Shown here piece after piece: positions 1 to 64,000 of a DNA stretch of 64,000 bases. The DNA is taken from assembly GCF_900696045.1 (NCBI RefSeq), contig NZ_LR216287.1, forward strand, positions 2,771,854 to 2,835,853, written 5' to 3'. This stretch comes from Candidatus Nitrosocosmicus franklandus (GTDB taxonomy: Archaea > Thermoproteota > Nitrososphaeria > Nitrososphaerales > Nitrososphaeraceae). The notes under the pieces are model-generated. The model ran no database searches and was not told where the DNA came from. It saw only the letters and a program-made list of their open reading frames with translations. Position numbers and translations under genes: made by a program. Numbering within the stretch: the stretch's first letter is position 1; each line of letters opens with the position of its first letter.

Positions 1-627
1 TGAAGACACTCTAGAATTTTCGTCACGAGCTTGAGATCTTGTAACATATAAATCAGAATTTGATGTGTCTAGAGCAATTCCTATGCCGTTGACCTTATCA
101 TATGCAGGATCCGTGTTAGTAATGTTTTGACCCAATTTCAAACCTTTTCGTCTAAACCGCAATACTACCCTATGTCCTATTGTAGGTTCAATAGAATATT
201 CGACATTATCCAACTTGACATTCTCTCTTATCAATTTACAAATCGCATTTGAATCTTCTTTTGATATATTCCTTCCAGCTCTCCTATCGATGATCTTCTT
301 GCTTGTACCTTCAATGGTTGCAAAATTGCCTCTTAAGGCCAAGTCCCCATCGACAAAATCTATTCCACAGCCAATGCATTCAACTACTCCTCTACCAAAG
401 TATTCTACATCTTTGAAATTATAACCCAGCATATTAAAGACCGCAATGTCTGATTGAGGAGCGATTCCATCTCCCACACTAATGACTTTCCCTGATACGC
501 CCATTCTAGCAATCTTATCAAGATGAGGAGTATAAGCAGCCTCCAACGGAGTTAGATCATTTAGGTCTGGATGCGGTAAATCACCAACGCCATCCAACAA
601 TACGTACACGGTTCTAGCCTTTGTCAA
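1..627 (-). CDS. apgM: 2,3-bisphosphoglycerate-independent phosphoglycerate mutase, archaeal type (C-terminus cut by window edge)
   Basis: Reading the minus strand gives 209 open codons running off the left edge. The protein begins around VYVLLDGVGD, with the metal-binding Asp of the alkaline-phosphatase superfamily. It continues through TPLEAAYTPHLDKIA, a serine motif in PQSDIAVFNMLGY, and FGRGVVECIG, ALRGNFATIEG and DRRAGR, all typical of archaeal ApgM. The enzyme interconverts 3- and 2-phosphoglycerate in glycolysis/gluconeogenesis. No ATG is available after the upstream in-frame TAG; TTG at 627 gives a short N-terminus before the conserved strand. The metal-binding C-terminal part lies outside the window. 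Confidence 0.92.
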   Translation of the reverse strand, partial: MTKARTVYVLLDGVGDLPHPDLNDLTPLEAAYTPHLDKIARMGVSGKVISVGDGIAPQSDIAVFNMLGYNFKDVEYFGRGVVECIGCGIDFVDGDLALRGNFATIEGTSKKIIDRRAGRNISKEDSNAICKLIRENVKLDNVEYSIEPTIGHRVVLRFRRKGLKLGQNITNTDPAYDKVNGIGIALDTSNSDLYVTRSQARDENSRVSS

Positions 628-711
628 TATTGAGGTTTTCAGTTCATCAAATTTAATTTTAATGGATCTGTAATAACACTAAATAAATAGTCTCGACTGC
701 TAAGGTGAACT

Positions 712-1764
712 GTGAGTTATCAGATATCTGTCGATTCCAGGAATCAAATATATTTGACCAGCGGGGAAACAAAAATATATTTAGATCCAAGGAATCTCTC
801 TTCTGAGAATTTTGTATTTATCTCACACGCACATAGCGATCATTTAGTTAGTAAAAGCAGTCTAAAGAAATTAAATCTAAAGAAAAAAATCATGTGTTCT
901 CAAGAGACTATAGCTATAGCAAACATAAGAGGGCATGTTTTTGATACTTTTGAAGATTGTCACGGGAATTTTAAATTTATTGACACAGGACATATCCTTG
1001 GTTCGCGAGGTCTTTTGATAGAGGATAAAATACTTTACACAGGTGATTTATCTATCAGAGAAAGAGCATTCATATCAAAACCAATTATTCCAAAAGTTGA
1101 AACGCTCATCATAGAATCAACATTTGGTAAACGGGAATATATTTTCCCCCCTCTAAACCGCGTAATCCATGAGGTAAATTCTCTTATTTCAAGCATGTAT
1201 GATAGAGGAGTACCAGTCATCCTGATGGGTTATTCTCTAGGTAAAGCTCAAATATTAACATCCTTGTTTGGTTCATGGAAACCACTTATTGTTCATGACG
1301 AAATTTTAAAATTCAATCAGGTATATAGAAAATTTGGAATTAACTTAGAAGAAGAACTACCTCTTACTTTCGCCATGGAGAAAGGAATATTAAACAAAAA
1401 GCCTTGGATCCTTATCCATCCCTTAGTAAATTCGAATCATGTAATTATCAATATGTTAAAGAAAAAATATGGTGCAATAACGATTGGATTCAGTGGTTGG
1501 GGAGTGAAAAAGAATTACAAGTATATGATGAATCTTGATCATGTATTTCCATTTAGTGATCATTGCGATTTTAAGGAACTATTAGAAGTTGTTACTAAAT
1601 GTAAGCCGAACAAGATTTACACATTTCATGGTTTTGAAGTTGAATTTGCGAGGGAGTTAGTGAATATGGGTTATGATGCAGAACCTGCAATCCATAGGAA
1701 TCAATACCCCATACAAAAAGTCAAAAACAGCTCTAAAATAGAGCTAATGGACACCTACCTTTGA
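712..1764 (+). CDS. Metallo-beta-lactamase / beta-CASP-type nuclease (mRNA 3'-end processing factor-like exonuclease)
   Basis: A 350-residue protein with a GTG start. The MBL motif SHAHSDH lies at residues 38-44. A second metal-site stretch, DTGHILGSRG, follows, then LYTGDLS and LIIESTFG, and a late HCDF motif (PFSDHCDF) matches the beta-CASP region. Homologues are predicted RNA or DNA exonucleases of the YSH1/CPSF type; some bacterial and archaeal relatives are ligase-associated DNA exonucleases, so the substrate cannot be fixed. It lies divergent from apgM across an 84-bp gap and converges on the downstream oxidoreductase with only 2 bp between stops. Confidence 0.85.
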   Translation: MSYQISVDSRNQIYLTSGETKIYLDPRNLSSENFVFISHAHSDHLVSKSSLKKLNLKKKIMCSQETIAIANIRGHVFDTFEDCHGNFKFIDTGHILGSRGLLIEDKILYTGDLSIRERAFISKPIIPKVETLIIESTFGKREYIFPPLNRVIHEVNSLISSMYDRGVPVILMGYSLGKAQILTSLFGSWKPLIVHDEILKFNQVYRKFGINLEEELPLTFAMEKGILNKKPWILIHPLVNSNHVIINMLKKKYGAITIGFSGWGVKKNYKYMMNLDHVFPFSDHCDFKELLEVVTKCKPNKIYTFHGFEVEFARELVNMGYDAEPAIHRNQYPIQKVKNSSKIELMDTYL

Positions 1765-1766
1765 TA

Positions 1767-2846
1767 TTATTTTTGTAAACTATCAAAGTATGGTATAACT
1801 TTATTACCGAATGTCTCTATATTCTTGTATAATCCATCACCCCAGAATCTAATTATGAAATGATTAGTTCCTGCTTTTATGAATCGCTCCAGCATTTCAA
1901 TTACATCGTCAGGGCTTCCTACTCCGATCGCAGTGCGTGCAACATCGTCTGGTATTTGCAATGATGCTTTTTTCATCTGTTCCATAAGTTCAGGCTTGTT
2001 CATGGCATATTCTGTAAAATACCTCCTAAAATCAAACTCGGAGTCTTGTTGTATATTGTGTACTTTCAAAAGTTCCGGTTTATATAGACTTACTTTGACG
2101 GCATTTTTCATCTTTTCCCAAGCTGCTTCACCATCTTCGGTAAAATAAACATCTACATCATTGGCAAACTCGAAATTTGATATATCACGACCGAGTCTCT
2201 TTGCATGATCTTTAATGATGTTTGCATGATTTTCGAAGAGTGCAGGTGTGTAACCTATCGGGATCCATCCATCGCCATATGTAGCACACAATTCCAATGT
2301 CTTTGGAGCACCCGCTGCTATATAAACAGGCGGTCTAGGCTTTCTTACAGGTTTTGCCTGCAAACAAGCTTCAATGAGTCGATAGTATTTTCCCTCATAA
2401 TTAACTCGATTATCAGGACTAGAATCAAACAACTTTTCAATTACTTCAAGTTGCTCCTTAAATTTGGTAACAGGCTTACTGAATTCAATACCAAAGTCAA
2501 CAACGTTCTGAGCTTCGCCTGCTCCAATCCCCAAAATTCCTCTACCTTTTGTTATACGGTCCAGTGTTACAGTAGACAATGCAATAGTAGAAGGATGCCT
2601 CCTTATTGCATCTGTTACGCAAGTGCCTAATTCTACCTTGTTTGTTACCGCACCGATTGCAGTTAATATTAACCAAGCGTCATTTACTACGGCGTTTTTC
2701 CACTGCGGTACATTGGTATGATCCATTGCCCATACAGAGTCAAAGTTTGTTCGATCTGCAATTTGCGCAGCTGTAATTACTTGTGTCTCATCCAAGCCCA
2801 ACCTTGCAACATTTAGTCCAAAAGTAAGTCCAAATTTAATTTTCAT
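1767..2846 (-). CDS. LLM-class flavin/F420-dependent oxidoreductase (methylenetetrahydromethanopterin reductase-like)
   Basis: A 359-residue TIM-barrel protein of the luciferase-like monooxygenase superfamily. It shows an N-terminal FGLTFG strand, SVWAMDHTN, the VELGTCVTDAIRRHP block and the LGIGAGEAQNV motif near residue 110. Members closest in layout are F420-dependent methylene-H4MPT reductases (Mer) and related F420 oxidoreductases. Thaumarchaeota make F420, so F420 is the likely cofactor, but the substrate is not readable from sequence. ATG start at 2846. The 202-bp gap to the divergent SDR gene carries AT-rich promoter sequence for both. Confidence 0.85.
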   Translation of the reverse strand: MKIKFGLTFGLNVARLGLDETQVITAAQIADRTNFDSVWAMDHTNVPQWKNAVVNDAWLILTAIGAVTNKVELGTCVTDAIRRHPSTIALSTVTLDRITKGRGILGIGAGEAQNVVDFGIEFSKPVTKFKEQLEVIEKLFDSSPDNRVNYEGKYYRLIEACLQAKPVRKPRPPVYIAAGAPKTLELCATYGDGWIPIGYTPALFENHANIIKDHAKRLGRDISNFEFANDVDVYFTEDGEAAWEKMKNAVKVSLYKPELLKVHNIQQDSEFDFRRYFTEYAMNKPELMEQMKKASLQIPDDVARTAIGVGSPDDVIEMLERFIKAGTNHFIIRFWGDGLYKNIETFGNKVIPYFDSLQK

Positions 2847-3048
2847 ATAATTACTTCCCCCAAAGAGGCAAATCTATTGATCAATCCATAATCGCCCATT
2901 TCTATATTAACAGAGAAATACAACTTATTTTAAAGTTTTATTGTGCGAAGAGAAACGTATTGTGTTTACCATAACAAATCACAAAATTATCCAATATTAT
3001 TACCAATAAACAAATAATAATAATATTTAAGTCACAGTTATTATCAAC

Positions 3049-4824
3049 ATGAATGAAATTAGTAAAACTGTACTGGTTACGGGAAGCGGAACCGGAATCG
3101 GACTAGCTGTAGCAAAAAAATTTGCAAAAGCAGGATATAATATCATAATTTTGGGAAGAAGGAAAGAACCCTTGATTGAGGCAGCTGCAATACTTAATAG
3201 AATTATAAGTGATAATAGATTGAACTCCAGAGTAACTTACTTTCCAGGGGTCGATGTCTCAGACTTGGATGGACTTGTCACCATGTATAACGAAATCAAA
3301 AGGGAATTTGGACATATTGATGTTATAGTCAACAACGCTGGAGTATCTGGTCCAGTAAAGGTTTTTACTAATTCAAGTTACAAAGAATTTAAAGATTGCG
3401 TCTCTATCCATCTAAGTGGTACGTTTTGGACGAGTATTAAAGGGTTAGATGTTCTGTCAAAGTCTGGCAAAATTATTACAATATCTACTTTTTTTACGGA
3501 AGAGAACAAATTCGATCAGAGACCATATAGATTCAGGACCCCTTATACTGCGGCTCAGGGTGCTAAAAATAGACTCTCTGAGTGCTTTGCATGGGAGCTA
3601 GTGCAGCAGGAAATACATGCAATAGCAACAAACCCAGGTCCGGTTCATTCGGATCGAATTTACAAGACGGTCTACCCAAAGGCTGCGGCTGAATTCCTGA
3701 GAATAGGGGGCTTTGCTGGGCTGACAAATAAACAGGTTGAAGAAGTCACATCATCACTACTCCCATATCTTGGTGAAGATGCTGAAACAATACAATCCCA
3801 AACAAAGGAAGTGGCAAAGGGACTAGTAGAACAAGACCCGAACTTGAATGTAGACGAAGCTCAAAAATTGTTAAAGGAACTATTGCAAAAAATTCAAGAA
3901 ATAGCAGAAAAGGTCCAAAGTAACACTAAGAAGATGATTGTTGACAACGAGTTCTTATCACAAGATGATGTTGCACATATGGTATTTACTCTCTCGGACG
4001 AAAGAAATGGAAAACTTCTAAATGGAAAAGTGATTCCAAATGATAGAGTTTTTTATCCTGTAAAACCGATTATCGAGAGAAAGCTAAGCTATGATCCCAC
4101 CAAGACGTTGGAAAATAAGGTAATTCTAATTACAACAACAGCCACAGCCGATGAACAACTAAGAGATATTAAAGAACTTGCTACGGCGATAGGAAAATTA
4201 AACACCAAACAGTTGATAATTTTAACTGATAAAAACGAACATGCAGAACTTTCGGAAAAGTTATTTGAAGATTTTCATCATCACAACCTAGATCTTTCTA
4301 ATGAGGACACTGTGCTGAAGGTATTTAATACAATCAATTCGCGATATGGAAGGGTGGATACAACTTTTCATTTTACCGGATCTTATGATTATGAAAGCGA
4401 TTTTGTATCCCTTAGTGCAGATAAATGGAACCGACTGGTAGAACAGTTTATTTACATCCCTCATTTGATTACTAGAGAATCAGTGTTATCGATGACTTCC
4501 CATGAAGCCCTTGACAACCCTAAGCTTTTCAAAAACTCTAAAGGTAACGTTATTATCATCGGACCGAGTGCTCCAATTGGAAAAAAAATATCTGGAAGTG
4601 TAAGAGCCAGATCAGAAGTTTTCAGAGGAGCTTTAAGACCCTATGTAACTACAGTAAACCAAGAGTTACATGACGTATTGGATTCTGAGATCAATATGAC
4701 ACTAATCTTGCAGGGAAATGTAAGCGGAGAAGCACCAAATCCCGATAGACTAAGAGAAACGCTGATAAAATTAGGTTCGCAGGAAGAATTTAGAGATAAT
4801 TTGATCTATTACATGGATGAATAA
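3049..4824 (+). CDS. Tandem double-SDR protein resembling the N-terminal half of malonyl-CoA reductase (candidate malonic semialdehyde reductase)
   Basis: 591 residues. The first Rossmann domain has TGSGTGIG at 11-18 and NNAG at 95-98. It has a TISTFF strand near 146 and a tyrosine at 166, but glutamine at 170 where SDRs have catalytic lysine. NPGPVHSDRI follows. After a charged helical insert (about 225-305), a second degenerate SDR begins at about residue 354 (LENKVILITT) and lacks a glycine-rich loop. This order, and phrases such as PGPxxSDRI after a PY motif, match from memory the N-terminal half of the bifunctional Chloroflexus-type malonyl-CoA reductase, which reduces malonate semialdehyde to 3-hydroxypropionate. 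Membership in the SDR family is clear; the pathway role (3-hydroxypropionate/4-hydroxybutyrate cycle) is inferred. A TATA-like box about 25 bp upstream suggests a leaderless mRNA. Confidence 0.75.
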   Translation: MNEISKTVLVTGSGTGIGLAVAKKFAKAGYNIIILGRRKEPLIEAAAILNRIISDNRLNSRVTYFPGVDVSDLDGLVTMYNEIKREFGHIDVIVNNAGVSGPVKVFTNSSYKEFKDCVSIHLSGTFWTSIKGLDVLSKSGKIITISTFFTEENKFDQRPYRFRTPYTAAQGAKNRLSECFAWELVQQEIHAIATNPGPVHSDRIYKTVYPKAAAEFLRIGGFAGLTNKQVEEVTSSLLPYLGEDAETIQSQTKEVAKGLVEQDPNLNVDEAQKLLKELLQKIQEIAEKVQSNTKKMIVDNEFLSQDDVAHMVFTLSDERNGKLLNGKVIPNDRVFYPVKPIIERKLSYDPTKTLENKVILITTTATADEQLRDIKELATAIGKLNTKQLIILTDKNEHAELSEKLFEDFHHHNLDLSNEDTVLKVFNTINSRYGRVDTTFHFTGSYDYESDFVSLSADKWNRLVEQFIYIPHLITRESVLSMTSHEALDNPKLFKNSKGNVIIIGPSAPIGKKISGSVRARSEVFRGALRPYVTTVNQELHDVLDSEINMTLILQGNVSGEAPNPDRLRETLIKLGSQEEFRDNLIYYMDE

Positions 4825-4837
4825 TTTAATGTAAAGA

Positions 4838-5053
4838 TTAATGATGATGCTCAGTGCTATGCAAACTATGCTTTTTTTCATACATAGCTGTCCATACGCC
4901 TATACCTATCGTGGCCAATCCTATAGCCATGATAATATAGTCAACGATGAATATTGTAGCCCATACTGAGTTTAGCAATCCAGCAATGAAAAACAAAAGA
5001 CCTAGTATAAATACTGATAGCCCTGCCGCGATTTCAGAATTGAATCCAAGCAT
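4838..5053 (-). CDS. Small membrane protein, two to three TM segments, His-rich C-terminus
   Basis: 71 residues. Hydrophobic helices lie at about 6-28 and 32-58, followed by a charged tail EKKHSLHSTEHHH. No family is recognised. ATG start at 5053, with a 61-bp gap to the divergent dph6 gene. It converges on the double-SDR gene. The terminal histidines could bind metal, but nothing else supports that. Membrane topology and real coding status are well supported by the amino-acid pattern; function is unknown. Confidence 0.6.
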   Translation of the reverse strand: MLGFNSEIAAGLSVFILGLLFFIAGLLNSVWATIFIVDYIIMAIGLATIGIGVWTAMYEKKHSLHSTEHHH

Positions 5054-5114
5054 AAATCCAAAAAGAGGAATCTATTATAAATACTATTAGTTTTCCGGAA
5101 TCAGGTAGCGAATA

Positions 5115-5801
5115 ATGAATTTTGCAGCACTATTTTCTGGAGGAAAAGATAGCACATTTGCTATAAGCGAATTGGTACGACAGGGGCATAATTTGACCTG
5201 TTTGATAGTAATGCAACCAGCTAATGATGAAAGTATGCTTTTTCATTATCCCTGTACAAAAATACTAAGAAAAATTACAAAGGTTTTCGACGTTCCCGTA
5301 GTCCAATTGCAGTGCAGTTCTCCTGATAAAGATTCTGAATATGAACAATTACAAAGAGCTATAGCAATAGCCAGTTCCTCCTATCCCATCACCGCCATCA
5401 GCAATGGTTGTATTAGTAGCAAATTTCAATACGACATAATTCACAAAATCTGCAGAGAGATTAATTTGACTGTATTATCCCCAATTTGGCAGATTGAGAG
5501 TGATTTTTATTTCAATCAATTACTTGATCAGGGATTCGAGATTATTATTACCAGGGTAGCTGCATCAGGATTAGATAAGAGTTGGTTAGGAAAAACAATC
5601 GATCGTTCGAACTATCTTAAATTGAAAAAATTAAGTGAAAAGTTTGGATTCAATCTAACTTTTGAGGGTGGAGAGGCTGAAACGCTAGTTTTGAATAGTC
5701 CAATATACAAGAAGAAAGTCGTTGTAAAACAAAGTACTGTCGAATGGGACGGGTTGAGGGGAATATTTGAAATAGCAGAAGTTGATCTAATAGAAAAGTA
5801 G
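5115..5801 (+). CDS. dph6: Diphthine--ammonia ligase (Dph6 / MJ0570 family)
   Basis: 228 residues with an N-terminal PP-loop ATP pyrophosphatase motif, SGGKDST, at 8-14. The late FEGGEAETLVLNSP motif is characteristic of the ATP-binding MJ0570/Dph6 family. The enzyme amidates diphthine on elongation factor 2 using ATP and ammonia, the last step of diphthamide synthesis. Length is normal for the archaeal single-domain form. It is followed 7 bp later by srp54 on the same strand, so the two are probably co-transcribed. Confidence 0.88.
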   Translation: MNFAALFSGGKDSTFAISELVRQGHNLTCLIVMQPANDESMLFHYPCTKILRKITKVFDVPVVQLQCSSPDKDSEYEQLQRAIAIASSSYPITAISNGCISSKFQYDIIHKICREINLTVLSPIWQIESDFYFNQLLDQGFEIIITRVAASGLDKSWLGKTIDRSNYLKLKKLSEKFGFNLTFEGGEAETLVLNSPIYKKKVVVKQSTVEWDGLRGIFEIAEVDLIEK

Positions 5802-5808
5802 ATACTAT

Positions 5809-7173
5809 ATGCTTGATAGCCTAAAGGACAATTTACGCTCAGCCCTGAAAAAAATAGTTGGAGCTTCAGACGTAAATGAAGAATTAATCGATGAATTATG
5901 TAAGGATTTGCAACGTGCTCTACTTGCAGCTGATGTAAATGTAAGATTGGTTCTACAGATAACAAAGAATTTGAAAGAGAGGGCACTTGTTGAAACACCC
6001 CCTAAAGGATTGTCAAGAAAAGATCATATTATTACAATTCTGTATGGAGAACTCTCAAGCCTGCTGGGCTATAGTGGAGAAGTAATCCGCACTATTGATA
6101 AGAAAAAAATAGAAGAGAATTTAATTGCATTTCACCCAGATAAAAAAAATACCATACTGATGCTTGGAATTCAAGGGAGTGGAAAAACCACTGTTGTTGC
6201 AAAGCTAGCAAGATGGCTTTCGAAACATGGATATAGGGTGGGAGTTATTGGAGCAGATACTTGGCGACCGGGAGCATTGACTCAACTCAAGATGAATTGC
6301 AGTAAAATAAATACCCAGGTTTATGGGGAAGAGAATAATAGCAATGCATTAGAAATTGTTAAGAATGGATTAAAGTACTTTGAATCTGAGCCTGTAGACA
6401 TAGTAATTATCGATACAGCAGGCAGACATAAAGAAGAGCAAGGTTTGTTAGATGAAATGAAATCAATGTATTCCATAGTTACTCCAGATCAGGTTTTCCT
6501 AGTCATTGATGGAACTATCGGACAACAAGCCTATAATCAGGCAAGAATCTTCCACGAGAATGCAAAAATTAGTGGCATAATTATAACGAAACTAGACGGA
6601 ACAGCAAAAGGTGGAGGAGCACTAGCAGCATCAGCTGCTACTGGCGCCAAAGTTTTGTTTATAGGAACAGGTGAAAGAATCGATGATCTAGAACAATTTT
6701 CTCCTACAAGTTTTGTTGGGAGATTACTTGGCATGGGAGACATTAAGGCGCTGCTAGAAATGGCAAGGAGCCTCGAAATTCAGTCAGACGAGAATCAAGC
6801 TAAAAGGCTTATGAGTGGAAAGATGACAATTGAGGATTTTTATTCACAAATGGAAAACATGGGAAAGATGGGATTTCGAAACGTAATAGAGAATTTGCCG
6901 GGACTATCAAACTTTGTCAAGGACGATCATCTTGATGTTTTGCAGCAAAAAATGGAAAAATGGCGTTACATTATTCAATCCTTCACAACTGAGGAAAAAA
7001 AAAATCCAGATATTATTCATGAGTCTAGAAGAAAAAGAATAGCTAGAGGAGCTGGCGTGATGGAACACGACGTCAAAGAATTGATTAAGCAATACAATAA
7101 CTCTAAGACAATGATGAAACAAGCAAAGGGTCGGCAAATGCAAGGACTTATGAGAAGATTTGGTCTCGGATAG
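5809..7173 (+). CDS. srp54: Signal recognition particle 54 kDa protein (SRP54/Ffh)
   Basis: 454 residues in the order N domain, G domain and M domain. The P-loop GIQGSGKTT lies at 120-128, then DTAGRHKEE, TKLDGTAKGGGAL and the FIGTGERIDDLE region. The C-terminus is the methionine-rich M domain (MMKQAKGRQMQGLMRRFG), which binds 7S RNA and signal sequences. This GTPase delivers nascent membrane and secreted proteins to the translocon. SRP19 is encoded at 19.4-19.7 kb on the other strand. The following pus10 frame overlaps the 3' end by 14 bp. Confidence 0.97.
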   Translation: MLDSLKDNLRSALKKIVGASDVNEELIDELCKDLQRALLAADVNVRLVLQITKNLKERALVETPPKGLSRKDHIITILYGELSSLLGYSGEVIRTIDKKKIEENLIAFHPDKKNTILMLGIQGSGKTTVVAKLARWLSKHGYRVGVIGADTWRPGALTQLKMNCSKINTQVYGEENNSNALEIVKNGLKYFESEPVDIVIIDTAGRHKEEQGLLDEMKSMYSIVTPDQVFLVIDGTIGQQAYNQARIFHENAKISGIIITKLDGTAKGGGALAASAATGAKVLFIGTGERIDDLEQFSPTSFVGRLLGMGDIKALLEMARSLEIQSDENQAKRLMSGKMTIEDFYSQMENMGKMGFRNVIENLPGLSNFVKDDHLDVLQQKMEKWRYIIQSFTTEEKKNPDIIHESRRKRIARGAGVMEHDVKELIKQYNNSKTMMKQAKGRQMQGLMRRFGLG

Positions 7174-8338
7174 ACACCTAAGTATAATAAGAGAAAGGAA
7201 GAAAAAAATAGAATCTAATTGCATTTTTGAAATTAATCTCTGCAAATATTGTTACAAAAGGAATTTCGGAAAAAAAAATCATTCAGTAGCGAGACATTTC
7301 ACTAATATCCACGTTCAATCAGCATCTAGAGGAATTTGTTTTATATGCAAGAATTTTTTCCATGAAAAATTCCCGAAAATTATAGATAATATTAAATCCC
7401 AACTATCCGAATTTACGGATTATCGACCAAATATAGAAATTGGAACTATTTTGAATTATCAATTTTATGAAAATGAGGATTTCCTTAGGTCCATGTTTCA
7501 AATTCGTGGAAAACCTAACATAAAATATGAAATCAATTCGCTTATAAGAAAAATGATCGAAAATCATACAGGTTGTAAAATAGATCATGTTAACCCTGAA
7601 GTTAAATTTGAACTTGTTGTACAAGGTGATCTCTCATATTCTATTAATTCAATAAATAAGGAATTTTATTGGTTGGGTAGATATCGAAAATTTAGGAGGG
7701 GGATTCCACAAAAAAATAGAACTAAAGGAGAGAACACTGCAAATTCGGTATTTGATGAGAAAGAGTACAAATGTCGTAACCAAAGTATTGAATCATTTAT
7801 TAAAGATATAATGAGTCAGACCTACAATATAAATTCATTAAAAATTAGTTGGACAGGGGGAGAGGATAAAAATAGTCTTGTTATGGGCAAAGGACGGCCC
7901 TTTCTAATAAAGTCAAATAGCAATAGCTATTGTTCAAATAAGAATTATAAAGATATTTTTACTAGTAACGGCATTGAAATAGAATTTGAAAGAATCGGTC
8001 ACAAAGGTGTTGTAAGTATTCATAGGTATAAACAACTAGTTAGGATATTACTAAAACTTGAAAAAAAAATAGATGATACTACTGATCTGGCAGAAAAAGT
8101 AAGCGGTTTGGTTGGGGATGTGCGGTTCAGGGTAAAAAATAAGACGGTTACCCGTAGAATATATGAAGCAAAAATCATTTCTATAAGAGATAAAGATGTA
8201 GAATTATTATTGAATATGGATAATGGTGTCCCAATAAAGCAATTTATAGGTGGAAAAGATCCCATTGAGCCTTGTATCTCAGAGGTTCTGAATATGAGGT
8301 GTGAGTGCATATACTTTGATATTATAGAATTCACATAG
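7160..8338 (+). CDS. pus10: tRNA pseudouridine synthase Pus10 (divergent active-site motif)
   Basis: 392 residues. An N-terminal zinc-binding THUMP-type module has paired cysteines C28/C31 and C60/C63, as in Pus10. The C-terminal catalytic half contains WTGGED at 231-236 followed by GKGRPF at 243-248. Archaeal Pus10 forms pseudouridine 54 and/or 55 in the tRNA T loop. The usual active-site string is GREDxDVR; here the Arg before Glu is Gly and the second Asp is Asn, although the presumed nucleophile D236 remains. The TTG start overlaps srp54 by 14 bp; no later start is obviously better. The C-terminal CECIYFDI end is also typical. Confidence 0.82.
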   Translation: MVSDRHLSIIRERKKKIESNCIFEINLCKYCYKRNFGKKNHSVARHFTNIHVQSASRGICFICKNFFHEKFPKIIDNIKSQLSEFTDYRPNIEIGTILNYQFYENEDFLRSMFQIRGKPNIKYEINSLIRKMIENHTGCKIDHVNPEVKFELVVQGDLSYSINSINKEFYWLGRYRKFRRGIPQKNRTKGENTANSVFDEKEYKCRNQSIESFIKDIMSQTYNINSLKISWTGGEDKNSLVMGKGRPFLIKSNSNSYCSNKNYKDIFTSNGIEIEFERIGHKGVVSIHRYKQLVRILLKLEKKIDDTTDLAEKVSGLVGDVRFRVKNKTVTRRIYEAKIISIRDKDVELLLNMDNGVPIKQFIGGKDPIEPCISEVLNMRCECIYFDIIEFT

Positions 8339-8359
8339 GTTAAATATATAAGAGTACGT

Positions 8360-9046
8360 ATGAAAAGGATCAATCCGTTCACCTTACTTGAAAAATATAT
8401 TTGCGAAGGAACATTAGATAAGAAATTTTACAGCGAGTGTATGAAAAGAATTAAAATAGTTGAAGATGCGGTGGGAAGAATTGAGAAAATTACTCGTTTG
8501 GAATATCCGGATTATTATGTAGAACCAGCTTTGACCTTAAGTTCTTCTGAGATGGAATTTGACCAATACAGTGTATTATATGCTAGAACTATACCCGTTT
8601 GTACAAGACAGAACCAGATACGAATAATTATTCAAATCTCATTGCCCTTGATCCTTTACGGATTGAAAGGAACTATTCATGCAGTGATGGCTCACGAATT
8701 TACACATTATTTAGATCTAATAAGAAAAATTATTAATTTAGATATTAGTTCCGACCATATTCCACAGACAGGTTTTGAAATGAGATTCGCAGATAACGAA
8801 AAAACTATTGATTACAATTTAGTATTTAAAGACGATCGATCATTAAAGAGAATGCTGAATACGAAATTTAACCACGGTTTGATAGATCCTAGGTTAGACA
8901 AGAAAACCAAGACAAACTGGATAGAAAAGAAGCTTCCCATAAAGCACATTATGATAGCAGATAACTATACTAGCTTACCATTTCAAGCGATTGTAAATAC
9001 ACCCATAGCAGAACAGTTAAAGATCAAATTGTTGGAATGGAGATAA
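8360..9046 (+). CDS. Putative zinc metallopeptidase-like protein (HEFTH motif)
   Basis: 228 residues, ATG start. The only recognisable signature is HEFTH at 112-116 inside a hydrophobic helix (IHAVMAHEFTHYLDL), the classical HExxH gluzincin/metzincin motif. A third ligand is not obvious. No signal peptide is visible, so it should act in the cytosol. It follows pus10 by 21 bp on the same strand and is probably in the srp54-pus10 transcription unit. I do not recognise a named family; peptidase activity is inferred from the motif alone. Confidence 0.6.
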   Translation: MKRINPFTLLEKYICEGTLDKKFYSECMKRIKIVEDAVGRIEKITRLEYPDYYVEPALTLSSSEMEFDQYSVLYARTIPVCTRQNQIRIIIQISLPLILYGLKGTIHAVMAHEFTHYLDLIRKIINLDISSDHIPQTGFEMRFADNEKTIDYNLVFKDDRSLKRMLNTKFNHGLIDPRLDKKTKTNWIEKKLPIKHIMIADNYTSLPFQAIVNTPIAEQLKIKLLEWR

Positions 9047-9096
9047 TTGAATTTACTATAAGATATGTGTAGATGTTATTATCTAACTTTACTCTA

Positions 9097-9291
9097 TTAT
9101 TTGGATTTCTTGGTTTGATCCTTCTGAAATTCCGTATAACTACACTTCCCACAAGTTAATCTATCCTTATGCACTGCCATAAATACACCCTTGCCACATC
9201 GTGGGCATTCTCTCCTAATTCTTTCAACCTTATCACCACTGATCTTGTAGAATTTCGAAATGCTATTTTTTGTATTAGATTCTTTACCCAT
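9097..9291 (-). CDS. rps27ae: 30S ribosomal protein S27ae
   Basis: 64 residues with a four-cysteine zinc ribbon (C29, C32, C47, C50: CPRCGKGVF and [10 protein letters not shown]), which is the diagnostic core of archaeal S27ae. ATG start. It lies immediately downstream of rps24e (31-bp gap) on the minus strand, the conserved archaeal S24e-S27ae pair, so they form one transcript that converges on the metallopeptidase-like gene. Confidence 0.95.
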
Positions 9292-9322
9292 ATTCGTTCA
9301 GATCTTCATAAATGCCAGAATT

Positions 9323-9697
9323 TTACTTCTTTTTTGATTTTGCGTCGGCTGCAGCAGCTTGTTTTGCTTTAAGTTTGGCTGCTTTTTCATCATCTAGAAT
9401 TTTCTTACGCTCTTCTTTGCTCATTATTCTCAAAAATCGATATCGTGGCAACTGTTTTTTTGCATCCTCAATATCATCATAATAATACATTAATGCTAGT
9501 ACATCAGGATTGCCATATTCACTTCTTAATGCTATCGGTATCAAATTTTGCTTCGTAATATGCAATTTCTCAGCTATTAAATTTGCCGCTTCATCTTTGC
9601 GTATGGACCCTATCGCATTCTTGATTATTGATTTTATCTCTCGACGTTTCAACAGTACGTTATTGTTATCTTCTAATAGCACAACTTCTAAACTCAA
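9323..9697 (-). CDS. rps24e: 30S ribosomal protein S24e
   Basis: 124 residues, matching archaeal S24e through NNNVLLKRREI, the SEYGNPDVLALMYYYD segment and a lysine/alanine-rich C-terminal tail. It is a structural protein of the small subunit. ATG start at 9697. It is first in the S24e-S27ae unit; the promoter must lie in the long gap upstream. Confidence 0.94.
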   Translation of the reverse strand: MSLEVVLLEDNNNVLLKRREIKSIIKNAIGSIRKDEAANLIAEKLHITKQNLIPIALRSEYGNPDVLALMYYYDDIEDAKKQLPRYRFLRIMSKEERKKILDDEKAAKLKAKQAAAADAKSKKK

Positions 9698-10112
9698 TCT
9701 ATTCCAATTCTAGTCATAGATTATTTAATATATGTATTACTGAGTAATTAAGAGCCATAGTTATATAAAACAAGATAAAGATAAACATATAATGCATGTA
9801 CGTAACCTTTTACTTCTATTTGCCACCCATCTCTCCGATCTGACTGGAATCCTCTGACGCTAATTTAACATTACAATCTTTTTGATGGAAGTTTTCGGAT
9901 AATAGATTCTATGGTATTACCAACGGAAAAATACTTAATTGTCCAATTTTACAACTAAACATCGATCACAGACCTATGAATACAAATTAATCTGTTTGTG
10001 TAAAATAAATTGTGAATTACACATGTGTTTCGGTGTGGAAATTACTTATACATCATGTTGTGTTAGTCCAAATCTAGATTTTTATGTATGTTAATTGTTT
10101 AATTAGTTTTAT
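9698..10112. other. 415-bp intergenic region, divergent promoters, possible small transcript
   Basis: This gap separates rps24e (minus) from the phosphatase gene (plus). It is very AT-rich except for a patch near 9825-9870. A TATA-like TATATAAA at about 9760-9767 on the plus strand lies about 26 bp upstream of an ATG at 9793 that opens only a 21-codon frame. No tRNA, rRNA or recognisable C/D or H/ACA guide is seen. Nothing firm can be assigned. Confidence 0.4.
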
Positions 10113-10820
10113 TTGAAAAATGTTAAATGGTTTGCAGTGGATATTGATGGAACTATAACTTTGAATGGCAATGGAATGGTAAACCTAAATGCCTTATCAA
10201 AGTTAAGATATTTAGCAAGATTAGGTTATCAAGTTGTGTTTGTCACGGGTCGCTCTTCAATCGAGGCATTGGCTTTAGCGATATTTGGCGGAACGACACA
10301 AATAACCATTGGAGAAAACGGTGGAGTAATTAGTACTGCACCAAATTCTCACAAGATTCTTGCCGATATAGATAAGTGTAGAAAAGGCTACGAGATATTA
10401 AGATGTGAATTAACCCATGTTAATGAAAAATCGGTCTTCCCAAGAATGAGCGAAGTAGTAGTAGACAGAACATTTAACTTGGATGAAGGGAATCGAGTAT
10501 TCAAAGAAAAGGGACAAGATTTGATACTAGTAGATAGTAATTATGCATACCATATTAATGAAACTAAAATTAACAAAGGATTTGGATTAGATTCCTTAAT
10601 GAAAGCCCTTGATATAGGTTATGACGAAATAGTCAGTATCGGAGACAGCACAACAGATATTCCAATGTTCAATAGAACCAAATATAGTATAACCTTTGAA
10701 AGCTCAACCAAAGAAGTACGTAATACAGCAACTAGAGTAGTAAAAGGTGAGAACGGTGATGGATTGATAAACGCTATAGACTGGATAATGGAACAAAAAT
10801 CTTATTGTGAAATCATATGA
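10113..10820 (+). CDS. Phosphoglycolate phosphatase (archaeal HAD family, SPP-like)
   Basis: 235 residues. HAD motif I is DIDGTIT near residue 9, motif II is the VTGRS stretch, and the late KGFGLDSLM and SIGDSTTDIPMF segments supply motifs III/IV. The pattern matches the archaeal TA0175-type phosphoglycolate phosphatase, which removes 2-phosphoglycolate; a related sugar-phosphate phosphatase role is possible. TTG start at 10113, directly before MKNVKWFAVDIDGT. The stop overlaps the argS start by 4 bp (ATGA), implying translational coupling. Confidence 0.85.
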   Translation: MKNVKWFAVDIDGTITLNGNGMVNLNALSKLRYLARLGYQVVFVTGRSSIEALALAIFGGTTQITIGENGGVISTAPNSHKILADIDKCRKGYEILRCELTHVNEKSVFPRMSEVVVDRTFNLDEGNRVFKEKGQDLILVDSNYAYHINETKINKGFGLDSLMKALDIGYDEIVSIGDSTTDIPMFNRTKYSITFESSTKEVRNTATRVVKGENGDGLINAIDWIMEQKSYCEII

Positions 10821-12814
10821 TTTTGGAAGAAATAATTGAAGAAATTGGTGCAGTTATAAATGAAGTTTTGACATTTTTCGAGCTTGGGAGTATTAAGATC
10901 GATTACGACATCAATGAACCGCCAATACCCGAATTTGGGGACTTTTCCACGAATATTTGCTTTCAGTTAGCAAAAATTGTTCGAAAACCCCCCCTATCAA
11001 TCGCCGAGGAGATTGTGAAAAACAAACTAAAGTTAAGCAGTAAATGGAAAAGCAGGAGATACATCGAAATTGCAAGTTTTGAAAAACCAGGCTTCATCAA
11101 TTTTACCCTAAATAAGGACATATTCTTATTGGAATTCTTACAAAACACCAATCAGAAAACAATGATTGTTACTCCCAAGACTCGTGATTTAAATAATAAT
11201 GATACCATAATTATTGAACACACAAGCGTAAACCCAAATAAGTCCTTACATGTAGGCCACCTGAGGAACGCTATAATTGGAGATTGTTTATACAGGATAT
11301 TTAAAAAAGTCAGAAAAGAAGTGAAAGTTCTAAATTATGTGGACGATTCAGGACTCCAAGTAGCTGACATTATAGTTGGTTTTAAATATGCTGGGATGTC
11401 CCTGGAAGAATGGAAATCAGGATCTGCAAATTACTCAAAGTTTGATCAATATTGTGGGAATGAAGTTTATGTCAAGATTAACGAGCTTTACAAACAAAGA
11501 CCTGAGCTTATTGCATATAGAGCACAAGTGATGCGAGAACTCGAAAACCCCTTATCAGAAATATCGAGTTTCACAAATCAGATAGTAAGTAAGGTTCTTA
11601 TTGATCAACTAAAGACAACATGGAATTTTAGAATCCATTATGATTTACTTAATTTTGAATCTCAGATCATACAATCCAACCTTTGGCATCTATTGTTTAA
11701 AACCTTGAAAGACAAAAAAATAGTGAGGTATGAAACAGAGGGGAAGAATAAAGGGTGTTGGATATACAGCTCGCCTAAAGAAGGCGATAAGGTTATAATT
11801 AGGAGTGACTCAACTCTTACTTATTTTGCAAAAGATATTCCGTATGCAGTGTGGAAACTTGGTTTTTTGAAAAATCCATTTGGATGTAAGATCTTTGCAA
11901 AGCAATGGGATAACACATATTTATATTCAACCACATTGCAAGACCAGAACATTGATGATAATGGAAAACCAAAGCTGAAAATTAACAATGAATTTCCAAT
12001 AAATTTTAACAATATTAGCAGAGTTATTACAGTTATCGATTCAAGACAAGAAAGATTACAGACTTTGATGATTGAGATATTAGCTAAGATTGGGACATCT
12101 TCATCAAAGTATGAATACCTTGGATACGAGCCTGTAATTTTAAGTGGGAACACCATGGCTATGCTAGGCATTGAAACTATTGATAACAAGGCGGTACAAA
12201 TGTCAGGAAGAAAAGGAATATTTGTTGAAGCAGACCTTGCATTAGCAATTTTAGAGGAAAGGGCAAGAAGTGAAACGGAAAAAAGAAATCCTGGTATGCC
12301 TCAAGAGGAATTGTCTCGTATTTCACGGGAAATAGCCATATCAGCAATTCGATATTATTTTATTAAATTCGACTTTGGAAAAATCATTAACTTTGATATA
12401 AATGATTCATTAAGTCTTGAAGGAGATACTGCGCCATATATACAATATGCTTATGCAAGAGGCAAAAAAATTGAAGATAAATTAAATACTAAACAAAAGT
12501 CAATAGAATTTTTTGAGACGATTACCAACCTATCAGCTATTGAATTTTCAAAAGTGGAAATTGATCTTATCAAACATTTATGCAAATATACTATTAAACT
12601 GTCTGAATCGTCTGAGAAGGCGAATCCCAAAATTATGGCAAAATACCTCTATCAACTTGCCACTTTGTTTAACAATTTTTATGAAAGCTCGCCAATCATT
12701 AGCGAATCCAACGCAAATTTGGCTAAGGCAAGATTAAAAATTATGCAATGTAGTATGATTGTTTTTGAACATTGTATGGAAATAATTGGCATCTCAACCC
12801 TTAGCAGAATGTAG
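10817..12814 (+). CDS. argS: Arginyl-tRNA synthetase
   Basis: 665 residues. The class I signature appears as HVGH at 145-148 within NPNKSLHVGHLRNA, preceded by an ArgRS-specific N-terminal domain. The KMSKS equivalent is QMSGRKG, as in many archaeal ArgRS. A C-terminal DALR-type anticodon-binding domain contains YIQYAYARGKKIEDK. It charges tRNA-Arg. The start ATG overlaps the preceding phosphatase gene by 4 bp. An internal stretch at about residues 340-420 is somewhat longer and more lysine-rich than usual, probably a lineage insertion. Confidence 0.96.
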   Translation: MILEEIIEEIGAVINEVLTFFELGSIKIDYDINEPPIPEFGDFSTNICFQLAKIVRKPPLSIAEEIVKNKLKLSSKWKSRRYIEIASFEKPGFINFTLNKDIFLLEFLQNTNQKTMIVTPKTRDLNNNDTIIIEHTSVNPNKSLHVGHLRNAIIGDCLYRIFKKVRKEVKVLNYVDDSGLQVADIIVGFKYAGMSLEEWKSGSANYSKFDQYCGNEVYVKINELYKQRPELIAYRAQVMRELENPLSEISSFTNQIVSKVLIDQLKTTWNFRIHYDLLNFESQIIQSNLWHLLFKTLKDKKIVRYETEGKNKGCWIYSSPKEGDKVIIRSDSTLTYFAKDIPYAVWKLGFLKNPFGCKIFAKQWDNTYLYSTTLQDQNIDDNGKPKLKINNEFPINFNNISRVITVIDSRQERLQTLMIEILAKIGTSSSKYEYLGYEPVILSGNTMAMLGIETIDNKAVQMSGRKGIFVEADLALAILEERARSETEKRNPGMPQEELSRISREIAISAIRYYFIKFDFGKIINFDINDSLSLEGDTAPYIQYAYARGKKIEDKLNTKQKSIEFFETITNLSAIEFSKVEIDLIKHLCKYTIKLSESSEKANPKIMAKYLYQLATLFNNFYESSPIISESNANLAKARLKIMQCSMIVFEHCMEIIGISTLSRM

Positions 12815-12868
12815 AGTAACTCAACAGGAAAAAGATTAATAAATCTCAAAAAATCACTCCCCAATAGT

Positions 12869-13495
12869 TTGATAGATCTGTATAGCCTGTCTGAGCGGGT
12901 AATTCTACAATTTCCCGGCTTTACTCCACATTACACTCAAAATCCCATATTTCCAGACATGTTTACTTCCGCAGTCGTAGCAGCTATTATTGCAATTGGT
13001 TTAAACTTAGGTATGGCTCTTTTAAGGAGAAAAACAACAAACATAGAAAAAATGAAATCTGTCATGAAAGAAACCGGTGAATGGAGAAAAAAATATACAG
13101 AAGCAATCAAGAAAAGGGACAAACAGCAAATAGACGAACTAAAGAAAAAACAATCCCAAATGCAAAAGATGAGTATGGAAATGCAGCAACAGCAAATGAG
13201 ACCTATGATGTTGTACATGGTCCCGTCCTTTATGTTATGGATATTTGTATTCCCAGCCATTTTTGGTCAAACAGTTGCGCTGTCCCCAATTGCAATTCCA
13301 TATCTAACATGCTCAGATGAAAACGTCAAGATTGATACTCCGGTTCAAACAACAAACAGCACAAGTACAGAACTTAAGCAAGGACCATGCAAGGTTCCAG
13401 GTCAGGTATTTTTATGGGGATGGTTTCTGATAGTTAATTTTGCGTTTACAGGAATCGTAGCTAAGATAACCAATACCAGCATACCTACCTTTTAG
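12869..13495 (+). CDS. Archaeal Oxa1/YidC-like membrane insertase (DUF106 / EMC3-TMCO1 superfamily)
   Basis: 208 residues, TTG start. A membrane helix at about 30-50 is followed by a charged coiled coil (about 55-110, rich in K, Q and M). Two further hydrophobic segments follow (LYMVPSFMLWIFVFPAIF and QVFLWGWFLIVNFAF). This order is that of archaeal DUF106 (Ylp1) proteins, homologues of Oxa1, EMC3 and TMCO1 that help insert membrane proteins beside the Sec/SRP route. It lies between argS and a TPR gene on the plus strand. Confidence 0.82.
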   Translation: MIDLYSLSERVILQFPGFTPHYTQNPIFPDMFTSAVVAAIIAIGLNLGMALLRRKTTNIEKMKSVMKETGEWRKKYTEAIKKRDKQQIDELKKKQSQMQKMSMEMQQQQMRPMMLYMVPSFMLWIFVFPAIFGQTVALSPIAIPYLTCSDENVKIDTPVQTTNSTSTELKQGPCKVPGQVFLWGWFLIVNFAFTGIVAKITNTSIPTF

Positions 13496-13576
13496 TATCT
13501 TTTTGCAACGACAGGATAGCACTACTTACAAACTAAAAAAGAATATATTTATTCGTGGTCAGTCCTAATATTTATA

Positions 13577-14695
13577 ATGGAAAAGATTTTTGGGAAGAAA
13601 CTTTTGTCGGATAGAAACAATTCAAAATCTTCCCTTTCTCCCAGCGGGTACAGAATTACTGAAGATGATATTAAGAAAGTTAATTTGTATAACAAGGGTG
13701 TCAACAAGATGTCAGAGGAAAAATTTGAAGACGCTATCAGATGCTTTGATCTCTCCCTAAGAATAGATCCATATTTTGTAGATTCCTTGATTAAAAAAGG
13801 ATATTCCCATTTTCATTTAAATCAATATAATCAGGCAATTTCATTATTTGATCAGGTTCTAGAAATTGATGTAAACAATGCCGGAGTGTGGAACTTAAAG
13901 GGACTAGTGTACTATAAATTAAAAGAATACGAAAAGGCAATAGAATGCTGTCAGAAAGCATTAGATATTAATCCTAATGATGCAATGGTGTGGTATAATT
14001 ATGCCTGTTATTTAACTTTAAACAAGCAGATATCTGAGGGTATGGATGCATTAAAGAAATCCATTGAGTTAGACATATCAAATGCAAAGAAGGCCGTTAA
14101 AGATAGGGATTTCCTGAGTGCACGAATGGAAGAAGATTATAAAAGGATTATAGAAGTGGTAATTTTAGAATCGATAAGACAAGGTAATGACCATTTGGGA
14201 AAGATATTATGGATAACTGGTCTAGATAGGATTGAAATTCAAGATGCTACAACACGACTAGCAAATAAGGGCCTGCTAATCAAACATACTAAAAAGACTT
14301 TTACTGGAAAAGATGAACAGTACGAACTTACACAAGAGTTAATTTCTAAAATCGGAGTAGAAAAAAGAAAGACTGGATCATCACCTTCAAAACACTTTGA
14401 AGGAAAGAAAGAAGTATTCATCTCTTCTCAGCAGTTAAAAGACATTAGTAAAATTCTCTACGAAGCCTCCGAAGCATCCGATAGAGGCGACATCAAGAAG
14501 TTAATGCAAAACATAGACCAACTTTTAAACCCCATATTACACGGTACACTAATTCTGGATAATTTCTTTGAAGAACACAGAGAATTAAGATTATATGGCA
14601 GCAGGCTGCGGGAAAAAGGACAAGAGTATCTCAACTCAAATAAGGAAGAAATTTCTAGATTTTTACTGGAGATGGATAAGAAAATAAGAGGCTAA
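13577..14695 (+). CDS. TPR-repeat protein with C-terminal winged-helix-like segment
   Basis: 372 residues. Four tetratricopeptide repeats occupy about residues 33-165 (FEDAIRCFDLSLRIDP, YNQAISLFDQVLEID, YEKAIECCQKALDINP and a weaker fourth). A segment at about 190-260 reads like a winged helix with a wing (LANKGLLIKHTKK). A final helical part follows. TPRs mediate protein contacts, and the winged helix could bind nucleic acid; no specific role is readable. It converges on purN with a 1-bp gap. Confidence 0.8.
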   Translation: MEKIFGKKLLSDRNNSKSSLSPSGYRITEDDIKKVNLYNKGVNKMSEEKFEDAIRCFDLSLRIDPYFVDSLIKKGYSHFHLNQYNQAISLFDQVLEIDVNNAGVWNLKGLVYYKLKEYEKAIECCQKALDINPNDAMVWYNYACYLTLNKQISEGMDALKKSIELDISNAKKAVKDRDFLSARMEEDYKRIIEVVILESIRQGNDHLGKILWITGLDRIEIQDATTRLANKGLLIKHTKKTFTGKDEQYELTQELISKIGVEKRKTGSSPSKHFEGKKEVFISSQQLKDISKILYEASEASDRGDIKKLMQNIDQLLNPILHGTLILDNFFEEHRELRLYGSRLREKGQEYLNSNKEEISRFLLEMDKKIRG

Positions 14696-14696
14696 T

Positions 14697-15317
14697 TTAC
14701 TCTCTAATCTGAACTATTCTATTATCTTTTAATAAGAGCTTATTAGAAATGAAAAGGCTTAAAGCTTTTACATATATCTGATGTTCCTCAATCAATATTC
14801 TTTCAGATAAAGACTCTTCGGTGTCCTCATCGTATACTGGAACACATTTTTGCAAAATTATGGGACCAGAATCCACGCCGTTATCGACCATGTGCACTGT
14901 GCACCCAGTTACTTTAACCCCGGCCAGGAGAGCTTGTTTTTGTGCATTTAATCCCTTAAAAGCCGGGAGCAAAGATGGATGAATATTCAATATCTTATTC
15001 CTGTAACGATTCACAAAATCCGGACCTAAGATCCGCATAAACCCAGCTAGACAAATAACACCATTATGCGCATAAACATCATTTTTCTCTAGTTCTGATA
15101 TTAGCCGTTTTTCAAACGAACCTTCGCGAATATCAGGTTCAACTACAGATGTCTTAACACCAAATTCCTTTTTCGCAATTTCCAATCCAATTGCATCTGG
15201 GTTATTTGAAACTACCAATACACTCTTGACTCCCTTGACCTCACCACTTCTGATCGCTTGAAGTAATGATTTCATATTGCTTCCTCTTCCAGAAATTAGT
15301 ATTGCTAGGTTTATCAC
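14697..15317 (-). CDS. purN: Phosphoribosylglycinamide formyltransferase
   Basis: 206 residues. The N-terminal LISGRGSN phosphate-binding loop, the AGFMRIL strand, HPSLLPAFKG with the catalytic His, and the VDNGVDSGPIIL region are all diagnostic for PurN. It transfers a formyl group from 10-formyl-THF to GAR in purine synthesis. ATG start. It stands alone; purS and purC are also isolated elsewhere in the window. Confidence 0.95.
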   Translation of the reverse strand: MINLAILISGRGSNMKSLLQAIRSGEVKGVKSVLVVSNNPDAIGLEIAKKEFGVKTSVVEPDIREGSFEKRLISELEKNDVYAHNGVICLAGFMRILGPDFVNRYRNKILNIHPSLLPAFKGLNAQKQALLAGVKVTGCTVHMVDNGVDSGPIILQKCVPVYDEDTEESLSERILIEEHQIYVKALSLFISNKLLLKDNRIVQIRE

Positions 15318-15481
15318 TCCATATAATTATAAGATAAATCACACTAATTAATCAATCATTAATACCATTATGACGAAATTATAATGCCTCTCTCTCGAAA
15401 TGCTTCTTGTAAAAATACGACAATGTTACTACAACATTATAGTAAGTTGTTATAATCAACCAAATTGGTACTAAATCACAA

Positions 15482-16276
15482 TCAGTCTTGTAGATTTATG
15501 CCATCATATATTAATTTTAAGGAAACTATAACCAACAGTCCACTAAACAATTTTAAAATATGTAAAGAATTTATTCGAAATGACAATTGACTACCTATGA
15601 TTCCTCCTATTACCCCTCCCATAGAGAGAAAAAAGCCCATTTGATAATCAGGTTTGCCTTGCATCACAAAGATGATCAATCCTGCAAGAGATGTAAATAT
15701 TAATGCAAATTGTGATGTGGCGGTTGAAGTTTTGACTGTAAAATTCATCAACATAATTAAACTCGGCACAAAAATTATTCCACCACCAACACCAAAACTA
15801 CTCGATATGATTCCCGCCATAAAAGATAGCATTATCAAAAAAAAAATCTTAATTCTTGGAGTATCCGAAAGATCAGGTTTGGAATAGGAATCTGATGCGG
15901 AATGGTCATCTTCATATAGTTTCCGCCTGACTAAGAGATAAATTGCTGTACAGAGTAAGATTATTCCAAAGAGATACCTAAATTGCTCCATTGAAAAATT
16001 ATTTGAAATGTTGACTCCTATAATAGAGCCAGGTATAGAGAATACAGATAAGATCAATCCTATTTTTACTTGAATTAACCCTCTACGCAAATACCTAATT
16101 GATGAGGAAAGACTAGTTGAGACTACTGCAATCAAGCTCGTAGCCGAAACCTGGGAAGGGATGTAATTCAGGAAGCTTAGGTATGGACCGTTAATCACCC
16201 CACCTCCCACTCCAACCATAGAGCCAATTGTACCAGCAAACAGAGAAACAAAAAAAGCGATGTATAATTCATTCAA
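15482..16276 (-). CDS. TauE/SafE-family sulfite exporter-like transporter
   Basis: 264 residues with about eight hydrophobic helices arranged as two halves. Each half opens with the family motif: SMVGVGGGVINGP at about 18-30 and SSFGVGGGIIFVP near 160. TauE/SafE proteins export sulfite or organosulfur anions, or take up anions; the substrate cannot be predicted. It is 48 bp downstream of a small membrane-protein gene on the same strand and may share its transcript. Confidence 0.88.
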   Translation of the reverse strand: MNELYIAFFVSLFAGTIGSMVGVGGGVINGPYLSFLNYIPSQVSATSLIAVVSTSLSSSIRYLRRGLIQVKIGLILSVFSIPGSIIGVNISNNFSMEQFRYLFGIILLCTAIYLLVRRKLYEDDHSASDSYSKPDLSDTPRIKIFFLIMLSFMAGIISSSFGVGGGIIFVPSLIMLMNFTVKTSTATSQFALIFTSLAGLIIFVMQGKPDYQMGFFLSMGGVIGGIIGSQLSFRINSLHILKLFSGLLVIVSLKLIYDGINLQD

Positions 16277-16324
16277 TACAGTATCAAATATACTCGTTAT
16301 GTTAAGTGATATAATTATGTCGCG

Positions 16325-16546
16325 TCAAAATTCCTTTGAAGATTTATTTGCCCAAAACAAGATGGCGATCGTGCTAATTCCCGATCCAATTACGCCCGCA
16401 ATAAGGGCCTCAAAAAAATATTTTGAAAACAAGTTAGGCATAAATGTACTGAAAAAACTAATCAAAACGGGCAGAACCGAATAAATTAGGACCCCACCGA
16501 CAAACCCAATTATCCAAAATAACATGATTAAGAGTAGCCTGTTCAT
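16325..16546 (-). CDS. Small two-helix membrane protein
   Basis: 73 residues, almost entirely two hydrophobic helices (about 4-35 and 46-66) with a short charged tail WANKSSKEF. ATG start preceded by a purine-rich AAAGGG stretch. It lies directly upstream of the TauE-type transporter and could be an accessory subunit; that link rests on position only. No family is recognised. Confidence 0.55.
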   Translation of the reverse strand: MNRLLLIMLFWIIGFVGGVLIYSVLPVLISFFSTFMPNLFSKYFFEALIAGVIGSGISTIAILFWANKSSKEF

Positions 16547-16676
16547 CGATGATTCCCTTTAAAGACATATTGGGTATAATTTGATTTGTTATTAAATTTT
16601 TCACATATGCTTTTGGGAACCATATAAATAAAGCTATTAATAGGAATAAGGTGAAAATTAGGATGTGTGATCCAAT

Positions 16677-16967
16677 ATGACCGTTACAAAAAAAGAATTA
16701 AAACAAAAAGAGAATATGGAAAGATTAAACAATGCAATCTCAACTCTAGATTCACTGATCAAGAATGTCAATATTCAACGAAACATTAGAAATATGATAC
16801 GAGAGGTATTGACAATCCTAAAAGATGAAAAAGGTGGAAGTGTTTCTGTTAGAGCAGCTAATGCTATCAGTATGTTAGATGGTGTAACACAAAATCCACA
16901 GATGCAATCACATATTAGAACGAGTTTGTGGCAAGTAGTTTCGGCCCTAGAAAGCATACGCGAATAA
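16677..16967 (+). CDS. UPF0147 family protein
   Basis: 96 residues of helical, charged sequence with the duplicated pattern of this archaeal family: NVNIQRNIRNMIREVLTIL, then SVRAANAISMLDGVTQNPQMQSHIRTSLW. The family is archaeal and uncharacterised; its length fits. ATG start at 16677 (ATG at the line junction after CAAT). It is monocistronic, with divergent small genes on the other strand. Confidence 0.85.
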   Translation: MTVTKKELKQKENMERLNNAISTLDSLIKNVNIQRNIRNMIREVLTILKDEKGGSVSVRAANAISMLDGVTQNPQMQSHIRTSLWQVVSALESIRE

Positions 16968-16981
16968 ATTATTCAAACTGT

Positions 16982-17119
16982 CTAGGTGCTAGACTTACCT
17001 GGCTTAGGTGGTGGAGGTAATTTCTCTAATTTATGATTAGGATTAGCTAAATAATGGCGAGAAGCACCTTCACCACTTAAAACTATATTACAATTCATAC
17101 ATCTATATCTTATAGCCAA
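16982..17119 (-). CDS. 45-residue putative C2H2-like zinc-finger protein
   Basis: Reading the minus strand from TTG at 17119 gives MAIRYRCMNCNIVLSG, continuing to a proline-rich end (LEKLPPPPKPG) and a TAG at 16982. C7, C10, H22 and H29 form a plausible C-x2-C-x11-H-x6-H zinc site. An in-frame TGA lies just upstream of the start, so the frame is closed. It sits between UPF0147 and aCPSF1. I know no named family; the metal site and non-random composition argue for a real gene. Confidence 0.55.
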   Translation of the reverse strand: MAIRYRCMNCNIVLSGEGASRHYLANPNHKLEKLPPPPKPGKSST

Positions 17120-17166
17120 CTCAGTTCAACATTAAGAACACCATACATAGGAAAAAACCTATCGAA

Positions 17167-19269
17167 TTACTTTAACTTGATTATCTCTCTGTTATCAGGG
17201 ACGCTCGAACGTATTCTCATTCTAGAATATATCATACTTGCAACATTTTCGGATTTGGATTTTTCGCCATGATTTACCAAGACGCGTTTAGGACGAATCT
17301 TAGAGATAAAATTCATTATTTGATTGAAATCACTATGACCGCTAAAGCCATCTATTTTTTGCTTGGAGCAACGTACTGGTATTACTTTAACCTTTCCGTT
17401 CTTGTCAATCATACTTGCTTCAGAAATTGATCCATCTAACACTCTCCTGCCCAAGGTTCCGTTTATTTGATAAGAAACAAAAATAATCTTATTTTGAGGT
17501 TCTGGAGAAATTTGTTTAAAATATTCGACTGATGGTCCACCTTCAAGCATCCCAGACGTAGCCATAATAATCGATGGCGAATCATCTGCAAATACCTCTT
17601 CCCTCTTACTTAATCCATTTATTACAGTAAAGTAGGATGAAGTAAAGGGGTTTATCCCTTCAGAAACTGATTTTCTAACCTCGTATCCTAAATAGTGTGC
17701 ATAAGACATATGAATTGCACTAGCTTCAGAGATCATCCCTTCGATGAATATTGGTGATTCGATCAGGCGACCTTCACGCATCTCTTTATCCAACACCAAC
17801 ATTATTTCTTGAGCCCTTCCAACAGCTGGAACTGGGATAAGGACTTTACCCCCCTGTTTCAAAGTCTGGTTTATACTTTCTGTAAATAGTCCATAAACAG
17901 TTGACTGATCTGGCATTATGTCATTCGACGCACCGTATGTACTTTCAGTAATAACCGTTTCAACTCGAGGAAAATTAGCCAAGGCTCCATCAAGTAATTG
18001 GGTTCTTGCATACTTGTAGTCCCCTGTATATAGTATATTATGAGCTCCAGAAATATTAATATGGACAGTAGCACTTCCCATTATATGACCTGCATTGTTC
18101 AACGTTATAGTAACATCTGGTGAAATATCAGTGGGTTTCCCGTAAGGAATAGGAATACAGTGCTTTATAATTTCGTTTACATCCCTCACTTCGTATGGGA
18201 TGTATGATCCATTATTTTGGGCTATTTTAACAGAGTCCATCTGTAACAATGTCATCAGTGGTAAAGTAGGTTCCGTACAGTAGACTGGCCCCTTGTATCC
18301 AAACTTATATAGAGTTGGAAGAAATCCCTGATGATCGATATGAGCATGGCTAATGACAATGGCATCCAATTCATCTAAATTAAAATCAAACCAATCTAAT
18401 CTAGGGTAGGCATTATAATAAACACTCTCACCAGGGTTAATGCCGCAATCGAGCATTATTTTGCTTTCAGGAGTAACGACAACAAAACAAGACCTGCCTA
18501 CTTGTTTGACACCACCCAAACAGTAAATTAAGACTTCCTTGATGTTGTTGTAATGATAACGAGGTTTTTCTAGGCTAGAATCCTCCTTATAGTTAGTAAC
18601 ACTCCCTTGTATTTCATTATTCTTACCAGGTATACCGTTATTGTTATGGATCAACGGGCTGGAAAGTAATGAGGGGCGAAATGTTCTGCGACCTAAGCTT
18701 TGGTAGAAATTAATACGTTCTTTTGAAGAACCTTTTAAAACTGAATGGATATTTTTTATACTGTTTGAGGGTATATGCGGAGAACGTCTAGTATGGGCTA
18801 TCCATCCTGTATCTATTGCAATCTGAAGGAAAATGTCAGATGTAATACCTTCAGGTTTGTTGACTTCCAAGATTACTTCTCCAGTTGCCTCATCACAAAA
18901 AATTACAGATATTGTTACTTCCTTCGGCAAGATCCTGTTTATAATGTTCCTGGTTTCATCCTCGGAAAAACGAATCGAAGGGTCAGTTCTGATAATGAAC
19001 CTTTTTTTCATCGATTTCGACAATGCCGATAAATGCAATGTCAATTCAGTAAGTGCAAACCTAGGATTTTTAGTATACAATGCAATATTTGCTGCTTCAA
19101 ACCTTATACTTGTGATTTGAGCTTCCTTGGGGATTGATTTTAATATCCGCTCTTCAAATGATTCCTCCGCTACATATGAAGTCTTTTCATTTCTCAAGTT
19201 TGAAGGTGTTTCTACTTGATTGCTATCCGTTTCATTCTTCTTACTTATAACTTTCTTTTCGGGAATCAA
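17167..19269 (-). CDS. Beta-CASP ribonuclease aCPSF1 / FttA (transcription termination factor)
   Basis: 700 residues. N-terminal KH-type domains span about 40-190, including a RTDPSIR strand and the RRSPHIPS region. The MBL/beta-CASP core carries SHAHIDHQ at 307-314, then NAGHIMGSA, LYTGDYKYA, ESTYGASND, the ATSGMLEGGP block and SGHSDFNQ. This is the universal archaeal CPSF73 homologue, which cleaves nascent RNA at U-rich 3' ends to terminate transcription. A low-complexity linker at about 205-240 (SSPLIHNNNG to EKPRY) and an extended hydrophilic N-terminus make it longer than the usual roughly 640 residues. Confidence 0.95.
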   Translation of the reverse strand: MIPEKKVISKKNETDSNQVETPSNLRNEKTSYVAEESFEERILKSIPKEAQITSIRFEAANIALYTKNPRFALTELTLHLSALSKSMKKRFIIRTDPSIRFSEDETRNIINRILPKEVTISVIFCDEATGEVILEVNKPEGITSDIFLQIAIDTGWIAHTRRSPHIPSNSIKNIHSVLKGSSKERINFYQSLGRRTFRPSLLSSPLIHNNNGIPGKNNEIQGSVTNYKEDSSLEKPRYHYNNIKEVLIYCLGGVKQVGRSCFVVVTPESKIMLDCGINPGESVYYNAYPRLDWFDFNLDELDAIVISHAHIDHQGFLPTLYKFGYKGPVYCTEPTLPLMTLLQMDSVKIAQNNGSYIPYEVRDVNEIIKHCIPIPYGKPTDISPDVTITLNNAGHIMGSATVHINISGAHNILYTGDYKYARTQLLDGALANFPRVETVITESTYGASNDIMPDQSTVYGLFTESINQTLKQGGKVLIPVPAVGRAQEIMLVLDKEMREGRLIESPIFIEGMISEASAIHMSYAHYLGYEVRKSVSEGINPFTSSYFTVINGLSKREEVFADDSPSIIMATSGMLEGGPSVEYFKQISPEPQNKIIFVSYQINGTLGRRVLDGSISEASMIDKNGKVKVIPVRCSKQKIDGFSGHSDFNQIMNFISKIRPKRVLVNHGEKSKSENVASMIYSRMRIRSSVPDNREIIKLK

Positions 19270-19368
19270 TTTCTTACATATTTCCTTAAATTATTAACCA
19301 TATCGAAAAAATCAGGTATATTTTATCTAAAGGAACTTGATTATTTATATTTTGAGTTTTATAAACTT

Positions 19369-19680
19369 CTACCTAGTTCTTGATCTTGTTCTATCTAAAA
19401 CTATTTTTTCAGAAATACTCTTTAACAATGCATTTTTATTTAACCCCCTTTTTTCTACCATCACATACCCAGATTTAATATGAGCTCTCTTCGGAAATCG
19501 AGCTCCATCGTTGATATGCTCCTTGTCAATAGTGTAACCTAATGATTTGATCGCGTTGACTAGCTCCGAAACCTGGGGATCATAAACAGCAAACGATCTA
19601 GATACTTTTCTGCCTTTTTCCCGAGACAAATTTTTGTTAAAATAATCTAACCAAATTATTACACTATCGTAATCCTTCAT
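19369..19680 (-). CDS. srp19: Signal recognition particle 19 kDa protein
   Basis: 103 residues. It matches SRP19 through VIIWLDYFNKNLSREKGRKVSRS near the N-terminus, a central LGYTIDKEH and ARFPKRAHIKSGYVMVEKRG. SRP19 binds the tips of 7S RNA helices 6 and 8 to allow SRP54 loading. Similarity is moderate, as is usual for archaeal SRP19, but the order of motifs is convincing. ATG start, followed on the minus strand by aCPSF1 after a 99-bp gap. Confidence 0.85.
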   Translation of the reverse strand: MKDYDSVIIWLDYFNKNLSREKGRKVSRSFAVYDPQVSELVNAIKSLGYTIDKEHINDGARFPKRAHIKSGYVMVEKRGLNKNALLKSISEKIVLDRTRSRTR

Positions 19681-19745
19681 ACTCCAATGATTTTGACATT
19701 GTCAGACCATTAAGGTTTTCTCCTACAAATTTAGCAAAATAATGC

Positions 19746-20024
19746 CTACTTGTTCGCAATTGTTAATTCACAAGTACTAACTATAGGATTATAGATTCGC
19801 AAATCTTCACACATACGCTTTATCTTATCTAACGCATCCTGATTGTCGCGAGCCAAAACCTTAATAGATAAAGATTTAGCTGATCGTACTGAAAGAATAT
19901 CTTGGTAACCCTCCTTTAGAATTAAGTCTTTGAGAACAGTTTCACCCTCAGGGTCATTGAGAAATGGTTTGTTACTAATTGTTACTATTACCTGAATAAT
20001 GCGTTTTTCTTGGCTGGAAATCAT
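19746..20024 (-). CDS. purS: Phosphoribosylformylglycinamidine synthase subunit PurS
   Basis: 92 residues. The pattern NKPFLNDPEGETVL near the N-terminus, VRSAKSLSIKV in the middle and MCEDLRIYNPIVSTCELTI at the end is that of the small dimeric PurS subunit. PurS bridges PurL and PurQ in FGAM synthetase. ATG start. purL and purQ are not nearby, so the gene is isolated. Confidence 0.88.
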   Translation of the reverse strand: MISSQEKRIIQVIVTISNKPFLNDPEGETVLKDLILKEGYQDILSVRSAKSLSIKVLARDNQDALDKIKRMCEDLRIYNPIVSTCELTIANK

Positions 20025-20097
20025 ATAATTACTAACGAAAAAGTCAAATATATATATAGAAGCTTTTAAGTAAAGGTTTCATCTGATCTTAAAAAAT

Positions 20098-20171
20098 GGT
20101 CATGTAGCTCAGCCTGGCAGAGCGAAGGTTTTGTAAACCTTAGGTCGCGGGTTCAAATCCCGTCATGACCT
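20098..20171 (+). tRNA. tRNA-Thr(UGU)
   Basis: The acceptor strand GGTCATG (20098-20104) pairs with CATGACC (20164-20170). The D arm is GCTC/GAGC. The anticodon arm AAGGT-TTTGTAA-ACCTT gives anticodon TGT. The T arm GCGGG-TTCAAAT-CCCGT is canonical. No intron and no encoded CCA. A CTTTTAAG sequence about 26 bp upstream is a plausible box A promoter. Confidence 0.97.
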
Positions 20172-20266
20172 GCTGTATTCAATTATTAAATAAATTTAAT
20201 TGATTCATTTGATAGCTTTATTTGACAGAATGATTTGTAAGTGATTGTGATATTGATCATTTGACT

Positions 20267-20554
20267 ATGGAATTGTTGGGAGAAATTCTTCATTTTTCTA
20301 AGAGTGGCCGGTTTATAGTAAAAATAGATCAAAACCGAAAAAACCCACAACCTGGGTTGATTGTATATAATAATGAAAAGAAGATTGGTAAAATATTAGA
20401 GTTGATAGGTCCAGTGAGTTCACCTTACGCGTCAGTAGCCCCATTTATTCAGCCCAGAAATAAGACCGTGGGTATAAGAGTATATACAAATCCAATAGAT
20501 AACAAATTCAAATCAGCTAAATCCAGAAATTCCTTCAAACGAAATAAGAAATAG
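20267..20554 (+). CDS. gar1: H/ACA RNP component Gar1
   Basis: About 95 residues. A small beta-barrel core, GEILHFSKSGRFIVK to PGLIVYNNEKKIGKILELIGPV, is followed by a basic tail (KSAKSRNSFKRNKK). Gar1 stabilises archaeal H/ACA box guide RNPs that make pseudouridine in rRNA. A TTG two codons earlier (20261) is possible, but ATG at 20267 is preferred. The gar1-tfb neighbourhood seen here is common in archaea and supports the call. Confidence 0.88.
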   Translation: MELLGEILHFSKSGRFIVKIDQNRKNPQPGLIVYNNEKKIGKILELIGPVSSPYASVAPFIQPRNKTVGIRVYTNPIDNKFKSAKSRNSFKRNKK

Positions 20555-20564
20555 GCGATAGAAA

Positions 20565-21629
20565 ATGTACAATAATTTAGACTTAAGAAATACTTGCCCT
20601 GAATGTGATTCAGCTATAATACAAGATATTGTAAAAGGAGAATTCATTTGCAGCATATGTGGTTATGTTTTGCAGGATAACCTCGAGGATTTTGGTCAGG
20701 ATTCTTTCTCAAACGATTCTTCAAATAGGACTAAAAATATTCGTGCGAGCGGTGTTAATAGCATATCTTATCATGATTTTGGCCTTCATACAGAAATTGA
20801 TAATCAATTTAGAGATTATACAGGGAAACATTTTAAAGAAAATTCAAAAAAATCTATTCTCAGTCTTAGAAAATGGAACAGTATAATTAGAATTTCCAGT
20901 TCAAAGGAGAGAAGGCTTTCAAATGTACTAAGTAGGATAAATGAAATCACTTCGCTACTTTCCGTCCCAAAGGTTGTGTGTGAAACGGCGGCATTATTAT
21001 ATCGAAACTATGAAAGTAAATGCGATACCAAGGGAAAATCTACTTCCTGTATGGCAGCTGCTTCAGTTTATTATGCTTGTAAAGTTTGCAGGGTTCTGAG
21101 GTCATTAAACGAAATAGTTCGTTGCAGTAATTCGATCGAACATTCAAATGATAATCAAAAACTTGCCTCAAAATATTACCGAGCAATGGTTATGGTATGT
21201 GAGAATGAGGAACATTTGAGCCAACATCAACCAGAACAACAGAACAAAATCACAGACTATATAGTCGCACCAGTACAAGCTCGCAGTTCAATCAAAACCA
21301 ACCATAGCATATCAAACCTACAATCGATTAGTATTAATCAATATATTTCTAAACTCGCCAATATTGCGAAATTTGATATAAAAATAGAGAGATTGGCATT
21401 AGATATAGCAAAGAAAACTGAAAATCACATGCTATCGGATGGAAAATCACCTAATGGGATTGCAGCCGCATATATATACTTGGCATCCGTGTTGCTTGGA
21501 ATTAACATTCTCCAGATGGATATATCTAGACTTGCAGGTGTTACTGAAGTCACCATCCGCAACAGATGTAAGGATATATTAACTTGCTTTAAAATCGTCC
21601 TTAAAGTTAAGCCATCCTTAAAAGTATAA
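20565..21629 (+). CDS. tfb: Transcription initiation factor B (TFB), divergent
   Basis: 354 residues. The N-terminal zinc ribbon uses C11, C14, C29 and C32. The B-reader/linker shows SISYHDFGLHTEID. Two cyclin-like repeats follow, at about 105-210 and 260-350, the second containing GKSPNGIAAAYIYLAS and a recognition helix VTEVTIRNRCKDI. TFB recruits RNA polymerase to TBP-bound promoters. The first cyclin repeat is unusually cysteine-rich and divergent. A polar Q/N/H-rich linker (about 205-255) separates the repeats. It is 10 bp downstream of gar1, so probably one operon. Thaumarchaeota carry several TFBs; which paralogue this is cannot be said. Confidence 0.93.
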   Translation: MYNNLDLRNTCPECDSAIIQDIVKGEFICSICGYVLQDNLEDFGQDSFSNDSSNRTKNIRASGVNSISYHDFGLHTEIDNQFRDYTGKHFKENSKKSILSLRKWNSIIRISSSKERRLSNVLSRINEITSLLSVPKVVCETAALLYRNYESKCDTKGKSTSCMAAASVYYACKVCRVLRSLNEIVRCSNSIEHSNDNQKLASKYYRAMVMVCENEEHLSQHQPEQQNKITDYIVAPVQARSSIKTNHSISNLQSISINQYISKLANIAKFDIKIERLALDIAKKTENHMLSDGKSPNGIAAAYIYLASVLLGINILQMDISRLAGVTEVTIRNRCKDILTCFKIVLKVKPSLKV

Positions 21630-21661
21630 ATTATGTCAAAATTCAAGATATTTGTTCCATA

Positions 21662-21973
21662 ATGGGTGGTAATAAAAAGAAGCCAAGCCAATCTAACGCA
21701 AGTAAATCGCAAGAAAATAAAGGAAACAAAAAAGAAGAAACAAAAAAAATCCCAAAGACACAACAGAAACAGAGGTTATCTGTATTGATAGAAGACGCTC
21801 AGGGGCTCAAAACATTAGATTCTATGAAAGCTATTACAGTACAATCTTTAGCCCGATCACTGGGAGTAAAAATTTCAGTCGCAAATAATTATTTAAGAAA
21901 TTTAGAAAATAAAAACATTGTAAAAATGGTTGGAGGTTATAGTGGACATAGAATTTATCAAAAAATAAAATAG
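21662..21973 (+). CDS. rps25e: 30S ribosomal protein S25e
   Basis: 103 residues. A lysine-rich disordered N-terminus (about 1-40) is followed by a winged helix with ITVQSLARSLGVKISVANNYLRNLENKNIV and a C-terminal GYSGHRIYQ, as in archaeal S25e. ATG start 32 bp after tfb on the same strand. It converges on the cyclophilin-like gene. Confidence 0.9.
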   Translation: MGGNKKKPSQSNASKSQENKGNKKEETKKIPKTQQKQRLSVLIEDAQGLKTLDSMKAITVQSLARSLGVKISVANNYLRNLENKNIVKMVGGYSGHRIYQKIK

Positions 21974-21988
21974 TAGATTTTTAGTGCA

Positions 21989-22384
21989 CTATTCTTCCAA
22001 TTTTCTTATGGTCAGAATATCTCCGGGCTTCGCATATAATAAGAGATCTATATTTGCTGAAGTGATATTGCCTAGTAAGCTGAATTTTTGTCCAACGAGA
22101 TAATCCTTCAAAAAAATCGTTATAAAATTTCCAGAAGGAGAAAATGCAATGTCCCCTCTGTTGAAGGAATCACGAGGCTTTTCAATTCCGATATCTAGAT
22201 CCGTCTTTACATAAATAAATTTATCATCATACTTATAGATTAGTCCTGAAATCGGCATCCTTTTTAGTAATTTGTTAATTGTTAGAGGCGACAAATGTCT
22301 AATAAACTCTGCATCAAGTACCTTTTCATCACAAATTAGTATTTGCAACCTTATCCGTGAAACGCTTTCTACACTAGATGGCAT
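21989..22384 (-). CDS. Cyclophilin-like fold protein (COG2164 type)
   Basis: 131 residues. The segment NRGDIAFSPSGNFITIFL followed by LLGNITSANIDLLLYAKPGDILTIRKL matches the conserved core of the small COG2164 cyclophilin-like beta-barrel family of archaea and Thermotoga. Members look like cyclophilins, but no general isomerase activity is established. ATG start. The gene diverges from rpoK across 75 bp. Confidence 0.68.
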   Translation of the reverse strand: MPSSVESVSRIRLQILICDEKVLDAEFIRHLSPLTINKLLKRMPISGLIYKYDDKFIYVKTDLDIGIEKPRDSFNRGDIAFSPSGNFITIFLKDYLVGQKFSLLGNITSANIDLLLYAKPGDILTIRKLEE

Positions 22385-22459
22385 AAATTATAATTAAAAG
22401 TTTATAAATATGAACTTTCAGTAACATTTAATTATATTGATAAATCTTTCTGGATAGTA

Positions 22460-22912
22460 GTGGCTATTAAGAGAATAAGAAAAAAATCAGGTACTAATAA
22501 AGGTGATAATATTGAGAAAAACAATAATGAGGATAATTCTGAAAATAGCCTAGGAGTAGATAGTACCGAAATTCAACTGGAATCTAAAACTAAAGAAGAA
22601 GAAGATATAACAAAAAAATACAAGACTTACGAGGCAGATGTAGATTTCAAATTAAGAGAGGTTGACTCTAAAAGCGAAGAGATAATAATTGGTCCTAATA
22701 GGCTTACACGTTTTGAAAAAGCAAGGATTACTGGCGCAAGATCCTTACAGCTATCACTAGGGGCACCTATTCTGACGAAAATCCCATTGGAACTAACTGA
22801 CACCATTATGATAGCCAGATATGAACTTGATAAGAAAAGTTTACCGATCTCAATTAGAAGGATTCTACCCAATGGTCTATACCAAGATATACCTATAGGA
22901 TGGACTGTTTAA
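22460..22912 (+). CDS. rpoK: DNA-directed RNA polymerase subunit K (Rpo6/RPB6)
   Basis: 150 residues, GTG start. The C-terminal half, TRFEKARITGARSLQLSLGAPIL then IARYELDKKSLPISIRR, is the RPB6/omega core that clamps the largest polymerase subunit. The N-terminal 70 residues are an acidic and lysine-rich extension absent from minimal archaeal RpoK. It converges on the glycerate kinase gene with 10 bp between stops. Confidence 0.93.
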   Translation: MAIKRIRKKSGTNKGDNIEKNNNEDNSENSLGVDSTEIQLESKTKEEEDITKKYKTYEADVDFKLREVDSKSEEIIIGPNRLTRFEKARITGARSLQLSLGAPILTKIPLELTDTIMIARYELDKKSLPISIRRILPNGLYQDIPIGWTV

Positions 22913-22922
22913 ACCATTTCTC

Positions 22923-24326
22923 TTAAGATCTTTTTACAAATAAATATACATCATTAAAATTGGTGCCTGTGTACCCGGTTTCAATTGTAGAATGTAAATC
23001 CTTAAGTATTAAGTTTGAATTATGAGACTCTATAAAGCTATTAACATCTAATCCTTTGAGCCTAAGAGACTCTAGTGTGAATGGTGAGAGGAAGCCGCCT
23101 GCAGATTTGGAACTACCATCAATTCCATCAGTCCCAAAACAGATGATACAGTAATCCGAGCCCTTTGGTATAACTAGGGATTTGATCATCTTGCAAATTG
23201 ATTCCTGATTCCTACCTCCGATTCCTTTTTTGGATTTGTCTATTACAGTAGTAAGTTCGCCTCCAACAACTATAGCTGTCTTGTCTTTGTTAAGATGGTT
23301 CACGGCCTCTTTGGCAAACATTAAAAATTCAGTCGTACTCATATTCAGATTGGAACCTTTGTAATCAACTACATATCCAAGTGAGGTTAGATGAGAAATT
23401 ATCTTTTGACAAAAGTTTGAGTTGTTTCCGATAAGAAAGTTATCAGTACTTAAAGTTTGAAATTCATCTAATTTTACTGTTTCAAGTGAATTGTCTCCCA
23501 AGCCCCTTTTCAATACATCCGAGACTTTAGGAATCGAATCTGATTGTTCCGCAAAAATAGAGTATTTTCGAAGTATAGATATTGCGTCCCCAAAAGAGGA
23601 ATTGTCATAGTAAGTGAGACCTGACCCAATAGTACTTAAATCATCCCCTACGACATCAGATAAAATGAGGCTAACAACTTGTCTTCTAGGATTAAGAAAT
23701 CTGAGTATTTTGCCTCCCTTGATTTGTGATAAATGTTTTCTGACTATGTTAATTTCATTGATATCAGCTCCGCACGATATTAGTATTCTATTAATTTCTC
23801 TCTTATCTGAAAGGGCCAAACCCGGCAAAGGGGAAACTATTAGCGAAGATGAGCCACCAGAGATTAAAAAAATTACCATATCAATATTATCTAAATTTTG
23901 CAATTCTCTAACTACAGATTTTGATGCAAAAAGACTTCTTGTATTGGGAATTGGATGCGATGATTGTATTACTGTAACATTCCGCAAAAAGGATTGTTGC
24001 TGCTCACTAATATCATATCCCTTAGGAACAATTAATATTCCTTTAGATATCTTATCATGCAGTTTACTAAATAACCCATTCATCATTTTTTCTGATGCCT
24101 TACCTACGGCTATGACTAATATGGACCTGGTCTTTGGTAAAGGAAAACTACGTTTTTTTCCATCAATATCCCCAATCTTAATATCATTATTCAGTTCCAC
24201 TGCATCCTTTACAAGCACTTCTGGACTACAAGTTTTAAGGGCAAATTCAAGTGCATTGAGCGAATCTCTTAGAGCTTTAGACTTGTGATATCGCAGAAGT
24301 GAGGTTCGGTTCTTGATCAATTCCAC
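22923..24326 (-). CDS. Glycerate 2-kinase (DUF4147/MOFRL family)
   Basis: 467 residues. The N-terminal domain has VIAVGKASEKM, SSHPIPN and LISGGSSSLIVSPLPGL. The C-terminal MOFRL domain has VVGGELTTVI, GGRNQE, GTDGIDGSSKSAGG and a final ETGYTGTNFNDVYL. These are the hallmarks of the GckA/TtuD family, which phosphorylates D-glycerate to 2-phosphoglycerate. This connects to phosphoglycolate or serine salvage and feeds the apgM reaction. ATG start at 24326. Confidence 0.92.
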   Translation of the reverse strand: MELIKNRTSLLRYHKSKALRDSLNALEFALKTCSPEVLVKDAVELNNDIKIGDIDGKKRSFPLPKTRSILVIAVGKASEKMMNGLFSKLHDKISKGILIVPKGYDISEQQQSFLRNVTVIQSSHPIPNTRSLFASKSVVRELQNLDNIDMVIFLISGGSSSLIVSPLPGLALSDKREINRILISCGADINEINIVRKHLSQIKGGKILRFLNPRRQVVSLILSDVVGDDLSTIGSGLTYYDNSSFGDAISILRKYSIFAEQSDSIPKVSDVLKRGLGDNSLETVKLDEFQTLSTDNFLIGNNSNFCQKIISHLTSLGYVVDYKGSNLNMSTTEFLMFAKEAVNHLNKDKTAIVVGGELTTVIDKSKKGIGGRNQESICKMIKSLVIPKGSDYCIICFGTDGIDGSSKSAGGFLSPFTLESLRLKGLDVNSFIESHNSNLILKDLHSTIETGYTGTNFNDVYLFVKRS

Positions 24327-24429
24327 TAGAAAGATTTGAAACTACTCATATTTATGGTTCATTTTCGAGTGAAAATGAAAGCTTACTGCTACATATAAAT
24401 AAATAATATCATCATAATCAAATTAAATA

Positions 24430-24852
24430 ATGTTTGATTTCTTCACACCGGCAAGGGCAAACTCGATCTTACCGCAAGTACGTTCGAAATTGGTTGGTAT
24501 TTTAAATCAACGTGAAAAAGTTTTGGAATTACAATCCGAGCTAAGCCTTGCTATTGAAGAAAATATAGGTCATGAAAAGTTTTTTAGAATTAAGAATCAA
24601 TTGAATAAATCCATTACTGAGATGTACCAGCAAATAGAAGAAATTGAAAAAATGGGAATAATAATAAAAAGTTTTGAAGAAGGTCTGATTGATTTTGCTG
24701 CCAAGAGATTTGATGAAGAGGTTTGGTTATGCTGGAAATTAGGTGAAGATAAGATAAGATTTTGGCATCGAAAGGATGAAGGATTTATCGGAAGAAAACC
24801 CTTATCAATCAAAGGAACTTTTGATGAGGATGACCTTGAGGATTTGCGTTAA
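24430..24852 (+). CDS. DUF2203 family protein
   Basis: 140 residues. The family pattern is clear: FFTPARANSILPQVRS at the N-terminus, a central helical hairpin, then FEEGLIDFAAKRFDEEVWLCWKLGEDKIRFWHRKDEGFIGRKPL. The function of DUF2203 is unknown. It abuts trpE with no gap (stop, then ATG), so the two are probably co-transcribed. Confidence 0.88.
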   Translation: MFDFFTPARANSILPQVRSKLVGILNQREKVLELQSELSLAIEENIGHEKFFRIKNQLNKSITEMYQQIEEIEKMGIIIKSFEEGLIDFAAKRFDEEVWLCWKLGEDKIRFWHRKDEGFIGRKPLSIKGTFDEDDLEDLR

Positions 24853-26286
24853 ATGGCAATGGATTTAAATAAAAAGTTAAACAAAATTTTAGTTTTAAAG
24901 AATGGACCCAAATTTCTTGAGTTGGATACCAATAGTCCACCTTTTAGTATATTCAAGAAAATAAGCAAGGAATTTGATAATTGTTTCATATTTGAATCAT
25001 TAGACGGACCAAAGGAACTAGTTGAATCATCTATCATAGGGTTTGATCCAAAATTTTCTATTAAATGTACTTTGAGAAATTTGCGTATATATTACAACCA
25101 AAAGGAAATTTATAGACAAAGGATTAAAGATCCATTAGAAACAATAAGAAGTTTTTTTCCTTCTGTCAAAAATAAACAATACAGATATGTTGGAGGTCTG
25201 GTAGGTTATTTTTGCTATGAAGCGATCAGATTTTGGGAAAATATACCTATAAAGAAGGATTTGAAATACCCTCTGTGCCACTTCGGTTGGTATGAGGATG
25301 GAATAGTTTATGATCATCAGAAAAATAAATTGGAATACTTTTACTACGATAAATCACGAATTGAGAGAATTAAAACATTAATCGAAACTCCGGAATTAAA
25401 AACCAATATGAGTAAGTCATCATACTCAAATTTGAAGAGAAGTATCAATAAAAGCGATTTTGAAAGAAAGGTAAATCTAATAAAAAAACACCTCCTTAAT
25501 GGAGATGTCTTTCAAACTGTGCTGTCAAAAAAAATTACGTTTGAGTACCATGGCGATTCACTGGATTTCTATGAACAATTACGAAGCATCAATCCTTCTC
25601 CATATATGTTCTACTTTAAGGATAATTCAAACATATTATTAGGAGCAAGCCCTGAAATGCTAATTAGAATTACTGGCATACATGTCGAGACATATCCAAT
25701 AGCAGGTTCAAGACCAGTTTCAAATGATCCCAGAATTACCAATCAATATCGAAAAGAAATGGAAGGTGATAAGAAGGAGGTTGCCGAACATACAATGCTT
25801 GTAGACTTGGCCAGAAATGATTTGGGAAAAGTATGCCGGTTCGGAACGGTCAGAACACCCGAACTAATGAAAGTAAAGAGGTTTAGCCATATACAACATA
25901 TGGTTTCTCACGTAATAGGGATTTTGGACAGTAATCATGATATTTTTGATGCATTTAAGGCAGTATTTCCTGCAGGAACAATTTCTGGAGCTCCAAAAAT
26001 AAGGGCCATGGAAATAATAAGCATTCTAGAACCAGAAAGCAGGGGACCGTACGCTGGTGCGATCGGATATTTTTCTTTTAATCGATGCTGCGATTTTGCA
26101 ATCACTATTAGATCAGCATTCTTGGACAATAAGAAGGGGTTTACACAGTCAGGAGCCGGAATAGTTATTGATTCTATACCCAGTAAAGAGTTTCAAGAAA
26201 CAGAAGATAAATCAAGAGCAGTTCTGACCGCACTTGAAAGACTGAATCAGAAATCACCTCAAAATATATTTACTCGGAATAAATGA
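24853..26286 (+). CDS. trpE: Anthranilate synthase component I
   Basis: 477 residues. The N-terminal domain holds the FESLDGPKELVESSIIGFDP feedback-site region. The chorismate-binding core has YPIAGSRPVSNDPR, EHTMLVDLARNDLGKV, RFSHIQHMVSHVIG, FPAGTISGAPKIRAMEII and GAGIVIDSIPSKEFQETEDKSRAV. It makes anthranilate from chorismate with an amidotransferase partner. No trpG or other trp gene is adjacent, so an aminodeoxychorismate synthase role cannot be excluded, though the regulatory motif favours TrpE. Confidence 0.92.
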   Translation: MAMDLNKKLNKILVLKNGPKFLELDTNSPPFSIFKKISKEFDNCFIFESLDGPKELVESSIIGFDPKFSIKCTLRNLRIYYNQKEIYRQRIKDPLETIRSFFPSVKNKQYRYVGGLVGYFCYEAIRFWENIPIKKDLKYPLCHFGWYEDGIVYDHQKNKLEYFYYDKSRIERIKTLIETPELKTNMSKSSYSNLKRSINKSDFERKVNLIKKHLLNGDVFQTVLSKKITFEYHGDSLDFYEQLRSINPSPYMFYFKDNSNILLGASPEMLIRITGIHVETYPIAGSRPVSNDPRITNQYRKEMEGDKKEVAEHTMLVDLARNDLGKVCRFGTVRTPELMKVKRFSHIQHMVSHVIGILDSNHDIFDAFKAVFPAGTISGAPKIRAMEIISILEPESRGPYAGAIGYFSFNRCCDFAITIRSAFLDNKKGFTQSGAGIVIDSIPSKEFQETEDKSRAVLTALERLNQKSPQNIFTRNK

Positions 26287-26294
26287 AGATAAAA

Positions 26295-27641
26295 TCAAGT
26301 TAAGTGATCGCGAGGTGGCTTAGCAAACATATTAGATTTATTCAAATGATAGTTAATAGCTAACGACGGGTCTTTCTGTCTTCCGGTTAATACCCCAACA
26401 ACAACTTCATCTTTTTTGATAATCTCTTTTTTACGCAATTTCTTAATCCCCGCTGGTACAGAACCTGAAGCCATTTCGCAGTCAAATCCATTCAATCCGA
26501 CCACAGCCATTCCATCGAGCATATCAATGTCATCTACTGATTCAACTATGCCATTTGTAAAATCAATGGTCCTCAGTGCTTTTGCGATGTTAGCTGGTTT
26601 TCCAATTTGAATTGCGGTTGCCAAAGTCTTAGGTGAAATCTTGTTGATATCCTGGTAACGATAAAACCTTTCGATAAGTTGTGTGTCAATCTTACCGCCA
26701 TTCCAACTAAGTTTAGAGTTATCAAACAATCCATTAACTAATCTATAAAAAGTATCAGCACCGTTTGCGTTGACTACCAAAACACGAGGAATTCTCTTAA
26801 TCCACCCCCATTTATAAAGTTCCATTAAGGCCTTACCACAGCTTGATATATTACCCAATGCACCACCAGGGTAGACAATCCAATCAGGAGGGTTCCAATT
26901 TAGGTGCTCCATAATTCTAAAAACAATAGTTTTTTGACCCTCGATCCTAAATGGATTGAGAGAATTAACCGTATAGCCACCTTCCTTCGTAGCATTAATT
27001 AATGACAGTGACAACGCATCATCAAAATTCCCATCAACTTCTATCACTTGGGCACCAAATTGAAATGCCTGACCAAGCTTACCTGGAGCTATTTCTCCTC
27101 GAGGTATGTAAACGTCACATTCTAAATCTTCATTTGAAGCATACATAGCAGCAGAAGCCGATGTATTTCCCGTAGAAGCACACACTATTTTTTTAACTGA
27201 CAGGAGTTTTGCATGGGTAACTGCAGCGGCCATTCCGTTATCCTTAAAGGAACCACTGGGATTGTAACCTTCAGGCTGAAGATAAAAATTTTCTGATTGG
27301 ATATCTACATAATTTGCAACCTTACTCATTTGATAAGGTCGTGATGATCTACCTTCCGATCCGTCTAGTGAGACTAAAAATTTGGAACATTCGTGGATAT
27401 CTTCCGTGTCAATACCAACAAAATTCAATAACTCACGATATCTCCAGACTCCACTTTCGTTGAAAATATTTCCCATGTAATTCCGTCTCTGGTAGAAGGT
27501 TTCTATAAGATTCTTGTTGGGAATTTCGTCGTATACAACATCTAATAGAAATCCACAAGAACAGCGATATATATCATTATCAATTGAATATTCAATCCCA
27601 CAAGAAGGATTAATACATTTTTTCTTTGCACCAGACCTCAT
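26295..27641 (-). CDS. thrC: Threonine synthase
   Basis: 448 residues. An N-terminal zinc ribbon with C9, C14, C27 and C29 is followed by a PLP type II fold. The Schiff-base lysine lies in NPSGSFKDNGMAAAV, followed by CASTGNTSASAAMY and the YPGGALGN phosphate loop. It converts O-phosphohomoserine to threonine. ATG start at 27641. The next gene is divergent. Confidence 0.93.
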   Translation of the reverse strand: MRSGAKKKCINPSCGIEYSIDNDIYRCSCGFLLDVVYDEIPNKNLIETFYQRRNYMGNIFNESGVWRYRELLNFVGIDTEDIHECSKFLVSLDGSEGRSSRPYQMSKVANYVDIQSENFYLQPEGYNPSGSFKDNGMAAAVTHAKLLSVKKIVCASTGNTSASAAMYASNEDLECDVYIPRGEIAPGKLGQAFQFGAQVIEVDGNFDDALSLSLINATKEGGYTVNSLNPFRIEGQKTIVFRIMEHLNWNPPDWIVYPGGALGNISSCGKALMELYKWGWIKRIPRVLVVNANGADTFYRLVNGLFDNSKLSWNGGKIDTQLIERFYRYQDINKISPKTLATAIQIGKPANIAKALRTIDFTNGIVESVDDIDMLDGMAVVGLNGFDCEMASGSVPAGIKKLRKKEIIKKDEVVVGVLTGRQKDPSLAINYHLNKSNMFAKPPRDHLT

Positions 27642-27694
27642 ATAACCTTAAATCAACTAACTATATTTATAAACGTAAAATAATTAAATTAATA

Positions 27695-28651
27695 GTGGTC
27701 AATCCATGCGATGAGATTCGATTTCTTTTAAATGAGGCCTGTAAAGCAGTTCCTAATGAATCCATTTTACTTTCAGGGGGATTGGATAGTAGTATCCTGC
27801 TATTATACATAAAACCAAGAAATGCGATCACTATTTCGATTAATGGTATGTCTAGTGATTATATATACGCATCCAAAATCACAAAGAAAATTGAAACAAG
27901 TCATAAAATCATTCATCCTGAAGATAATATAGTACTCGAGTGTCTAGATGAGCTTGTATCTGATTACAAGACTTTTGATCCAATATTTCTTCGAAACATG
28001 GCAGTACAATTGATTGGATTCAAAAAATTGAGCGAGATGAATTTTCGATCGGTAGTCACCGGTGATGGGGCCGACGAACTTTTCGCAGGTTATAACTTTC
28101 TACATAAATATAACAAAGAGCCAATTCTACTTGAATCCAAATTACAAGCCTTGATACAAAATATGAATTTTGATTGGATGACTTTGGCTAAAAAATATGG
28201 ATTGGATATCTACTGTCCCTTCTTAGACAAAGATATAATCAACTTTGCCAGATCTTTATCAGTCAGAGTTAAAATCAGAGAAAATAATGGAACAGTCTTT
28301 GGAAAGTACTTTCTAAGGGAATGTTTTGAAGATGTATTGGGAAAGGATATTGTCTGGAGAAAAAAAGAAGCTATGGAAAGTGGTTCGGGAATGTCCCAAT
28401 TTATGAACAGATTTATTATGAAAATTTCTGATGAAGATTATATAAATGGTTATAGGGCTGCTAAAATGGATAACGTAACAATTAGAGACAAAGAACATTT
28501 GTATTACTATCAAATATACAGGAAATATTTCCCAGCTCCTATAGATGATCCTGCAAATCAGATTCAAACTTATAAAATATGTTCTTACTGTAAATCTAAA
28601 TTAGGATACCATGGATCATTTTGCAAAGTATGTGGCGCATACCCAATTTAG
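27695..28651 (+). CDS. Stand-alone asparagine synthetase-like amidotransferase domain with C-terminal zinc ribbon
   Basis: About 318 residues from GTG at 27695. An upstream ATG at 27626 would run into thrC and across a TATA box (TATATTTATAAA, about 27662-27673), so I reject it. The PP-loop SGGLDSS lies at 27-33 and the asparagine-synthetase motif TGDGADELFAGYNF follows near 120. The N-terminal glutaminase domain of AsnB is absent, so ammonia, or another carrier, should be the nitrogen donor. The C-terminus carries a CSYC ... CKVC zinc ribbon, unusual for this family. Product is uncertain. Confidence 0.78.
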   Translation: MVNPCDEIRFLLNEACKAVPNESILLSGGLDSSILLLYIKPRNAITISINGMSSDYIYASKITKKIETSHKIIHPEDNIVLECLDELVSDYKTFDPIFLRNMAVQLIGFKKLSEMNFRSVVTGDGADELFAGYNFLHKYNKEPILLESKLQALIQNMNFDWMTLAKKYGLDIYCPFLDKDIINFARSLSVRVKIRENNGTVFGKYFLRECFEDVLGKDIVWRKKEAMESGSGMSQFMNRFIMKISDEDYINGYRAAKMDNVTIRDKEHLYYYQIYRKYFPAPIDDPANQIQTYKICSYCKSKLGYHGSFCKVCGAYPI

Positions 28652-28758
28652 AAATTTATGTTTTGTAACCGTAGATCCTAGTTACTCTGGTTACTCCTAA
28701 GGAATAAAATACATATTTATATATAAATTTCGACATTGGCATAAGGGTAAAAAAGTCA

Positions 28759-29421
28759 ATGTCTTTTAGCAACAAATGGATTAAACCACAAAATGAAATA
28801 GGTAATGTAGGTATGAAATTATTAGAGAACATCAAACCTCCATCTCCATTAAAACCACGAATAGAAGAAGCACAGAAGAGACTTCACTCGCAGATTTCAA
28901 AATTAGAAAGTATGTCTGCAAAAATGGAAGAAAAAGATCAAATCATTTTCAAGAGAATTATAAGTGCCATGCAAAATCACGATAGTCAATATGCCAAGAT
29001 TCTTTCAAATGAGCTTTCACAAATTAGGAAAATGAATAAGATGATAACATCAGCAAAATTGGCATTAGAACAAATCCAACTCAGACTGAATACTATTACC
29101 GAATTAGGGGATGTAGTAGTGACACTAAGCCCTGCAATGTCTGTAATAAAGAACATTCAAGGTGGATTAAACTCAATGATACCAGAGGCAGGACAGTCGT
29201 TTGGAAAGATAACTGATATTCTAAACGGTATTATGAATGATTCAGGACAAATACCTACAGCGTCCGAAATTAGTGGTAACACAGGTAGTGTGAGTGAAGA
29301 CGCCCTTAAAATCATAGAAGAGGCAAGTGCCATAGTAGAGCAAAATATGAAAGACAAATTTCCCGATTTACCAACTTCGGGACTGGATTCAAAGATATCC
29401 GAGAGCAATTCCTTATATTGA
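28759..29421 (+). CDS. cdvB: CdvB/Snf7-family (ESCRT-III-like) protein
   Basis: 220 residues of charged helices. The N-terminal basic amphipathic start and the long hairpin (LKPRIEEAQKRLHSQISKLES, then SQIRKMNKMITSAKLALEQIQLRLNTI) are characteristic of Snf7. The acidic C-terminal part ends without a clear winged helix. These proteins form filaments in archaeal cell division and membrane remodelling. cdvA and cdvC are not adjacent, so this is probably one of the several thaumarchaeal CdvB paralogues. A TATATATAAAT box lies about 40 bp upstream. Confidence 0.85.
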   Translation: MSFSNKWIKPQNEIGNVGMKLLENIKPPSPLKPRIEEAQKRLHSQISKLESMSAKMEEKDQIIFKRIISAMQNHDSQYAKILSNELSQIRKMNKMITSAKLALEQIQLRLNTITELGDVVVTLSPAMSVIKNIQGGLNSMIPEAGQSFGKITDILNGIMNDSGQIPTASEISGNTGSVSEDALKIIEEASAIVEQNMKDKFPDLPTSGLDSKISESNSLY

Positions 29422-29473
29422 GTACTCAATCCTAAATTTTTAGCCTAGGATATCTATTCTTAAATTTTATGAA

Positions 29474-29794
29474 CTACTCATTAAGTATTTTTTCAAGTTG
29501 TACTTTAATACGGTAGATTGTGGGATAGCTATAACCTTTTTCACGATATTTCTTAACCAGAATTTTCCAGTTTTTTAATCTTACTTTAGCTTGTTTTTTA
29601 GTTAACAAAGATGTTTCCATCTTTACGAAACTTTTTCTTCCAGGATTTAAATATCCACCTAAATCTGCTACATAGCGATTGTTGGAAAATCTAAGCCCTC
29701 CTAATATCACTTCCATTGGAAGCTTTTCAAAATAACTTTTTACTTCCAAATATTCGTTTCTGAAGGCATAAAATTCAATTTTATATTTTTTCAT
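29474..29794 (-). CDS. Hypothetical basic protein
   Basis: 106 residues, strongly basic, with a predicted alpha/beta N-terminal part (KKYKIEFYAFRNEYLEVKSYF) and a lysine-rich helical end (KKQAKVRLKNWKILVKKYREKG). No family is recognised; the charge would suit nucleic-acid binding. ATG start with a GAGGT Shine-Dalgarno-like sequence 5 bp before it. The 28-bp palindrome at 29814-29841 sits just upstream. Confidence 0.5.
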   Translation of the reverse strand: MKKYKIEFYAFRNEYLEVKSYFEKLPMEVILGGLRFSNNRYVADLGGYLNPGRKSFVKMETSLLTKKQAKVRLKNWKILVKKYREKGYSYPTIYRIKVQLEKILNE

Positions 29795-29813
29795 AATTAC
29801 CTCATGAAGGCGA

Positions 29814-29841
29814 ATATTTCATAATTCGAGTTTTGAAATGT
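29814..29841. repeat. 28-bp imperfect palindrome, copy 1
   Basis: This sequence agrees with the perfect palindrome at 34832-34859 at 25 of 28 positions and shares the TTCGA centre. It lies in the 54-bp gap between two minus-strand genes, 20 bp upstream of the ATG at 29794 and 8 bp after the stop at 29849. It could be an operator, a termination or processing hairpin, or the end of a small repeat element. Confidence 0.7.
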
Positions 29842-29848
29842 ATTCAAT

Positions 29849-30412
29849 TTAGAGTATTTTGAATCCAGAATAATTAATTCTATCAACATGTTGAACAATA
29901 TCTATCATAATCTGCGAAAAAGGATAGACATTGTCACTGTTTATTGTTTTACTATTTGATATCACATAATTTTTCAGTGGCTTGAGGGTATCTATACTTG
30001 AATAGGATACAATCCATATATTTTGGTGTAAGGGTTGTATGGCCTTTAGTTTTTCAACAACATTCTTGATTGTTTCATCTTCAGTTAAACAAAATTGGAT
30101 AATTATAACCTGTTCTAGGATCTTATAGATATCTCTTGCATTTGGTATCATTATTCCAACTTCCAATCCGTTGATATTTATTTTACGTTGTGAAGGTATA
30201 ACCATGATTGTTAACAAATAATGCATCAAGGCCTCAGCTAATGAAACCCACTCACCATTAGAAAGAGTCTTGCCGTTGGTTGAATTCATACAATTCTTCA
30301 GCAATTCCTCGATTATGAATTTTGAATTTTCATTTTTATTCAATAGTTTCTGTTTTATATTTAGTGAACCCATACGATCTATTTCCGAATACAGCAAATT
30401 TTTTAAATCCAT
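29849..30412 (-). CDS. Hypothetical protein
   Basis: 187 residues, ATG start, mixed helices and strands, no signal peptide or membrane segment. No known motif is visible. Composition and a closed, well-started frame support coding. The gap to the divergent bioA is 89 bp and very AT-rich, so the two probably share a promoter region. Whether it has anything to do with biotin is unknown. Confidence 0.55.
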   Translation of the reverse strand: MDLKNLLYSEIDRMGSLNIKQKLLNKNENSKFIIEELLKNCMNSTNGKTLSNGEWVSLAEALMHYLLTIMVIPSQRKININGLEVGIMIPNARDIYKILEQVIIIQFCLTEDETIKNVVEKLKAIQPLHQNIWIVSYSSIDTLKPLKNYVISNSKTINSDNVYPFSQIMIDIVQHVDRINYSGFKIL

Positions 30413-30501
30413 ATAGACAAACTATATAGAATTCTTTCATTATTAATCATTACACAAAAGGCAATAATTTTAATTATCAACTTTTTACACTAATATTATA
30501 A

Positions 30502-31830
30502 TTGTATAAGAATGATAATATTTGGTATCCATATACCCAGATGGCGGAATCCTCCAAAATTTATAAGAAACGAATCATCAAGTCAGGTCAGGATTTTCAT
30601 TTTGTAGATGAGCGTGGACAAAAATATTTGGACGGTATATCAAATATGTGGTGCAATGTATGGGGATTTAATGAAAATAATATTACGAATGCAATGATTG
30701 ACCAGATAAAAAAGATCCCTCATTCCACGATTTTTGGTTTGAGTAATCTTAAGTCAATGGAATTATCAAGGTATTTTTTGAAATTAACAAAGGGAATGGA
30801 TAAAATTTTTTATACAGATAATGGATCCTCTGCTATCGAATCAGCATTAAAGATTGCTACACAATATTGGAGTAACCAGGGAAAAGAGACCAAAACAAGA
30901 TTTTTATCAGTAAAATCAAGTTACCACGGAGACACTATGGGTGCTATGTCAGTAGGATATGTAGATTTATACTTTAAGAAATACAAGCATATACTTTTTC
31001 CCACAGTAACTGTTCCAAAACCGATAGGCAGTAGATTAGATGTTTCCAACAGAGAAATAGATACGGACCGTGTAATAGAAAAGACAGAAAAAATAATTGA
31101 GGAAAATTCTGATAAGGCGATTGCTTTAATTATGGAGAGCGGTGCCCAAATAGCTGGAGGAGTTAATATTTACCCTGCAGGATATCAAAAAAGAGTTGCC
31201 GAATTGTGTAGAAAATATAATGTTCTATTTATTTTGGACGAAATAGCTACTGGATTTGGGCGATTAGGTAACATGATAGAATACATAGCACAAGATTCGA
31301 TTCCCGATATAGCATGTTTTGGGAAGGCTATTACAGGCGGTTACTTTCCGCTAGCAATTACAACAGCTTCAAGAAAAGTATATGAAGAGTTTGAAGGCGA
31401 ATGGATAGATCAAAAGCATCTGTACCACGGTCATACCTTCTCAGGACATCCAGTCGGTTGTACGGCAGTAATTGAGAATATTAAAATGTATAGAAAAAAC
31501 AAACTCATTTCCAAAATTCGAAAAAATAGCAATCTCCTAGTCAAAAGATTAACGGAATTTAATCAATTCCCTATCGTTAGTAACATACGCGGAAAAGGTC
31601 TACTAGCTGCCTTTGATCTAGTTAAAAATGGAAATCCCATCAAAAGTATAAATGGAGCACCTATTTCTATGTTTATAATTAAGGAGTCATTAAGACGAGG
31701 AGTCTATTTGCGTTCCTTAGGCTCGACAATTGTAATAATCCCTCCCCTTGCGATTGATAAGGATTCTCTGGAAATAATATTAAATACACAATTTGAAATT
31801 GTAGCAGAAATTTACAAGAGTATTAAATAA
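30502..31830 (+). CDS. bioA: Adenosylmethionine--8-amino-7-oxononanoate aminotransferase
   Basis: 442 residues, TTG start. The N-terminal IWYPYTQM motif is the classic BioA substrate-site signature. It is followed by TDNGSSAIESALKIA, the YHGDTMGAMSVGY block, LDEIATGFGRLG and the PLP-lysine region ACFGKAITGGYFPLA. It transfers an amino group from S-adenosylmethionine to KAPA, giving DAPA in biotin synthesis. A TATTATAA box precedes it. bioB and bioF follow after an interrupting recombinase gene on the opposite strand. Confidence 0.95.
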   Translation: MYKNDNIWYPYTQMAESSKIYKKRIIKSGQDFHFVDERGQKYLDGISNMWCNVWGFNENNITNAMIDQIKKIPHSTIFGLSNLKSMELSRYFLKLTKGMDKIFYTDNGSSAIESALKIATQYWSNQGKETKTRFLSVKSSYHGDTMGAMSVGYVDLYFKKYKHILFPTVTVPKPIGSRLDVSNREIDTDRVIEKTEKIIEENSDKAIALIMESGAQIAGGVNIYPAGYQKRVAELCRKYNVLFILDEIATGFGRLGNMIEYIAQDSIPDIACFGKAITGGYFPLAITTASRKVYEEFEGEWIDQKHLYHGHTFSGHPVGCTAVIENIKMYRKNKLISKIRKNSNLLVKRLTEFNQFPIVSNIRGKGLLAAFDLVKNGNPIKSINGAPISMFIIKESLRRGVYLRSLGSTIVIIPPLAIDKDSLEIILNTQFEIVAEIYKSIK

Positions 31831-31834
31831 TTAG

Positions 31835-32425
31835 TCACAATAGTTTTAGATTCTTGTACAATGTAGTTTTGGATATTCCCAATTCTTTCGCTATAGAAGC
31901 TTTTGATTTATTTTGAGACAATAATGTTATTAATTCCTTATCATTTATCTTCTTTAATGGCCTACCTATCTGTTTACCCACTGATTTTGCTCGGATAATC
32001 CCGTCTTTAGTTCTTTGAATCAATAGCTCTCTCTCTCGTTCGGCTACCCACGTTAGAATACCCAACATTAACTTTCTAATGCTAGGTTCTGTTGTTTGTA
32101 GAAATGATTCTCGTGGGGAGCACGAGATTAGTGGAGTAAATCGCTCCACAGCTTTTATAGCTTCTAATGTATCCCAAAAGGTACGCCCGATTCTAGAGAG
32201 TTCATATACTAACACTGCATCAATTTCTTCCTTTTCAACTAGATTTAGCAGCTCTTTAAATCCGGGACGAGAAGTTGCAGCAGTCTTGCCACTAGTTGAA
32301 GAATCTTCAAAGTAGTCGAGGATCTGATAATCATGAGCTCCAGCCCATCGTTGCAGGGAGATTTTCTGATTCATCACAGTTTGATCTTCTGTACTCACCC
32401 TCAGATACGCAAATGCGTATTTCAT
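31835..32425 (-). CDS. Small serine recombinase (resolvase/invertase family)
   Basis: About 196 residues from ATG at 32425; TTG at 32431 is also in frame. The catalytic serine is in YLRVSTEDQ, with downstream SSTSGKTAATSRPGFKELL, the ELSRIGR arginine motif, and a long dimer helix (RKLMLGILTWVAERERELL). A C-terminal helix-turn-helix reads SKASIAKELGISKTTLYK. The domain is complete and looks active. It lies between bioA and bioB on the opposite strand, its stop 4 bp from that of bioA. Exact 43-bp direct repeats flank its 5' end. No transposase or TnpB is present. Confidence 0.92.
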   Translation of the reverse strand: MKYAFAYLRVSTEDQTVMNQKISLQRWAGAHDYQILDYFEDSSTSGKTAATSRPGFKELLNLVEKEEIDAVLVYELSRIGRTFWDTLEAIKAVERFTPLISCSPRESFLQTTEPSIRKLMLGILTWVAERERELLIQRTKDGIIRAKSVGKQIGRPLKKINDKELITLLSQNKSKASIAKELGISKTTLYKNLKLL

Positions 32426-32463
32426 AGACAAATTTTAGAAATCAGCAGTAAAAAAAAGGTAGT
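32421..32463. repeat. 43-bp direct repeat, copy A (overlaps recombinase start)
   Basis: It begins TTCATAGACAAATTTTAGAA and ends in an A8 tract plus GGTAGT. It is identical to copy B at 32491-32533, with a 70-bp period. This copy covers the first codon and leader of the serine recombinase. Candidate recombination or autoregulatory site. Confidence 0.85.
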
Positions 32464-32490
32464 CAATAATAAACGATAATTTGTTTAAAA

Positions 32491-32533
32491 TTCATAGACA
32501 AATTTTAGAAATCAGCAGTAAAAAAAAGGTAGT
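32491..32533. repeat. 43-bp direct repeat, copy B
   Basis: Exact second copy of the repeat at 32421-32463, separated from it by 27 bp of unrelated AT-rich sequence. It lies between the recombinase leader and the bioB promoter region. Confidence 0.85.
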
Positions 32534-32678
32534 GGATTTTAAACAGTTCATTTAACGGTCCTTTATTAAACTAGAATAAGAAACAAAGGAGTAGACGAAA
32601 TTCGTTAATTCTTATTGATCGGGATTTTTTAAAATACTAATATAGGTGAGACATAAATAATAAAAAAAGTAAGGATAA

Positions 32679-33659
32679 TTGACCAATTCAAATCGTGACT
32701 TTATTTTAAATATGATGTCAACAGTATTGGAAGGCCATAAAATTAAGTTTGATGATGCTCTTAAATTAATTCGTTCTGACGATGTGAATACCCTAGCTGC
32801 CTGTGCAAAAGAATTAACACAAAGATTTGTTGGAAATCATATAGATGTAGAAACCTTGATTAACGCGAAGTCCGGCACATGTCCGGAAGATTGTTCATTT
32901 TGTGCCCAGTCTTCTTTCAATAGCACGATCATAGAAAAATATCCATTGCTGCCCCCAGAGAAAATATTAGAGCAAGCTGAAAATGCATTGAAAAACGGTG
33001 CAAACAGTTTTTGTATTGTTTGTGCATATAGAGCCCCTCCTGAAAAAGATTTCCGACAAATTTGTGAAACAATCAAACTGATACGAAAAAACCTTGACAT
33101 CGAAGTTAATGCTTCATTAGGTTTCATGACCATGCAGCGAGCAAAAGAATTGAAAAGTTTGGGTGTCAAAAGATATAATCATAATTTAGAGACTGCAAAA
33201 AGTTATTTTGACAAGATATGTAATACACATTCTTATCAAGACAGAATCGATACTGCAAAAATTATTAAGAATGCAGGTCTAGAACTTTGTTGCGGGGGGA
33301 TCATTGGTATGGGAGAGTCTGTAGAACAGAGAGTAGAATTAGGGATGGCATTAGCATCACTAAACCCTGATGAGGTTCCCATAAATGTGTTAATTGGAAG
33401 AGAAGGAACACCACTACATGGCCAAAATTTCATAACTAAAAAAGAGATACTTCAAACGGTTGCAACTTTTAGATTCTTGATGCCCAAAACCATACTAAAG
33501 ATTGCAGGCGGACGAGAAGTTCACTTAAAAGGAGATGACAAAAAAATCCTACAGGCTGGTGCAAACGGAATAATTACAGGTGGTTACCTCACAACTCAAG
33601 GAAATAAACCCATAGATGACTTCAAGATGCTAGAGGAAATTGGTGCTAGACAAAAATAA
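32679..33659 (+). CDS. bioB: Biotin synthase
   Basis: 326 residues, TTG start. The radical-SAM cluster motif is C68-x3-C72-x2-C75 (CPEDCSFCAQS). Further BioB blocks are the YNHNLETA stretch, GGIIGMGES, VPINVLIGREGTPL and the C-terminal TGGYLTTQGN. It inserts sulfur into dethiobiotin. Its start lies beyond the 43-bp repeats, and its 3' end overlaps bioF by 20 bp, indicating translational coupling. Confidence 0.96.
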   Translation: MTNSNRDFILNMMSTVLEGHKIKFDDALKLIRSDDVNTLAACAKELTQRFVGNHIDVETLINAKSGTCPEDCSFCAQSSFNSTIIEKYPLLPPEKILEQAENALKNGANSFCIVCAYRAPPEKDFRQICETIKLIRKNLDIEVNASLGFMTMQRAKELKSLGVKRYNHNLETAKSYFDKICNTHSYQDRIDTAKIIKNAGLELCCGGIIGMGESVEQRVELGMALASLNPDEVPINVLIGREGTPLHGQNFITKKEILQTVATFRFLMPKTILKIAGGREVHLKGDDKKILQAGANGIITGGYLTTQGNKPIDDFKMLEEIGARQK

Positions 33660-34827
33660 CTTTACCTATTTTACAAATGTTTTAAACAAATTAAATGAAG
33701 ATTGTCTATACAGACATTTAAGAGTAGTTGGTGAAGCTATTCACCAAGGAAATACAAAGTCTGGAAATGATATTTGTAATTTTTCTTCAAATGATTATTT
33801 AGGATTATCTAAGAATGAAGATGTAATCAAGAAATTTAGAAATTTAAGTCTCGAGTCAGTATCGCAATGTAGTTCGAGATTAATTAGTGGTAATACTTTA
33901 GTCCTAGAAAAATTGGAAAAAGCGCTTTCTAAACACAGAAACACAGAGTCATCATTACTTTATCCAACGGGATACATGGCAAATTTGGGTGTGATAGGTT
34001 GTATTGCAGATAGAAATACGGCGATTTTTAGTGATGAACTGAATCATGCAAGCATTATCGATGCTTGTAAATTATCCAATGCAAAAACCTATGTTTTTTC
34101 TCACAATGACACAATAGAGCTTAAAAAGATGGTTACAAACTCGAGTGAGCGCAGAAAAATCATTGTTACAGAAGGAATATTTAGCATGAACGGCGGTTAC
34201 GCTCAGTTAGATGAAATATCTGAAATTGCTGAAAAATATGGATGTATCCTAATTGTTGACGATTCACATGGAGACTTCATAGTGGGTGATAAAAAATTGA
34301 AAAACTATTCGGGGACACCCAGCTTGTTTGGCGTTGAACAAAAGGTGGACATTCATATAAGTAGCCTAAGTAAAGGATTAGGTTGTTTTGGTGGTTATGT
34401 TAGCTGTCCACATTTGATTAGGAACTATTTAATTAATAAATCTAGATCATTTATCTTTACATCGGCTTTACCTGAATTTTTGTGCGAACTTGCTATGCTT
34501 TCATTAGAATTGGCAAAAAAAGGTATACAACAAGAAAGACTTGAGAATAATATTAATTATTTTCAAAAAATTGCACATGAGCAAGATATTCCTGGACTAG
34601 TACACGGAGTTCAAAGTCCTATTAACCCGATAATCATAGGAAGTGAGAAAAAGACTATAACTATTTCAAAAAAGTTACTAAATCGTGGATATTATGTTCA
34701 AGGTATTAGATATCCAACAGTTAAAAAGAATGAAGCGCAATTAAGAATTTCGCTCTCATCGTTGCATACTTATCATCAGATCTCAGCTTTGGTTGACAAT
34801 ATCAATCAACTGATAAGAAATTGTTGA
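33640..34827 (+). CDS. bioF: 8-amino-7-oxononanoate synthase
   Basis: 395 residues, TTG start overlapping the end of bioB. Signature regions are NFSSNDYLGLSKN, CSSRLISGNT, LLYPTGYMANLGVI, the VDDSHGDF PLP site and the Schiff-base lysine in SSLSKGLGCFGGY. It condenses pimeloyl-CoA (or -ACP) with alanine. bioD, bioW, bioC and bioH are not present in this window. A perfect 28-bp palindrome begins 4 bp after the stop. Confidence 0.94.
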   Translation: MVLDKNNFTYFTNVLNKLNEDCLYRHLRVVGEAIHQGNTKSGNDICNFSSNDYLGLSKNEDVIKKFRNLSLESVSQCSSRLISGNTLVLEKLEKALSKHRNTESSLLYPTGYMANLGVIGCIADRNTAIFSDELNHASIIDACKLSNAKTYVFSHNDTIELKKMVTNSSERRKIIVTEGIFSMNGGYAQLDEISEIAEKYGCILIVDDSHGDFIVGDKKLKNYSGTPSLFGVEQKVDIHISSLSKGLGCFGGYVSCPHLIRNYLINKSRSFIFTSALPEFLCELAMLSLELAKKGIQQERLENNINYFQKIAHEQDIPGLVHGVQSPINPIIIGSEKKTITISKKLLNRGYYVQGIRYPTVKKNEAQLRISLSSLHTYHQISALVDNINQLIRNC

Positions 34828-35135
34828 CTACATATTTCAAAATTCGAATTTTGAAATATAATATTTCTTTTTGAATTAATTACTCTATTATATTCTTATT
34901 TTATTAAATAAATACAACATCTAAATACATAGTTACATTATTGTAAATGTCATCAATAATCTATAACCTTTACTATTCTGTTATCATTATTATATAAATA
35001 CTATATACATAATTGTTACACTATAAATATAGTACATTAAAATGTTAAATCGATATCAGTTATGTTCAATGGTAACTATCAGATCCTACAAATAGTGGAA
35101 AAAAATATATCTTTATTTATACAATTTATAATGTT
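34828..35135. other. 308-bp gap between bioF and the nucleotidyltransferase operon
   Basis: Apart from the palindrome at its left end, the gap is over 75 percent A+T by eye. A TATTTATACAATTTATAA stretch at 35114-35131 precedes the TTG start at 35136 and probably holds the operon promoter. No ORF or structured RNA is evident. Confidence 0.5.
34832..34859. promoter_or_regulatory. Perfect 28-bp palindrome after bioF, copy 2
   Basis: The sequence is self-complementary over all 28 bases around the centre TTC|GAA at 34845/34846. It is 4 bp after the bioF stop and is followed at 34865-34873 by TTTCTTTTT. As RNA it could form a 12-bp hairpin before a U-tract, a terminator or processing signal; as DNA it could be a dimeric regulator site. 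A near-copy lies at 29814-29841. Confidence 0.7.
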
Positions 35136-35825
35136 TTGAAAGCAGTAATATTAGCAGGAGGGTTTGGAAAGAGACTTAAGCCCATCACAGACAATCGGCC
35201 AAAACCAATGATTGAAATTTTAGGTAAGCCAATTATTGAATGGCAAATACGATTACTATCCAAAAATAACATAAGAGAGATCATTATTTGTGTAGGATAT
35301 CTCAAGGAACAAATAATTAATCACATCGCTAGCGGAAATAAATTTAATGTTAATGTGGCATATATGGTTGAAGAAGAACCTCTGGGTACAGGAGGGGCCT
35401 TAAAAAACACTCAATCTTTGTTGAAAGATGAGAAAAATGGTTTTTTCATGATCAATGGAGATATTCTGACTAATTTAGACTTTAGTGCACTATCTCATAA
35501 AAATGAATTCAATTCATTAGCAGTAGTTCCACTAAGAAGCCCGTTCGGGATCGTAGATTTTAACGAACAACTATATGTTACAGGGTTTAAGGAAAAACCT
35601 AATATTCTAGACAAGTGGATTAACGCCGGAGTATACTTCTTTAACCAGGAAATCTTTAACTATCTTCCTGATAAAGGAAATATAGAAACTACAGCCCTTC
35701 CCGCCATGGCAAACGAACAAAAATTGAAAGCAAAAAAATTCGAAAAATCATTTTGGAAATCAATAGATTCGCACAAAGACATAGAAGAATCCTCTAAAGA
35801 ACTTGCCAAATTTTATCCCAAGTAA
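35136..35825 (+). CDS. NDP-sugar pyrophosphorylase-type nucleotidyltransferase
   Basis: 229 residues, TTG start. The N-terminal LAGGFGKRLKPITDNRPKPM is the NTP-transferase signature. EEEPLGTGGALKNT and the FMINGDILTNLDF metal site follow. It activates a sugar-1-phosphate, probably mannose- or glucose-1-phosphate, with NTP. It lacks the C-terminal left-handed beta helix of larger family members. It heads a tight plus-strand operon, 2 bp before the next gene, whose other members look like lipid or acyl-CoA enzymes, an unusual pairing. Confidence 0.85.
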   Translation: MKAVILAGGFGKRLKPITDNRPKPMIEILGKPIIEWQIRLLSKNNIREIIICVGYLKEQIINHIASGNKFNVNVAYMVEEEPLGTGGALKNTQSLLKDEKNGFFMINGDILTNLDFSALSHKNEFNSLAVVPLRSPFGIVDFNEQLYVTGFKEKPNILDKWINAGVYFFNQEIFNYLPDKGNIETTALPAMANEQKLKAKKFEKSFWKSIDSHKDIEESSKELAKFYPK

Positions 35826-35827
35826 CT

Positions 35828-36805
35828 ATGAAGAATAAAATTGCATTTAGCACCGGCTCACTATTGAACCCAAAACAGGTATTGGATTTTTCGTCAAATA
35901 TAGATGCTAATAAGAATGTTCATTCACTATGGACACCGGAATCATGGGGCAAGGAAGCGTTCTCTATTCTAGGAGCAATTTCTCAAGTCACTAAGAGAAT
36001 AAAGATAGGCACCTCAATCATTAATATCTATACAAGAACTCCTGCAACAATTTGCATGGGAGCGATTACATTGGATTTGCTCTCTGAACATCGAGTTATC
36101 CTTGGATTAGGAACAAGTACACCTCCACTCATAGAAAACTTGCATGGATTGAAATTTAATAATCCTGTTCAAAGAATGAGAGAATATATTGAATCTATCA
36201 GACTATTACTTAGGAAAGGTAAAACAAGCTATGATGGTCGCATAGTAAAGATTACTAATTTCGAACTCTTGGATCATTCAAGGAAAGACATACCTATCTT
36301 TGTGGCAGCAGTTAATCCAAGAATGCTAAATCTCTCGAAGGAAATTGCCGACGGTGTTATTTTGTATTTAAAACCAAAAGACGAAATGGAAACTATAGCT
36401 AGACAGACCCACGATAATAAAAACGGTAAGTCATTTACAAAGGCATCTGTAATTATTACATCCGTGTATAACAGGGATCCTTCCCAAGCAGTTAAGCGAG
36501 CAGCAAGGACATTAGTTTTTTACATTTCCGTTGGTAAGATATATTATGATTATTTATTAAATACAAGACATTGTGAAATAATAAAAAAAATATATACAGA
36601 CTATCACAAATTTGGTATTGAAGAGGCACTTAAAAATATTAAGACCGAGATTTTAGATGATTTTGTGATCGCAGGAAGTATAAATGAATGCATAAGTCAA
36701 ATCAAAGCATTCAGGAGGACAGGTATCGATTTACCCATTTTACAAGTGAATCCCATCTTAAGTCCATCTGGGAGTTTAAGTTACAAGGATTTCTTTGATT
36801 TATGA
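35828..36805 (+). CDS. LLM-class flavin/F420-dependent oxidoreductase, second paralogue
   Basis: 325 residues, ATG start. IGTSIINIYTRTPATICMGAITLDLL and VILGLGTSTPPLIENLHG match the luciferase-like F420 oxidoreductase fold, as does FVAAVNPRMLNLSKEIADGVIL. It lacks the longer N-terminal arm of the paralogue at 1767-2846 and is clearly a different subfamily. It overlaps the thiolase gene by 4 bp. An F420H2-dependent reduction step on the operon's acyl substrate is a reasonable inference. Confidence 0.83.
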   Translation: MKNKIAFSTGSLLNPKQVLDFSSNIDANKNVHSLWTPESWGKEAFSILGAISQVTKRIKIGTSIINIYTRTPATICMGAITLDLLSEHRVILGLGTSTPPLIENLHGLKFNNPVQRMREYIESIRLLLRKGKTSYDGRIVKITNFELLDHSRKDIPIFVAAVNPRMLNLSKEIADGVILYLKPKDEMETIARQTHDNKNGKSFTKASVIITSVYNRDPSQAVKRAARTLVFYISVGKIYYDYLLNTRHCEIIKKIYTDYHKFGIEEALKNIKTEILDDFVIAGSINECISQIKAFRRTGIDLPILQVNPILSPSGSLSYKDFFDL

Positions 36806-37899
36806 GAGTAGCAATAACAGAGTCGGATACACAGAAATTTACAAAGAATACGAACTTTACAGTAGCGGAAATCGCATCAAGATCTATAATTAAACTATTA
36901 CTTAAATCAAGGATCCAAAAGTCCGAAATTGATGGAATAATTGTATCAAGTAATTCATTTGAACCTTACTTGAGCAACATTATTGCAGAAATGGTTGGAA
37001 TTAAACCCAAATTTTCTACTAAGGTGGAAAATCTCTGCAATTCTGGAACCAGTGGTATTTTACTAGCATATTCTTTGATCCAATCAGGATTGTGTAATGC
37101 AGTTTTGGTAACTGGTGTAGATAAACAAGACAGTCCTGGAAACAAATTGAACTGGGATATTACAAGAGGTATTTTTGACATGCCAGTTCATTGGGCATCA
37201 CTATTTGCAAGTAATCACTTCCGAAAATATGGTACAACTCAGGAGGATTTGGCTTTCGTCTCTTTAAAGAATCATAGAAATGCAAACAAGAACCCAAATG
37301 CGATTTTTTTTGAAAAGTACTTTACTTTTGATCAAATAATAGACGCACAAGTTGTTGCAGCACCTCTAAAAAAATTCGACTGCTGTTATCCTTGTGAAGG
37401 CGCATCATCAGTGCTGTTGGTATCCGAAGAATTAGCGGCAAGATTTGAACAACCTATTTGGATAATTGGAATTTCACAAAGCAATCTAGGTGCAAGTTTT
37501 GCCTCTGTGAATAAAATTCTAGACGGCATAGTATCTACCAAGATAGCAGCAAGAGATGCGTTCAGTCAGTCTAAGCTGACCCCATCCGATATTGATATTG
37601 CTGAGTTGCACGACGCTTTTTCTATATTAGAAATAATGGCTTATGAGGATATTGGTTTTGTAAAAAAAGGCGAGGGTAAAAAAATGCTTAGAGAACATTT
37701 TGTTTATACAAATACAAGAGGTGGTTTGTTAGGCTGTGGTCACCCAATAGGAGCCACAGGGATCGATCAAACCTCAGAGATAACACTTCAACTGCAAGGT
37801 TTGGCCAAGCAAAGACAAGTCAATAATCTAAAAACAGGACTCGTTCACAACATGGCTGCTGCAGGTACATCTACATCAATAATAATATTAAAGAATTAG
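36802..37899 (+). CDS. Thiolase-superfamily protein (SCP2/acetyl-CoA acetyltransferase-like)
   Basis: 365 residues. The nucleophile cysteine lies in VENLCNSGTSGILLAYSLIQSG near residue 77, the HDAF motif in AELHDAFSILE, and the C-terminal catalytic loop in GGLLGCGHPIGATGID. It is of the shorter archaeal type that pairs with a DUF35 protein. Such pairs act in acyl-CoA condensation, for example with HMG-CoA synthase in mevalonate synthesis. ATG start in a 4-bp overlap; the DUF35 gene follows after 1 bp. Confidence 0.88.
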   Translation: MRVAITESDTQKFTKNTNFTVAEIASRSIIKLLLKSRIQKSEIDGIIVSSNSFEPYLSNIIAEMVGIKPKFSTKVENLCNSGTSGILLAYSLIQSGLCNAVLVTGVDKQDSPGNKLNWDITRGIFDMPVHWASLFASNHFRKYGTTQEDLAFVSLKNHRNANKNPNAIFFEKYFTFDQIIDAQVVAAPLKKFDCCYPCEGASSVLLVSEELAARFEQPIWIIGISQSNLGASFASVNKILDGIVSTKIAARDAFSQSKLTPSDIDIAELHDAFSILEIMAYEDIGFVKKGEGKKMLREHFVYTNTRGGLLGCGHPIGATGIDQTSEITLQLQGLAKQRQVNNLKTGLVHNMAAAGTSTSIIILKN

Positions 37900-37900
37900 C

Positions 37901-38242
37901 ATGAGTCTGTTTGATTTAATCCTTCAAAACGCCAGTTATGGAAAGCTTGTTACATCGTTTTGTGTGAACTGTAACAAGTATATGTGGCCACCTAATTATA
38001 TCTGCAATTGTTGCAATTCAAAGACGAGTCTCCGAAAAATAAAACGAGTAGGGATCTTGTTAGAAAAGACCCAGTCCAATATTCTAGGTAGGGAGGGGAC
38101 ATTCGGGATTGGCGAATTTGGCGGTATTCGACTTATTGGCACAATCAAGGAAGATGTGAGAATAGGGGAGGTTATCAGGATTCATGAAATTGGAATAAAA
38201 AATGGAAGACTTGATATAAAATTTACTATCTTGTCAAGCTAA
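37901..38242 (+). CDS. DUF35 zinc-ribbon/OB-fold protein (thiolase partner)
   Basis: 113 residues. The zinc ribbon is FCVNCNKYMWPPNYICNCC (C21, C24, C35 and C37/C38), and an OB-fold follows (IGEFGGIRLIGTIKEDVRIGEVIRI). DUF35 proteins form complexes with thiolases and shuttle acyl-CoA between active sites. The adjacent thiolase makes this assignment firm. Last gene of the operon. Confidence 0.88.
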   Translation: MSLFDLILQNASYGKLVTSFCVNCNKYMWPPNYICNCCNSKTSLRKIKRVGILLEKTQSNILGREGTFGIGEFGGIRLIGTIKEDVRIGEVIRIHEIGIKNGRLDIKFTILSS

Positions 38243-38277
38243 AATCATTAATAATAAGTTCCACTTTCTATTTTGTT

Positions 38278-38634
38278 ATGGGCTACGAGGGATACCTAAG
38301 TGATAGAATGCTGATGAGCAGAGATGCACTTAATAAAAAACAAATCAAAATAAAAATATTGGAACATGATGAGCGGATTAGAGATATGTCAAAGTATGGC
38401 GACAGAGTATTAATAAAAAAAATCCTATTGATAGTTCAGAATCTGGAAACCGAAGAAATAGAAGAAATCGAGCTAGATATCGAAGAGCTTGAAAACAGAA
38501 TGAAAAAAGAGAGGTTATTTACATCATCGAACAGATGGGTTCCGCGTGTAGATATTAAAAATAATTTTGTTTCTGGAAGCAGGCACACTTACCTACTTTC
38601 TGACGCTATTGCTTTAGACGTTGTATCATTTTGA
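38278..38634 (+). CDS. Hypothetical charged protein
   Basis: 118 residues, ATG start, rich in E, K, R and D. A central acidic helix reads ETEEIEEIELDIEELENRMKK and no cysteine or membrane segment is present. No family is recognised. It lies between the DUF35 operon (35-bp gap) and the tRNA-Asn gene on the other strand. Confidence 0.55.
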   Translation: MGYEGYLSDRMLMSRDALNKKQIKIKILEHDERIRDMSKYGDRVLIKKILLIVQNLETEEIEEIELDIEELENRMKKERLFTSSNRWVPRVDIKNNFVSGSRHTYLLSDAIALDVVSF

Positions 38635-38649
38635 AAATTCAAGCACAAG

Positions 38650-38750
38650 CGCCGCTGATCAGACTCGAACTGATGACCTACTGGTTAACAGCCAGTTGAG
38701 CTTCATAATACAGATTATGAATTTGCTCTACCAAGCTGAGCTACAGCGGC
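38650..38750 (-). tRNA. tRNA-Asn(GUU) with a 27-nt intron at a non-canonical site
   Basis: Minus strand. Acceptor GCCGCTG pairs with CAGCGGC; the D arm is GCTC/GAGC; the anticodon arm CTGG-CTGTTAA-CCAG gives anticodon GTT; the T arm is ATCAG-TTCGAGT-CTGAT. A 27-nt insert at 38696-38722 interrupts the top of the anticodon stem (between positions 27 and 28). It contains a hairpin TTCATAAT/ATTATGAA and a GCTC that pairs with exon GAGC, leaving 3-nt bulges (AAA and AAC) as in a bulge-helix-bulge splice motif. Cutting two bases into each bulge restores a perfect 74-nt tRNA. Confidence 0.93.
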
Positions 38751-38827
38751 ACTATATATTTACAAATTATGAAGAATAATTAAATGTTATGGTTTTGGTC
38801 AGAGAAAGTTGTAATAATAGGGGCGAA

Positions 38828-38864
38828 TTATAAAAGTAATAATTTGAGTTATAAAAGTAATAAT
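38828..38864 (-). promoter_or_regulatory. Tandem 16-bp TATA-containing repeats upstream of tRNA-Asn
   Basis: The 16-bp sequence TTATAAAAGTAATAAT occurs exactly at 38828-38843 and again at 38849-38864, a 21-bp period or two helical turns. Read on the minus strand each carries TTTTATAA, a good box A. They lie between the L6 stop and tRNA-Asn, 78 to 114 bp before the mature tRNA, so a leader would be needed. Confidence 0.5.
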
Positions 38865-38876
38865 GATTCAAAAAAA

Positions 38877-39422
38877 TTATTTGGCTTTTGAGTATATGTA
38901 AACTCCATCAAGGAACACTCTTGAATCTTTATTCTTTATCTTAGTAGAAGACTCTATATTGGCCGCCGTTTGAGAAACACTTTCAATATTAGGTCCTGTA
39001 ACTAAAATATCATCCCCTTGTACTACCACCTTAGTTTCCTTACCGACTATTCTCGATATTCGAGACGAACGTTCCCCAAAGAAATTCTCAATATGGACTT
39101 CTTGACCTTTGATTTTAACAGAGATGGGAAAGTGAGCAAATACAATTTTTAGTTTGTATGTAAATCCGGTCGTAGATCCCTTAATCATATTTTGTATAAT
39201 GCTCTTAATAGTATTAACTAAAGCGTAATCGCTTTTTCTATTGCTATAAGACTTGATTATAACCTTATCCTTTTTCACTTCAATAGCAACGGGCATTTTA
39301 GTAAAGTCCTTCTGAACGGTGCCATTTGATCCCTTCGTGATAATGGTATTATCCTCTTTTTGTATAGTAACATTCTCCGGAATTGAAAGTTCATTTGTAT
39401 AAAATTCGGGTTTAGTAGACAT
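38877..39422 (-). CDS. rpl6: 50S ribosomal protein L6
   Basis: 181 residues. Two-fold L6 architecture is seen, with an N-terminal IPENVTIQKEDNTIITKGSNG, the LVNTIKSIIQNMIKGSTTGFTYKL helix and the C-terminal FLDGVYIYSKAK typical of archaeal L6. It is the last gene of the S10/spc operon here. L32e, L19e, L18, S5, L30 and L15, which normally follow in archaea, are absent. It overlaps rps8 by 11 bp. Confidence 0.95.
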   Translation of the reverse strand: MSTKPEFYTNELSIPENVTIQKEDNTIITKGSNGTVQKDFTKMPVAIEVKKDKVIIKSYSNRKSDYALVNTIKSIIQNMIKGSTTGFTYKLKIVFAHFPISVKIKGQEVHIENFFGERSSRISRIVGKETKVVVQGDDILVTGPNIESVSQTAANIESSTKIKNKDSRVFLDGVYIYSKAK

Positions 39423-39804
39423 ATCCTATTAAAGTACCTCCAATACCTTGGTTTACAGCCTCATGATGAGACATAACTCCTTTGCTTGTGGAAACGATTA
39501 ATATTCCCATATTATATGAAGGCAAGAATTGACGTTCCCAATTAAGATATTTATCTTTTTTTACACTAAATCGTGGTGTAATAATACCACATTTATTAAT
39601 TTTTGCAAGTAACTGAATTCTAAATTTTCCTAAACGTCCATCGTCAACTTGTTCAAATTCACCGATAAATCTATGTTTTTGCATTACACGTAGAACTTCA
39701 CTTGAAAACTTTGAAGCTGGTAGTACAATACATTCTCGTTTTCGCCTCATTTCATTGTTATACAATGTAGTAAACAAATTGGATAAAATATTTAAAGCCG
39801 GCAT
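39412..39804 (-). CDS. rps8: 30S ribosomal protein S8
   Basis: 130 residues, archaeal/eukaryotic S8 (S15A-like) form. The N-terminal reads NILSNLFTTLYNNEMRRKREC, and the C-terminal STSKGVMSHHEAVNQGIGGTLIGYVY is diagnostic. It binds 16S rRNA helix 21. It lies between rps14 and rpl6, as in other archaea. Confidence 0.96.
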   Translation of the reverse strand: MPALNILSNLFTTLYNNEMRRKRECIVLPASKFSSEVLRVMQKHRFIGEFEQVDDGRLGKFRIQLLAKINKCGIITPRFSVKKDKYLNWERQFLPSYNMGILIVSTSKGVMSHHEAVNQGIGGTLIGYVY

Positions 39805-39815
39805 GTCTTAGACCT

Positions 39816-39998
39816 CTATTCGTATTTCCTAAATCCCAATGAATAAGCGACCTCTCTGAAACATCTTCTGCACAACATTAGATCATAAGAACATATCATT
39901 CCGCTAAATGATCCACATCTTTTACACCATCTAGTTCCCTTGCCATGTGCTAATTTTTTTCTACCTGTTAAGGCATAATCTCTAATTTTTATCTTCAT
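39816..39998 (-). CDS. rps14: 30S ribosomal protein S14 (type Z, zinc-binding)
   Basis: 60 residues. Zinc site C25-x2-C28 and C43-x2-C46 (WCKRCGS and LCRRCFREVA), ending LGFRKYE. The C+ form of S14. The start overlaps the rpl5 stop by 4 bp. Confidence 0.95.
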   Translation of the reverse strand: MKIKIRDYALTGRKKLAHGKGTRWCKRCGSFSGMICSYDLMLCRRCFREVAYSLGFRKYE

Positions 39999-40513
39999 AT
40001 AATTTCCACACCAAATTGCGATTTAAAATATTGTATAGCTTCATCTCTTGAAATTCTATGCCTTTTACCTATCTTGTTTGGATTTCTTCTTGTCGATATC
40101 CTATACCCTGGTCTCTTCAAAGCTGCACACACATCCATACCGAAAATACCAATATCAGGATTATATTTTGTTCCTGGTATATCTATATGCTCATGAACAC
40201 CAAATGAAATATTTCCATTATTATCGAAAGATGAGGCCTTTATCACATTCCTTTTTGATTCTATAATTCGTCTTAAAAAGTTTGTGGCATCAGATCTTCT
40301 CAAAGTAACCATCGCACCAATTGGTTCACCCTTATGAATTCCAAAGTCCCTCACACTCTTCTTTGCACCTCTAACACTAGGTGTTTTACCTGTTAATTCA
40401 ACTAACGCATTCTTAGCTTTCTCAACAGGGTCACCAGACTTTCCAACTCCAATATTGATCACCACTTTAGATATTTGGATTTCCTTCATAGGATTACCCA
40501 TATTATCACTCAA
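39995..40513 (-). CDS. rpl5: 50S ribosomal protein L5
   Basis: 172 residues. Motifs KVVINIGVGKSGDPVEKA, LTGKTPSVRGAKKSVRDFGIHKGEPIGAMVTLR and the C-terminal GISRRNPNKIG-like region (STRRNPNKIGKRHRIS) match archaeal L5. It binds 5S rRNA. It overlaps rps4e by 8 bp. Confidence 0.96.
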   Translation of the reverse strand: MSDNMGNPMKEIQISKVVINIGVGKSGDPVEKAKNALVELTGKTPSVRGAKKSVRDFGIHKGEPIGAMVTLRRSDATNFLRRIIESKRNVIKASSFDNNGNISFGVHEHIDIPGTKYNPDIGIFGMDVCAALKRPGYRISTRRNPNKIGKRHRISRDEAIQYFKSQFGVEII

Positions 40514-41228
40514 TTGCCAAAACCTCCAACACCGGATCTTCTACTCCAATAGGCATAATAAGTTCAACCGGTAATTCAACTGTTTTTTCATCGAATGTTA
40601 CTACCACTCTCTTAGGTAATGAAAACATCCCATCCTTTATTTCTTCAACTCTTCCTATCTTACCAGCATTTTCTCCTTGAACAACAATTGCAAGACAACC
40701 AGTTTCAAATTTGATATGTTTATCGATTTTTAACTCAGGTATTGTTACCAAACATACATCACCTACTTTCATATCCACATCGTCACCAATTAACGATTTC
40801 CCATCATGAAATCCATATTGAATCTTACCCCCACTAATAGTTGTTTTGCTTGTAATTTTTAATAACTTTGATTTTTTTTCATTTGTTTCAACCGGAACTA
40901 ATAGCTCTGATCCTTTAGGTATCAACCTATATGCCTTGTTGCTACTAGATATTTCAATAACATCCATAATCCCCACTCCGAATCTTATATCTCGCCTGAC
41001 TATTCCATCGACCTTTATTTGACCAGAATTCAAAATCTGTTTAGTCTCGTTAGCAGTAGAACTGAGATGTAACACATCTCGAAGTAGTATGCCAAGAGGA
41101 TAACATTTTGATTTAGGGTATGGACCAGGTCTTGGTGAAAGAATAAACTGCGATGATTTTCTTCTAACATCCCAGAAATTTGGGGCCTTTTGTCTTTTTA
41201 ATTTTGTACTCCCGCTTTTTCTTACCAA
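40506..41228 (-). CDS. rps4e: 30S ribosomal protein S4e
   Basis: 240 residues. An S4-like RNA-binding domain (LRDVLHLSSTANETKQILNSGQIKVDGIVRRD) and a KOW element (CLAIVVQGENAGKIGRVEEI) lie in the order expected for archaeal S4e. Its place between L24 and L5 is the conserved archaeal arrangement. Confidence 0.96.
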   Translation of the reverse strand: MVRKSGSTKLKRQKAPNFWDVRRKSSQFILSPRPGPYPKSKCYPLGILLRDVLHLSSTANETKQILNSGQIKVDGIVRRDIRFGVGIMDVIEISSSNKAYRLIPKGSELLVPVETNEKKSKLLKITSKTTISGGKIQYGFHDGKSLIGDDVDMKVGDVCLVTIPELKIDKHIKFETGCLAIVVQGENAGKIGRVEEIKDGMFSLPKRVVVTFDEKTVELPVELIMPIGVEDPVLEVLAIE

Positions 41229-41231
41229 ATA

Positions 41232-41630
41232 CTATTCACTATCCTTAACTACTCCTTTATTACTCGTATTCACTGTTGATTTTCTTGATGATTTATTAAT
41301 TTGTTCCTTTTTCTCTTGCAATTTTTTCTTTCTTTTTTCATCATCTAAGTGAAGCGAAGTGATTTGAACATTTGATGCATGTATCTGTACTTTCACTTGA
41401 CCACCTTTTATTTTCTCCCTCTGGACTCCTTCAATACTTAACCTTCCCCTATGAATGTGTATTTTTTCAACCTTACCTTCTACACCTTTATATTCGCCAC
41501 GCATGATTTTCACTGAATCTCCTTTTACAATTCCAACACTTTTTCTTCCATAATCCTTTCTCAGATTGTTTGACAAATTGGCTGAAATATTATTAGTTTT
41601 GCTCTTCATCTTGATCACATTCTTAAACAA
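41232..41630 (-). CDS. rpl24: 50S ribosomal protein L24
   Basis: 132 residues. The KOW motif VKGDSVKIMRGEYKGVEGKVEKI and the downstream SIEGVQREKIKGGQVKVQIHASNV define archaeal L24. The C-terminus is a lysine-rich tail. An internal ATG at 41609 would avoid the 8-bp overlap with rpl14 and fits the usual N-terminus better, so the start is uncertain. Confidence 0.94.
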   Translation of the reverse strand: MFKNVIKMKSKTNNISANLSNNLRKDYGRKSVGIVKGDSVKIMRGEYKGVEGKVEKIHIHRGRLSIEGVQREKIKGGQVKVQIHASNVQITSLHLDDEKRKKKLQEKKEQINKSSRKSTVNTSNKGVVKDSE

Positions 41631-42057
41631 TCATAGATGCTAGATTAGCAATTCTTGGCCACTTTTCAGCTGCTTCGGCAGCTACTGGGCCTTTCAAATC
41701 AGTTCCTTTTATTTCTCCCTCTTGTGTTACTAAAACTGCTGCATTATCCTCGAAGGATACTCTTACTCCGTTTAGTCTTCTAATTGGATACTTTTGTCTC
41801 ACTATTACTGCCCCAAAAATCTGCTTTCGCAATTCAGCAGGTCCTTTTTTTACTGTGACTGTTACAAAATCGCCAACAGCTGCTGTAGGCAACCGCGAAT
41901 GCCTACCCTTGTATCGTGTCACCTGTGCAATTTGCAATATTTTTGCTCCGGTATTGTCTGCACAAACTAGATTTGCATATAAGGGTAAGGATCTTGTCAC
42001 ATATGGCCTAAATTCCTCGACTCCTCTTGAAGAAACAGCTCTTGATTTTGACGACAT
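41623..42057 (-). CDS. rpl14: 50S ribosomal protein L14
   Basis: 144 residues. Universal L14 motifs are present: LVCADNTGAKILQIAQV, AAVGDFVTVTVKKG, AVIVRQKYPIRRLNGVRVSFEDNAAVLV and KGPVAAEAAEKWPRIANLASMIV. Located between S17 and L24 in the standard order. Confidence 0.97.
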   Translation of the reverse strand: MSSKSRAVSSRGVEEFRPYVTRSLPLYANLVCADNTGAKILQIAQVTRYKGRHSRLPTAAVGDFVTVTVKKGPAELRKQIFGAVIVRQKYPIRRLNGVRVSFEDNAAVLVTQEGEIKGTDLKGPVAAEAAEKWPRIANLASMIV

Positions 42058-42059
42058 AA

Positions 42060-42392
42060 TTATTCACTGACCTCCACTACTGCAAATGAAACAGTCTTTG
42101 AGAGCGGACGACATTCCGCAATCTTTACCTTATTTCCATCTTCTACTTCCTGACAATCGGAAATGAAAGCGTGAATCTTTGACTTGCTACGTTCGTATCT
42201 TTTGTATTTACTAACAAATCTTGAATATTCCCTTTCAACAACTACCATATTCTTGCTCTTATGACTAACAACGATACCACTAACAAGCTTACCGCGTAAT
42301 GACAAGGAACCACAAAATGGGCAATATTTATTTGTGCATGTTTTTTTGGGACCTTTAACTTGAATACCTATATTTCTGACCATTATCTTCAC
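42060..42392 (-). CDS. rps17: 30S ribosomal protein S17
   Basis: 110 residues. NKYCPFCGSLSLRGKLVSGIVVSHKSKNMVVVEREY and KVKIAECRPLSKTVSFAVVEV match archaeal S17. The N-terminus carries a CxxxxCxxC-type cluster common in archaeal forms. It overlaps the RNase P protein gene by 4 bp. Confidence 0.96.
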   Translation of the reverse strand: MKIMVRNIGIQVKGPKKTCTNKYCPFCGSLSLRGKLVSGIVVSHKSKNMVVVEREYSRFVSKYKRYERSKSKIHAFISDCQEVEDGNKVKIAECRPLSKTVSFAVVEVSE

Positions 42393-42673
42393 TTGCTTAT
42401 ACTCTTGATTTCTTCTGGTCTTCCTAATAATCGCTTGCCAGGAAGTATAGTTACTCCTTTATCTGTAATTATACTATATTTTGAAATTTCCTTCTTAGGT
42501 ATCTTTATTACTCGATTGAGTGTATTACCTCTTAATACAATCATATTCTTCGTTATATTAACAACTTTACCACTTCTACCATTGTTCTGAGCATTGGAGG
42601 ATTTAATTATCTGCATCGATGAGTTTAATAATTTAGTATTAGTATTCTCAAAATTAGCTCTGTACTTGCTCAT
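42389..42673 (-). CDS. rnp1: Ribonuclease P protein component 1 (Rpp29/Pop4)
   Basis: 94 residues. A short Sm-like barrel with GRSGKVVNITKNMIVLRGN and KIPKKEISKYSI is recognisable as archaeal Rpp29. Position between L29 and S17 is the conserved archaeal locus for this gene. It assists 5' maturation of tRNAs. Overlaps neighbours by 4 bp on both sides. Confidence 0.9.
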   Translation of the reverse strand: MSKYRANFENTNTKLLNSSMQIIKSSNAQNNGRSGKVVNITKNMIVLRGNTLNRVIKIPKKEISKYSIITDKGVTILPGKRLLGRPEEIKSISK

Positions 42674-42885
42674 TGTGTTTTTTTCCCTCTTACTCTTTCA
42701 TTCATTATAGTCAATATTCTGGCAATATCACGCCTCTTCCATCTAATTACACCGGCATCTTTTTTCAAAGTACCTTTCAATGCTTCCGACCTTAGCTTGG
42801 CTAAGTCGACTTTCAGGTCAGTTAACTTATCTTTTAAATCATCATCATCAAACTGTCTTAATGTCTTTATCTTATTTCGGGCCAA
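42670..42885 (-). CDS. rpl29: 50S ribosomal protein L29
   Basis: 71 residues. KTLRQFDDDDLKDKLTDLKVDLAKLRSEAL and a C-terminal KRRDIARILTIMNER form the L29 helical hairpin. It directly follows rps3 with no gap. Confidence 0.95.
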   Translation of the reverse strand: MARNKIKTLRQFDDDDLKDKLTDLKVDLAKLRSEALKGTLKKDAGVIRWKRRDIARILTIMNERVRGKKTQ

Positions 42886-43614
42886 TTACTTATTGATCTC
42901 TCCTGTATTTTCTAATATTTCTTTTGGCTTGTTCTTTCCTGTTGTTTCCTCTTCTTGAGTTGAACTGGATTTATCTACCACCTTCGCATCTATTTCATTA
43001 TCATTTGTTGCGTGTTCTTTATGCATCGATAGTAGCTCAAATTCCGGTGGGGTAGCATCCTTTATTGCGATCTTCAATCTTATACCCATAATCCCCATCT
43101 TCGTTAATACATTCGCAATACCTTCTCTCACCACCTTATCAGCCATGTTTCCACTCTTTGGTATTATACCAGCAGAATGTTTTTCGAAATGAGCTCTTTC
43201 GCTTCTTAGTTTTCCTGAGATAGTTACCTCTACTCCCAAGGCTCCAGCGTTTTTAACAGTATTTACGGTCCAAAGAGCTGCACGTCGAAAGGCCGTTCCT
43301 CTTTCAATCAACTGAGCAAGTCTATTACACATTATTTTAGGGTTCAATTCAGGTACATCAACTTCTACTACTGAAATCTGCGGGTTAGAAAGACCGAATT
43401 TAACTTCAAGTTTTGATGTTAAATCTCTAATGCCACTACCCTTTCGTCCAATTACTAGCCCTGGTCTAGTAACGTATAGAGTGAGTCTAGTTCCTAAGGG
43501 TGATTTTTGAATGTCTGCTCCCCCAAATCCTGCATCCTTTAATTCTTCTTTCAAAAATTCATCGAGTTCACTATTACGATAGTTATTTTTTAAAACATTC
43601 TTAATTGCATTCAT
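42886..43614 (-). CDS. rps3: 30S ribosomal protein S3
   Basis: About 242 residues from ATG at 43614, one base after the L22 stop; an upstream in-frame ATG at 43644 would overlap L22 by 29 bp and is less likely. The KH domain with VIGRKGSGIRDLTSKLEVKFG and the C-terminal GIRLKIAIKDATPP region are typical. The acidic, threonine/glutamate-rich tail is an archaeal extension. Confidence 0.95.
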   Translation of the reverse strand: MNAIKNVLKNNYRNSELDEFLKEELKDAGFGGADIQKSPLGTRLTLYVTRPGLVIGRKGSGIRDLTSKLEVKFGLSNPQISVVEVDVPELNPKIMCNRLAQLIERGTAFRRAALWTVNTVKNAGALGVEVTISGKLRSERAHFEKHSAGIIPKSGNMADKVVREGIANVLTKMGIMGIRLKIAIKDATPPEFELLSMHKEHATNDNEIDAKVVDKSSSTQEEETTGKNKPKEILENTGEINK

Positions 43615-43615
43615 G

Positions 43616-44098
43616 TTAACTTGTCCTTCCCTCGATTGCGACAACTTCTACGTGTACCAGCGTATCATACTTTGGACTAGCTCTCCCCATTGCTCTAGGG
43701 GTAAATCTTTTTAATTTTGTTCCTTGATGAACAACGACAGAAATGATTTTTAACCTATCCAAATCCATTCCTTTGTATTCTGCGTTCGACTCAAGATTAT
43801 CAAGTAGTTTAAGAAACTCTTTGGTGGACTTATGTGGATATCGCCCTGAGCAAAAACCATCACTAATATTTGATCGATGAGCGACCTCGTTATGATACCT
43901 GCGATAAGGTACTGCTACCTTTCTTATCAAAACATTTTCCAAAAATTCCCTTGCCTTTTCTATTGACTTATTATTTATTGCAAGTGCTATTTCTCTTGCG
44001 TGTTTATGCGATATCGACTTATCCCTAATTGCAGCTCTAACATGTCTTGATTTCTCGTATTTTTGAAATGAGTATGAGTATTCGGGCATATTTCTCAC
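43616..44098 (-). CDS. rpl22: 50S ribosomal protein L22
   Basis: 160 residues. The pattern KSRHVRAAIRDKSISHKHAREIALAI, the VAHRSNISDGFCSGRYPHKSTKEFLKLL segment and the C-terminal FTPRAMGRASPKYDTLVHVEVV are characteristic of archaeal L22. It overlaps rps19 by 4 bp. Confidence 0.96.
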   Translation of the reverse strand: MRNMPEYSYSFQKYEKSRHVRAAIRDKSISHKHAREIALAINNKSIEKAREFLENVLIRKVAVPYRRYHNEVAHRSNISDGFCSGRYPHKSTKEFLKLLDNLESNAEYKGMDLDRLKIISVVVHQGTKLKRFTPRAMGRASPKYDTLVHVEVVAIEGRTS

Positions 44099-44502
44099 TT
44101 TAATGGAACGTATAAACTAGACCTTGACGATCCGACACCGGGTGCGCCGTGCTGAACCCTCTTGTTTGTTATTGCGTATTCTCCAAGATAATGTCCTACC
44201 ATTTCCGGTTTTATAGTATAAGAAATGAATTCCTTTCCGTTATGCACTAAAACTGTCAGTCCTATCATATCAGGAAGAATTATCATATCTCGAAGATGAG
44301 TTTTCAACTGTCCATTTAATTTTCCGTCTCTGGCCAGCTTTAGATCTTCTCGAAACTTCCTTTTCTCATCATTCATGTATGTAGAAAGCCTTCTGTCAAG
44401 TGATCTCCTCTGTCTAGAATTGAGAAGAGGCATCAAAGTTTCAATTGACAATTTTTGAATTTGATCACCTGAATATCCTTTAAATTTAAATTCTCTTGCC
44501 AT
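44095..44502 (-). CDS. rps19: 30S ribosomal protein S19
   Basis: 135 residues. The universal core DMIGLTVLVHNGKEFISYTIKPEMVGHYLGEYAITNKRVQHGAPGVGSS is clear, preceded by the archaeal N-terminal extension. Normally rpl2 precedes this gene; here the upstream gene is rpl23 after only 60 bp. Confidence 0.97.
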   Translation of the reverse strand: MAREFKFKGYSGDQIQKLSIETLMPLLNSRQRRSLDRRLSTYMNDEKRKFREDLKLARDGKLNGQLKTHLRDMIILPDMIGLTVLVHNGKEFISYTIKPEMVGHYLGEYAITNKRVQHGAPGVGSSRSSLYVPLK

Positions 44503-44562
44503 CTTAACTTCTCACTCCCAAATTACTAATTCCATATTTCATATTCAAAGAATTTTCCATAT

Positions 44563-44862
44563 CTAAACCAATCCTAAGTTAGTTGCAAGCTGTCTTGCCC
44601 CATCCGCGTTCTTAAATTTCATAATGGCTTTTTTACCACGAATCGTATTAAAAGTATTTACTTCACTGATGTCTGCTTCATAAATGATTTTCATCGACTT
44701 TATGATTTGTCCTTTAGTGGCTTTGTTATGAACTATAAAGCTAAGCTTATTCTCTTTTTCAATTATATTAAATGTCTTTTCTGTAACATATGGTTCAAGA
44801 ATGATCTTGCTTGCCTGATCAGTATCAATGTCAAGACTCTTACTTTTCAATGTATTGTTCAT
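44563..44862 (-). CDS. rpl23: 50S ribosomal protein L23
   Basis: 99 residues. ILEPYVTEKTFNIIEKENKLSFIVHNKATKGQIIKSM and VNTFNTIRGKKAIMKF match L23, which lies at the exit tunnel and docks SRP and the Sec translocon. It overlaps rpl4 by 4 bp. No rpl2 follows. Confidence 0.95.
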   Translation of the reverse strand: MNNTLKSKSLDIDTDQASKIILEPYVTEKTFNIIEKENKLSFIVHNKATKGQIIKSMKIIYEADISEVNTFNTIRGKKAIMKFKNADGARQLATNLGLV

Positions 44863-45671
44863 TTATTTCCCTCCTCGAGTTTGTGGGGTGAAATCTTCTT
44901 GTTTTGGAGCGATTGGAGAGAACTCTTTGAATACAACGTCAAACGTATTGGTCTAGCTCCTGGGGCTAAATCAATAATACTTAAATCTTTTACACTTTTA
45001 ATACTTACGCCGGGCAAAGAATCATCTAATTTTAACAAATCGCATTCTTGATTACCTACTACAATCAGGACGCTCTTACCTACTCTACTTGGACGGCCAC
45101 GCCGCTTTGCTTTCCCCGAGCGCTTTTTTACTGATCGTTCAACTCTCTCAACATCCCTTCCTAGTCCAAGAGATTCTAACAATGCAGCTAAATTCTTAGT
45201 TTTATTAATATTTTCTACATCATCTGTCAATACTATGGGAAACGAATTAATCCCTTCTACCATATGGCCTCTTTTGGCTATCAACTCACCATTAGACGTG
45301 CAAGAAATAGCAGAGTACAATGCAAGAATTCTTTCCTTTTTGTTTAGTTTCTTATAAGTCACCTTCCATGATTCTGGCGGATGAGCTAGTCTACCCTTGC
45401 GGACACCTCCAACACCGGCAGCTTGACCTGCTCTAGAAAATCCCTCTCCCTTCGCACGGGCTATCCTAGCTATACCCAATCCCGTATTACGTGATTCAGC
45501 GCTGACCATTTCACCTGCAGCAGGATATCTTCCCTGCTTTTGAAAGTGGTGAGTATCCATATTCACGAATGCTTTCTTAATAACTTCCGGACGATACGGA
45601 TAATTAAAAATTGGGGGTAATTCTATGATTTCTAATTCCTTACCTTTTAAATCAAAAATTTTTGAATACAA
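44859..45671 (-). CDS. rpl4: 50S ribosomal protein L4
   Basis: 270 residues. Archaeal/eukaryotic L4 (L4e) motifs: GRYPAAGEMVSAESRNTGLGIARIARAKG, RAGQAAGVGGVRKGRLAHPP and a basic KKRSGKAKRRGRPSRVGKS loop. Starts immediately after rpl3. Confidence 0.96.
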   Translation of the reverse strand: MYSKIFDLKGKELEIIELPPIFNYPYRPEVIKKAFVNMDTHHFQKQGRYPAAGEMVSAESRNTGLGIARIARAKGEGFSRAGQAAGVGGVRKGRLAHPPESWKVTYKKLNKKERILALYSAISCTSNGELIAKRGHMVEGINSFPIVLTDDVENINKTKNLAALLESLGLGRDVERVERSVKKRSGKAKRRGRPSRVGKSVLIVVGNQECDLLKLDDSLPGVSIKSVKDLSIIDLAPGARPIRLTLYSKSSLQSLQNKKISPHKLEEGNK

Positions 45672-46670
45672 TTATATCACTACCTCCAATATTTTTGGTT
45701 CATTAATCTTGGATTGTTTGCTTCTAATTGGGTGTCTTAATTTTACTAGTCTTTTGGGAACTCCAGGAATAGTACCCCTGACAATCATATAATCCCCACT
45801 AACCAGACCAAAATGCTTATATCCACCTGCAGGATTTATGTTCAAAACATCTGTGTTTTCAGAGTTTGACATCATCAAGATTCGTTTATTATATTCTGTT
45901 CTTTGATGAAACCCTCGTTGACCTTGTCTGGCCACTGTATACATTACGACTGCTGGAGATATTGGTCCTAAGGTTCCAACTGCCCTTACACTTTTTCTAG
46001 ACTTATGTTGTTTTCGCTTTACTCCAAATCTAGTAATAGGACCTTCAACTCCCTTTCCTCTGGTAATTCCATGAACATCAATATATTGCCCGGTCTTAAA
46101 AACCTCTGAAACCTTTATTTCTTGACCGAGTTTTGATTTTAAAAATTCGAATTTTGATTGAATATCCTTTCCTGTAACTGGTATTTCATAAATAAATGGT
46201 GTTTTTTGAGACAATCCAATCTTATTTGGATTTACTGCAACAATTGCCACCAAATTTTTTGCCTCTGTAATTTTCTCTTCGGCTTTTTTCATGCTTTCTT
46301 CCGAATATTTCGTCTTGTACTTAGCGGCTATCTCTTTGCTACTATCCTTCGAGAATACATCAAATAGGGCATGCTTGCCATTTTGATCTTCATAATAAGC
46401 GCGCATACCCACAACTTTTAAAGGCGGTAGTGAGATTACTGTAGAATGATTCATTAACGGTTTACCATAATTTGGGGTCTTCTCCTTATCATCAACAGTC
46501 ATAACTTGAATTTGACCTACTTTAAATCCTGCAAATCCAACTAATCCTACATTATCACGGCCGAGATTTTCAGGCCATGTTCTTATCCTAGCTTCTAAGC
46601 TTTTCGCTCTGGCCCTAGGACGAAAAGCAATACTACCTCTTCTTGGTGCACTATATTTGCGGTGACCCAT
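45672..46670 (-). CDS. rpl3: 50S ribosomal protein L3
   Basis: 332 residues. The start HRKYSAPRRGSIAFRPRARAKS, IDVHGITRGKGVEGPITRFGVKRKQHKSRKSVRAVGTLGPISPAVVMYTVARQGQRGFHQRTEYN and the C-terminal GVPKRLVKLRHPIR are diagnostic. It opens the S10/spc-like operon and is separated from the SPOUT gene by 61 bp. Confidence 0.97.
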   Translation of the reverse strand: MGHRKYSAPRRGSIAFRPRARAKSLEARIRTWPENLGRDNVGLVGFAGFKVGQIQVMTVDDKEKTPNYGKPLMNHSTVISLPPLKVVGMRAYYEDQNGKHALFDVFSKDSSKEIAAKYKTKYSEESMKKAEEKITEAKNLVAIVAVNPNKIGLSQKTPFIYEIPVTGKDIQSKFEFLKSKLGQEIKVSEVFKTGQYIDVHGITRGKGVEGPITRFGVKRKQHKSRKSVRAVGTLGPISPAVVMYTVARQGQRGFHQRTEYNKRILMMSNSENTDVLNINPAGGYKHFGLVSGDYMIVRGTIPGVPKRLVKLRHPIRSKQSKINEPKILEVVI

Positions 46671-46731
46671 AGATAGAAAAATTTTTCTGATCCCTTTAAT
46701 AAGTTTATTATTAATTAATCGAATTCTTGAG

Positions 46732-47580
46732 TCATTTTAAACAACAGTTTAGAATAGACAAAACCCCGAAAATAGCTTCTTCAAGTCGGACAGTTTGAGT
46801 GCCCTGATGTGGAAAAAAGTTAAAAGATTGATACTTTTTATTGTCTATTCCTTCCTTGTTAAAAATAACGTCCAAGCCATACTTTGGGGAGCCAAATATT
46901 ACCAACATGGCACAACTAGGATCATAGTCCTGAGTCGAATTATAATCCATGACTTTTCCATTAAAATAGGGGGAATTTTTTGAGGTTAATAGCAAGTTAG
47001 ATGGGTCAAAAGTTTGAACCAGTTTTTTCAAATCTGTGTAATAATGAACGGAATATCCCCAAAATAAATTTGCTAATTCTTCATTTGGTACATCAATTGC
47101 ATATATCTGTTTACCAGTTCTCATAATTTTTACATTTATTTTGTTTCCAACCTGACGTATATTTCCCCTATATTGAATCAATGAATCCAGTCCTATGTCT
47201 ACGCAAAGCATACCCCCCTTTTTTTCCAACAATCCAACACGTATTTCCCCACTTTTCAAATTCTTTTTCCCTGGGTTATCTTTATGATGAGGCGATCTTA
47301 TTGGATGTAGTCGGCCGACTGCTCTTAACATCTCTGACATAGGATAAATTTTTCTTCTCAAATATTGAGGAGTGTCTAAATATTCCAAAAGCATAGTCAA
47401 AAACTTTCTTTCATAATTACTTGGATTTAATACCTTATCGTGATAGATGTAAATACTGCTAATACGGAAAATTGAGAGAGTTCTTGATAATTGAAAAACT
47501 TTTATTGTCCTATCTATATTGGTTTTTGTTCCATAGAGATATGAATCTGGAATTGCCACATTGTACTTTAGAGTTCGCAC
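46732..47580 (-). CDS. SPOUT-type RNA methyltransferase (COG2106 family, putative RNA uridine N3-methyltransferase)
   Basis: 282 residues. PDSYLYGTKTNIDRTIKVFQLSRTLSIFRISSIYIYHD, the RRKIYPMSEMLRAVGRLHPIRSPHH block and an OB-like insertion (VGLLEKKGGMLCVDIGLDS) match the archaeal COG2106 family. The C-terminal knot appears in MLVIFGSPKYGL and HQGTQTVRLEEAIFGVLSIL. Location just upstream of rpl3 is typical. Target RNA is not known from sequence. Confidence 0.85.
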   Translation of the reverse strand: MRTLKYNVAIPDSYLYGTKTNIDRTIKVFQLSRTLSIFRISSIYIYHDKVLNPSNYERKFLTMLLEYLDTPQYLRRKIYPMSEMLRAVGRLHPIRSPHHKDNPGKKNLKSGEIRVGLLEKKGGMLCVDIGLDSLIQYRGNIRQVGNKINVKIMRTGKQIYAIDVPNEELANLFWGYSVHYYTDLKKLVQTFDPSNLLLTSKNSPYFNGKVMDYNSTQDYDPSCAMLVIFGSPKYGLDVIFNKEGIDNKKYQSFNFFPHQGTQTVRLEEAIFGVLSILNCCLK

Positions 47581-48245
47581 TACCCTTCACTTAGCAATTC
47601 GTTAACTGCACCTTCCAAGTAACCTTCTGAACCAAAAAAACTATAACGTAGAATACCCTTCTTATCAATGATAATTGAAGAAGGCGTACCACGTAATCGG
47701 TATTTTTCAAAGGTCAAAGGAGAATATTGTTTGTTAGCCAAATAATCACGCACTCTTTGAGTTATATCATTCTTGTCTTTGACCGAATATGCAGAGAAAT
47801 CAGGAACATAAATTTTGATAAAATTATCAATCATTTGATCAGTAACTTCTGTAGGCATTTTAATAATCTTATCCTGTGCGACAGGAAATGGAATTTTATA
47901 ATATAACTTGTCACTATCGATTAACTTTCCATGTTGTTTCAATGCTTTATACGTTTCTCCTATTACTTTGCCTTCCGAAATTAGGTACTTCAAATTTTCG
48001 ACCGTATTTTTATCGTAATCTTCAAATGCGGTAGCAATCCCTATAATCTTTAGGTCCTTATCTTTAAAATTTTCATATAGGTTCACCACTTGAGGCAATC
48101 CGTATAGAAAGCAACCTGGACAGTTTACCTGAAATACTTCAATTACAATTACATTGCCCAATAACTGATCAATGTTGGTAGGCGACCCCTGCACCCATTC
48201 AGATACTTCGAGGTTTGGGGCTTTGGATCCAATTTCGAGAGACAT
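47580..48245 (-). CDS. Thioredoxin-fold redoxin (AhpC/TlpA-like)
   Basis: 221 residues. It starts IGSKAPNLEVSEWVQGSPTNI, with redox motif C42-P-G-C45 on VFQVNCPGCF. A late RGTPSSIIIDKKGILRYSFFG supplies the cis-Pro strand. It resembles TlpA/ResA-type oxidoreductases, but no signal peptide or TM anchor is visible, so it is likely cytosolic. The stop overlaps the SPOUT gene start by 1 bp. Confidence 0.82.
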   Translation of the reverse strand: MSLEIGSKAPNLEVSEWVQGSPTNIDQLLGNVIVIEVFQVNCPGCFLYGLPQVVNLYENFKDKDLKIIGIATAFEDYDKNTVENLKYLISEGKVIGETYKALKQHGKLIDSDKLYYKIPFPVAQDKIIKMPTEVTDQMIDNFIKIYVPDFSAYSVKDKNDITQRVRDYLANKQYSPLTFEKYRLRGTPSSIIIDKKGILRYSFFGSEGYLEGAVNELLSEG

Positions 48246-48326
48246 TAGAAATCATATTCTTATCTAGTCAGAATTATTTAAACAATAGGTACATTAAATA
48301 AAAGTTTTTATGGAGTTACCCAAATT

Positions 48327-49058
48327 TTAAGTCTGCGTATTTTTATTTTGAACCTGTTTGGCATAATTTTCTATTTCCTCAGTTGACATCATTCGCAATT
48401 TTTTAGTTTTGGAATCTATCACTGCCAATCTTATGTGTTTTGTTCCTGTTTTTTCTTCGCTTACCATGAAAATTGATTCGATTGCAAGAATACAAGCTTG
48501 TTCCAGGCTAATGTCATTTCTATAATTTTTCTCCAAATGTTCAGTAACCTGTTCACTACCCGCTCCTATTGCTACTGCATCGTATCCAATGTATGTCCCA
48601 CTTGGATCAGTAAGATATAGACCAATTCCATTCTTATCAACTCCTGCAAGTATCAAAGCTACCCCAAAGGGTCTTGCTCCCGCATACTGTGTATATTGCT
48701 GAGCCATGTCTGCTAAATTCTTGGCCACTCCTTCAACATCGACTACCTCATCGTAAATCAATCTGTTACTTTGTGCGAAAAATCTTGCATGATCTACTTG
48801 AGTTCTAGCATCAGGAATATAACCTGCTGCTGCAAGTCCTATATGATCGTCTATTTGAAATATCTTTTGAGTTACATTTGAAATTTGTAATTTTCTAGTT
48901 TTCTCTTCAACTGCTAAAATAACACCATCTGTGCTTTTTATCCCCAAAGCGAGAGTTCCTCTCCTAACTGTTTCTATAGCATATTCTACCTGATATAATC
49001 GACCATCAGGAGAGAAAACAGTAATTCCCCTATCATAACCTGCTGCTGCTGGTAACAA
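48327..49058 (-). CDS. psmA: Proteasome subunit alpha
   Basis: 243 residues. The alpha-subunit gate sequence AAAGYDRGITVFSPDGRLYQVEYA is followed by RRGTLALGIKSTDGVILAVEEK and the RPFGVALILAGVD, LYLTDPSGTYIGYDAVAIGAGSE blocks. It forms the outer rings of the 20S proteasome. Gene order psmA, redoxin, SPOUT, L3 on the minus strand may be one long unit, with an 81-bp gap after psmA. Confidence 0.96.
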   Translation of the reverse strand: MLPAAAGYDRGITVFSPDGRLYQVEYAIETVRRGTLALGIKSTDGVILAVEEKTRKLQISNVTQKIFQIDDHIGLAAAGYIPDARTQVDHARFFAQSNRLIYDEVVDVEGVAKNLADMAQQYTQYAGARPFGVALILAGVDKNGIGLYLTDPSGTYIGYDAVAIGAGSEQVTEHLEKNYRNDISLEQACILAIESIFMVSEEKTGTKHIRLAVIDSKTKKLRMMSTEEIENYAKQVQNKNTQT

Positions 49059-49150
49059 TTCAACTAAACTACTTGTAAATCTTTATTTATAGTTACCTTA
49101 TTCAAAAAATAAACGATTAATTATACTTACCTCATGATCTCATTATCTAG

Positions 49151-49570
49151 TTGATAACAGAGGAAATAAGATTTTTTGGTCATAAAAATATCCTTTCCAC
49201 CCATCCTCGAACATTAGAAATAACAAAAGAGGAGAATTTGACATTGAACGGAGATTGCATCATAGGTGTGAGAGCAAATAAGGCATGCTATGACATTAGA
49301 GCGGATCTGAAAGAAAAGTTGAAATCAAAAAATATATATATCGAATTTGAATTAATCATAGAACCTTATTCTGTTAGTTTTTCTGGAAAAGGAAATAGCG
49401 GACTGCTATTGACTGATAAGCATGATATTGTCCTTAGAAAAAGCAAGTTTGTTTGTGGTCGTACTATTTGTATAAATAGTAGCATCGCGGCTATAGATAT
49501 ACCTAGACAAATAGTTAACCTACTTAAAGATCCAAATAAGGAAGCATTCATTAGGATTAAGGTAGACTAA
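49151..49570 (+). CDS. DUF371 family protein
   Basis: 139 residues, TTG start. FFGHKNILSTHPRTLEITKEENLTLNGDCIIGVRANKAC and the later VLRKSKFVCGRTICINSSIAAIDIPRQIVNLLKDP match archaeal DUF371, an uncharacterised beta-rich family. It diverges from psmA across 92 bp. Confidence 0.85.
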   Translation: MITEEIRFFGHKNILSTHPRTLEITKEENLTLNGDCIIGVRANKACYDIRADLKEKLKSKNIYIEFELIIEPYSVSFSGKGNSGLLLTDKHDIVLRKSKFVCGRTICINSSIAAIDIPRQIVNLLKDPNKEAFIRIKVD

Positions 49571-49583
49571 GAGATAAGAACAG

Positions 49584-50444
49584 TCACGATTTTTCAAATG
49601 TTCGTCCAGTTATTCTCTCGTAAGCATCGATATATTTATCAGCTATTTCGGAGATTAGGTGTTTAGGTAAACGAGGTATGATTGGATTTAATTTGGATCC
49701 ACGATATTCTTCTACTTTTTGTTTGAATCCGGTTTCATTCAACCAATCCCTTAGCAATTGCTTGTCATAGCTTTCTTGTATTGACCCTAAACGATAATCT
49801 TTCTTATTCCAAATCCTGAACTCGTCTGGTCCTATAGAATCAGCCAAGAGCAACCGTCTTGTGTTTTGTTCCCTTCCAAATTCAAATTTGATATCGGCCA
49901 AGATAAAGCCAGCCTTAGAAATTATTGAGCTTACTTTATTAAACAAATCCAAGGAAGAATTCTTTAGAAGGTTGAACTCTTCTCGGGATACTAAATTGCT
50001 CTCTAATACAGTGGATCTAGTAATCGGTTCATCATGCTCATCAGATTTCGTCGTAGGATCAAATAGTAATTTAGGCAATTTGGATGCAAGTTTTAGATCC
50101 TTTTTTTGAAAATACTGATGCAACTCATCCAAATTCAATGAGTTGTTTAAATACCTGTTATACAAACTTCCATAAAGATAAGCTCTCACTACGCACTCAA
50201 TAGGTATCATATTAAGTTTTTTTACTTCAATCATCGTAGGAGAAAGCCGTCTGATAAAGTGATTATCAAAATCTAATTTCTCAAACCAAAATACAGCAAA
50301 ATCGCACAATACCTTTCCCTTAAAAGGAATCTCATCGTCCATTATGACATCGAATGCAGAAACTCTATTTGTAAAAGAAAATATCAACGTGTCAGAACTA
50401 GCTTCATAAATATCCTTTACCTTTCCCTTCTTTATTAATCTCAA
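49584..50444 (-). CDS. purC: Phosphoribosylaminoimidazole-succinocarboxamide synthase
   Basis: 286 residues. KKGKVKDIYEASSDTLIFSFTNRVSAFDVIM, the PIECVVRAYLYGSLYNRYL segment, ADIKFEFGRE and LLADSIGPDEFRIW define SAICAR synthetase, a kinase-like ligase joining CAIR and aspartate. ATG start. It converges on DUF371 with 13 bp between. Confidence 0.95.
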   Translation of the reverse strand: MRLIKKGKVKDIYEASSDTLIFSFTNRVSAFDVIMDDEIPFKGKVLCDFAVFWFEKLDFDNHFIRRLSPTMIEVKKLNMIPIECVVRAYLYGSLYNRYLNNSLNLDELHQYFQKKDLKLASKLPKLLFDPTTKSDEHDEPITRSTVLESNLVSREEFNLLKNSSLDLFNKVSSIISKAGFILADIKFEFGREQNTRRLLLADSIGPDEFRIWNKKDYRLGSIQESYDKQLLRDWLNETGFKQKVEEYRGSKLNPIIPRLPKHLISEIADKYIDAYERITGRTFEKS

Positions 50445-50835
50445 AAAGAATTCTCTGACTTTAGTATTGATTAATGACCTTAAATCCTTTGTTACTTAGT
50501 TTTCGCATTTCATCTTGTTCAAGGCGCTAGAAACAAAAGTGTATATGTCAAAACGTTATCAAATCGCCCTTAGTTTCTTAAAGAAATTGAGAAAAGGTAA
50601 GACATAGGGCCTTCACGACTAATGATTGGAAAAATTTAGGAAAATTCAGAGTTGTTTGAAAGTTAACCGATTGCAACTTACAAGCGTTATAACTAATCTA
50701 AAATTGGCTAGCAATACAAATAGGCCAGCATCATGTATCTTCCTATAAGAAGCGGATGATTAATGGGTGAATAACGGAATCATCCTTTTCCATTACCATC
50801 AAAGATTTCTTATCTCTAATGAGTACCATGGCGGG
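50445..50835. other. 391-bp intergenic region with an 8-bp hairpin and T-run
   Basis: No ORF of note. GGATGATT at 50754-50761 and AATCATCC at 50778-50785 form an 8-bp stem with a 16-base loop, followed by TTTT at 50786-50789. On the plus strand this looks like a terminator or a small structured RNA end, but no plus-strand gene reads into it. The rest is featureless AT-rich sequence. Confidence 0.45.
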
Positions 50836-51054
50836 TTACTCTTTAACCCACCTAAAGAAAACCGTACCCCCTTTGCAGGAGGCAATCAACTCCTTTCTAT
50901 TAAACGTATTTTCGACTTCCATTTCTGATAATAACCTTTCAACTAGCTTTTCATCTGCATCAGACACAGCAAATCTATTGATTAGTTCCTCCTTTGAGTA
51001 CTCTGTTCCATCATTTGATTTTAAGAAATCAAGTAATACTTGCTTATCCAACAT
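50836..51054 (-). CDS. Small hypothetical protein, possible winged-helix/HTH
   Basis: 72 residues, ATG start. Sequence SKEELINRFAVSDADEKLVERLLSEMEVE reads as two or three helices, and a final GGTVFFRWVKE could be a wing strand. This would be compatible with a small DNA-binding domain, but no family is recognised. A TATATAAATT box about 30 bp upstream (minus strand) supports expression. Confidence 0.55.
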   Translation of the reverse strand: MLDKQVLLDFLKSNDGTEYSKEELINRFAVSDADEKLVERLLSEMEVENTFNRKELIASCKGGTVFFRWVKE

Positions 51055-51142
51055 TGATGTCTAATTAATAATCACTCCTGAAATTTATATATTAATAGAA
51101 AAAAGAGAAAGAAATTTAACAAAATGTTTCCAACTAGGACTA

Positions 51143-51973
51143 TTGAAAAGTAAAGGAATTTTTTTTGTGCTTTTATCACATTTATTATTTGTTATATTAA
51201 TTATTACATCATCAGAATTGTTTTATCACGATTATCTATGGTTTCAAGTAAGTCTAGGTCAAGGGTCGACGAATATTATGAATAGAGTAAATGACACCTT
51301 CTCCATTTCTGGAGCCTTACTTTCAACTATTCATCTCGACTCTAATATGACCCAAGAATCAAGTTATCTACAGCCTGGTGAAATAGGATTCAAAGATGCT
51401 TTAGAAGAAAATCAACCGATCGATGATTTAAGTAGTCCAAGTCGATTTGATGAATCCTCTCAACGATCTTCAACGTCAATGACTTTAAATCAAACAGACA
51501 ATCTATCCAATAATCTTGTATCCATGTTGTCTGGAATAATTATTCAGTCGATAGAAAAAGGTAATCCCACTATAAATAAAGTAAATTTGAGTGATCCAAC
51601 ACAATTAACGAGGGAAAATGTTCCGATTGTATTGGCAGGCAATTGGCAATTCTCTGTAACCAAATCAAAAGTTACGATGTTTGATGTTAGATTTGTAATG
51701 ATCACTTCTAATGGGACTGGTTTTCATTGGCATGGTCTGAGCAACCTTGAGAGTGAGAAGAAGATTTACTTTGGTAAAGACGATAATATTTACCTTTTGG
51801 GCACCGTTGATTTTCTTACCAACAATAAGATTATCTATGACGACATTAAGATTGCTATCCTGATTAACAATCTAGAAACTGTTCAAATTATTTTCTTAGA
51901 TGAAAAAGTATCAAGTCATTTGTATAGTCATCCATTATATGGTACGATTGACAAAATAGAGATTCCAAATTAA
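51143..51973 (+). CDS. Putative secreted or membrane-anchored protein
   Basis: 276 residues, TTG start. An N-terminal hydrophobic helix ([22 protein letters not shown]) is a signal anchor or signal peptide. The remaining sequence is polar, Ser/Thr/Asn-rich (about 45-130), then a beta-rich domain containing [24 protein letters not shown] and [11 protein letters not shown]. The [10 protein letters not shown] phrase recalls copper-oxidase sites, but the rest does not fit. Function unknown. The 3' end overlaps the convergent ilvD by 4 bp. Confidence 0.6.
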
Positions 51974-53697
51974 TTTGGAACTCTTTTCATATATTTAACT
52001 ATAGGTTTTGTAACTGCACCTTCTGATGCAGATTGAACCAAGGTTGCATATTTCGCCAAGGCCCCATATGTGTATCGATTTTTTATAGTCTTGGTTTTAT
52101 CTACTCTACTCAAAAACTCCTTCTTCCTAATTTTCAAATTAACACTTCCTTTCTGTAAATCTATTTCGATCTTATCCCCGTCCTTAACCAAAGCCAATGG
52201 TCCTCCAACCATTGCTTCAGGAGAAACATGACCTATCATAAAACCCCTCGTTGCACCTGAAAACCTACCATCGGTTATCATTGCAACCTTTTCTCCTAAT
52301 CCTTGTCCAACTATAGCAGCAGTAACTGCAAGCATTTCCCTCATGCCTGGCCCTCCTTTAGGTCCTTCATATCTAATAACTACTACATCTCCTTCTTTAA
52401 TTTCTCTTTTTGAAACAGCTTCAAACGCGGATTCCTCTGAGTTATATACCTTAGCGTAACCTTTGAAGAATTCTTCCGTTAGTCCAGCGATTTTGATGAC
52501 TGCCCCCTGAGGAGCTAAGTTACCAAACAATATTTTTAATGTACCCTGCTTATGGATTGGATTTTCAACCGTTTTGAGAATATTTCTGTATTCGGTTTTA
52601 TGTTTTCTGTAATAATTCCTTGCTCGACTAAAATTGAATAATTCTAAATTTTGTTTTAGAGTTTTCCCTGTTACCGTAATCACGTTACCATTTATAATAC
52701 CTTTATCAAGTAAGGATTTCAGAATCACCGGGACACCGCCAATATTATCTAGATTTAACATAACATAATTGCCTCCAGGCCTCATGTTTGCTATATGAGG
52801 AGTCTTTTTTCGTATATGTTCAAAGTCCTTAATATCTAAATCTATTCCTGCTTCACGTGAAATTGCTAACAGGTGCAGAACTGCATTGGTCGATCCCCCT
52901 ATGGCGTTAGCCATCATTATTGCATTTTCAAAAGCCTCATAAATTAAGATGTCCCTAGGTTTGATATCGTTTTCTAATAGATAGCCTATCGATTTTCCAG
53001 TCTCAAAGGTAATATGTTGACGCTCCTCACTTTCAGCTGCCGGAGTAGCACTACCTAACAAGGACATACCTAATGCTTCGCTTATTGATGCCATTGTATT
53101 TGCCGTATACATACCTGCGCAGGACCCGGCCGAGGGACATGCAACATTTTCCAGACTTTTTAAATCTTCTAGAGACATTTTGCCAGCATCATATGTTCCG
53201 ACCGCTTCATATACATCCTGAATGGTAACAGACTTGCCGTTCCAATCTCCAGGCAGAATTGTTCCACCGTATACAAATATCGAAGGTAAGTTGAGCCTCG
53301 CCATCGCCATTAATGTTCCAGGAAGGCTTTTATCGCAGCCTGAAATGCCTACAACCGCATCATATTGATGTGCACGGACCATTATTTCTATAGAATCTGC
53401 GATAATTTCACGACTAATTAGCGAGGATTTCATCCCTTCATGCCCCATAGCGATTCCATCTGATACTGCTATGGTAGTAAATTCCCGAGGTGTATTACCT
53501 GATTCCCGCACCCCTTCCTTTGCTTTTGAAGCCAATCTCCCTAAATGTATATTGCAAGGTGTTGCTTCGTTGCAAGTACTACATACGGCCACCAACGGTT
53601 TTGACAGATCCTCATCCGTGAGACCCATTGATTTGTACATAGCTCTATGAGGTGCGCGAGAAGGCCCTTCCAAGGTTTTTCTACTTTGTAAAACCAT
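51970..53697 (-). CDS. ilvD: Dihydroxy-acid dehydratase
   Basis: 575 residues. Iron-sulfur ligands C48 ([13 protein letters not shown]), C121 ([10 protein letters not shown]) and C193 ([16 protein letters not shown]) are all present. The C-terminal domain has [15 protein letters not shown] and [21 protein letters not shown]. It makes the 2-keto acids of branched-chain amino-acid synthesis. ATG start. No other ilv gene is nearby. Confidence 0.96.
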
Positions 53698-53755
53698 TAC
53701 TATTACCTAATTCAAGCCTATTGAAGATAGACTAGGCTATAACTCTTGTGTCACG

Positions 53756-53941
53756 TTATTCAAGGGTAGCTGTAATTTTAATCGAGTCCAAACCCTCGAA
53801 TTTGAAAATAGTTTCACACATTCCACACTCTATGCTGTTATTATGTAATTCACTTGATGAAATTTCATTTAGGTATTCACATTTTGGGCACGGGAAAGAG
53901 AAGTTCACGGTAAAATTATCTAACTCAATCGATTCGCTCAT
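53756..53941 (-). CDS. Small zinc-ribbon protein
   Basis: 61 residues with two CxxC knuckles (C18-P-K-C21 and C39-G-M-C42) about 17 residues apart between beta-like segments, a typical rubredoxin/zinc-ribbon layout. ATG start. Small zinc ribbons of this kind are common in archaea and often unassigned. It is 58 bp upstream of ilvD on the same strand. Confidence 0.6.
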   Translation of the reverse strand: MSESIELDNFTVNFSFPCPKCEYLNEISSSELHNNSIECGMCETIFKFEGLDSIKITATLE

Positions 53942-54059
53942 ACATTCTAAAAAATTTTCGACCTATTTAAAATGAACTGAATTCAATAAAAGTATGTGTA
54001 TGATTTAAAGCACTATTGATACTTAATGAAATAAATATTTCCAAAAATAAGATAATTAG

Positions 54060-54500
54060 ATGGACAATTGGAATAAGAATTGTATTTTTTGCAGAATAAT
54101 TCAAAAGGATATACCTAACGCAATAATATATGAAAATGAAAAATTTTTGGCATTTATGGACAAATATCCAATAAATCTAGGTCATACTTTGATTGTCCCC
54201 AAACATCATTATAGTAACCTTTTAGAAATGCCGATAGCTGTTGTCGGTGAAATGTATTCTTTGGTTCCCCCATTGGCTAAGGCGATAACGGGTGTAATAA
54301 AAAGTGATGGTTTCAATATAAATCAAAATAACGGTAGATCAGCGAACCAAATCGTACCTCATGTACATGTGCACATAGTTCCAAGATATTCTGCAGAAAA
54401 GATAAAGGGTCAATGGCCTACACGAAAAATTGCTAAAATGCAGGATCTGCAAGGTTTGGCAAAAAAAATTACAGAAAACTTGTCAACTAGATATGAATAA
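54060..54500 (+). CDS. HIT-family nucleotide hydrolase
   Basis: 146 residues. CIFCRIIQKDIPNAIIYENEKFLAFMDKYPINLGHTLIVPKHH and the histidine triad HVHVHIVPRY near residue 102 define a HIT (HINT/Ap4A-like) protein, which hydrolyses nucleoside 5'-phosphoramidates or diadenosine polyphosphates. ATG start. The stop overlaps the glycosyltransferase start by 8 bp. Confidence 0.93.
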   Translation: MDNWNKNCIFCRIIQKDIPNAIIYENEKFLAFMDKYPINLGHTLIVPKHHYSNLLEMPIAVVGEMYSLVPPLAKAITGVIKSDGFNINQNNGRSANQIVPHVHVHIVPRYSAEKIKGQWPTRKIAKMQDLQGLAKKITENLSTRYE

Positions 54501-55377
54501 TATCGATATCACAATAGGCATCCCTACATTCAATGAAGAAGGAAACATAAGAAAATTCTTTAACTCCCTCAAGAAACAACTCCTAACTCAAGATGGCTCA
54601 GTTGAGGTTGTCTTTGTTGATGAATCAGAAGATAAAACATCTCAAATTATTGACGATTTAAGACTAAACAATCCAACACTAAACATTCATCTTATCCACA
54701 ATAATGATAGAAAAGGTGTATCACACGCATGGAATACCATTTTCAAGGTTGCAAACGGTAAAGTCATAATCTTGTTGGATGCGGACATAATATTGGAAGA
54801 GAAATGCATTTCAAGGTTATCTAAAAGTATAAACAGAGAAGTTGGACTTTGTGCCTCCAACACCATTCCATATAGAAAAGATGAAGGAATGTATTCTCAT
54901 GCTGCCACCTTCATAGCACATTGGCTCAGATCTATCAGATTACATGGTCTATCACAGTATACCACAATGGGCAGAGCTTTGGCATTAGATTCCCAATTAG
55001 CTAAGAATATTTCAATCCCAGATGAAATTATTGCAATTGATCTATATCTTCAATGTATGATAATAAAGCAGAGCAAGCGTGTCATTTATAATGATAAGGC
55101 AATGATTTATTTTTTTACACCAAATAACAGTAAAGATTTTTTTAGTCAAATAATAAGAGCTATCAAGGGTCATAAACAGATAAAAGACATCACAAGGAGT
55201 TTAGATTTTAATGCTCCAACAACCTTAGTTATAAAAGAATTTCTTAAGAATTCTAAAATTCATCCAAAGAGTGCAATTTATCTCCTACTTTGTTATTGTG
55301 CTCTTCCATTCTACTATGCCAAAAACTCTTCTAAAGTCTCACACATTTGGGACGTTGCGTATAGCACAAAAAAATAA
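54493..55377 (+). CDS. Family 2 glycosyltransferase
   Basis: 294 residues from ATG at 54493; the longer frame from 54430 only reads back through the HIT gene. DITIGIPTFNEEGNIRKFFNSL, the VFVDESEDKT strand and LLDADIILEEKC (DxD metal site) are GT-A features. A hydrophobic stretch near the C-terminus (AIYLLLCYCALPFYYA) may be a membrane helix. It would add a sugar to a lipid or polymer; the substrate is unknown. Confidence 0.85.
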   Translation: MNNIDITIGIPTFNEEGNIRKFFNSLKKQLLTQDGSVEVVFVDESEDKTSQIIDDLRLNNPTLNIHLIHNNDRKGVSHAWNTIFKVANGKVIILLDADIILEEKCISRLSKSINREVGLCASNTIPYRKDEGMYSHAATFIAHWLRSIRLHGLSQYTTMGRALALDSQLAKNISIPDEIIAIDLYLQCMIIKQSKRVIYNDKAMIYFFTPNNSKDFFSQIIRAIKGHKQIKDITRSLDFNAPTTLVIKEFLKNSKIHPKSAIYLLLCYCALPFYYAKNSSKVSHIWDVAYSTKK

Positions 55378-55467
55378 CGTCCCACAGAGTGGCATTCTAA
55401 GAGTCGAGTATACTTTCTGAGAATTATTTCCTTTATAATTAAAGCAATAAACTCATGGTTTGGATGC

Positions 55468-55902
55468 CTAGCTTGACACAACAATGATGAATACTGCTAA
55501 TGTAGCTAGACATCCAAATAACGCAAGAGTAGTCTTCCACATTCCTCTATTCTCCTTCTCACCAATATCCCATATGCCTCCAGTTGATCTGGGTACTTTC
55601 CAATTTTTGATGACTTCATAACTATAATAACTCGATAAATCCGCTGACGGAATCCACTTGCCGTTAACATGAAATGAGTTTTGGGAAATTTCATTTCGCA
55701 GAGTTAAATCATACTTTCTTCTTAAATTGGTATCAGATAATACTTCATATGCTTCTACAATTTTGAGAAACATTTGATTTGATTCAGAGTTTCTATTCTT
55801 ATCAGGATGATACTTTAGTGCTAAATACCTAAACGATTTCTTAATTTCGGTCGCGCTAGCATTTTTATTCAATTGAAGTATGTCATAATATGTAAGCGAC
55901 AC
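55468..55902 (-). CDS. DnaJ-domain protein with C-terminal membrane helix
   Basis: About 144 residues from GTG at 55902, with an in-frame ATG at 55926 as the alternative. The J domain SLTYYDILQLNKNASATEIKKSFRYLALKYHPDKNRN holds the HPD motif. A linker follows, then a hydrophobic helix (TLALFGCLATLAVFIIVV) at the very end. It is a tail-anchored type III J-protein, likely recruiting DnaK to the membrane. No zinc or G/F region. Confidence 0.82.
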   Translation of the reverse strand: MSLTYYDILQLNKNASATEIKKSFRYLALKYHPDKNRNSESNQMFLKIVEAYEVLSDTNLRRKYDLTLRNEISQNSFHVNGKWIPSADLSSYYSYEVIKNWKVPRSTGGIWDIGEKENRGMWKTTLALFGCLATLAVFIIVVSS

Positions 55903-55926
55903 TGTTATCCATAATGCAGATCCCAA

Positions 55927-56714
55927 AGATAAGTTTTCTTATCAATTTGAATCGTTCTTTGATTGAGCTACTATGTTTAGTATTTATTTCAATTTAGTAA
56001 GAATTTCAATGCATAAATTTATGAGAATTCCCCTCTAAAATCTGCAGAATTCACAAGCATGTACAGTATGGAAATCTAAAGAACAAAATAAATAAGAGCA
56101 AATCAAATTGAGTATACGAATGACTCACGACATATGCTAAGCCTGAGAAAAGAGTTTGGTATAATCATATTGCTTAGAAATAAGAACAGTCTTAGGATCT
56201 TGTCGATGTAATACTATATATTATCTTACTGCTCAGGAGGTGATCGAATCTTAAATTAAATCGTTACTTATGCATCATCTAAAATGCTAAGTAATTTCAC
56301 AAATTTGAGAAGAGATAAAAATTTTTTTCCAGTTTAGACATATGACTGCCTTCATTATAGATAATTTGTAACAAAAAATGAAAATTACTTGCTAAATGTA
56401 ATACGATTTGACTATCAATACTTATCGAAACGTTTCAAATTAAAACAACTCTTTAGTATAATATATCGTCGTCATACTAAAATAATAAAGTAGTAATGGT
56501 CCATTATCCGATACAAGTTATTCTGCATAGCGTACTATACCTAATTATATTGATCAATGTATCAAGTCGTTTTAAAGTATGATATTATAAGATGCTTGAT
56601 AAATTCCTGAAATTAAATACTACCTGTAACCTCTTATTCATGCCAAACTAAGTAATAAGTATTAAATTCTTCCAATACTCTTGTTAACTCATAATAAAGG
56701 ATTGGTCTGAGAAG
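55927..56714. other. 788-bp gene-free region
   Basis: No ORF over a few dozen codons, tRNA or CRISPR is visible. Two weak structures are present. An inverted repeat TTTAGTAT (56452-56459) / ATACTAAA (56474-56481) has a 14-bp loop. The plus-strand string AGGAGGTGATC at 56235-56245 is the exact complement of the usual 16S rRNA tail but has no start codon at the right distance. Otherwise AT-rich sequence without recognisable content. Confidence 0.5.
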
Positions 56715-56876
56715 TCATCTCCAAAGCATAGAAACAATTCCTAATCCGCTTATGCATAAACCGGCGTAAGCTACCTGAGGCACACTAATGCTAGCGGCAC
56801 CTATAGCTAATGCTATTCCTGAGACAGTCATCAAAATTTCTCCCTTTCTCCTAATTGTTAAATGCAAATCGATCAT
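56715..56876 (-). CDS. 53-residue putative membrane protein
   Basis: Minus-strand ATG at 56876 to TGA at 56715. A basic start (MIDLHLTIRRKGEI) is followed by two hydrophobic segments, MTVSGIALAIGAASISV and YAGLCISGLGIVSML, forming a likely helical hairpin. Two TTTATAAA boxes lie within about 25 bp upstream on the minus strand, fitting a leaderless transcript. No family is recognised. Confidence 0.5.
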   Translation of the reverse strand: MIDLHLTIRRKGEILMTVSGIALAIGAASISVPQVAYAGLCISGLGIVSMLWR

Positions 56877-57034
56877 TTGTATTTTATAAATGGTTTATAA
56901 AGGATTTTCTATTTATATGATTGACCACTGGCCAGACATAACAATTGGTACTACATCAACAATAACAAGATTGGTATAGACGTCTGGTATGAGTTATCCT
57001 TATTAGAATAGCATTTCAAAAATTAGAGAAAAAA

Positions 57035-57631
57035 TTAGAGATGACTCAAATTCCCTGCACCAGAGCTGTAAGGTGATTGACCAGGGAAATTTCGCCTAAA
57101 GTGACCAGACGGTCTTTTTGATAACAATTCAATAAACCAGGCCTCATGCTCAATTTCTTCTTGCATTATTCTTTGAGCTATATCATAGGTCCTTGGATCT
57201 TTTCCAGCAGTCATATCACAAACTTCACCCCATGAGCGTATTGCACATTGTTCTGCTTCAAGCAATACCTTTATTATAGAAGTAAGGTCTTTCCAATTCT
57301 CTGGCAGGTAAGCGTCTGGACAGCCAGCCTGGGTTGCAAAATCACGTATGTCGCGAGGTAAACTGCCTCCTAATTCATAAAGCCTTGGTACCATGGCCTC
57401 AAAATGATTTCGGTCTTCAATGCGTGCATCTTCAACGATTTCCTTAATTCCCTCACCATCTAGGCCTGTACAATGCATTCGTAAAATAGTATAATAGTAG
57501 TAAGTCGTAAATTCTGCTCCCACGCCCTTTGTGATCAACTCCTTCAATCTTTCAACATTAACACCATTTTTTTCCAAAACTTCTAACGCAACTACATTTG
57601 GAACATATTCATTATTTTCAGTCATCATCAA
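57035..57631 (-). CDS. Dps-like ferritin with paired cysteines (DPSL/thioferritin type)
   Basis: 198 residues of four-helix ferritin fold. Likely diiron ligands are E40 ([12 protein letters not shown]), the EDRNHFE motif with E72 or D73 and H76, E127, and E159/H162 (EEIEHE). C104 and C129, 25 residues apart, match the dicysteine pair that defines archaeal Dps-like thioferritins. It would detoxify peroxide while storing iron. The C-terminal 30 residues ([14 protein letters not shown]) are an extra tail. ATG start; two further Met codons follow. Confidence 0.85.
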
Positions 57632-58584
57632 ACCTTAGATAATTGCATATAAAAATATTATTGTAAAAAAATCCTCTTAAATAAAGGTTAGACGTCATCA
57701 ACCGACAAATTGCAAGTGCTATTTTCAAACTCAATTCCCTCGATCGAATAGCAAAATAAGACAAAGGACAAAATCTGAGGATAATTATCTGAGTTACAGG
57801 ATTTCATCCAGGAAATACAAAATGATTCCACTCCAATCTTTCGAAACCTGTATTTGCCAAACATATGAACTTCATATGAACGCCCAAGTCAAAGTTTCCT
57901 GGAAGAGCTGGAGTTTATTTGGGTTTCGGGCAAAAGTCAATTAGTCGCTTCAATTAAGAAACCTAAAATCTTTGCTAGGTTTTCATACTATTCAATTTCC
58001 TTGACCGATTAAGTGTTGTTTACTTTTATTTCTATTTGGTTCGTTTTGGAAGGAAAAATAATAGTGTGAATGGTTTTCGCTTCCATAATCCTTATACTTA
58101 TGAAGCATTCATATCATACAAAACATCTTGTTAGTCGGTTGTGCGAGGGAACTTTGTCTTCACTTACTGATACTAAATATACCCCAGATTCACACAAATG
58201 TTTGTATCTCTTTGACATTGGGTTCTTGACAAATTCAATATGAATACTACTTAGTGGACACAGAAAAATTAATTTATTTTAGGATTCTATATATGTATAT
58301 TACTTTGATAAAATGTGTATATATTTAGAAACTAAAGGCTCTAGTATCCTGAATAGTTCCTTAAAATTTAAAGCTCAAAGAAGTATTTGTTGTAAAACTA
58401 CCTATTAATCATACTTTCAGTAAACTCAGTCTTGAATAAAGAAACACGTTAGAGAAATTAGTTGTTTTCCATGAAGGAAAATTTGACGCACCATCAAAAA
58501 AATCGAAATCATTTGTTTTCCGGTTTAAGAATTTACTATATTTGTCATAATGATATATCACTGGTGGCTCATCGCCAGCGGTGA
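57632..58584. other. 953-bp gene-free region upstream of the ferritin gene
   Basis: The longest unexplained gap. It includes a 17-bp odd palindrome CATATGAA-C-TTCATATG at 57862-57878 and a somewhat less AT-rich patch near 57880-57940. No ORF of convincing composition, tRNA or repeat array is visible. It should contain the ferritin promoter at its left end. Decayed genes or an ncRNA cannot be excluded. Confidence 0.45.
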
Positions 58585-58585
58585 T
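58557..58585 (-). terminator. Hairpin immediately after the ubiD-family stop codon
   Basis: ATCAC ... TGGC on one side and CGCCA ... GTGAT on the other form an imperfect stem of about 11 bp with a short loop. It begins at the stop codon of the UbiD-type gene on the minus strand. It is the most GC-rich structure in this neighbourhood. It may be a 3'-end stabiliser or terminator. Confidence 0.45.
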
Positions 58586-60069
58586 CAATGATTATCTTTC
58601 AAATCTATTTTAAGGGATATATCAAGTCCATACTGACTCCATTTACTGTCAACCAGTTTCCTTGTTTCTTGATCGACTGCAACTTCTTCCTGTATTTCTC
58701 TAGAAAATCCCTCCTCTTTCCATTTAGTAGTGGCATCAATCCCCATTTTTGAGCCATGATTGAGTAGTGGTGACGCTGGATCAAGAGTATCTGTTGGTGT
58801 GTTTTCAATGATAAGAGTGTCTCTTTTAGGGTCAGACTTGGTGGTTATTGCCCAAATTACATCCTCAATGTTATGTATATTCACTGTATGATCAACGACA
58901 ATAAAGATCTTTGTGAGAGATAATTGTCCCAAACCCCATAATCCCATCATCACCTTCTTGGCTTGACCAGGATATCTTTTTTTTATCGATATTATTCCCA
59001 ACCCTTGAAACCAACCTCCTGGAGGCATAGAAAAATCTACGACTTCAGGTTGAAACATCTGTATTAAAGGCAAGAACGATCGTTCAATTACCTTCCCAAA
59101 GTAAGCATCTTCTAATACTGGCTTCCCTACGACAGTTGTTAGATAAATAGGATTTTTTTTGTGACAAATTCCTGTCAAGGTAAAAACCGGAAAATAATCA
59201 GGGGGAGTATAATATCCGGTATGATCGCCAAATGGACCTTCAAGTTCCAATTTTCTGGGATCTACTGTACCTTCAAATACAATTTCAGCGTTAGCTGGTA
59301 CCTCTAAATCAATTGTACGACACTTGACAAGTTTAACTCCTTTCCGTCTGGAGATTCCTGCAAAAAGGAACTTGTCCATTCCTTCTGGAACTGGCGCTAT
59401 GCTACTGAAAATTGTTCCAGGGTCAGACCCAATTACAATTGCAACTGGGATCGGTTTGTCGAATTCTTTAGATATATCAAAATGTTGCGCGCCTCTCTTG
59501 TGAATTTGCCAATGCATTATCGCCTGTTTGTCGTTCAAAATTTGCAATCGATAGACACCAAGATTCCTAATTCCAGTATCAGGATGTTTGGTTACGGTCA
59601 TTCCAAAAGTAATAAATTTACCAGCGTCCTTAACGAAAGATTTAAGGATTGGAAATTTGCTAAATGACGCATTTTCTGTTTCGAAAATCTCTTGAACTGG
59701 GGCGTTTTCTACCATTTTCGGCCCGTAATCAGAAATTTCAGATAATTTAGGTAGCATTTTAAGCTTGTTTAATACCCCAGAAGGTATCTTCATTTTTGTT
59801 AACTCCACGATTCGGTTACCTATATCAGAAAAGTCATCTAATTCCAATGCTAATTGTAATCTTCTAATTGAGCCAAATGCGTTCCCTAGAATAGGTATAT
59901 TATATCCCTTTACATTCTCAAATAGGATAGCAGGACTATTCTTAGAATACATCATTCTTCGCATTACTTCAGCAACTTCCAAATCAGGATTGACTTCGGT
60001 TGACACTCTTCGCAGTTCACCAGCATTTTCTAACTTTTCTATATACTCGGATAAGTTTTCAAAAGGCAT
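58585..60069 (-). CDS. UbiD-family (prenylated-FMN) decarboxylase
   Basis: 494 residues. NLSEYIEKLENAGELRRVSTEVNPDLEVAEVMRR, AILFENVKGYNIPILGNAFGS, the YRLQILNDKQAIMHWQIHKRGAQH and GPFGDHTGYYTPPDYFPVF segments are strongly conserved in UbiD/MenG-type decarboxylases. In archaea this family serves quinone synthesis or the alternative mevalonate pathway; which one cannot be told here. ATG start. The partner flavin prenyltransferase (UbiX) is not in the window. Confidence 0.92.
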   Translation of the reverse strand: MPFENLSEYIEKLENAGELRRVSTEVNPDLEVAEVMRRMMYSKNSPAILFENVKGYNIPILGNAFGSIRRLQLALELDDFSDIGNRIVELTKMKIPSGVLNKLKMLPKLSEISDYGPKMVENAPVQEIFETENASFSKFPILKSFVKDAGKFITFGMTVTKHPDTGIRNLGVYRLQILNDKQAIMHWQIHKRGAQHFDISKEFDKPIPVAIVIGSDPGTIFSSIAPVPEGMDKFLFAGISRRKGVKLVKCRTIDLEVPANAEIVFEGTVDPRKLELEGPFGDHTGYYTPPDYFPVFTLTGICHKKNPIYLTTVVGKPVLEDAYFGKVIERSFLPLIQMFQPEVVDFSMPPGGWFQGLGIISIKKRYPGQAKKVMMGLWGLGQLSLTKIFIVVDHTVNIHNIEDVIWAITTKSDPKRDTLIIENTPTDTLDPASPLLNHGSKMGIDATTKWKEEGFSREIQEEVAVDQETRKLVDSKWSQYGLDISLKIDLKDNH

Positions 60070-60432
60070 GTAACTAGTCAGAATGAAGTCATATATATTA
60101 TTCAGTCTCTGCGAAATATCCGAGGCAAATTTATGGGCTCTTTAATGAATGACTTAATGTTATAGGCGTTATTGCATTATTTGGAATACAAAAATTCTTG
60201 CATGTACATATAAACTTTTAAGCATATACGAATACAACAATATTTTCCATTTGTTTTTCACATATTTAGATACTAATAGAGAAGAAATCCTTAGAATGAA
60301 TATCAAAAAGAGATATATGAAAGTTTTTTAGAAATTTAAGATCATTAATATAATACACGAAATTCTTTTTTGCTGATACCGATTATTCCATTTATTATAA
60401 AGTATATTGATAGATAAAAATATTCAAAATCA
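60070..60432. other. 363-bp intergenic region
   Basis: AT-rich gap between a minus-strand gene end and the UbiD-family gene start. Its left end must hold the ubiD promoter; nothing else is recognisable, and no ORF or stable RNA fold stands out. Confidence 0.4.
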
Positions 60433-60855
60433 TTATCCGTGTAATCTCCCCAAGTTAGCTTTGCTTTCATTAATGAAAGGGATTATCTTCTTTGTTATGA
60501 TTTCATGAAAGTTGGAAACATCTGGATCAAAAGATAACAATAACACATATGAAAGAGTGCTATTTTCGTCAGTTATAGGAATAGTAGCTCGAATTAGCTT
60601 CTCATATTTCGAACTTGCATATTGAATTTTCCCTAGCATGAATTCCCACCTCAAACGTGTATATTGACGCGTCGCAGCTGTAATTGCATATTGAGCCCTT
60701 TCTTCTGGAGACAATAATGGTACCAAATTTTCTCTCTCTGCAATTGATTCTAAAATTCCGTCCTCGTTTGCTATTCCTGCAAATCGTATTGCAGGATCCA
60801 AACTTATAACTTGTTTACAAAATTGATTAAATTCATCTTCATGTTTTGATTTCAT
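60433..60855 (-). CDS. Conserved archaeal hypothetical protein (DUF6659-like, tentative)
   Basis: 140 residues, ATG start. A helical start (FNQFCKQVISLDPAIRFAGIANEDGILE) leads to a central YTRLRWEFMLGKIQYASSKYEKLIRATIPI and a strand-helix end. The pattern recalls small Roadblock/profilin-like sensor proteins that are numerous in Nitrososphaerales. I assign the family only tentatively and know no function. It is 53 bp downstream of the HtrA-type gene, on the same strand. Confidence 0.6.
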   Translation of the reverse strand: MKSKHEDEFNQFCKQVISLDPAIRFAGIANEDGILESIAERENLVPLLSPEERAQYAITAATRQYTRLRWEFMLGKIQYASSKYEKLIRATIPITDENSTLSYVLLLSFDPDVSNFHEIITKKIIPFINESKANLGRLHG

Positions 60856-60908
60856 GTTTTCAAATCTTATTGTCTTTTTCCCTTTATATATGATAGTTCA
60901 TCGGGATT

Positions 60909-62684
60909 TTACCTTATAGTCGTCATAGAGCTACATATTTCTCTCGAAAATGTTTTTGAACATGAATCTAGGAATTTGTCCAGCAATTGAGATGGAAAAG
61001 AAAATTCGCTGGATTGACCCGGTATTGAATGTTGCAATCTTCGCTGGTTCTCACTCATTTGTTCAAGTGTGATTGTTAATGTTTTGAAATCTCCATCTCT
61101 TAATATAGTAATTGTTACGGTATCTCCAATTTTTTTCGTTTTCAGGTAATCACGGATATCCTTGTGAGTCTTGACAGTATGATCATCAATCCTAGTAATA
61201 ATATCACCTCCCGATTCAACTAAGGATCCATTAATATCATTCATAACATACCCGCCTCTCAAATTTGCCTTTGAAGCAGTACTATTTTCAATTATACTAG
61301 TAACGAGGAATCCGTCTGATTGAGTTAGATTAAGTATTTTAGCTATTTGCGTGTTGAGATCTAGACCAAGAATACCTAACGTAGGAATATTAAGATCACT
61401 ATCGTGAGCAGGTCTAGCAGTCAAATTAATCGAAATTACCTCCTCAACAAGATCCGGACCGCGAAGCACAGTCAAATTTACGTTATCTCCGATTTTTTTA
61501 TAATTTTCCAAATATGACAAGATATCATCAACTTTCCTCACAGTTCTATCATCAATATCAGTAATGATATCTCCACCGATTTTCAATTGAATACCATTTA
61601 TTTGAACGGTTTGATTTCCTCCGAATACACCCGACTTATCAGCAGGACTGTCTTTGGTAACATTCACCACCAAAAACCCAACCGCCTCAGGTAAACCAAC
61701 TAACTTAGCGATCTCTGGAGTAATATCAAATCCATTAATTCCTATGTATGGATGTTCATACGACCCTTTTTGGATTAATTCCGGGATAATCTTACTTATA
61801 AAGTTAGATGGAATGGCAAAACCAATTCCAGAATAAACGCCTGTATTAGAAAATATGGCAGTATTGATACCTATTACGCGACCAGTCATATCAATTAATG
61901 GCCCACCAGAATTGCCTGGATTGATTGCAGCATCTGTTTGGATGATATCAGGTATAGAAAAAGTCGGTGACTGATTTTGAATTGCCTCTTTCCCTGAATC
62001 CTCGGGCAATGGTTTATGTTGATCCCCAACAGGCATTAATCTTCCTAAACCGCTTATGATTCCCTCGGAAAGAGATCCCGATAAGCCAAATGGATTTCCA
62101 AGTGCAACAACTTTTTCACCTATTCGAACAGTAGATGAATTTCCTAGAACAAGTGGGACTAGTTTTGAACTAATATTTTTATCCACATCTATCAATTTTA
62201 TAACAGCCAAGTCGGAATAAGGATCACTGCCAATGATTTCTCCTTCATAAGAAACTCCATCCAAAAAAGTTATGAAAGCTTTATCATTTTTTGAACCATC
62301 TACAACATGGAAGTTAGTAACTATATGACCTTGTTTATCATAAACAAAGCCAGAACCTAATCTAGATTGATTTGGTTCTGTGCTTTGAAGACTACCAGAT
62401 TCAGTAATTTGGACTACCGACTTTTCAACCTTTTCAAATAAGTCGGGTAAAGAATTACTATAATCTAGTATTGTTTCTTGTGATTTATTTAATGAATCAG
62501 TAGTTAGATTAACCTCCAAATTATTAACCTCAGTTTGCGAGGAAGATAGCTCTGTAGCACCATTTACATCCATCCCAAAAATCATGCTAAAAACACTTAG
62601 TGTAATCAATAAAGAAAAAACAAATTTCAAAAGTCTCCCCTCCTTTCTTTTGAACGCTGTAACTTCATCCACAGATAAGATCAT
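60909..62684 (-). CDS. HtrA/DegP-type serine protease with two PDZ domains, membrane-anchored or secreted
   Basis: 591 residues. An N-terminal hydrophobic helix (about 19-37) is a signal peptide or anchor. The S1C catalytic triad is H126 (TNFHVVDG), D158 (YSDLAVIKL) and S259 (PGNSGGPLID). Two PDZ domains follow, about 310-420 and 430-545, each with a GGDIITxIDDxTV pattern. It degrades or refolds damaged extracytoplasmic proteins. ATG start at 62684. Confidence 0.93.
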   Translation of the reverse strand: MILSVDEVTAFKRKEGRLLKFVFSLLITLSVFSMIFGMDVNGATELSSSQTEVNNLEVNLTTDSLNKSQETILDYSNSLPDLFEKVEKSVVQITESGSLQSTEPNQSRLGSGFVYDKQGHIVTNFHVVDGSKNDKAFITFLDGVSYEGEIIGSDPYSDLAVIKLIDVDKNISSKLVPLVLGNSSTVRIGEKVVALGNPFGLSGSLSEGIISGLGRLMPVGDQHKPLPEDSGKEAIQNQSPTFSIPDIIQTDAAINPGNSGGPLIDMTGRVIGINTAIFSNTGVYSGIGFAIPSNFISKIIPELIQKGSYEHPYIGINGFDITPEIAKLVGLPEAVGFLVVNVTKDSPADKSGVFGGNQTVQINGIQLKIGGDIITDIDDRTVRKVDDILSYLENYKKIGDNVNLTVLRGPDLVEEVISINLTARPAHDSDLNIPTLGILGLDLNTQIAKILNLTQSDGFLVTSIIENSTASKANLRGGYVMNDINGSLVESGGDIITRIDDHTVKTHKDIRDYLKTKKIGDTVTITILRDGDFKTLTITLEQMSENQRRLQHSIPGQSSEFSFPSQLLDKFLDSCSKTFSREICSSMTTIR

Positions 62685-62740
62685 GACTTTAAGAATGATG
62701 TAATATCAATTTAAGTATTACACGTTGTCTAACCTCAGAA

Positions 62741-63259
62741 TTATCTTCCAGTCAAAAACCTATAAAAAGTGTTTATAGCCATTTCCTGTCTTTCAGACTG
62801 AATCGAACCAGGTCTCATTTCTCTTAATTTTCTAGCCGCTTCAATAGGAGTCAAACCCTCTGTCTTTATAAGATATGCAGCAAGTACCGTTCCAGTCCTT
62901 CCCTTGCCAGCAGCACAATGGACTAGCACTGGTTTATTTGTTTGAATTTTTCGTTCAATGTACTCGATAACCTCATGTATCTCGTCTACAGTTGGAGCAT
63001 TATAATCATCTGTTTTTAAAAAGTAGTTCTCTAAATCTCCATATTGAGAATTTATTTTTTCAATCCAAATCTTTGGCAAAGGTATTTCTCTCACAGTTAT
63101 TAAAGTCTTAATCCCATTTGACGCAAGCCATTCTAATTGATCAAACGAAGAGGGTAAGCCACTTCCGGCAAGTTTCTGTGGGATCACCCAACTGAAATTG
63201 GTCGGCCTTTCCATAAATCGACCATGAACTTTTCTATAAATTTCTCCTATTTTTGTCAT
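62741..63259 (-). CDS. Dual-specificity / tyrosine protein phosphatase
   Basis: 172 residues. The P-loop HCAAGKGRTG has nucleophile C115 and R121, and an upstream aspartate in the DDYNAP loop can act as general acid. The N-terminal FSWVIPQKLAGSGLPSS is typical of archaeal DSPs. Substrate is unknown. ATG start, 56 bp upstream of the HtrA gene. Confidence 0.92.
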   Translation of the reverse strand: MTKIGEIYRKVHGRFMERPTNFSWVIPQKLAGSGLPSSFDQLEWLASNGIKTLITVREIPLPKIWIEKINSQYGDLENYFLKTDDYNAPTVDEIHEVIEYIERKIQTNKPVLVHCAAGKGRTGTVLAAYLIKTEGLTPIEAARKLREMRPGSIQSERQEMAINTFYRFLTGR

Positions 63260-63311
63260 CTAGATATTATCCTAGTTATTGTCAAACAACTTAATAGTTT
63301 TTCAATTTTCT

Positions 63312-64000
63312 CTAACAAATCAATTCGTCTAATTTTTCTAAGAACGCAGATATGTTTTCGATAGGTATTACTGCTCCACAGGCTTTCTCATGTCCCCCTC
63401 CACTCCCACCAAAATCCATCGATAAATTATTTACTAGTTTACCCAAATGTACTTGGCATTCTTTTGAGCCCCTGATGGATAATATATAAGAATTTATGTT
63501 TGACTTCATCTTAAAAGCTATACCAACCTTCTTTCCTGAAAGTCCAAGAACAAAATTTACAATCATGCTAGAAGAGAGTTCAAGTTCATGTTCGAAGTAG
63601 GATATATTAGCCAAATGAATTGATTGTTTCTCAATAAGACTAATAGCATCGGATACTTTCTGTGAAAATTGTCTAACCAAATTGCATCCATGCTTTAATT
63701 CATGTGGCATTATTCCTTTTGATATATCCTTAGAGATTGATTTCAAAAAATCGATATTCTTTTGAGATGCAGAAATCATATAAGAAAGATAACAAGATTC
63801 TAGCATTAAGAACGTTCTATCAAATTTATTCACCAATCTTCGAGCCCTCGGCCGATCTTCCATATAATCGGTTAAGGCTCCTGCGGACGCAAAAAAAGAA
63901 TATACTTTGTCCATACGATTTCTCAACAAATAATAAATTTGTACAGAAGTACATTCGTCTATATCATGAATTAGTGTAATCCCCATTTTGGTAATTTTGT
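63312..64000 (-). CDS. DHH-family phosphoesterase, C-terminal part (cut by window edge)
   Basis: 229 codons are visible. The frame stays open past the ATG at 63986 to the window edge, so the DHH catalytic half lies outside and the ATG is probably internal. The visible part has a helical linker and the DHHA1 signature FGGSGGGHEKACGAVIP near the end. The family includes RecJ-like nucleases and nanoRNA/c-di-AMP phosphodiesterases; which kind cannot be judged from this half. Confidence 0.85.
   Translation of the reverse strand, partial: KITKMGITLIHDIDECTSVQIYYLLRNRMDKVYSFFASAGALTDYMEDRPRARRLVNKFDRTFLMLESCYLSYMISASQKNIDFLKSISKDISKGIMPHELKHGCNLVRQFSQKVSDAISLIEKQSIHLANISYFEHELELSSSMIVNFVLGLSGKKVGIAFKMKSNINSYILSIRGSKECQVHLGKLVNNLSMDFGGSGGGHEKACGAVIPIENISAFLEKLDELIC

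Follow-up and report, generated by a model that had tools for sequence, protein, structure and literature searches.

The window analyzed here, a stretch of 64,000 nucleotides (2771854-2835853), is the end part of the 2.84 Mb single-contig genome of Candidatus Nitrosocosmicus franklandus and contains a gene for a tandem SDR protein with the layout of malonyl-CoA reductase (MCR). The gene and its features, in coordinates of the window, are the following:

3049..4824, plus strand: whole gene, MCR-type tandem SDR of 591 aa (ATG open reading frame; PDB sequence and fold matches)
3061..4074, plus strand: first (catalytic) SDR domain including the helical insert, residues 5-342 (Pfam, AlphaFold2 model)
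3079..3102, plus strand: NADP(H)-binding motif TGSGTGIG, residues 11-18 (alignment)
3487..3597, plus strand: active-site strand, loop, and helix, residues 147-183, TFFTEENKFDQRPYRFRTPYTAAQGAKNRLSECFAWE (alignment, conservation)
3526..3546, plus strand: YXXRXXY motif, Y160-R163-Y166, putatively malonate-binding by homology to MCR (alignment)
3556..3558, plus strand: invariant Gln170, replacing the catalytic Lys of YxxxK (alignment)
3634..3663, plus strand: PGPVHSDRIY, residues 196-205 (alignment)
3652..3963, plus strand: helical insert, residues 202-305, with a variable middle and a conserved helix at 279-305 (model, conservation)
4075..4821, plus strand: second, degenerate SDR, residues 343-591, without glycine motif and without YxxxK (model, sequence)
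4540..4728, plus strand: conserved C-terminal part of the second SDR, residues 498-560, GPxxPxGKK..RARxEVFRGALRPF..NQEL (conservation)

No pathway genes were found beside the SDR gene; its neighbors are housekeeping genes (DPH6, SRP54, Pus10, ArgRS) that are not conserved between families, and the neighborhood therefore gives no operon support. Upstream and divergent, at 1767-2846 on the minus strand, lies a gene for a Luciferase-like (PF00296) oxidoreductase that is unusually conserved, being 93% identical in locus L048, where the other neighbors are mostly 43-66% and SRP54 87-91% identical. In several loci of the archaeal family labeled f9 (e.g., L071:7764-8210) an ORF of ~150 aa with no Pfam match follows directly downstream of the SDR gene. 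Elsewhere in the genome of the window (G000:C1:2248573-2249174) an SDR match is split over two frames, possibly a broken gene.

Residues 6-202 match the SDR family PF00106 in Pfam (134 bits for the whole protein), and the second half gives a weak SDR match (E 2e-4) that lies below the cut-off. An AlphaFold2 model built from 20 sequences of the window's family (pLDDT 83, pTM 0.81) shows a Rossmann domain, long helices at residues 202-299, the closing portion of the first SDR, and, from residue ~343 on, another Rossmann domain; confidence is low at residues 150-161, 201-206, 292-301, and 332-342, so that part of the active-site loop is among the uncertain regions. With an SDR, a helical insert, and a degenerate SDR arranged in the same fold, the protein belongs by its layout to the MCR-type tandem SDRs. 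An earlier reading of the sequence only had described an intact SDR, a helical insert, and a degenerate second SDR; this order is borne out by Pfam and the model, but the first domain, with Gln170 and His121 in its active site, is not intact.

The first ten PDB sequence matches obtained with phmmer are MCR chains (8hi4, E 2e-33; 8hjw, E 2e-27), and the first 25 PDB fold matches of the AlphaFold model in Foldseek are all MCRs (E 8e-26 to 2e-19, most ~1e-24; query TM score 0.65-0.70 over 625-697 alignment columns). After a large drop these are followed by the tandem SDR 2et6 (E 3e-19) and by single SDRs at ~1e-13 to 3e-13. The structure 2et6, an MFE-2 tandem (3R)-hydroxyacyl-CoA dehydrogenase, resembles the protein from ammonia-oxidizing archaea (AOA) in having two SDRs per chain and a His at the Asn position of the tetrad (His121 in the AOA protein); unlike the AOA protein, it has glycine motifs in both domains, and its TM score is 0.53 compared with up to 0.70 for the MCRs. 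In a maximum-likelihood tree of the first domain, comprising 17 AOA sequences, two N-halves (MCR-N) and two C-halves (MCR-C) from two MCR species, and 15 other SDRs, AOA, MCR-N, and MCR-C are grouped against the 15 other SDRs with a support of 92/91, a value that carries a long-branch warning. The first-domain profile scores 86.8 bits with the generic SDR 4iuy and 82.1 bits with SDR3 of MCR, and the second-domain profile, searched against the PDB, retrieves generic SDRs only and is no closer to MCR, so that this half adds no sequence-level support. Because the domain-wise profiles fail to separate the protein from generic SDRs, the link to MCR rests on the whole-chain fold ranking, the tree, and a shared motif.

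This motif, YXXRXXY ending in the catalytic Tyr, occurs in none of 27 other SDRs of the class and in all of 69 relatives, which come from the families f1, f2, f3, and f9 and include some cases of one genome fetched twice. Y160-R163-Y166 align with Y743-R746-Y749 of Roseiflexus MCR-C and with Y172-R175-Y178 of MCR-N, and in Roseiflexus MCR the motif holds the malonate end in both halves (PMC10470521). R203 aligns with R785 (MCR-C) and R215 (MCR-N), and R218 lies one residue off R799 of MCR-C in the phmmer PDB alignment; Arg785 and Arg799 serve, together with Arg1164 of SDR4, CoA/malonyl binding in MCR-C. Arg1164 lies outside what could be aligned, and R526 and R530 of the second SDR may fill its role. 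Convergence of an ordinary tandem SDR on the layout of MCR would fit the domain-wise sequence scores taken alone, but the fold ranking of the whole chain, the support in the tree, and the motif in common speak against it, and we judge it to be very improbable. Homology to Chloroflexus-type MCR, which the sequence-only reading had proposed, is favored by Foldseek, phmmer, and the tree, and we consider it very likely for the AOA tandem SDR.

A match to the N-half in particular, also proposed there, is not supported. Within the MCR group the AOA sequences stand with MCR-N at 67/30, and a tree constrained to unite them with MCR-C is worse by 0.5 log units (AU p 0.43); the Foldseek ranking shows no difference between the halves, and the C-half outscores the N-half both with one sequence against the PDB (75.7 vs. 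40.9 bits) and with a profile (82 vs. 71 bits). MCR-C of Chloroflexus, Roseiflexus, and Porphyrobacter (SDR3-extra domain-SDR4; 8hi5, 8a30, 6k8s) has the same layout, is the best sequence match, and shares with the AOA protein the YXXRXXY motif with PY at its start, a Ser/Thr at the position of S731, PGPV..R, and a similar spacing between the residues corresponding to T147 and Y166, which by the alignments and published residue numbers is 19 in the AOA protein, 18 in MCR-C, and 13 in MCR-N. It differs in that the AOA protein carries Gln for the catalytic Lys, is stand-alone rather than fused, is 17% identical over the fold alignment, and has a shorter insert (R203-N325 typically 122-127 aa, compared with the 150-aa extra domain published for MCR-C). 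MCR-N (SDR1-SDR2; 8hi6, 8aew, 6k8v) likewise shares the layout, YXXRXXY, a Thr at the position of T165, a comparable length (549-579 vs. 591 aa), and the phrase PGPIESDRI (PGPVHSDRI in AOA), whereas the AOA protein has Gln for Lys182, an active-site loop six residues longer, and a lower sequence score with this half. The phrases singled out in the sequence-only reading are indeed present and nearly invariant in 69 orthologues (ISTFF, residues 145-149; PY, 165-166, 19 after T147; PGPVHSDRI, 196-204). Sequence scores and loop length would thus lean to the C-half, neither half emerging as the nearer one, and on the best reading the AOA protein joins the two Chloroflexales halves, MCR-N and MCR-C, as a third MCR-type lineage. 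A search of plasmids for bacterial MCRs with which to widen the tree found none; a scan of named genomes returned Nitrososphaeraceae-type records only, plus one weak Gemmatales match.

The residues T147, Y160, R163, Y166, and R203 are invariant in all 69 relatives, as is the NADP site, and the invariant R37-R38 after strand 2 suggests a preference for NADPH. In the same 69 sequences the catalytic Lys is Gln170, so that of the Ser/Thr-Tyr-Lys set of MCR-C only T147 and Y166 are present, and the Thr-Tyr-Lys triad of MCR-N lacks its Lys as well. Three residues past Gln170, K173 sits where Roseiflexus MCR-C has Gln, and Lys and Gln therefore look exchanged. In Roseiflexus MCR, S731/T165 and K753/K182 complete the catalytic set, the K753 mutant of MCR-C is dead, the K182 mutant of MCR-N is sharply reduced in activity, and mutation of the positions matching T147 and R203 kills or cuts activity (PMC10470521); in view of the two Lys mutants, Gln170 is what speaks most strongly against simply transferring the function of MCR to the AOA protein. 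The presence of Gln170 in all sequences would suit an MCR-derived protein that either serves AOA in some other specific reaction, with a different acyl-CoA or acid as substrate, or acts as a scaffold without catalysis. Among 31 diverse AOA, however, the active-site stretches are the most conserved (25/40 positions invariant at residues 144-183 and 23/32 at 190-221, compared with 2/57 where the insert is variable and 4/155 over the initial part of the second SDR), and neither this nor the invariant NADP site, T147, Y160, R163, Y166, and R203 would be needed in a dead scaffold; we regard such a different role as rather improbable. A plain pseudoenzyme was considered as well, but conservation peaks in the pocket, which makes this reading unlikely.

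Conservation across AOA, which the sequence-only reading had named as a test, is borne out by the distribution of the gene. In the window's family the gene is present as a single copy in 66 of 70 genomes. In the order it occurs in 282/400 genomes and in 172/209 high-quality ones, all matches being confined to the families f1, f2, f3, and f9, into which three high-quality non-matches (G055, G253, G256) also fall; if the other 34 high-quality non-matches, only part of which are listed, are taken as other families, the gene would be present in about 172/175 (~98%). Among 398 genomes of the phylum, all matches at E 1e-25 likewise come from these four families. Matches to amoA, too, fall in these families and in no other family shown. 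Several amoA matches, two of them nearly full-length, are present in the draft genome G029 (C12, C15, C27, C29). Presence throughout AOA and absence from relatives that do not oxidize ammonia is the pattern expected of a gene of the AOA 3-hydroxypropionate/4-hydroxybutyrate (HP/HB) cycle; as many AOA core genes show the same pattern, the distribution is supporting evidence only.

For malonyl-CoA reductase, step 2 of this cycle, no AOA gene is assigned in three studies (PMC4510362, PMC6038301, PMC6964070), and malonyl-CoA reductase is likewise missing from the AOA variant in a marker set from 2026 (PMC12894919). The malonic semialdehyde reductase of N. maritimus is assigned to the Fe-alcohol dehydrogenase Nmar_1110, as stated in PMC4510362 and PMC5797428. 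This enzyme, of an unrelated family, thus covers the neighboring step, and the semialdehyde reductase role given to the tandem SDR in the sequence-only reading falls on a step already assigned in most AOA, the one without a gene being the preceding malonyl-CoA reduction. The genome of the window has a probable Nmar_1110 homologue. In N. maritimus itself the SDR gene probably sits close to Nmar_1003, as interpolated from the match G148:C1:917107-918801 on the assumption that G148 is strain SCM1. Both an Nmar_1110-type gene and the SDR gene are present in 18 of 18 f1 and f9 genomes tested, so that the SDR is no replacement there, whereas the Nmar_1110-type gene is absent from 6/6 f2 (Nitrosocaldaceae-like) and 2/2 f3 genomes, which keep the SDR gene. 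In these genomes (f2: G070, G086, G097, G105, G112, G119; f3: G071, G087) the semialdehyde reductase step is without a known gene. The absence agrees with what the available part of Abby 2018 states for the Fe-alcohol dehydrogenase in N. cavascurensis; SDRs ~30% identical to Caur_2614 are named there as possible semialdehyde reductases, and in that part no tandem SDR is singled out, the malonyl-CoA step is not proposed, and the motif is not described (PMC5797428). An MCR-N-like malonic semialdehyde reductase, acting alone or backing up the Fe-alcohol dehydrogenase, would accord with this proposal, with the f2 and f3 genomes, and with the PGPxxSDRI phrase common to the AOA protein and Chloroflexus MCR-N. 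It is weakened by the co-occurrence of both genes in f1 and f9 and by the dependence of SDR alcohol formation on the Tyr-Lys pair, which is missing here and whose loss in the K182 mutant of MCR-N is so costly, and it appears to us unlikely.

In the Sulfolobales cycle malonyl-CoA is reduced by an aspartate-semialdehyde-dehydrogenase-type enzyme, and in Metallosphaera one enzyme reduces both malonyl-CoA and succinyl-CoA. Such an enzyme would share the reaction with the AOA protein but is unrelated in fold. Each of 20 AOA genomes has exactly two members of this type above the cut-off and no third paralogue, the two in the genome of the window being ArgC and Asd, so that, among enzymes of the Sulfolobales type, no alternative candidate for step 2 is visible. 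As an MCR relative present in one copy in every AOA lineage, the tandem SDR is the best available candidate for this step. We therefore propose, with a probability of about 0.5, that the gene may encode a stand-alone NADPH-dependent MCR that converts malonyl-CoA to malonic semialdehyde in the AOA HP/HB cycle.

For this candidate MCR we infer substrate, cofactor, CoA site, and every catalytic step as follows. NADPH would be bound by the first SDR, the malonyl carboxylate would be gripped by Y160-R163-Y166 and probably R203, and the helical insert together with the second SDR would form the CoA pocket. T147 and Y166 would polarize the thioester carbonyl, hydride transfer would be followed by release of CoA-SH, and the semialdehyde would be handed on to a second enzyme for reduction, in most AOA the Fe-alcohol dehydrogenase. 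Succinyl-CoA reductase is likewise without an assigned gene in AOA in the literature consulted for the cycle, and the carboxylate motif would hold either acid; a succinyl-CoA reductase, or a dual malonyl-CoA/succinyl-CoA reductase, is nonetheless unlikely, if slightly less so than the other roles weighed above, since the motif residues match the malonate-holding ones of MCR and the longer succinyl acid would presumably need a deeper pocket. The fuller form of the malonyl-CoA reductase reading is put forward tentatively, at somewhat less than even odds: a third MCR lineage, with an active site of His121-Thr147-Tyr166-Gln170 instead of Asn-Ser-Tyr-Lys, would stop at the aldehyde, supply malonyl-CoA (perhaps also succinyl-CoA) reduction in all AOA, and link their cycle to the 3-hydroxypropionate bicycle of Chloroflexus.

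With a single-copy, named candidate in every AOA family, the gap in the cycle becomes testable with one protein preparation. Should the proposal be true, the AOA cycle would have this enzyme type in common with the 3-hydroxypropionate bicycle of bacteria rather than with the cycle of Sulfolobales. An MCR that is separate by nature and has no catalytic Lys would then also help to show how the aldehyde escapes over-reduction.
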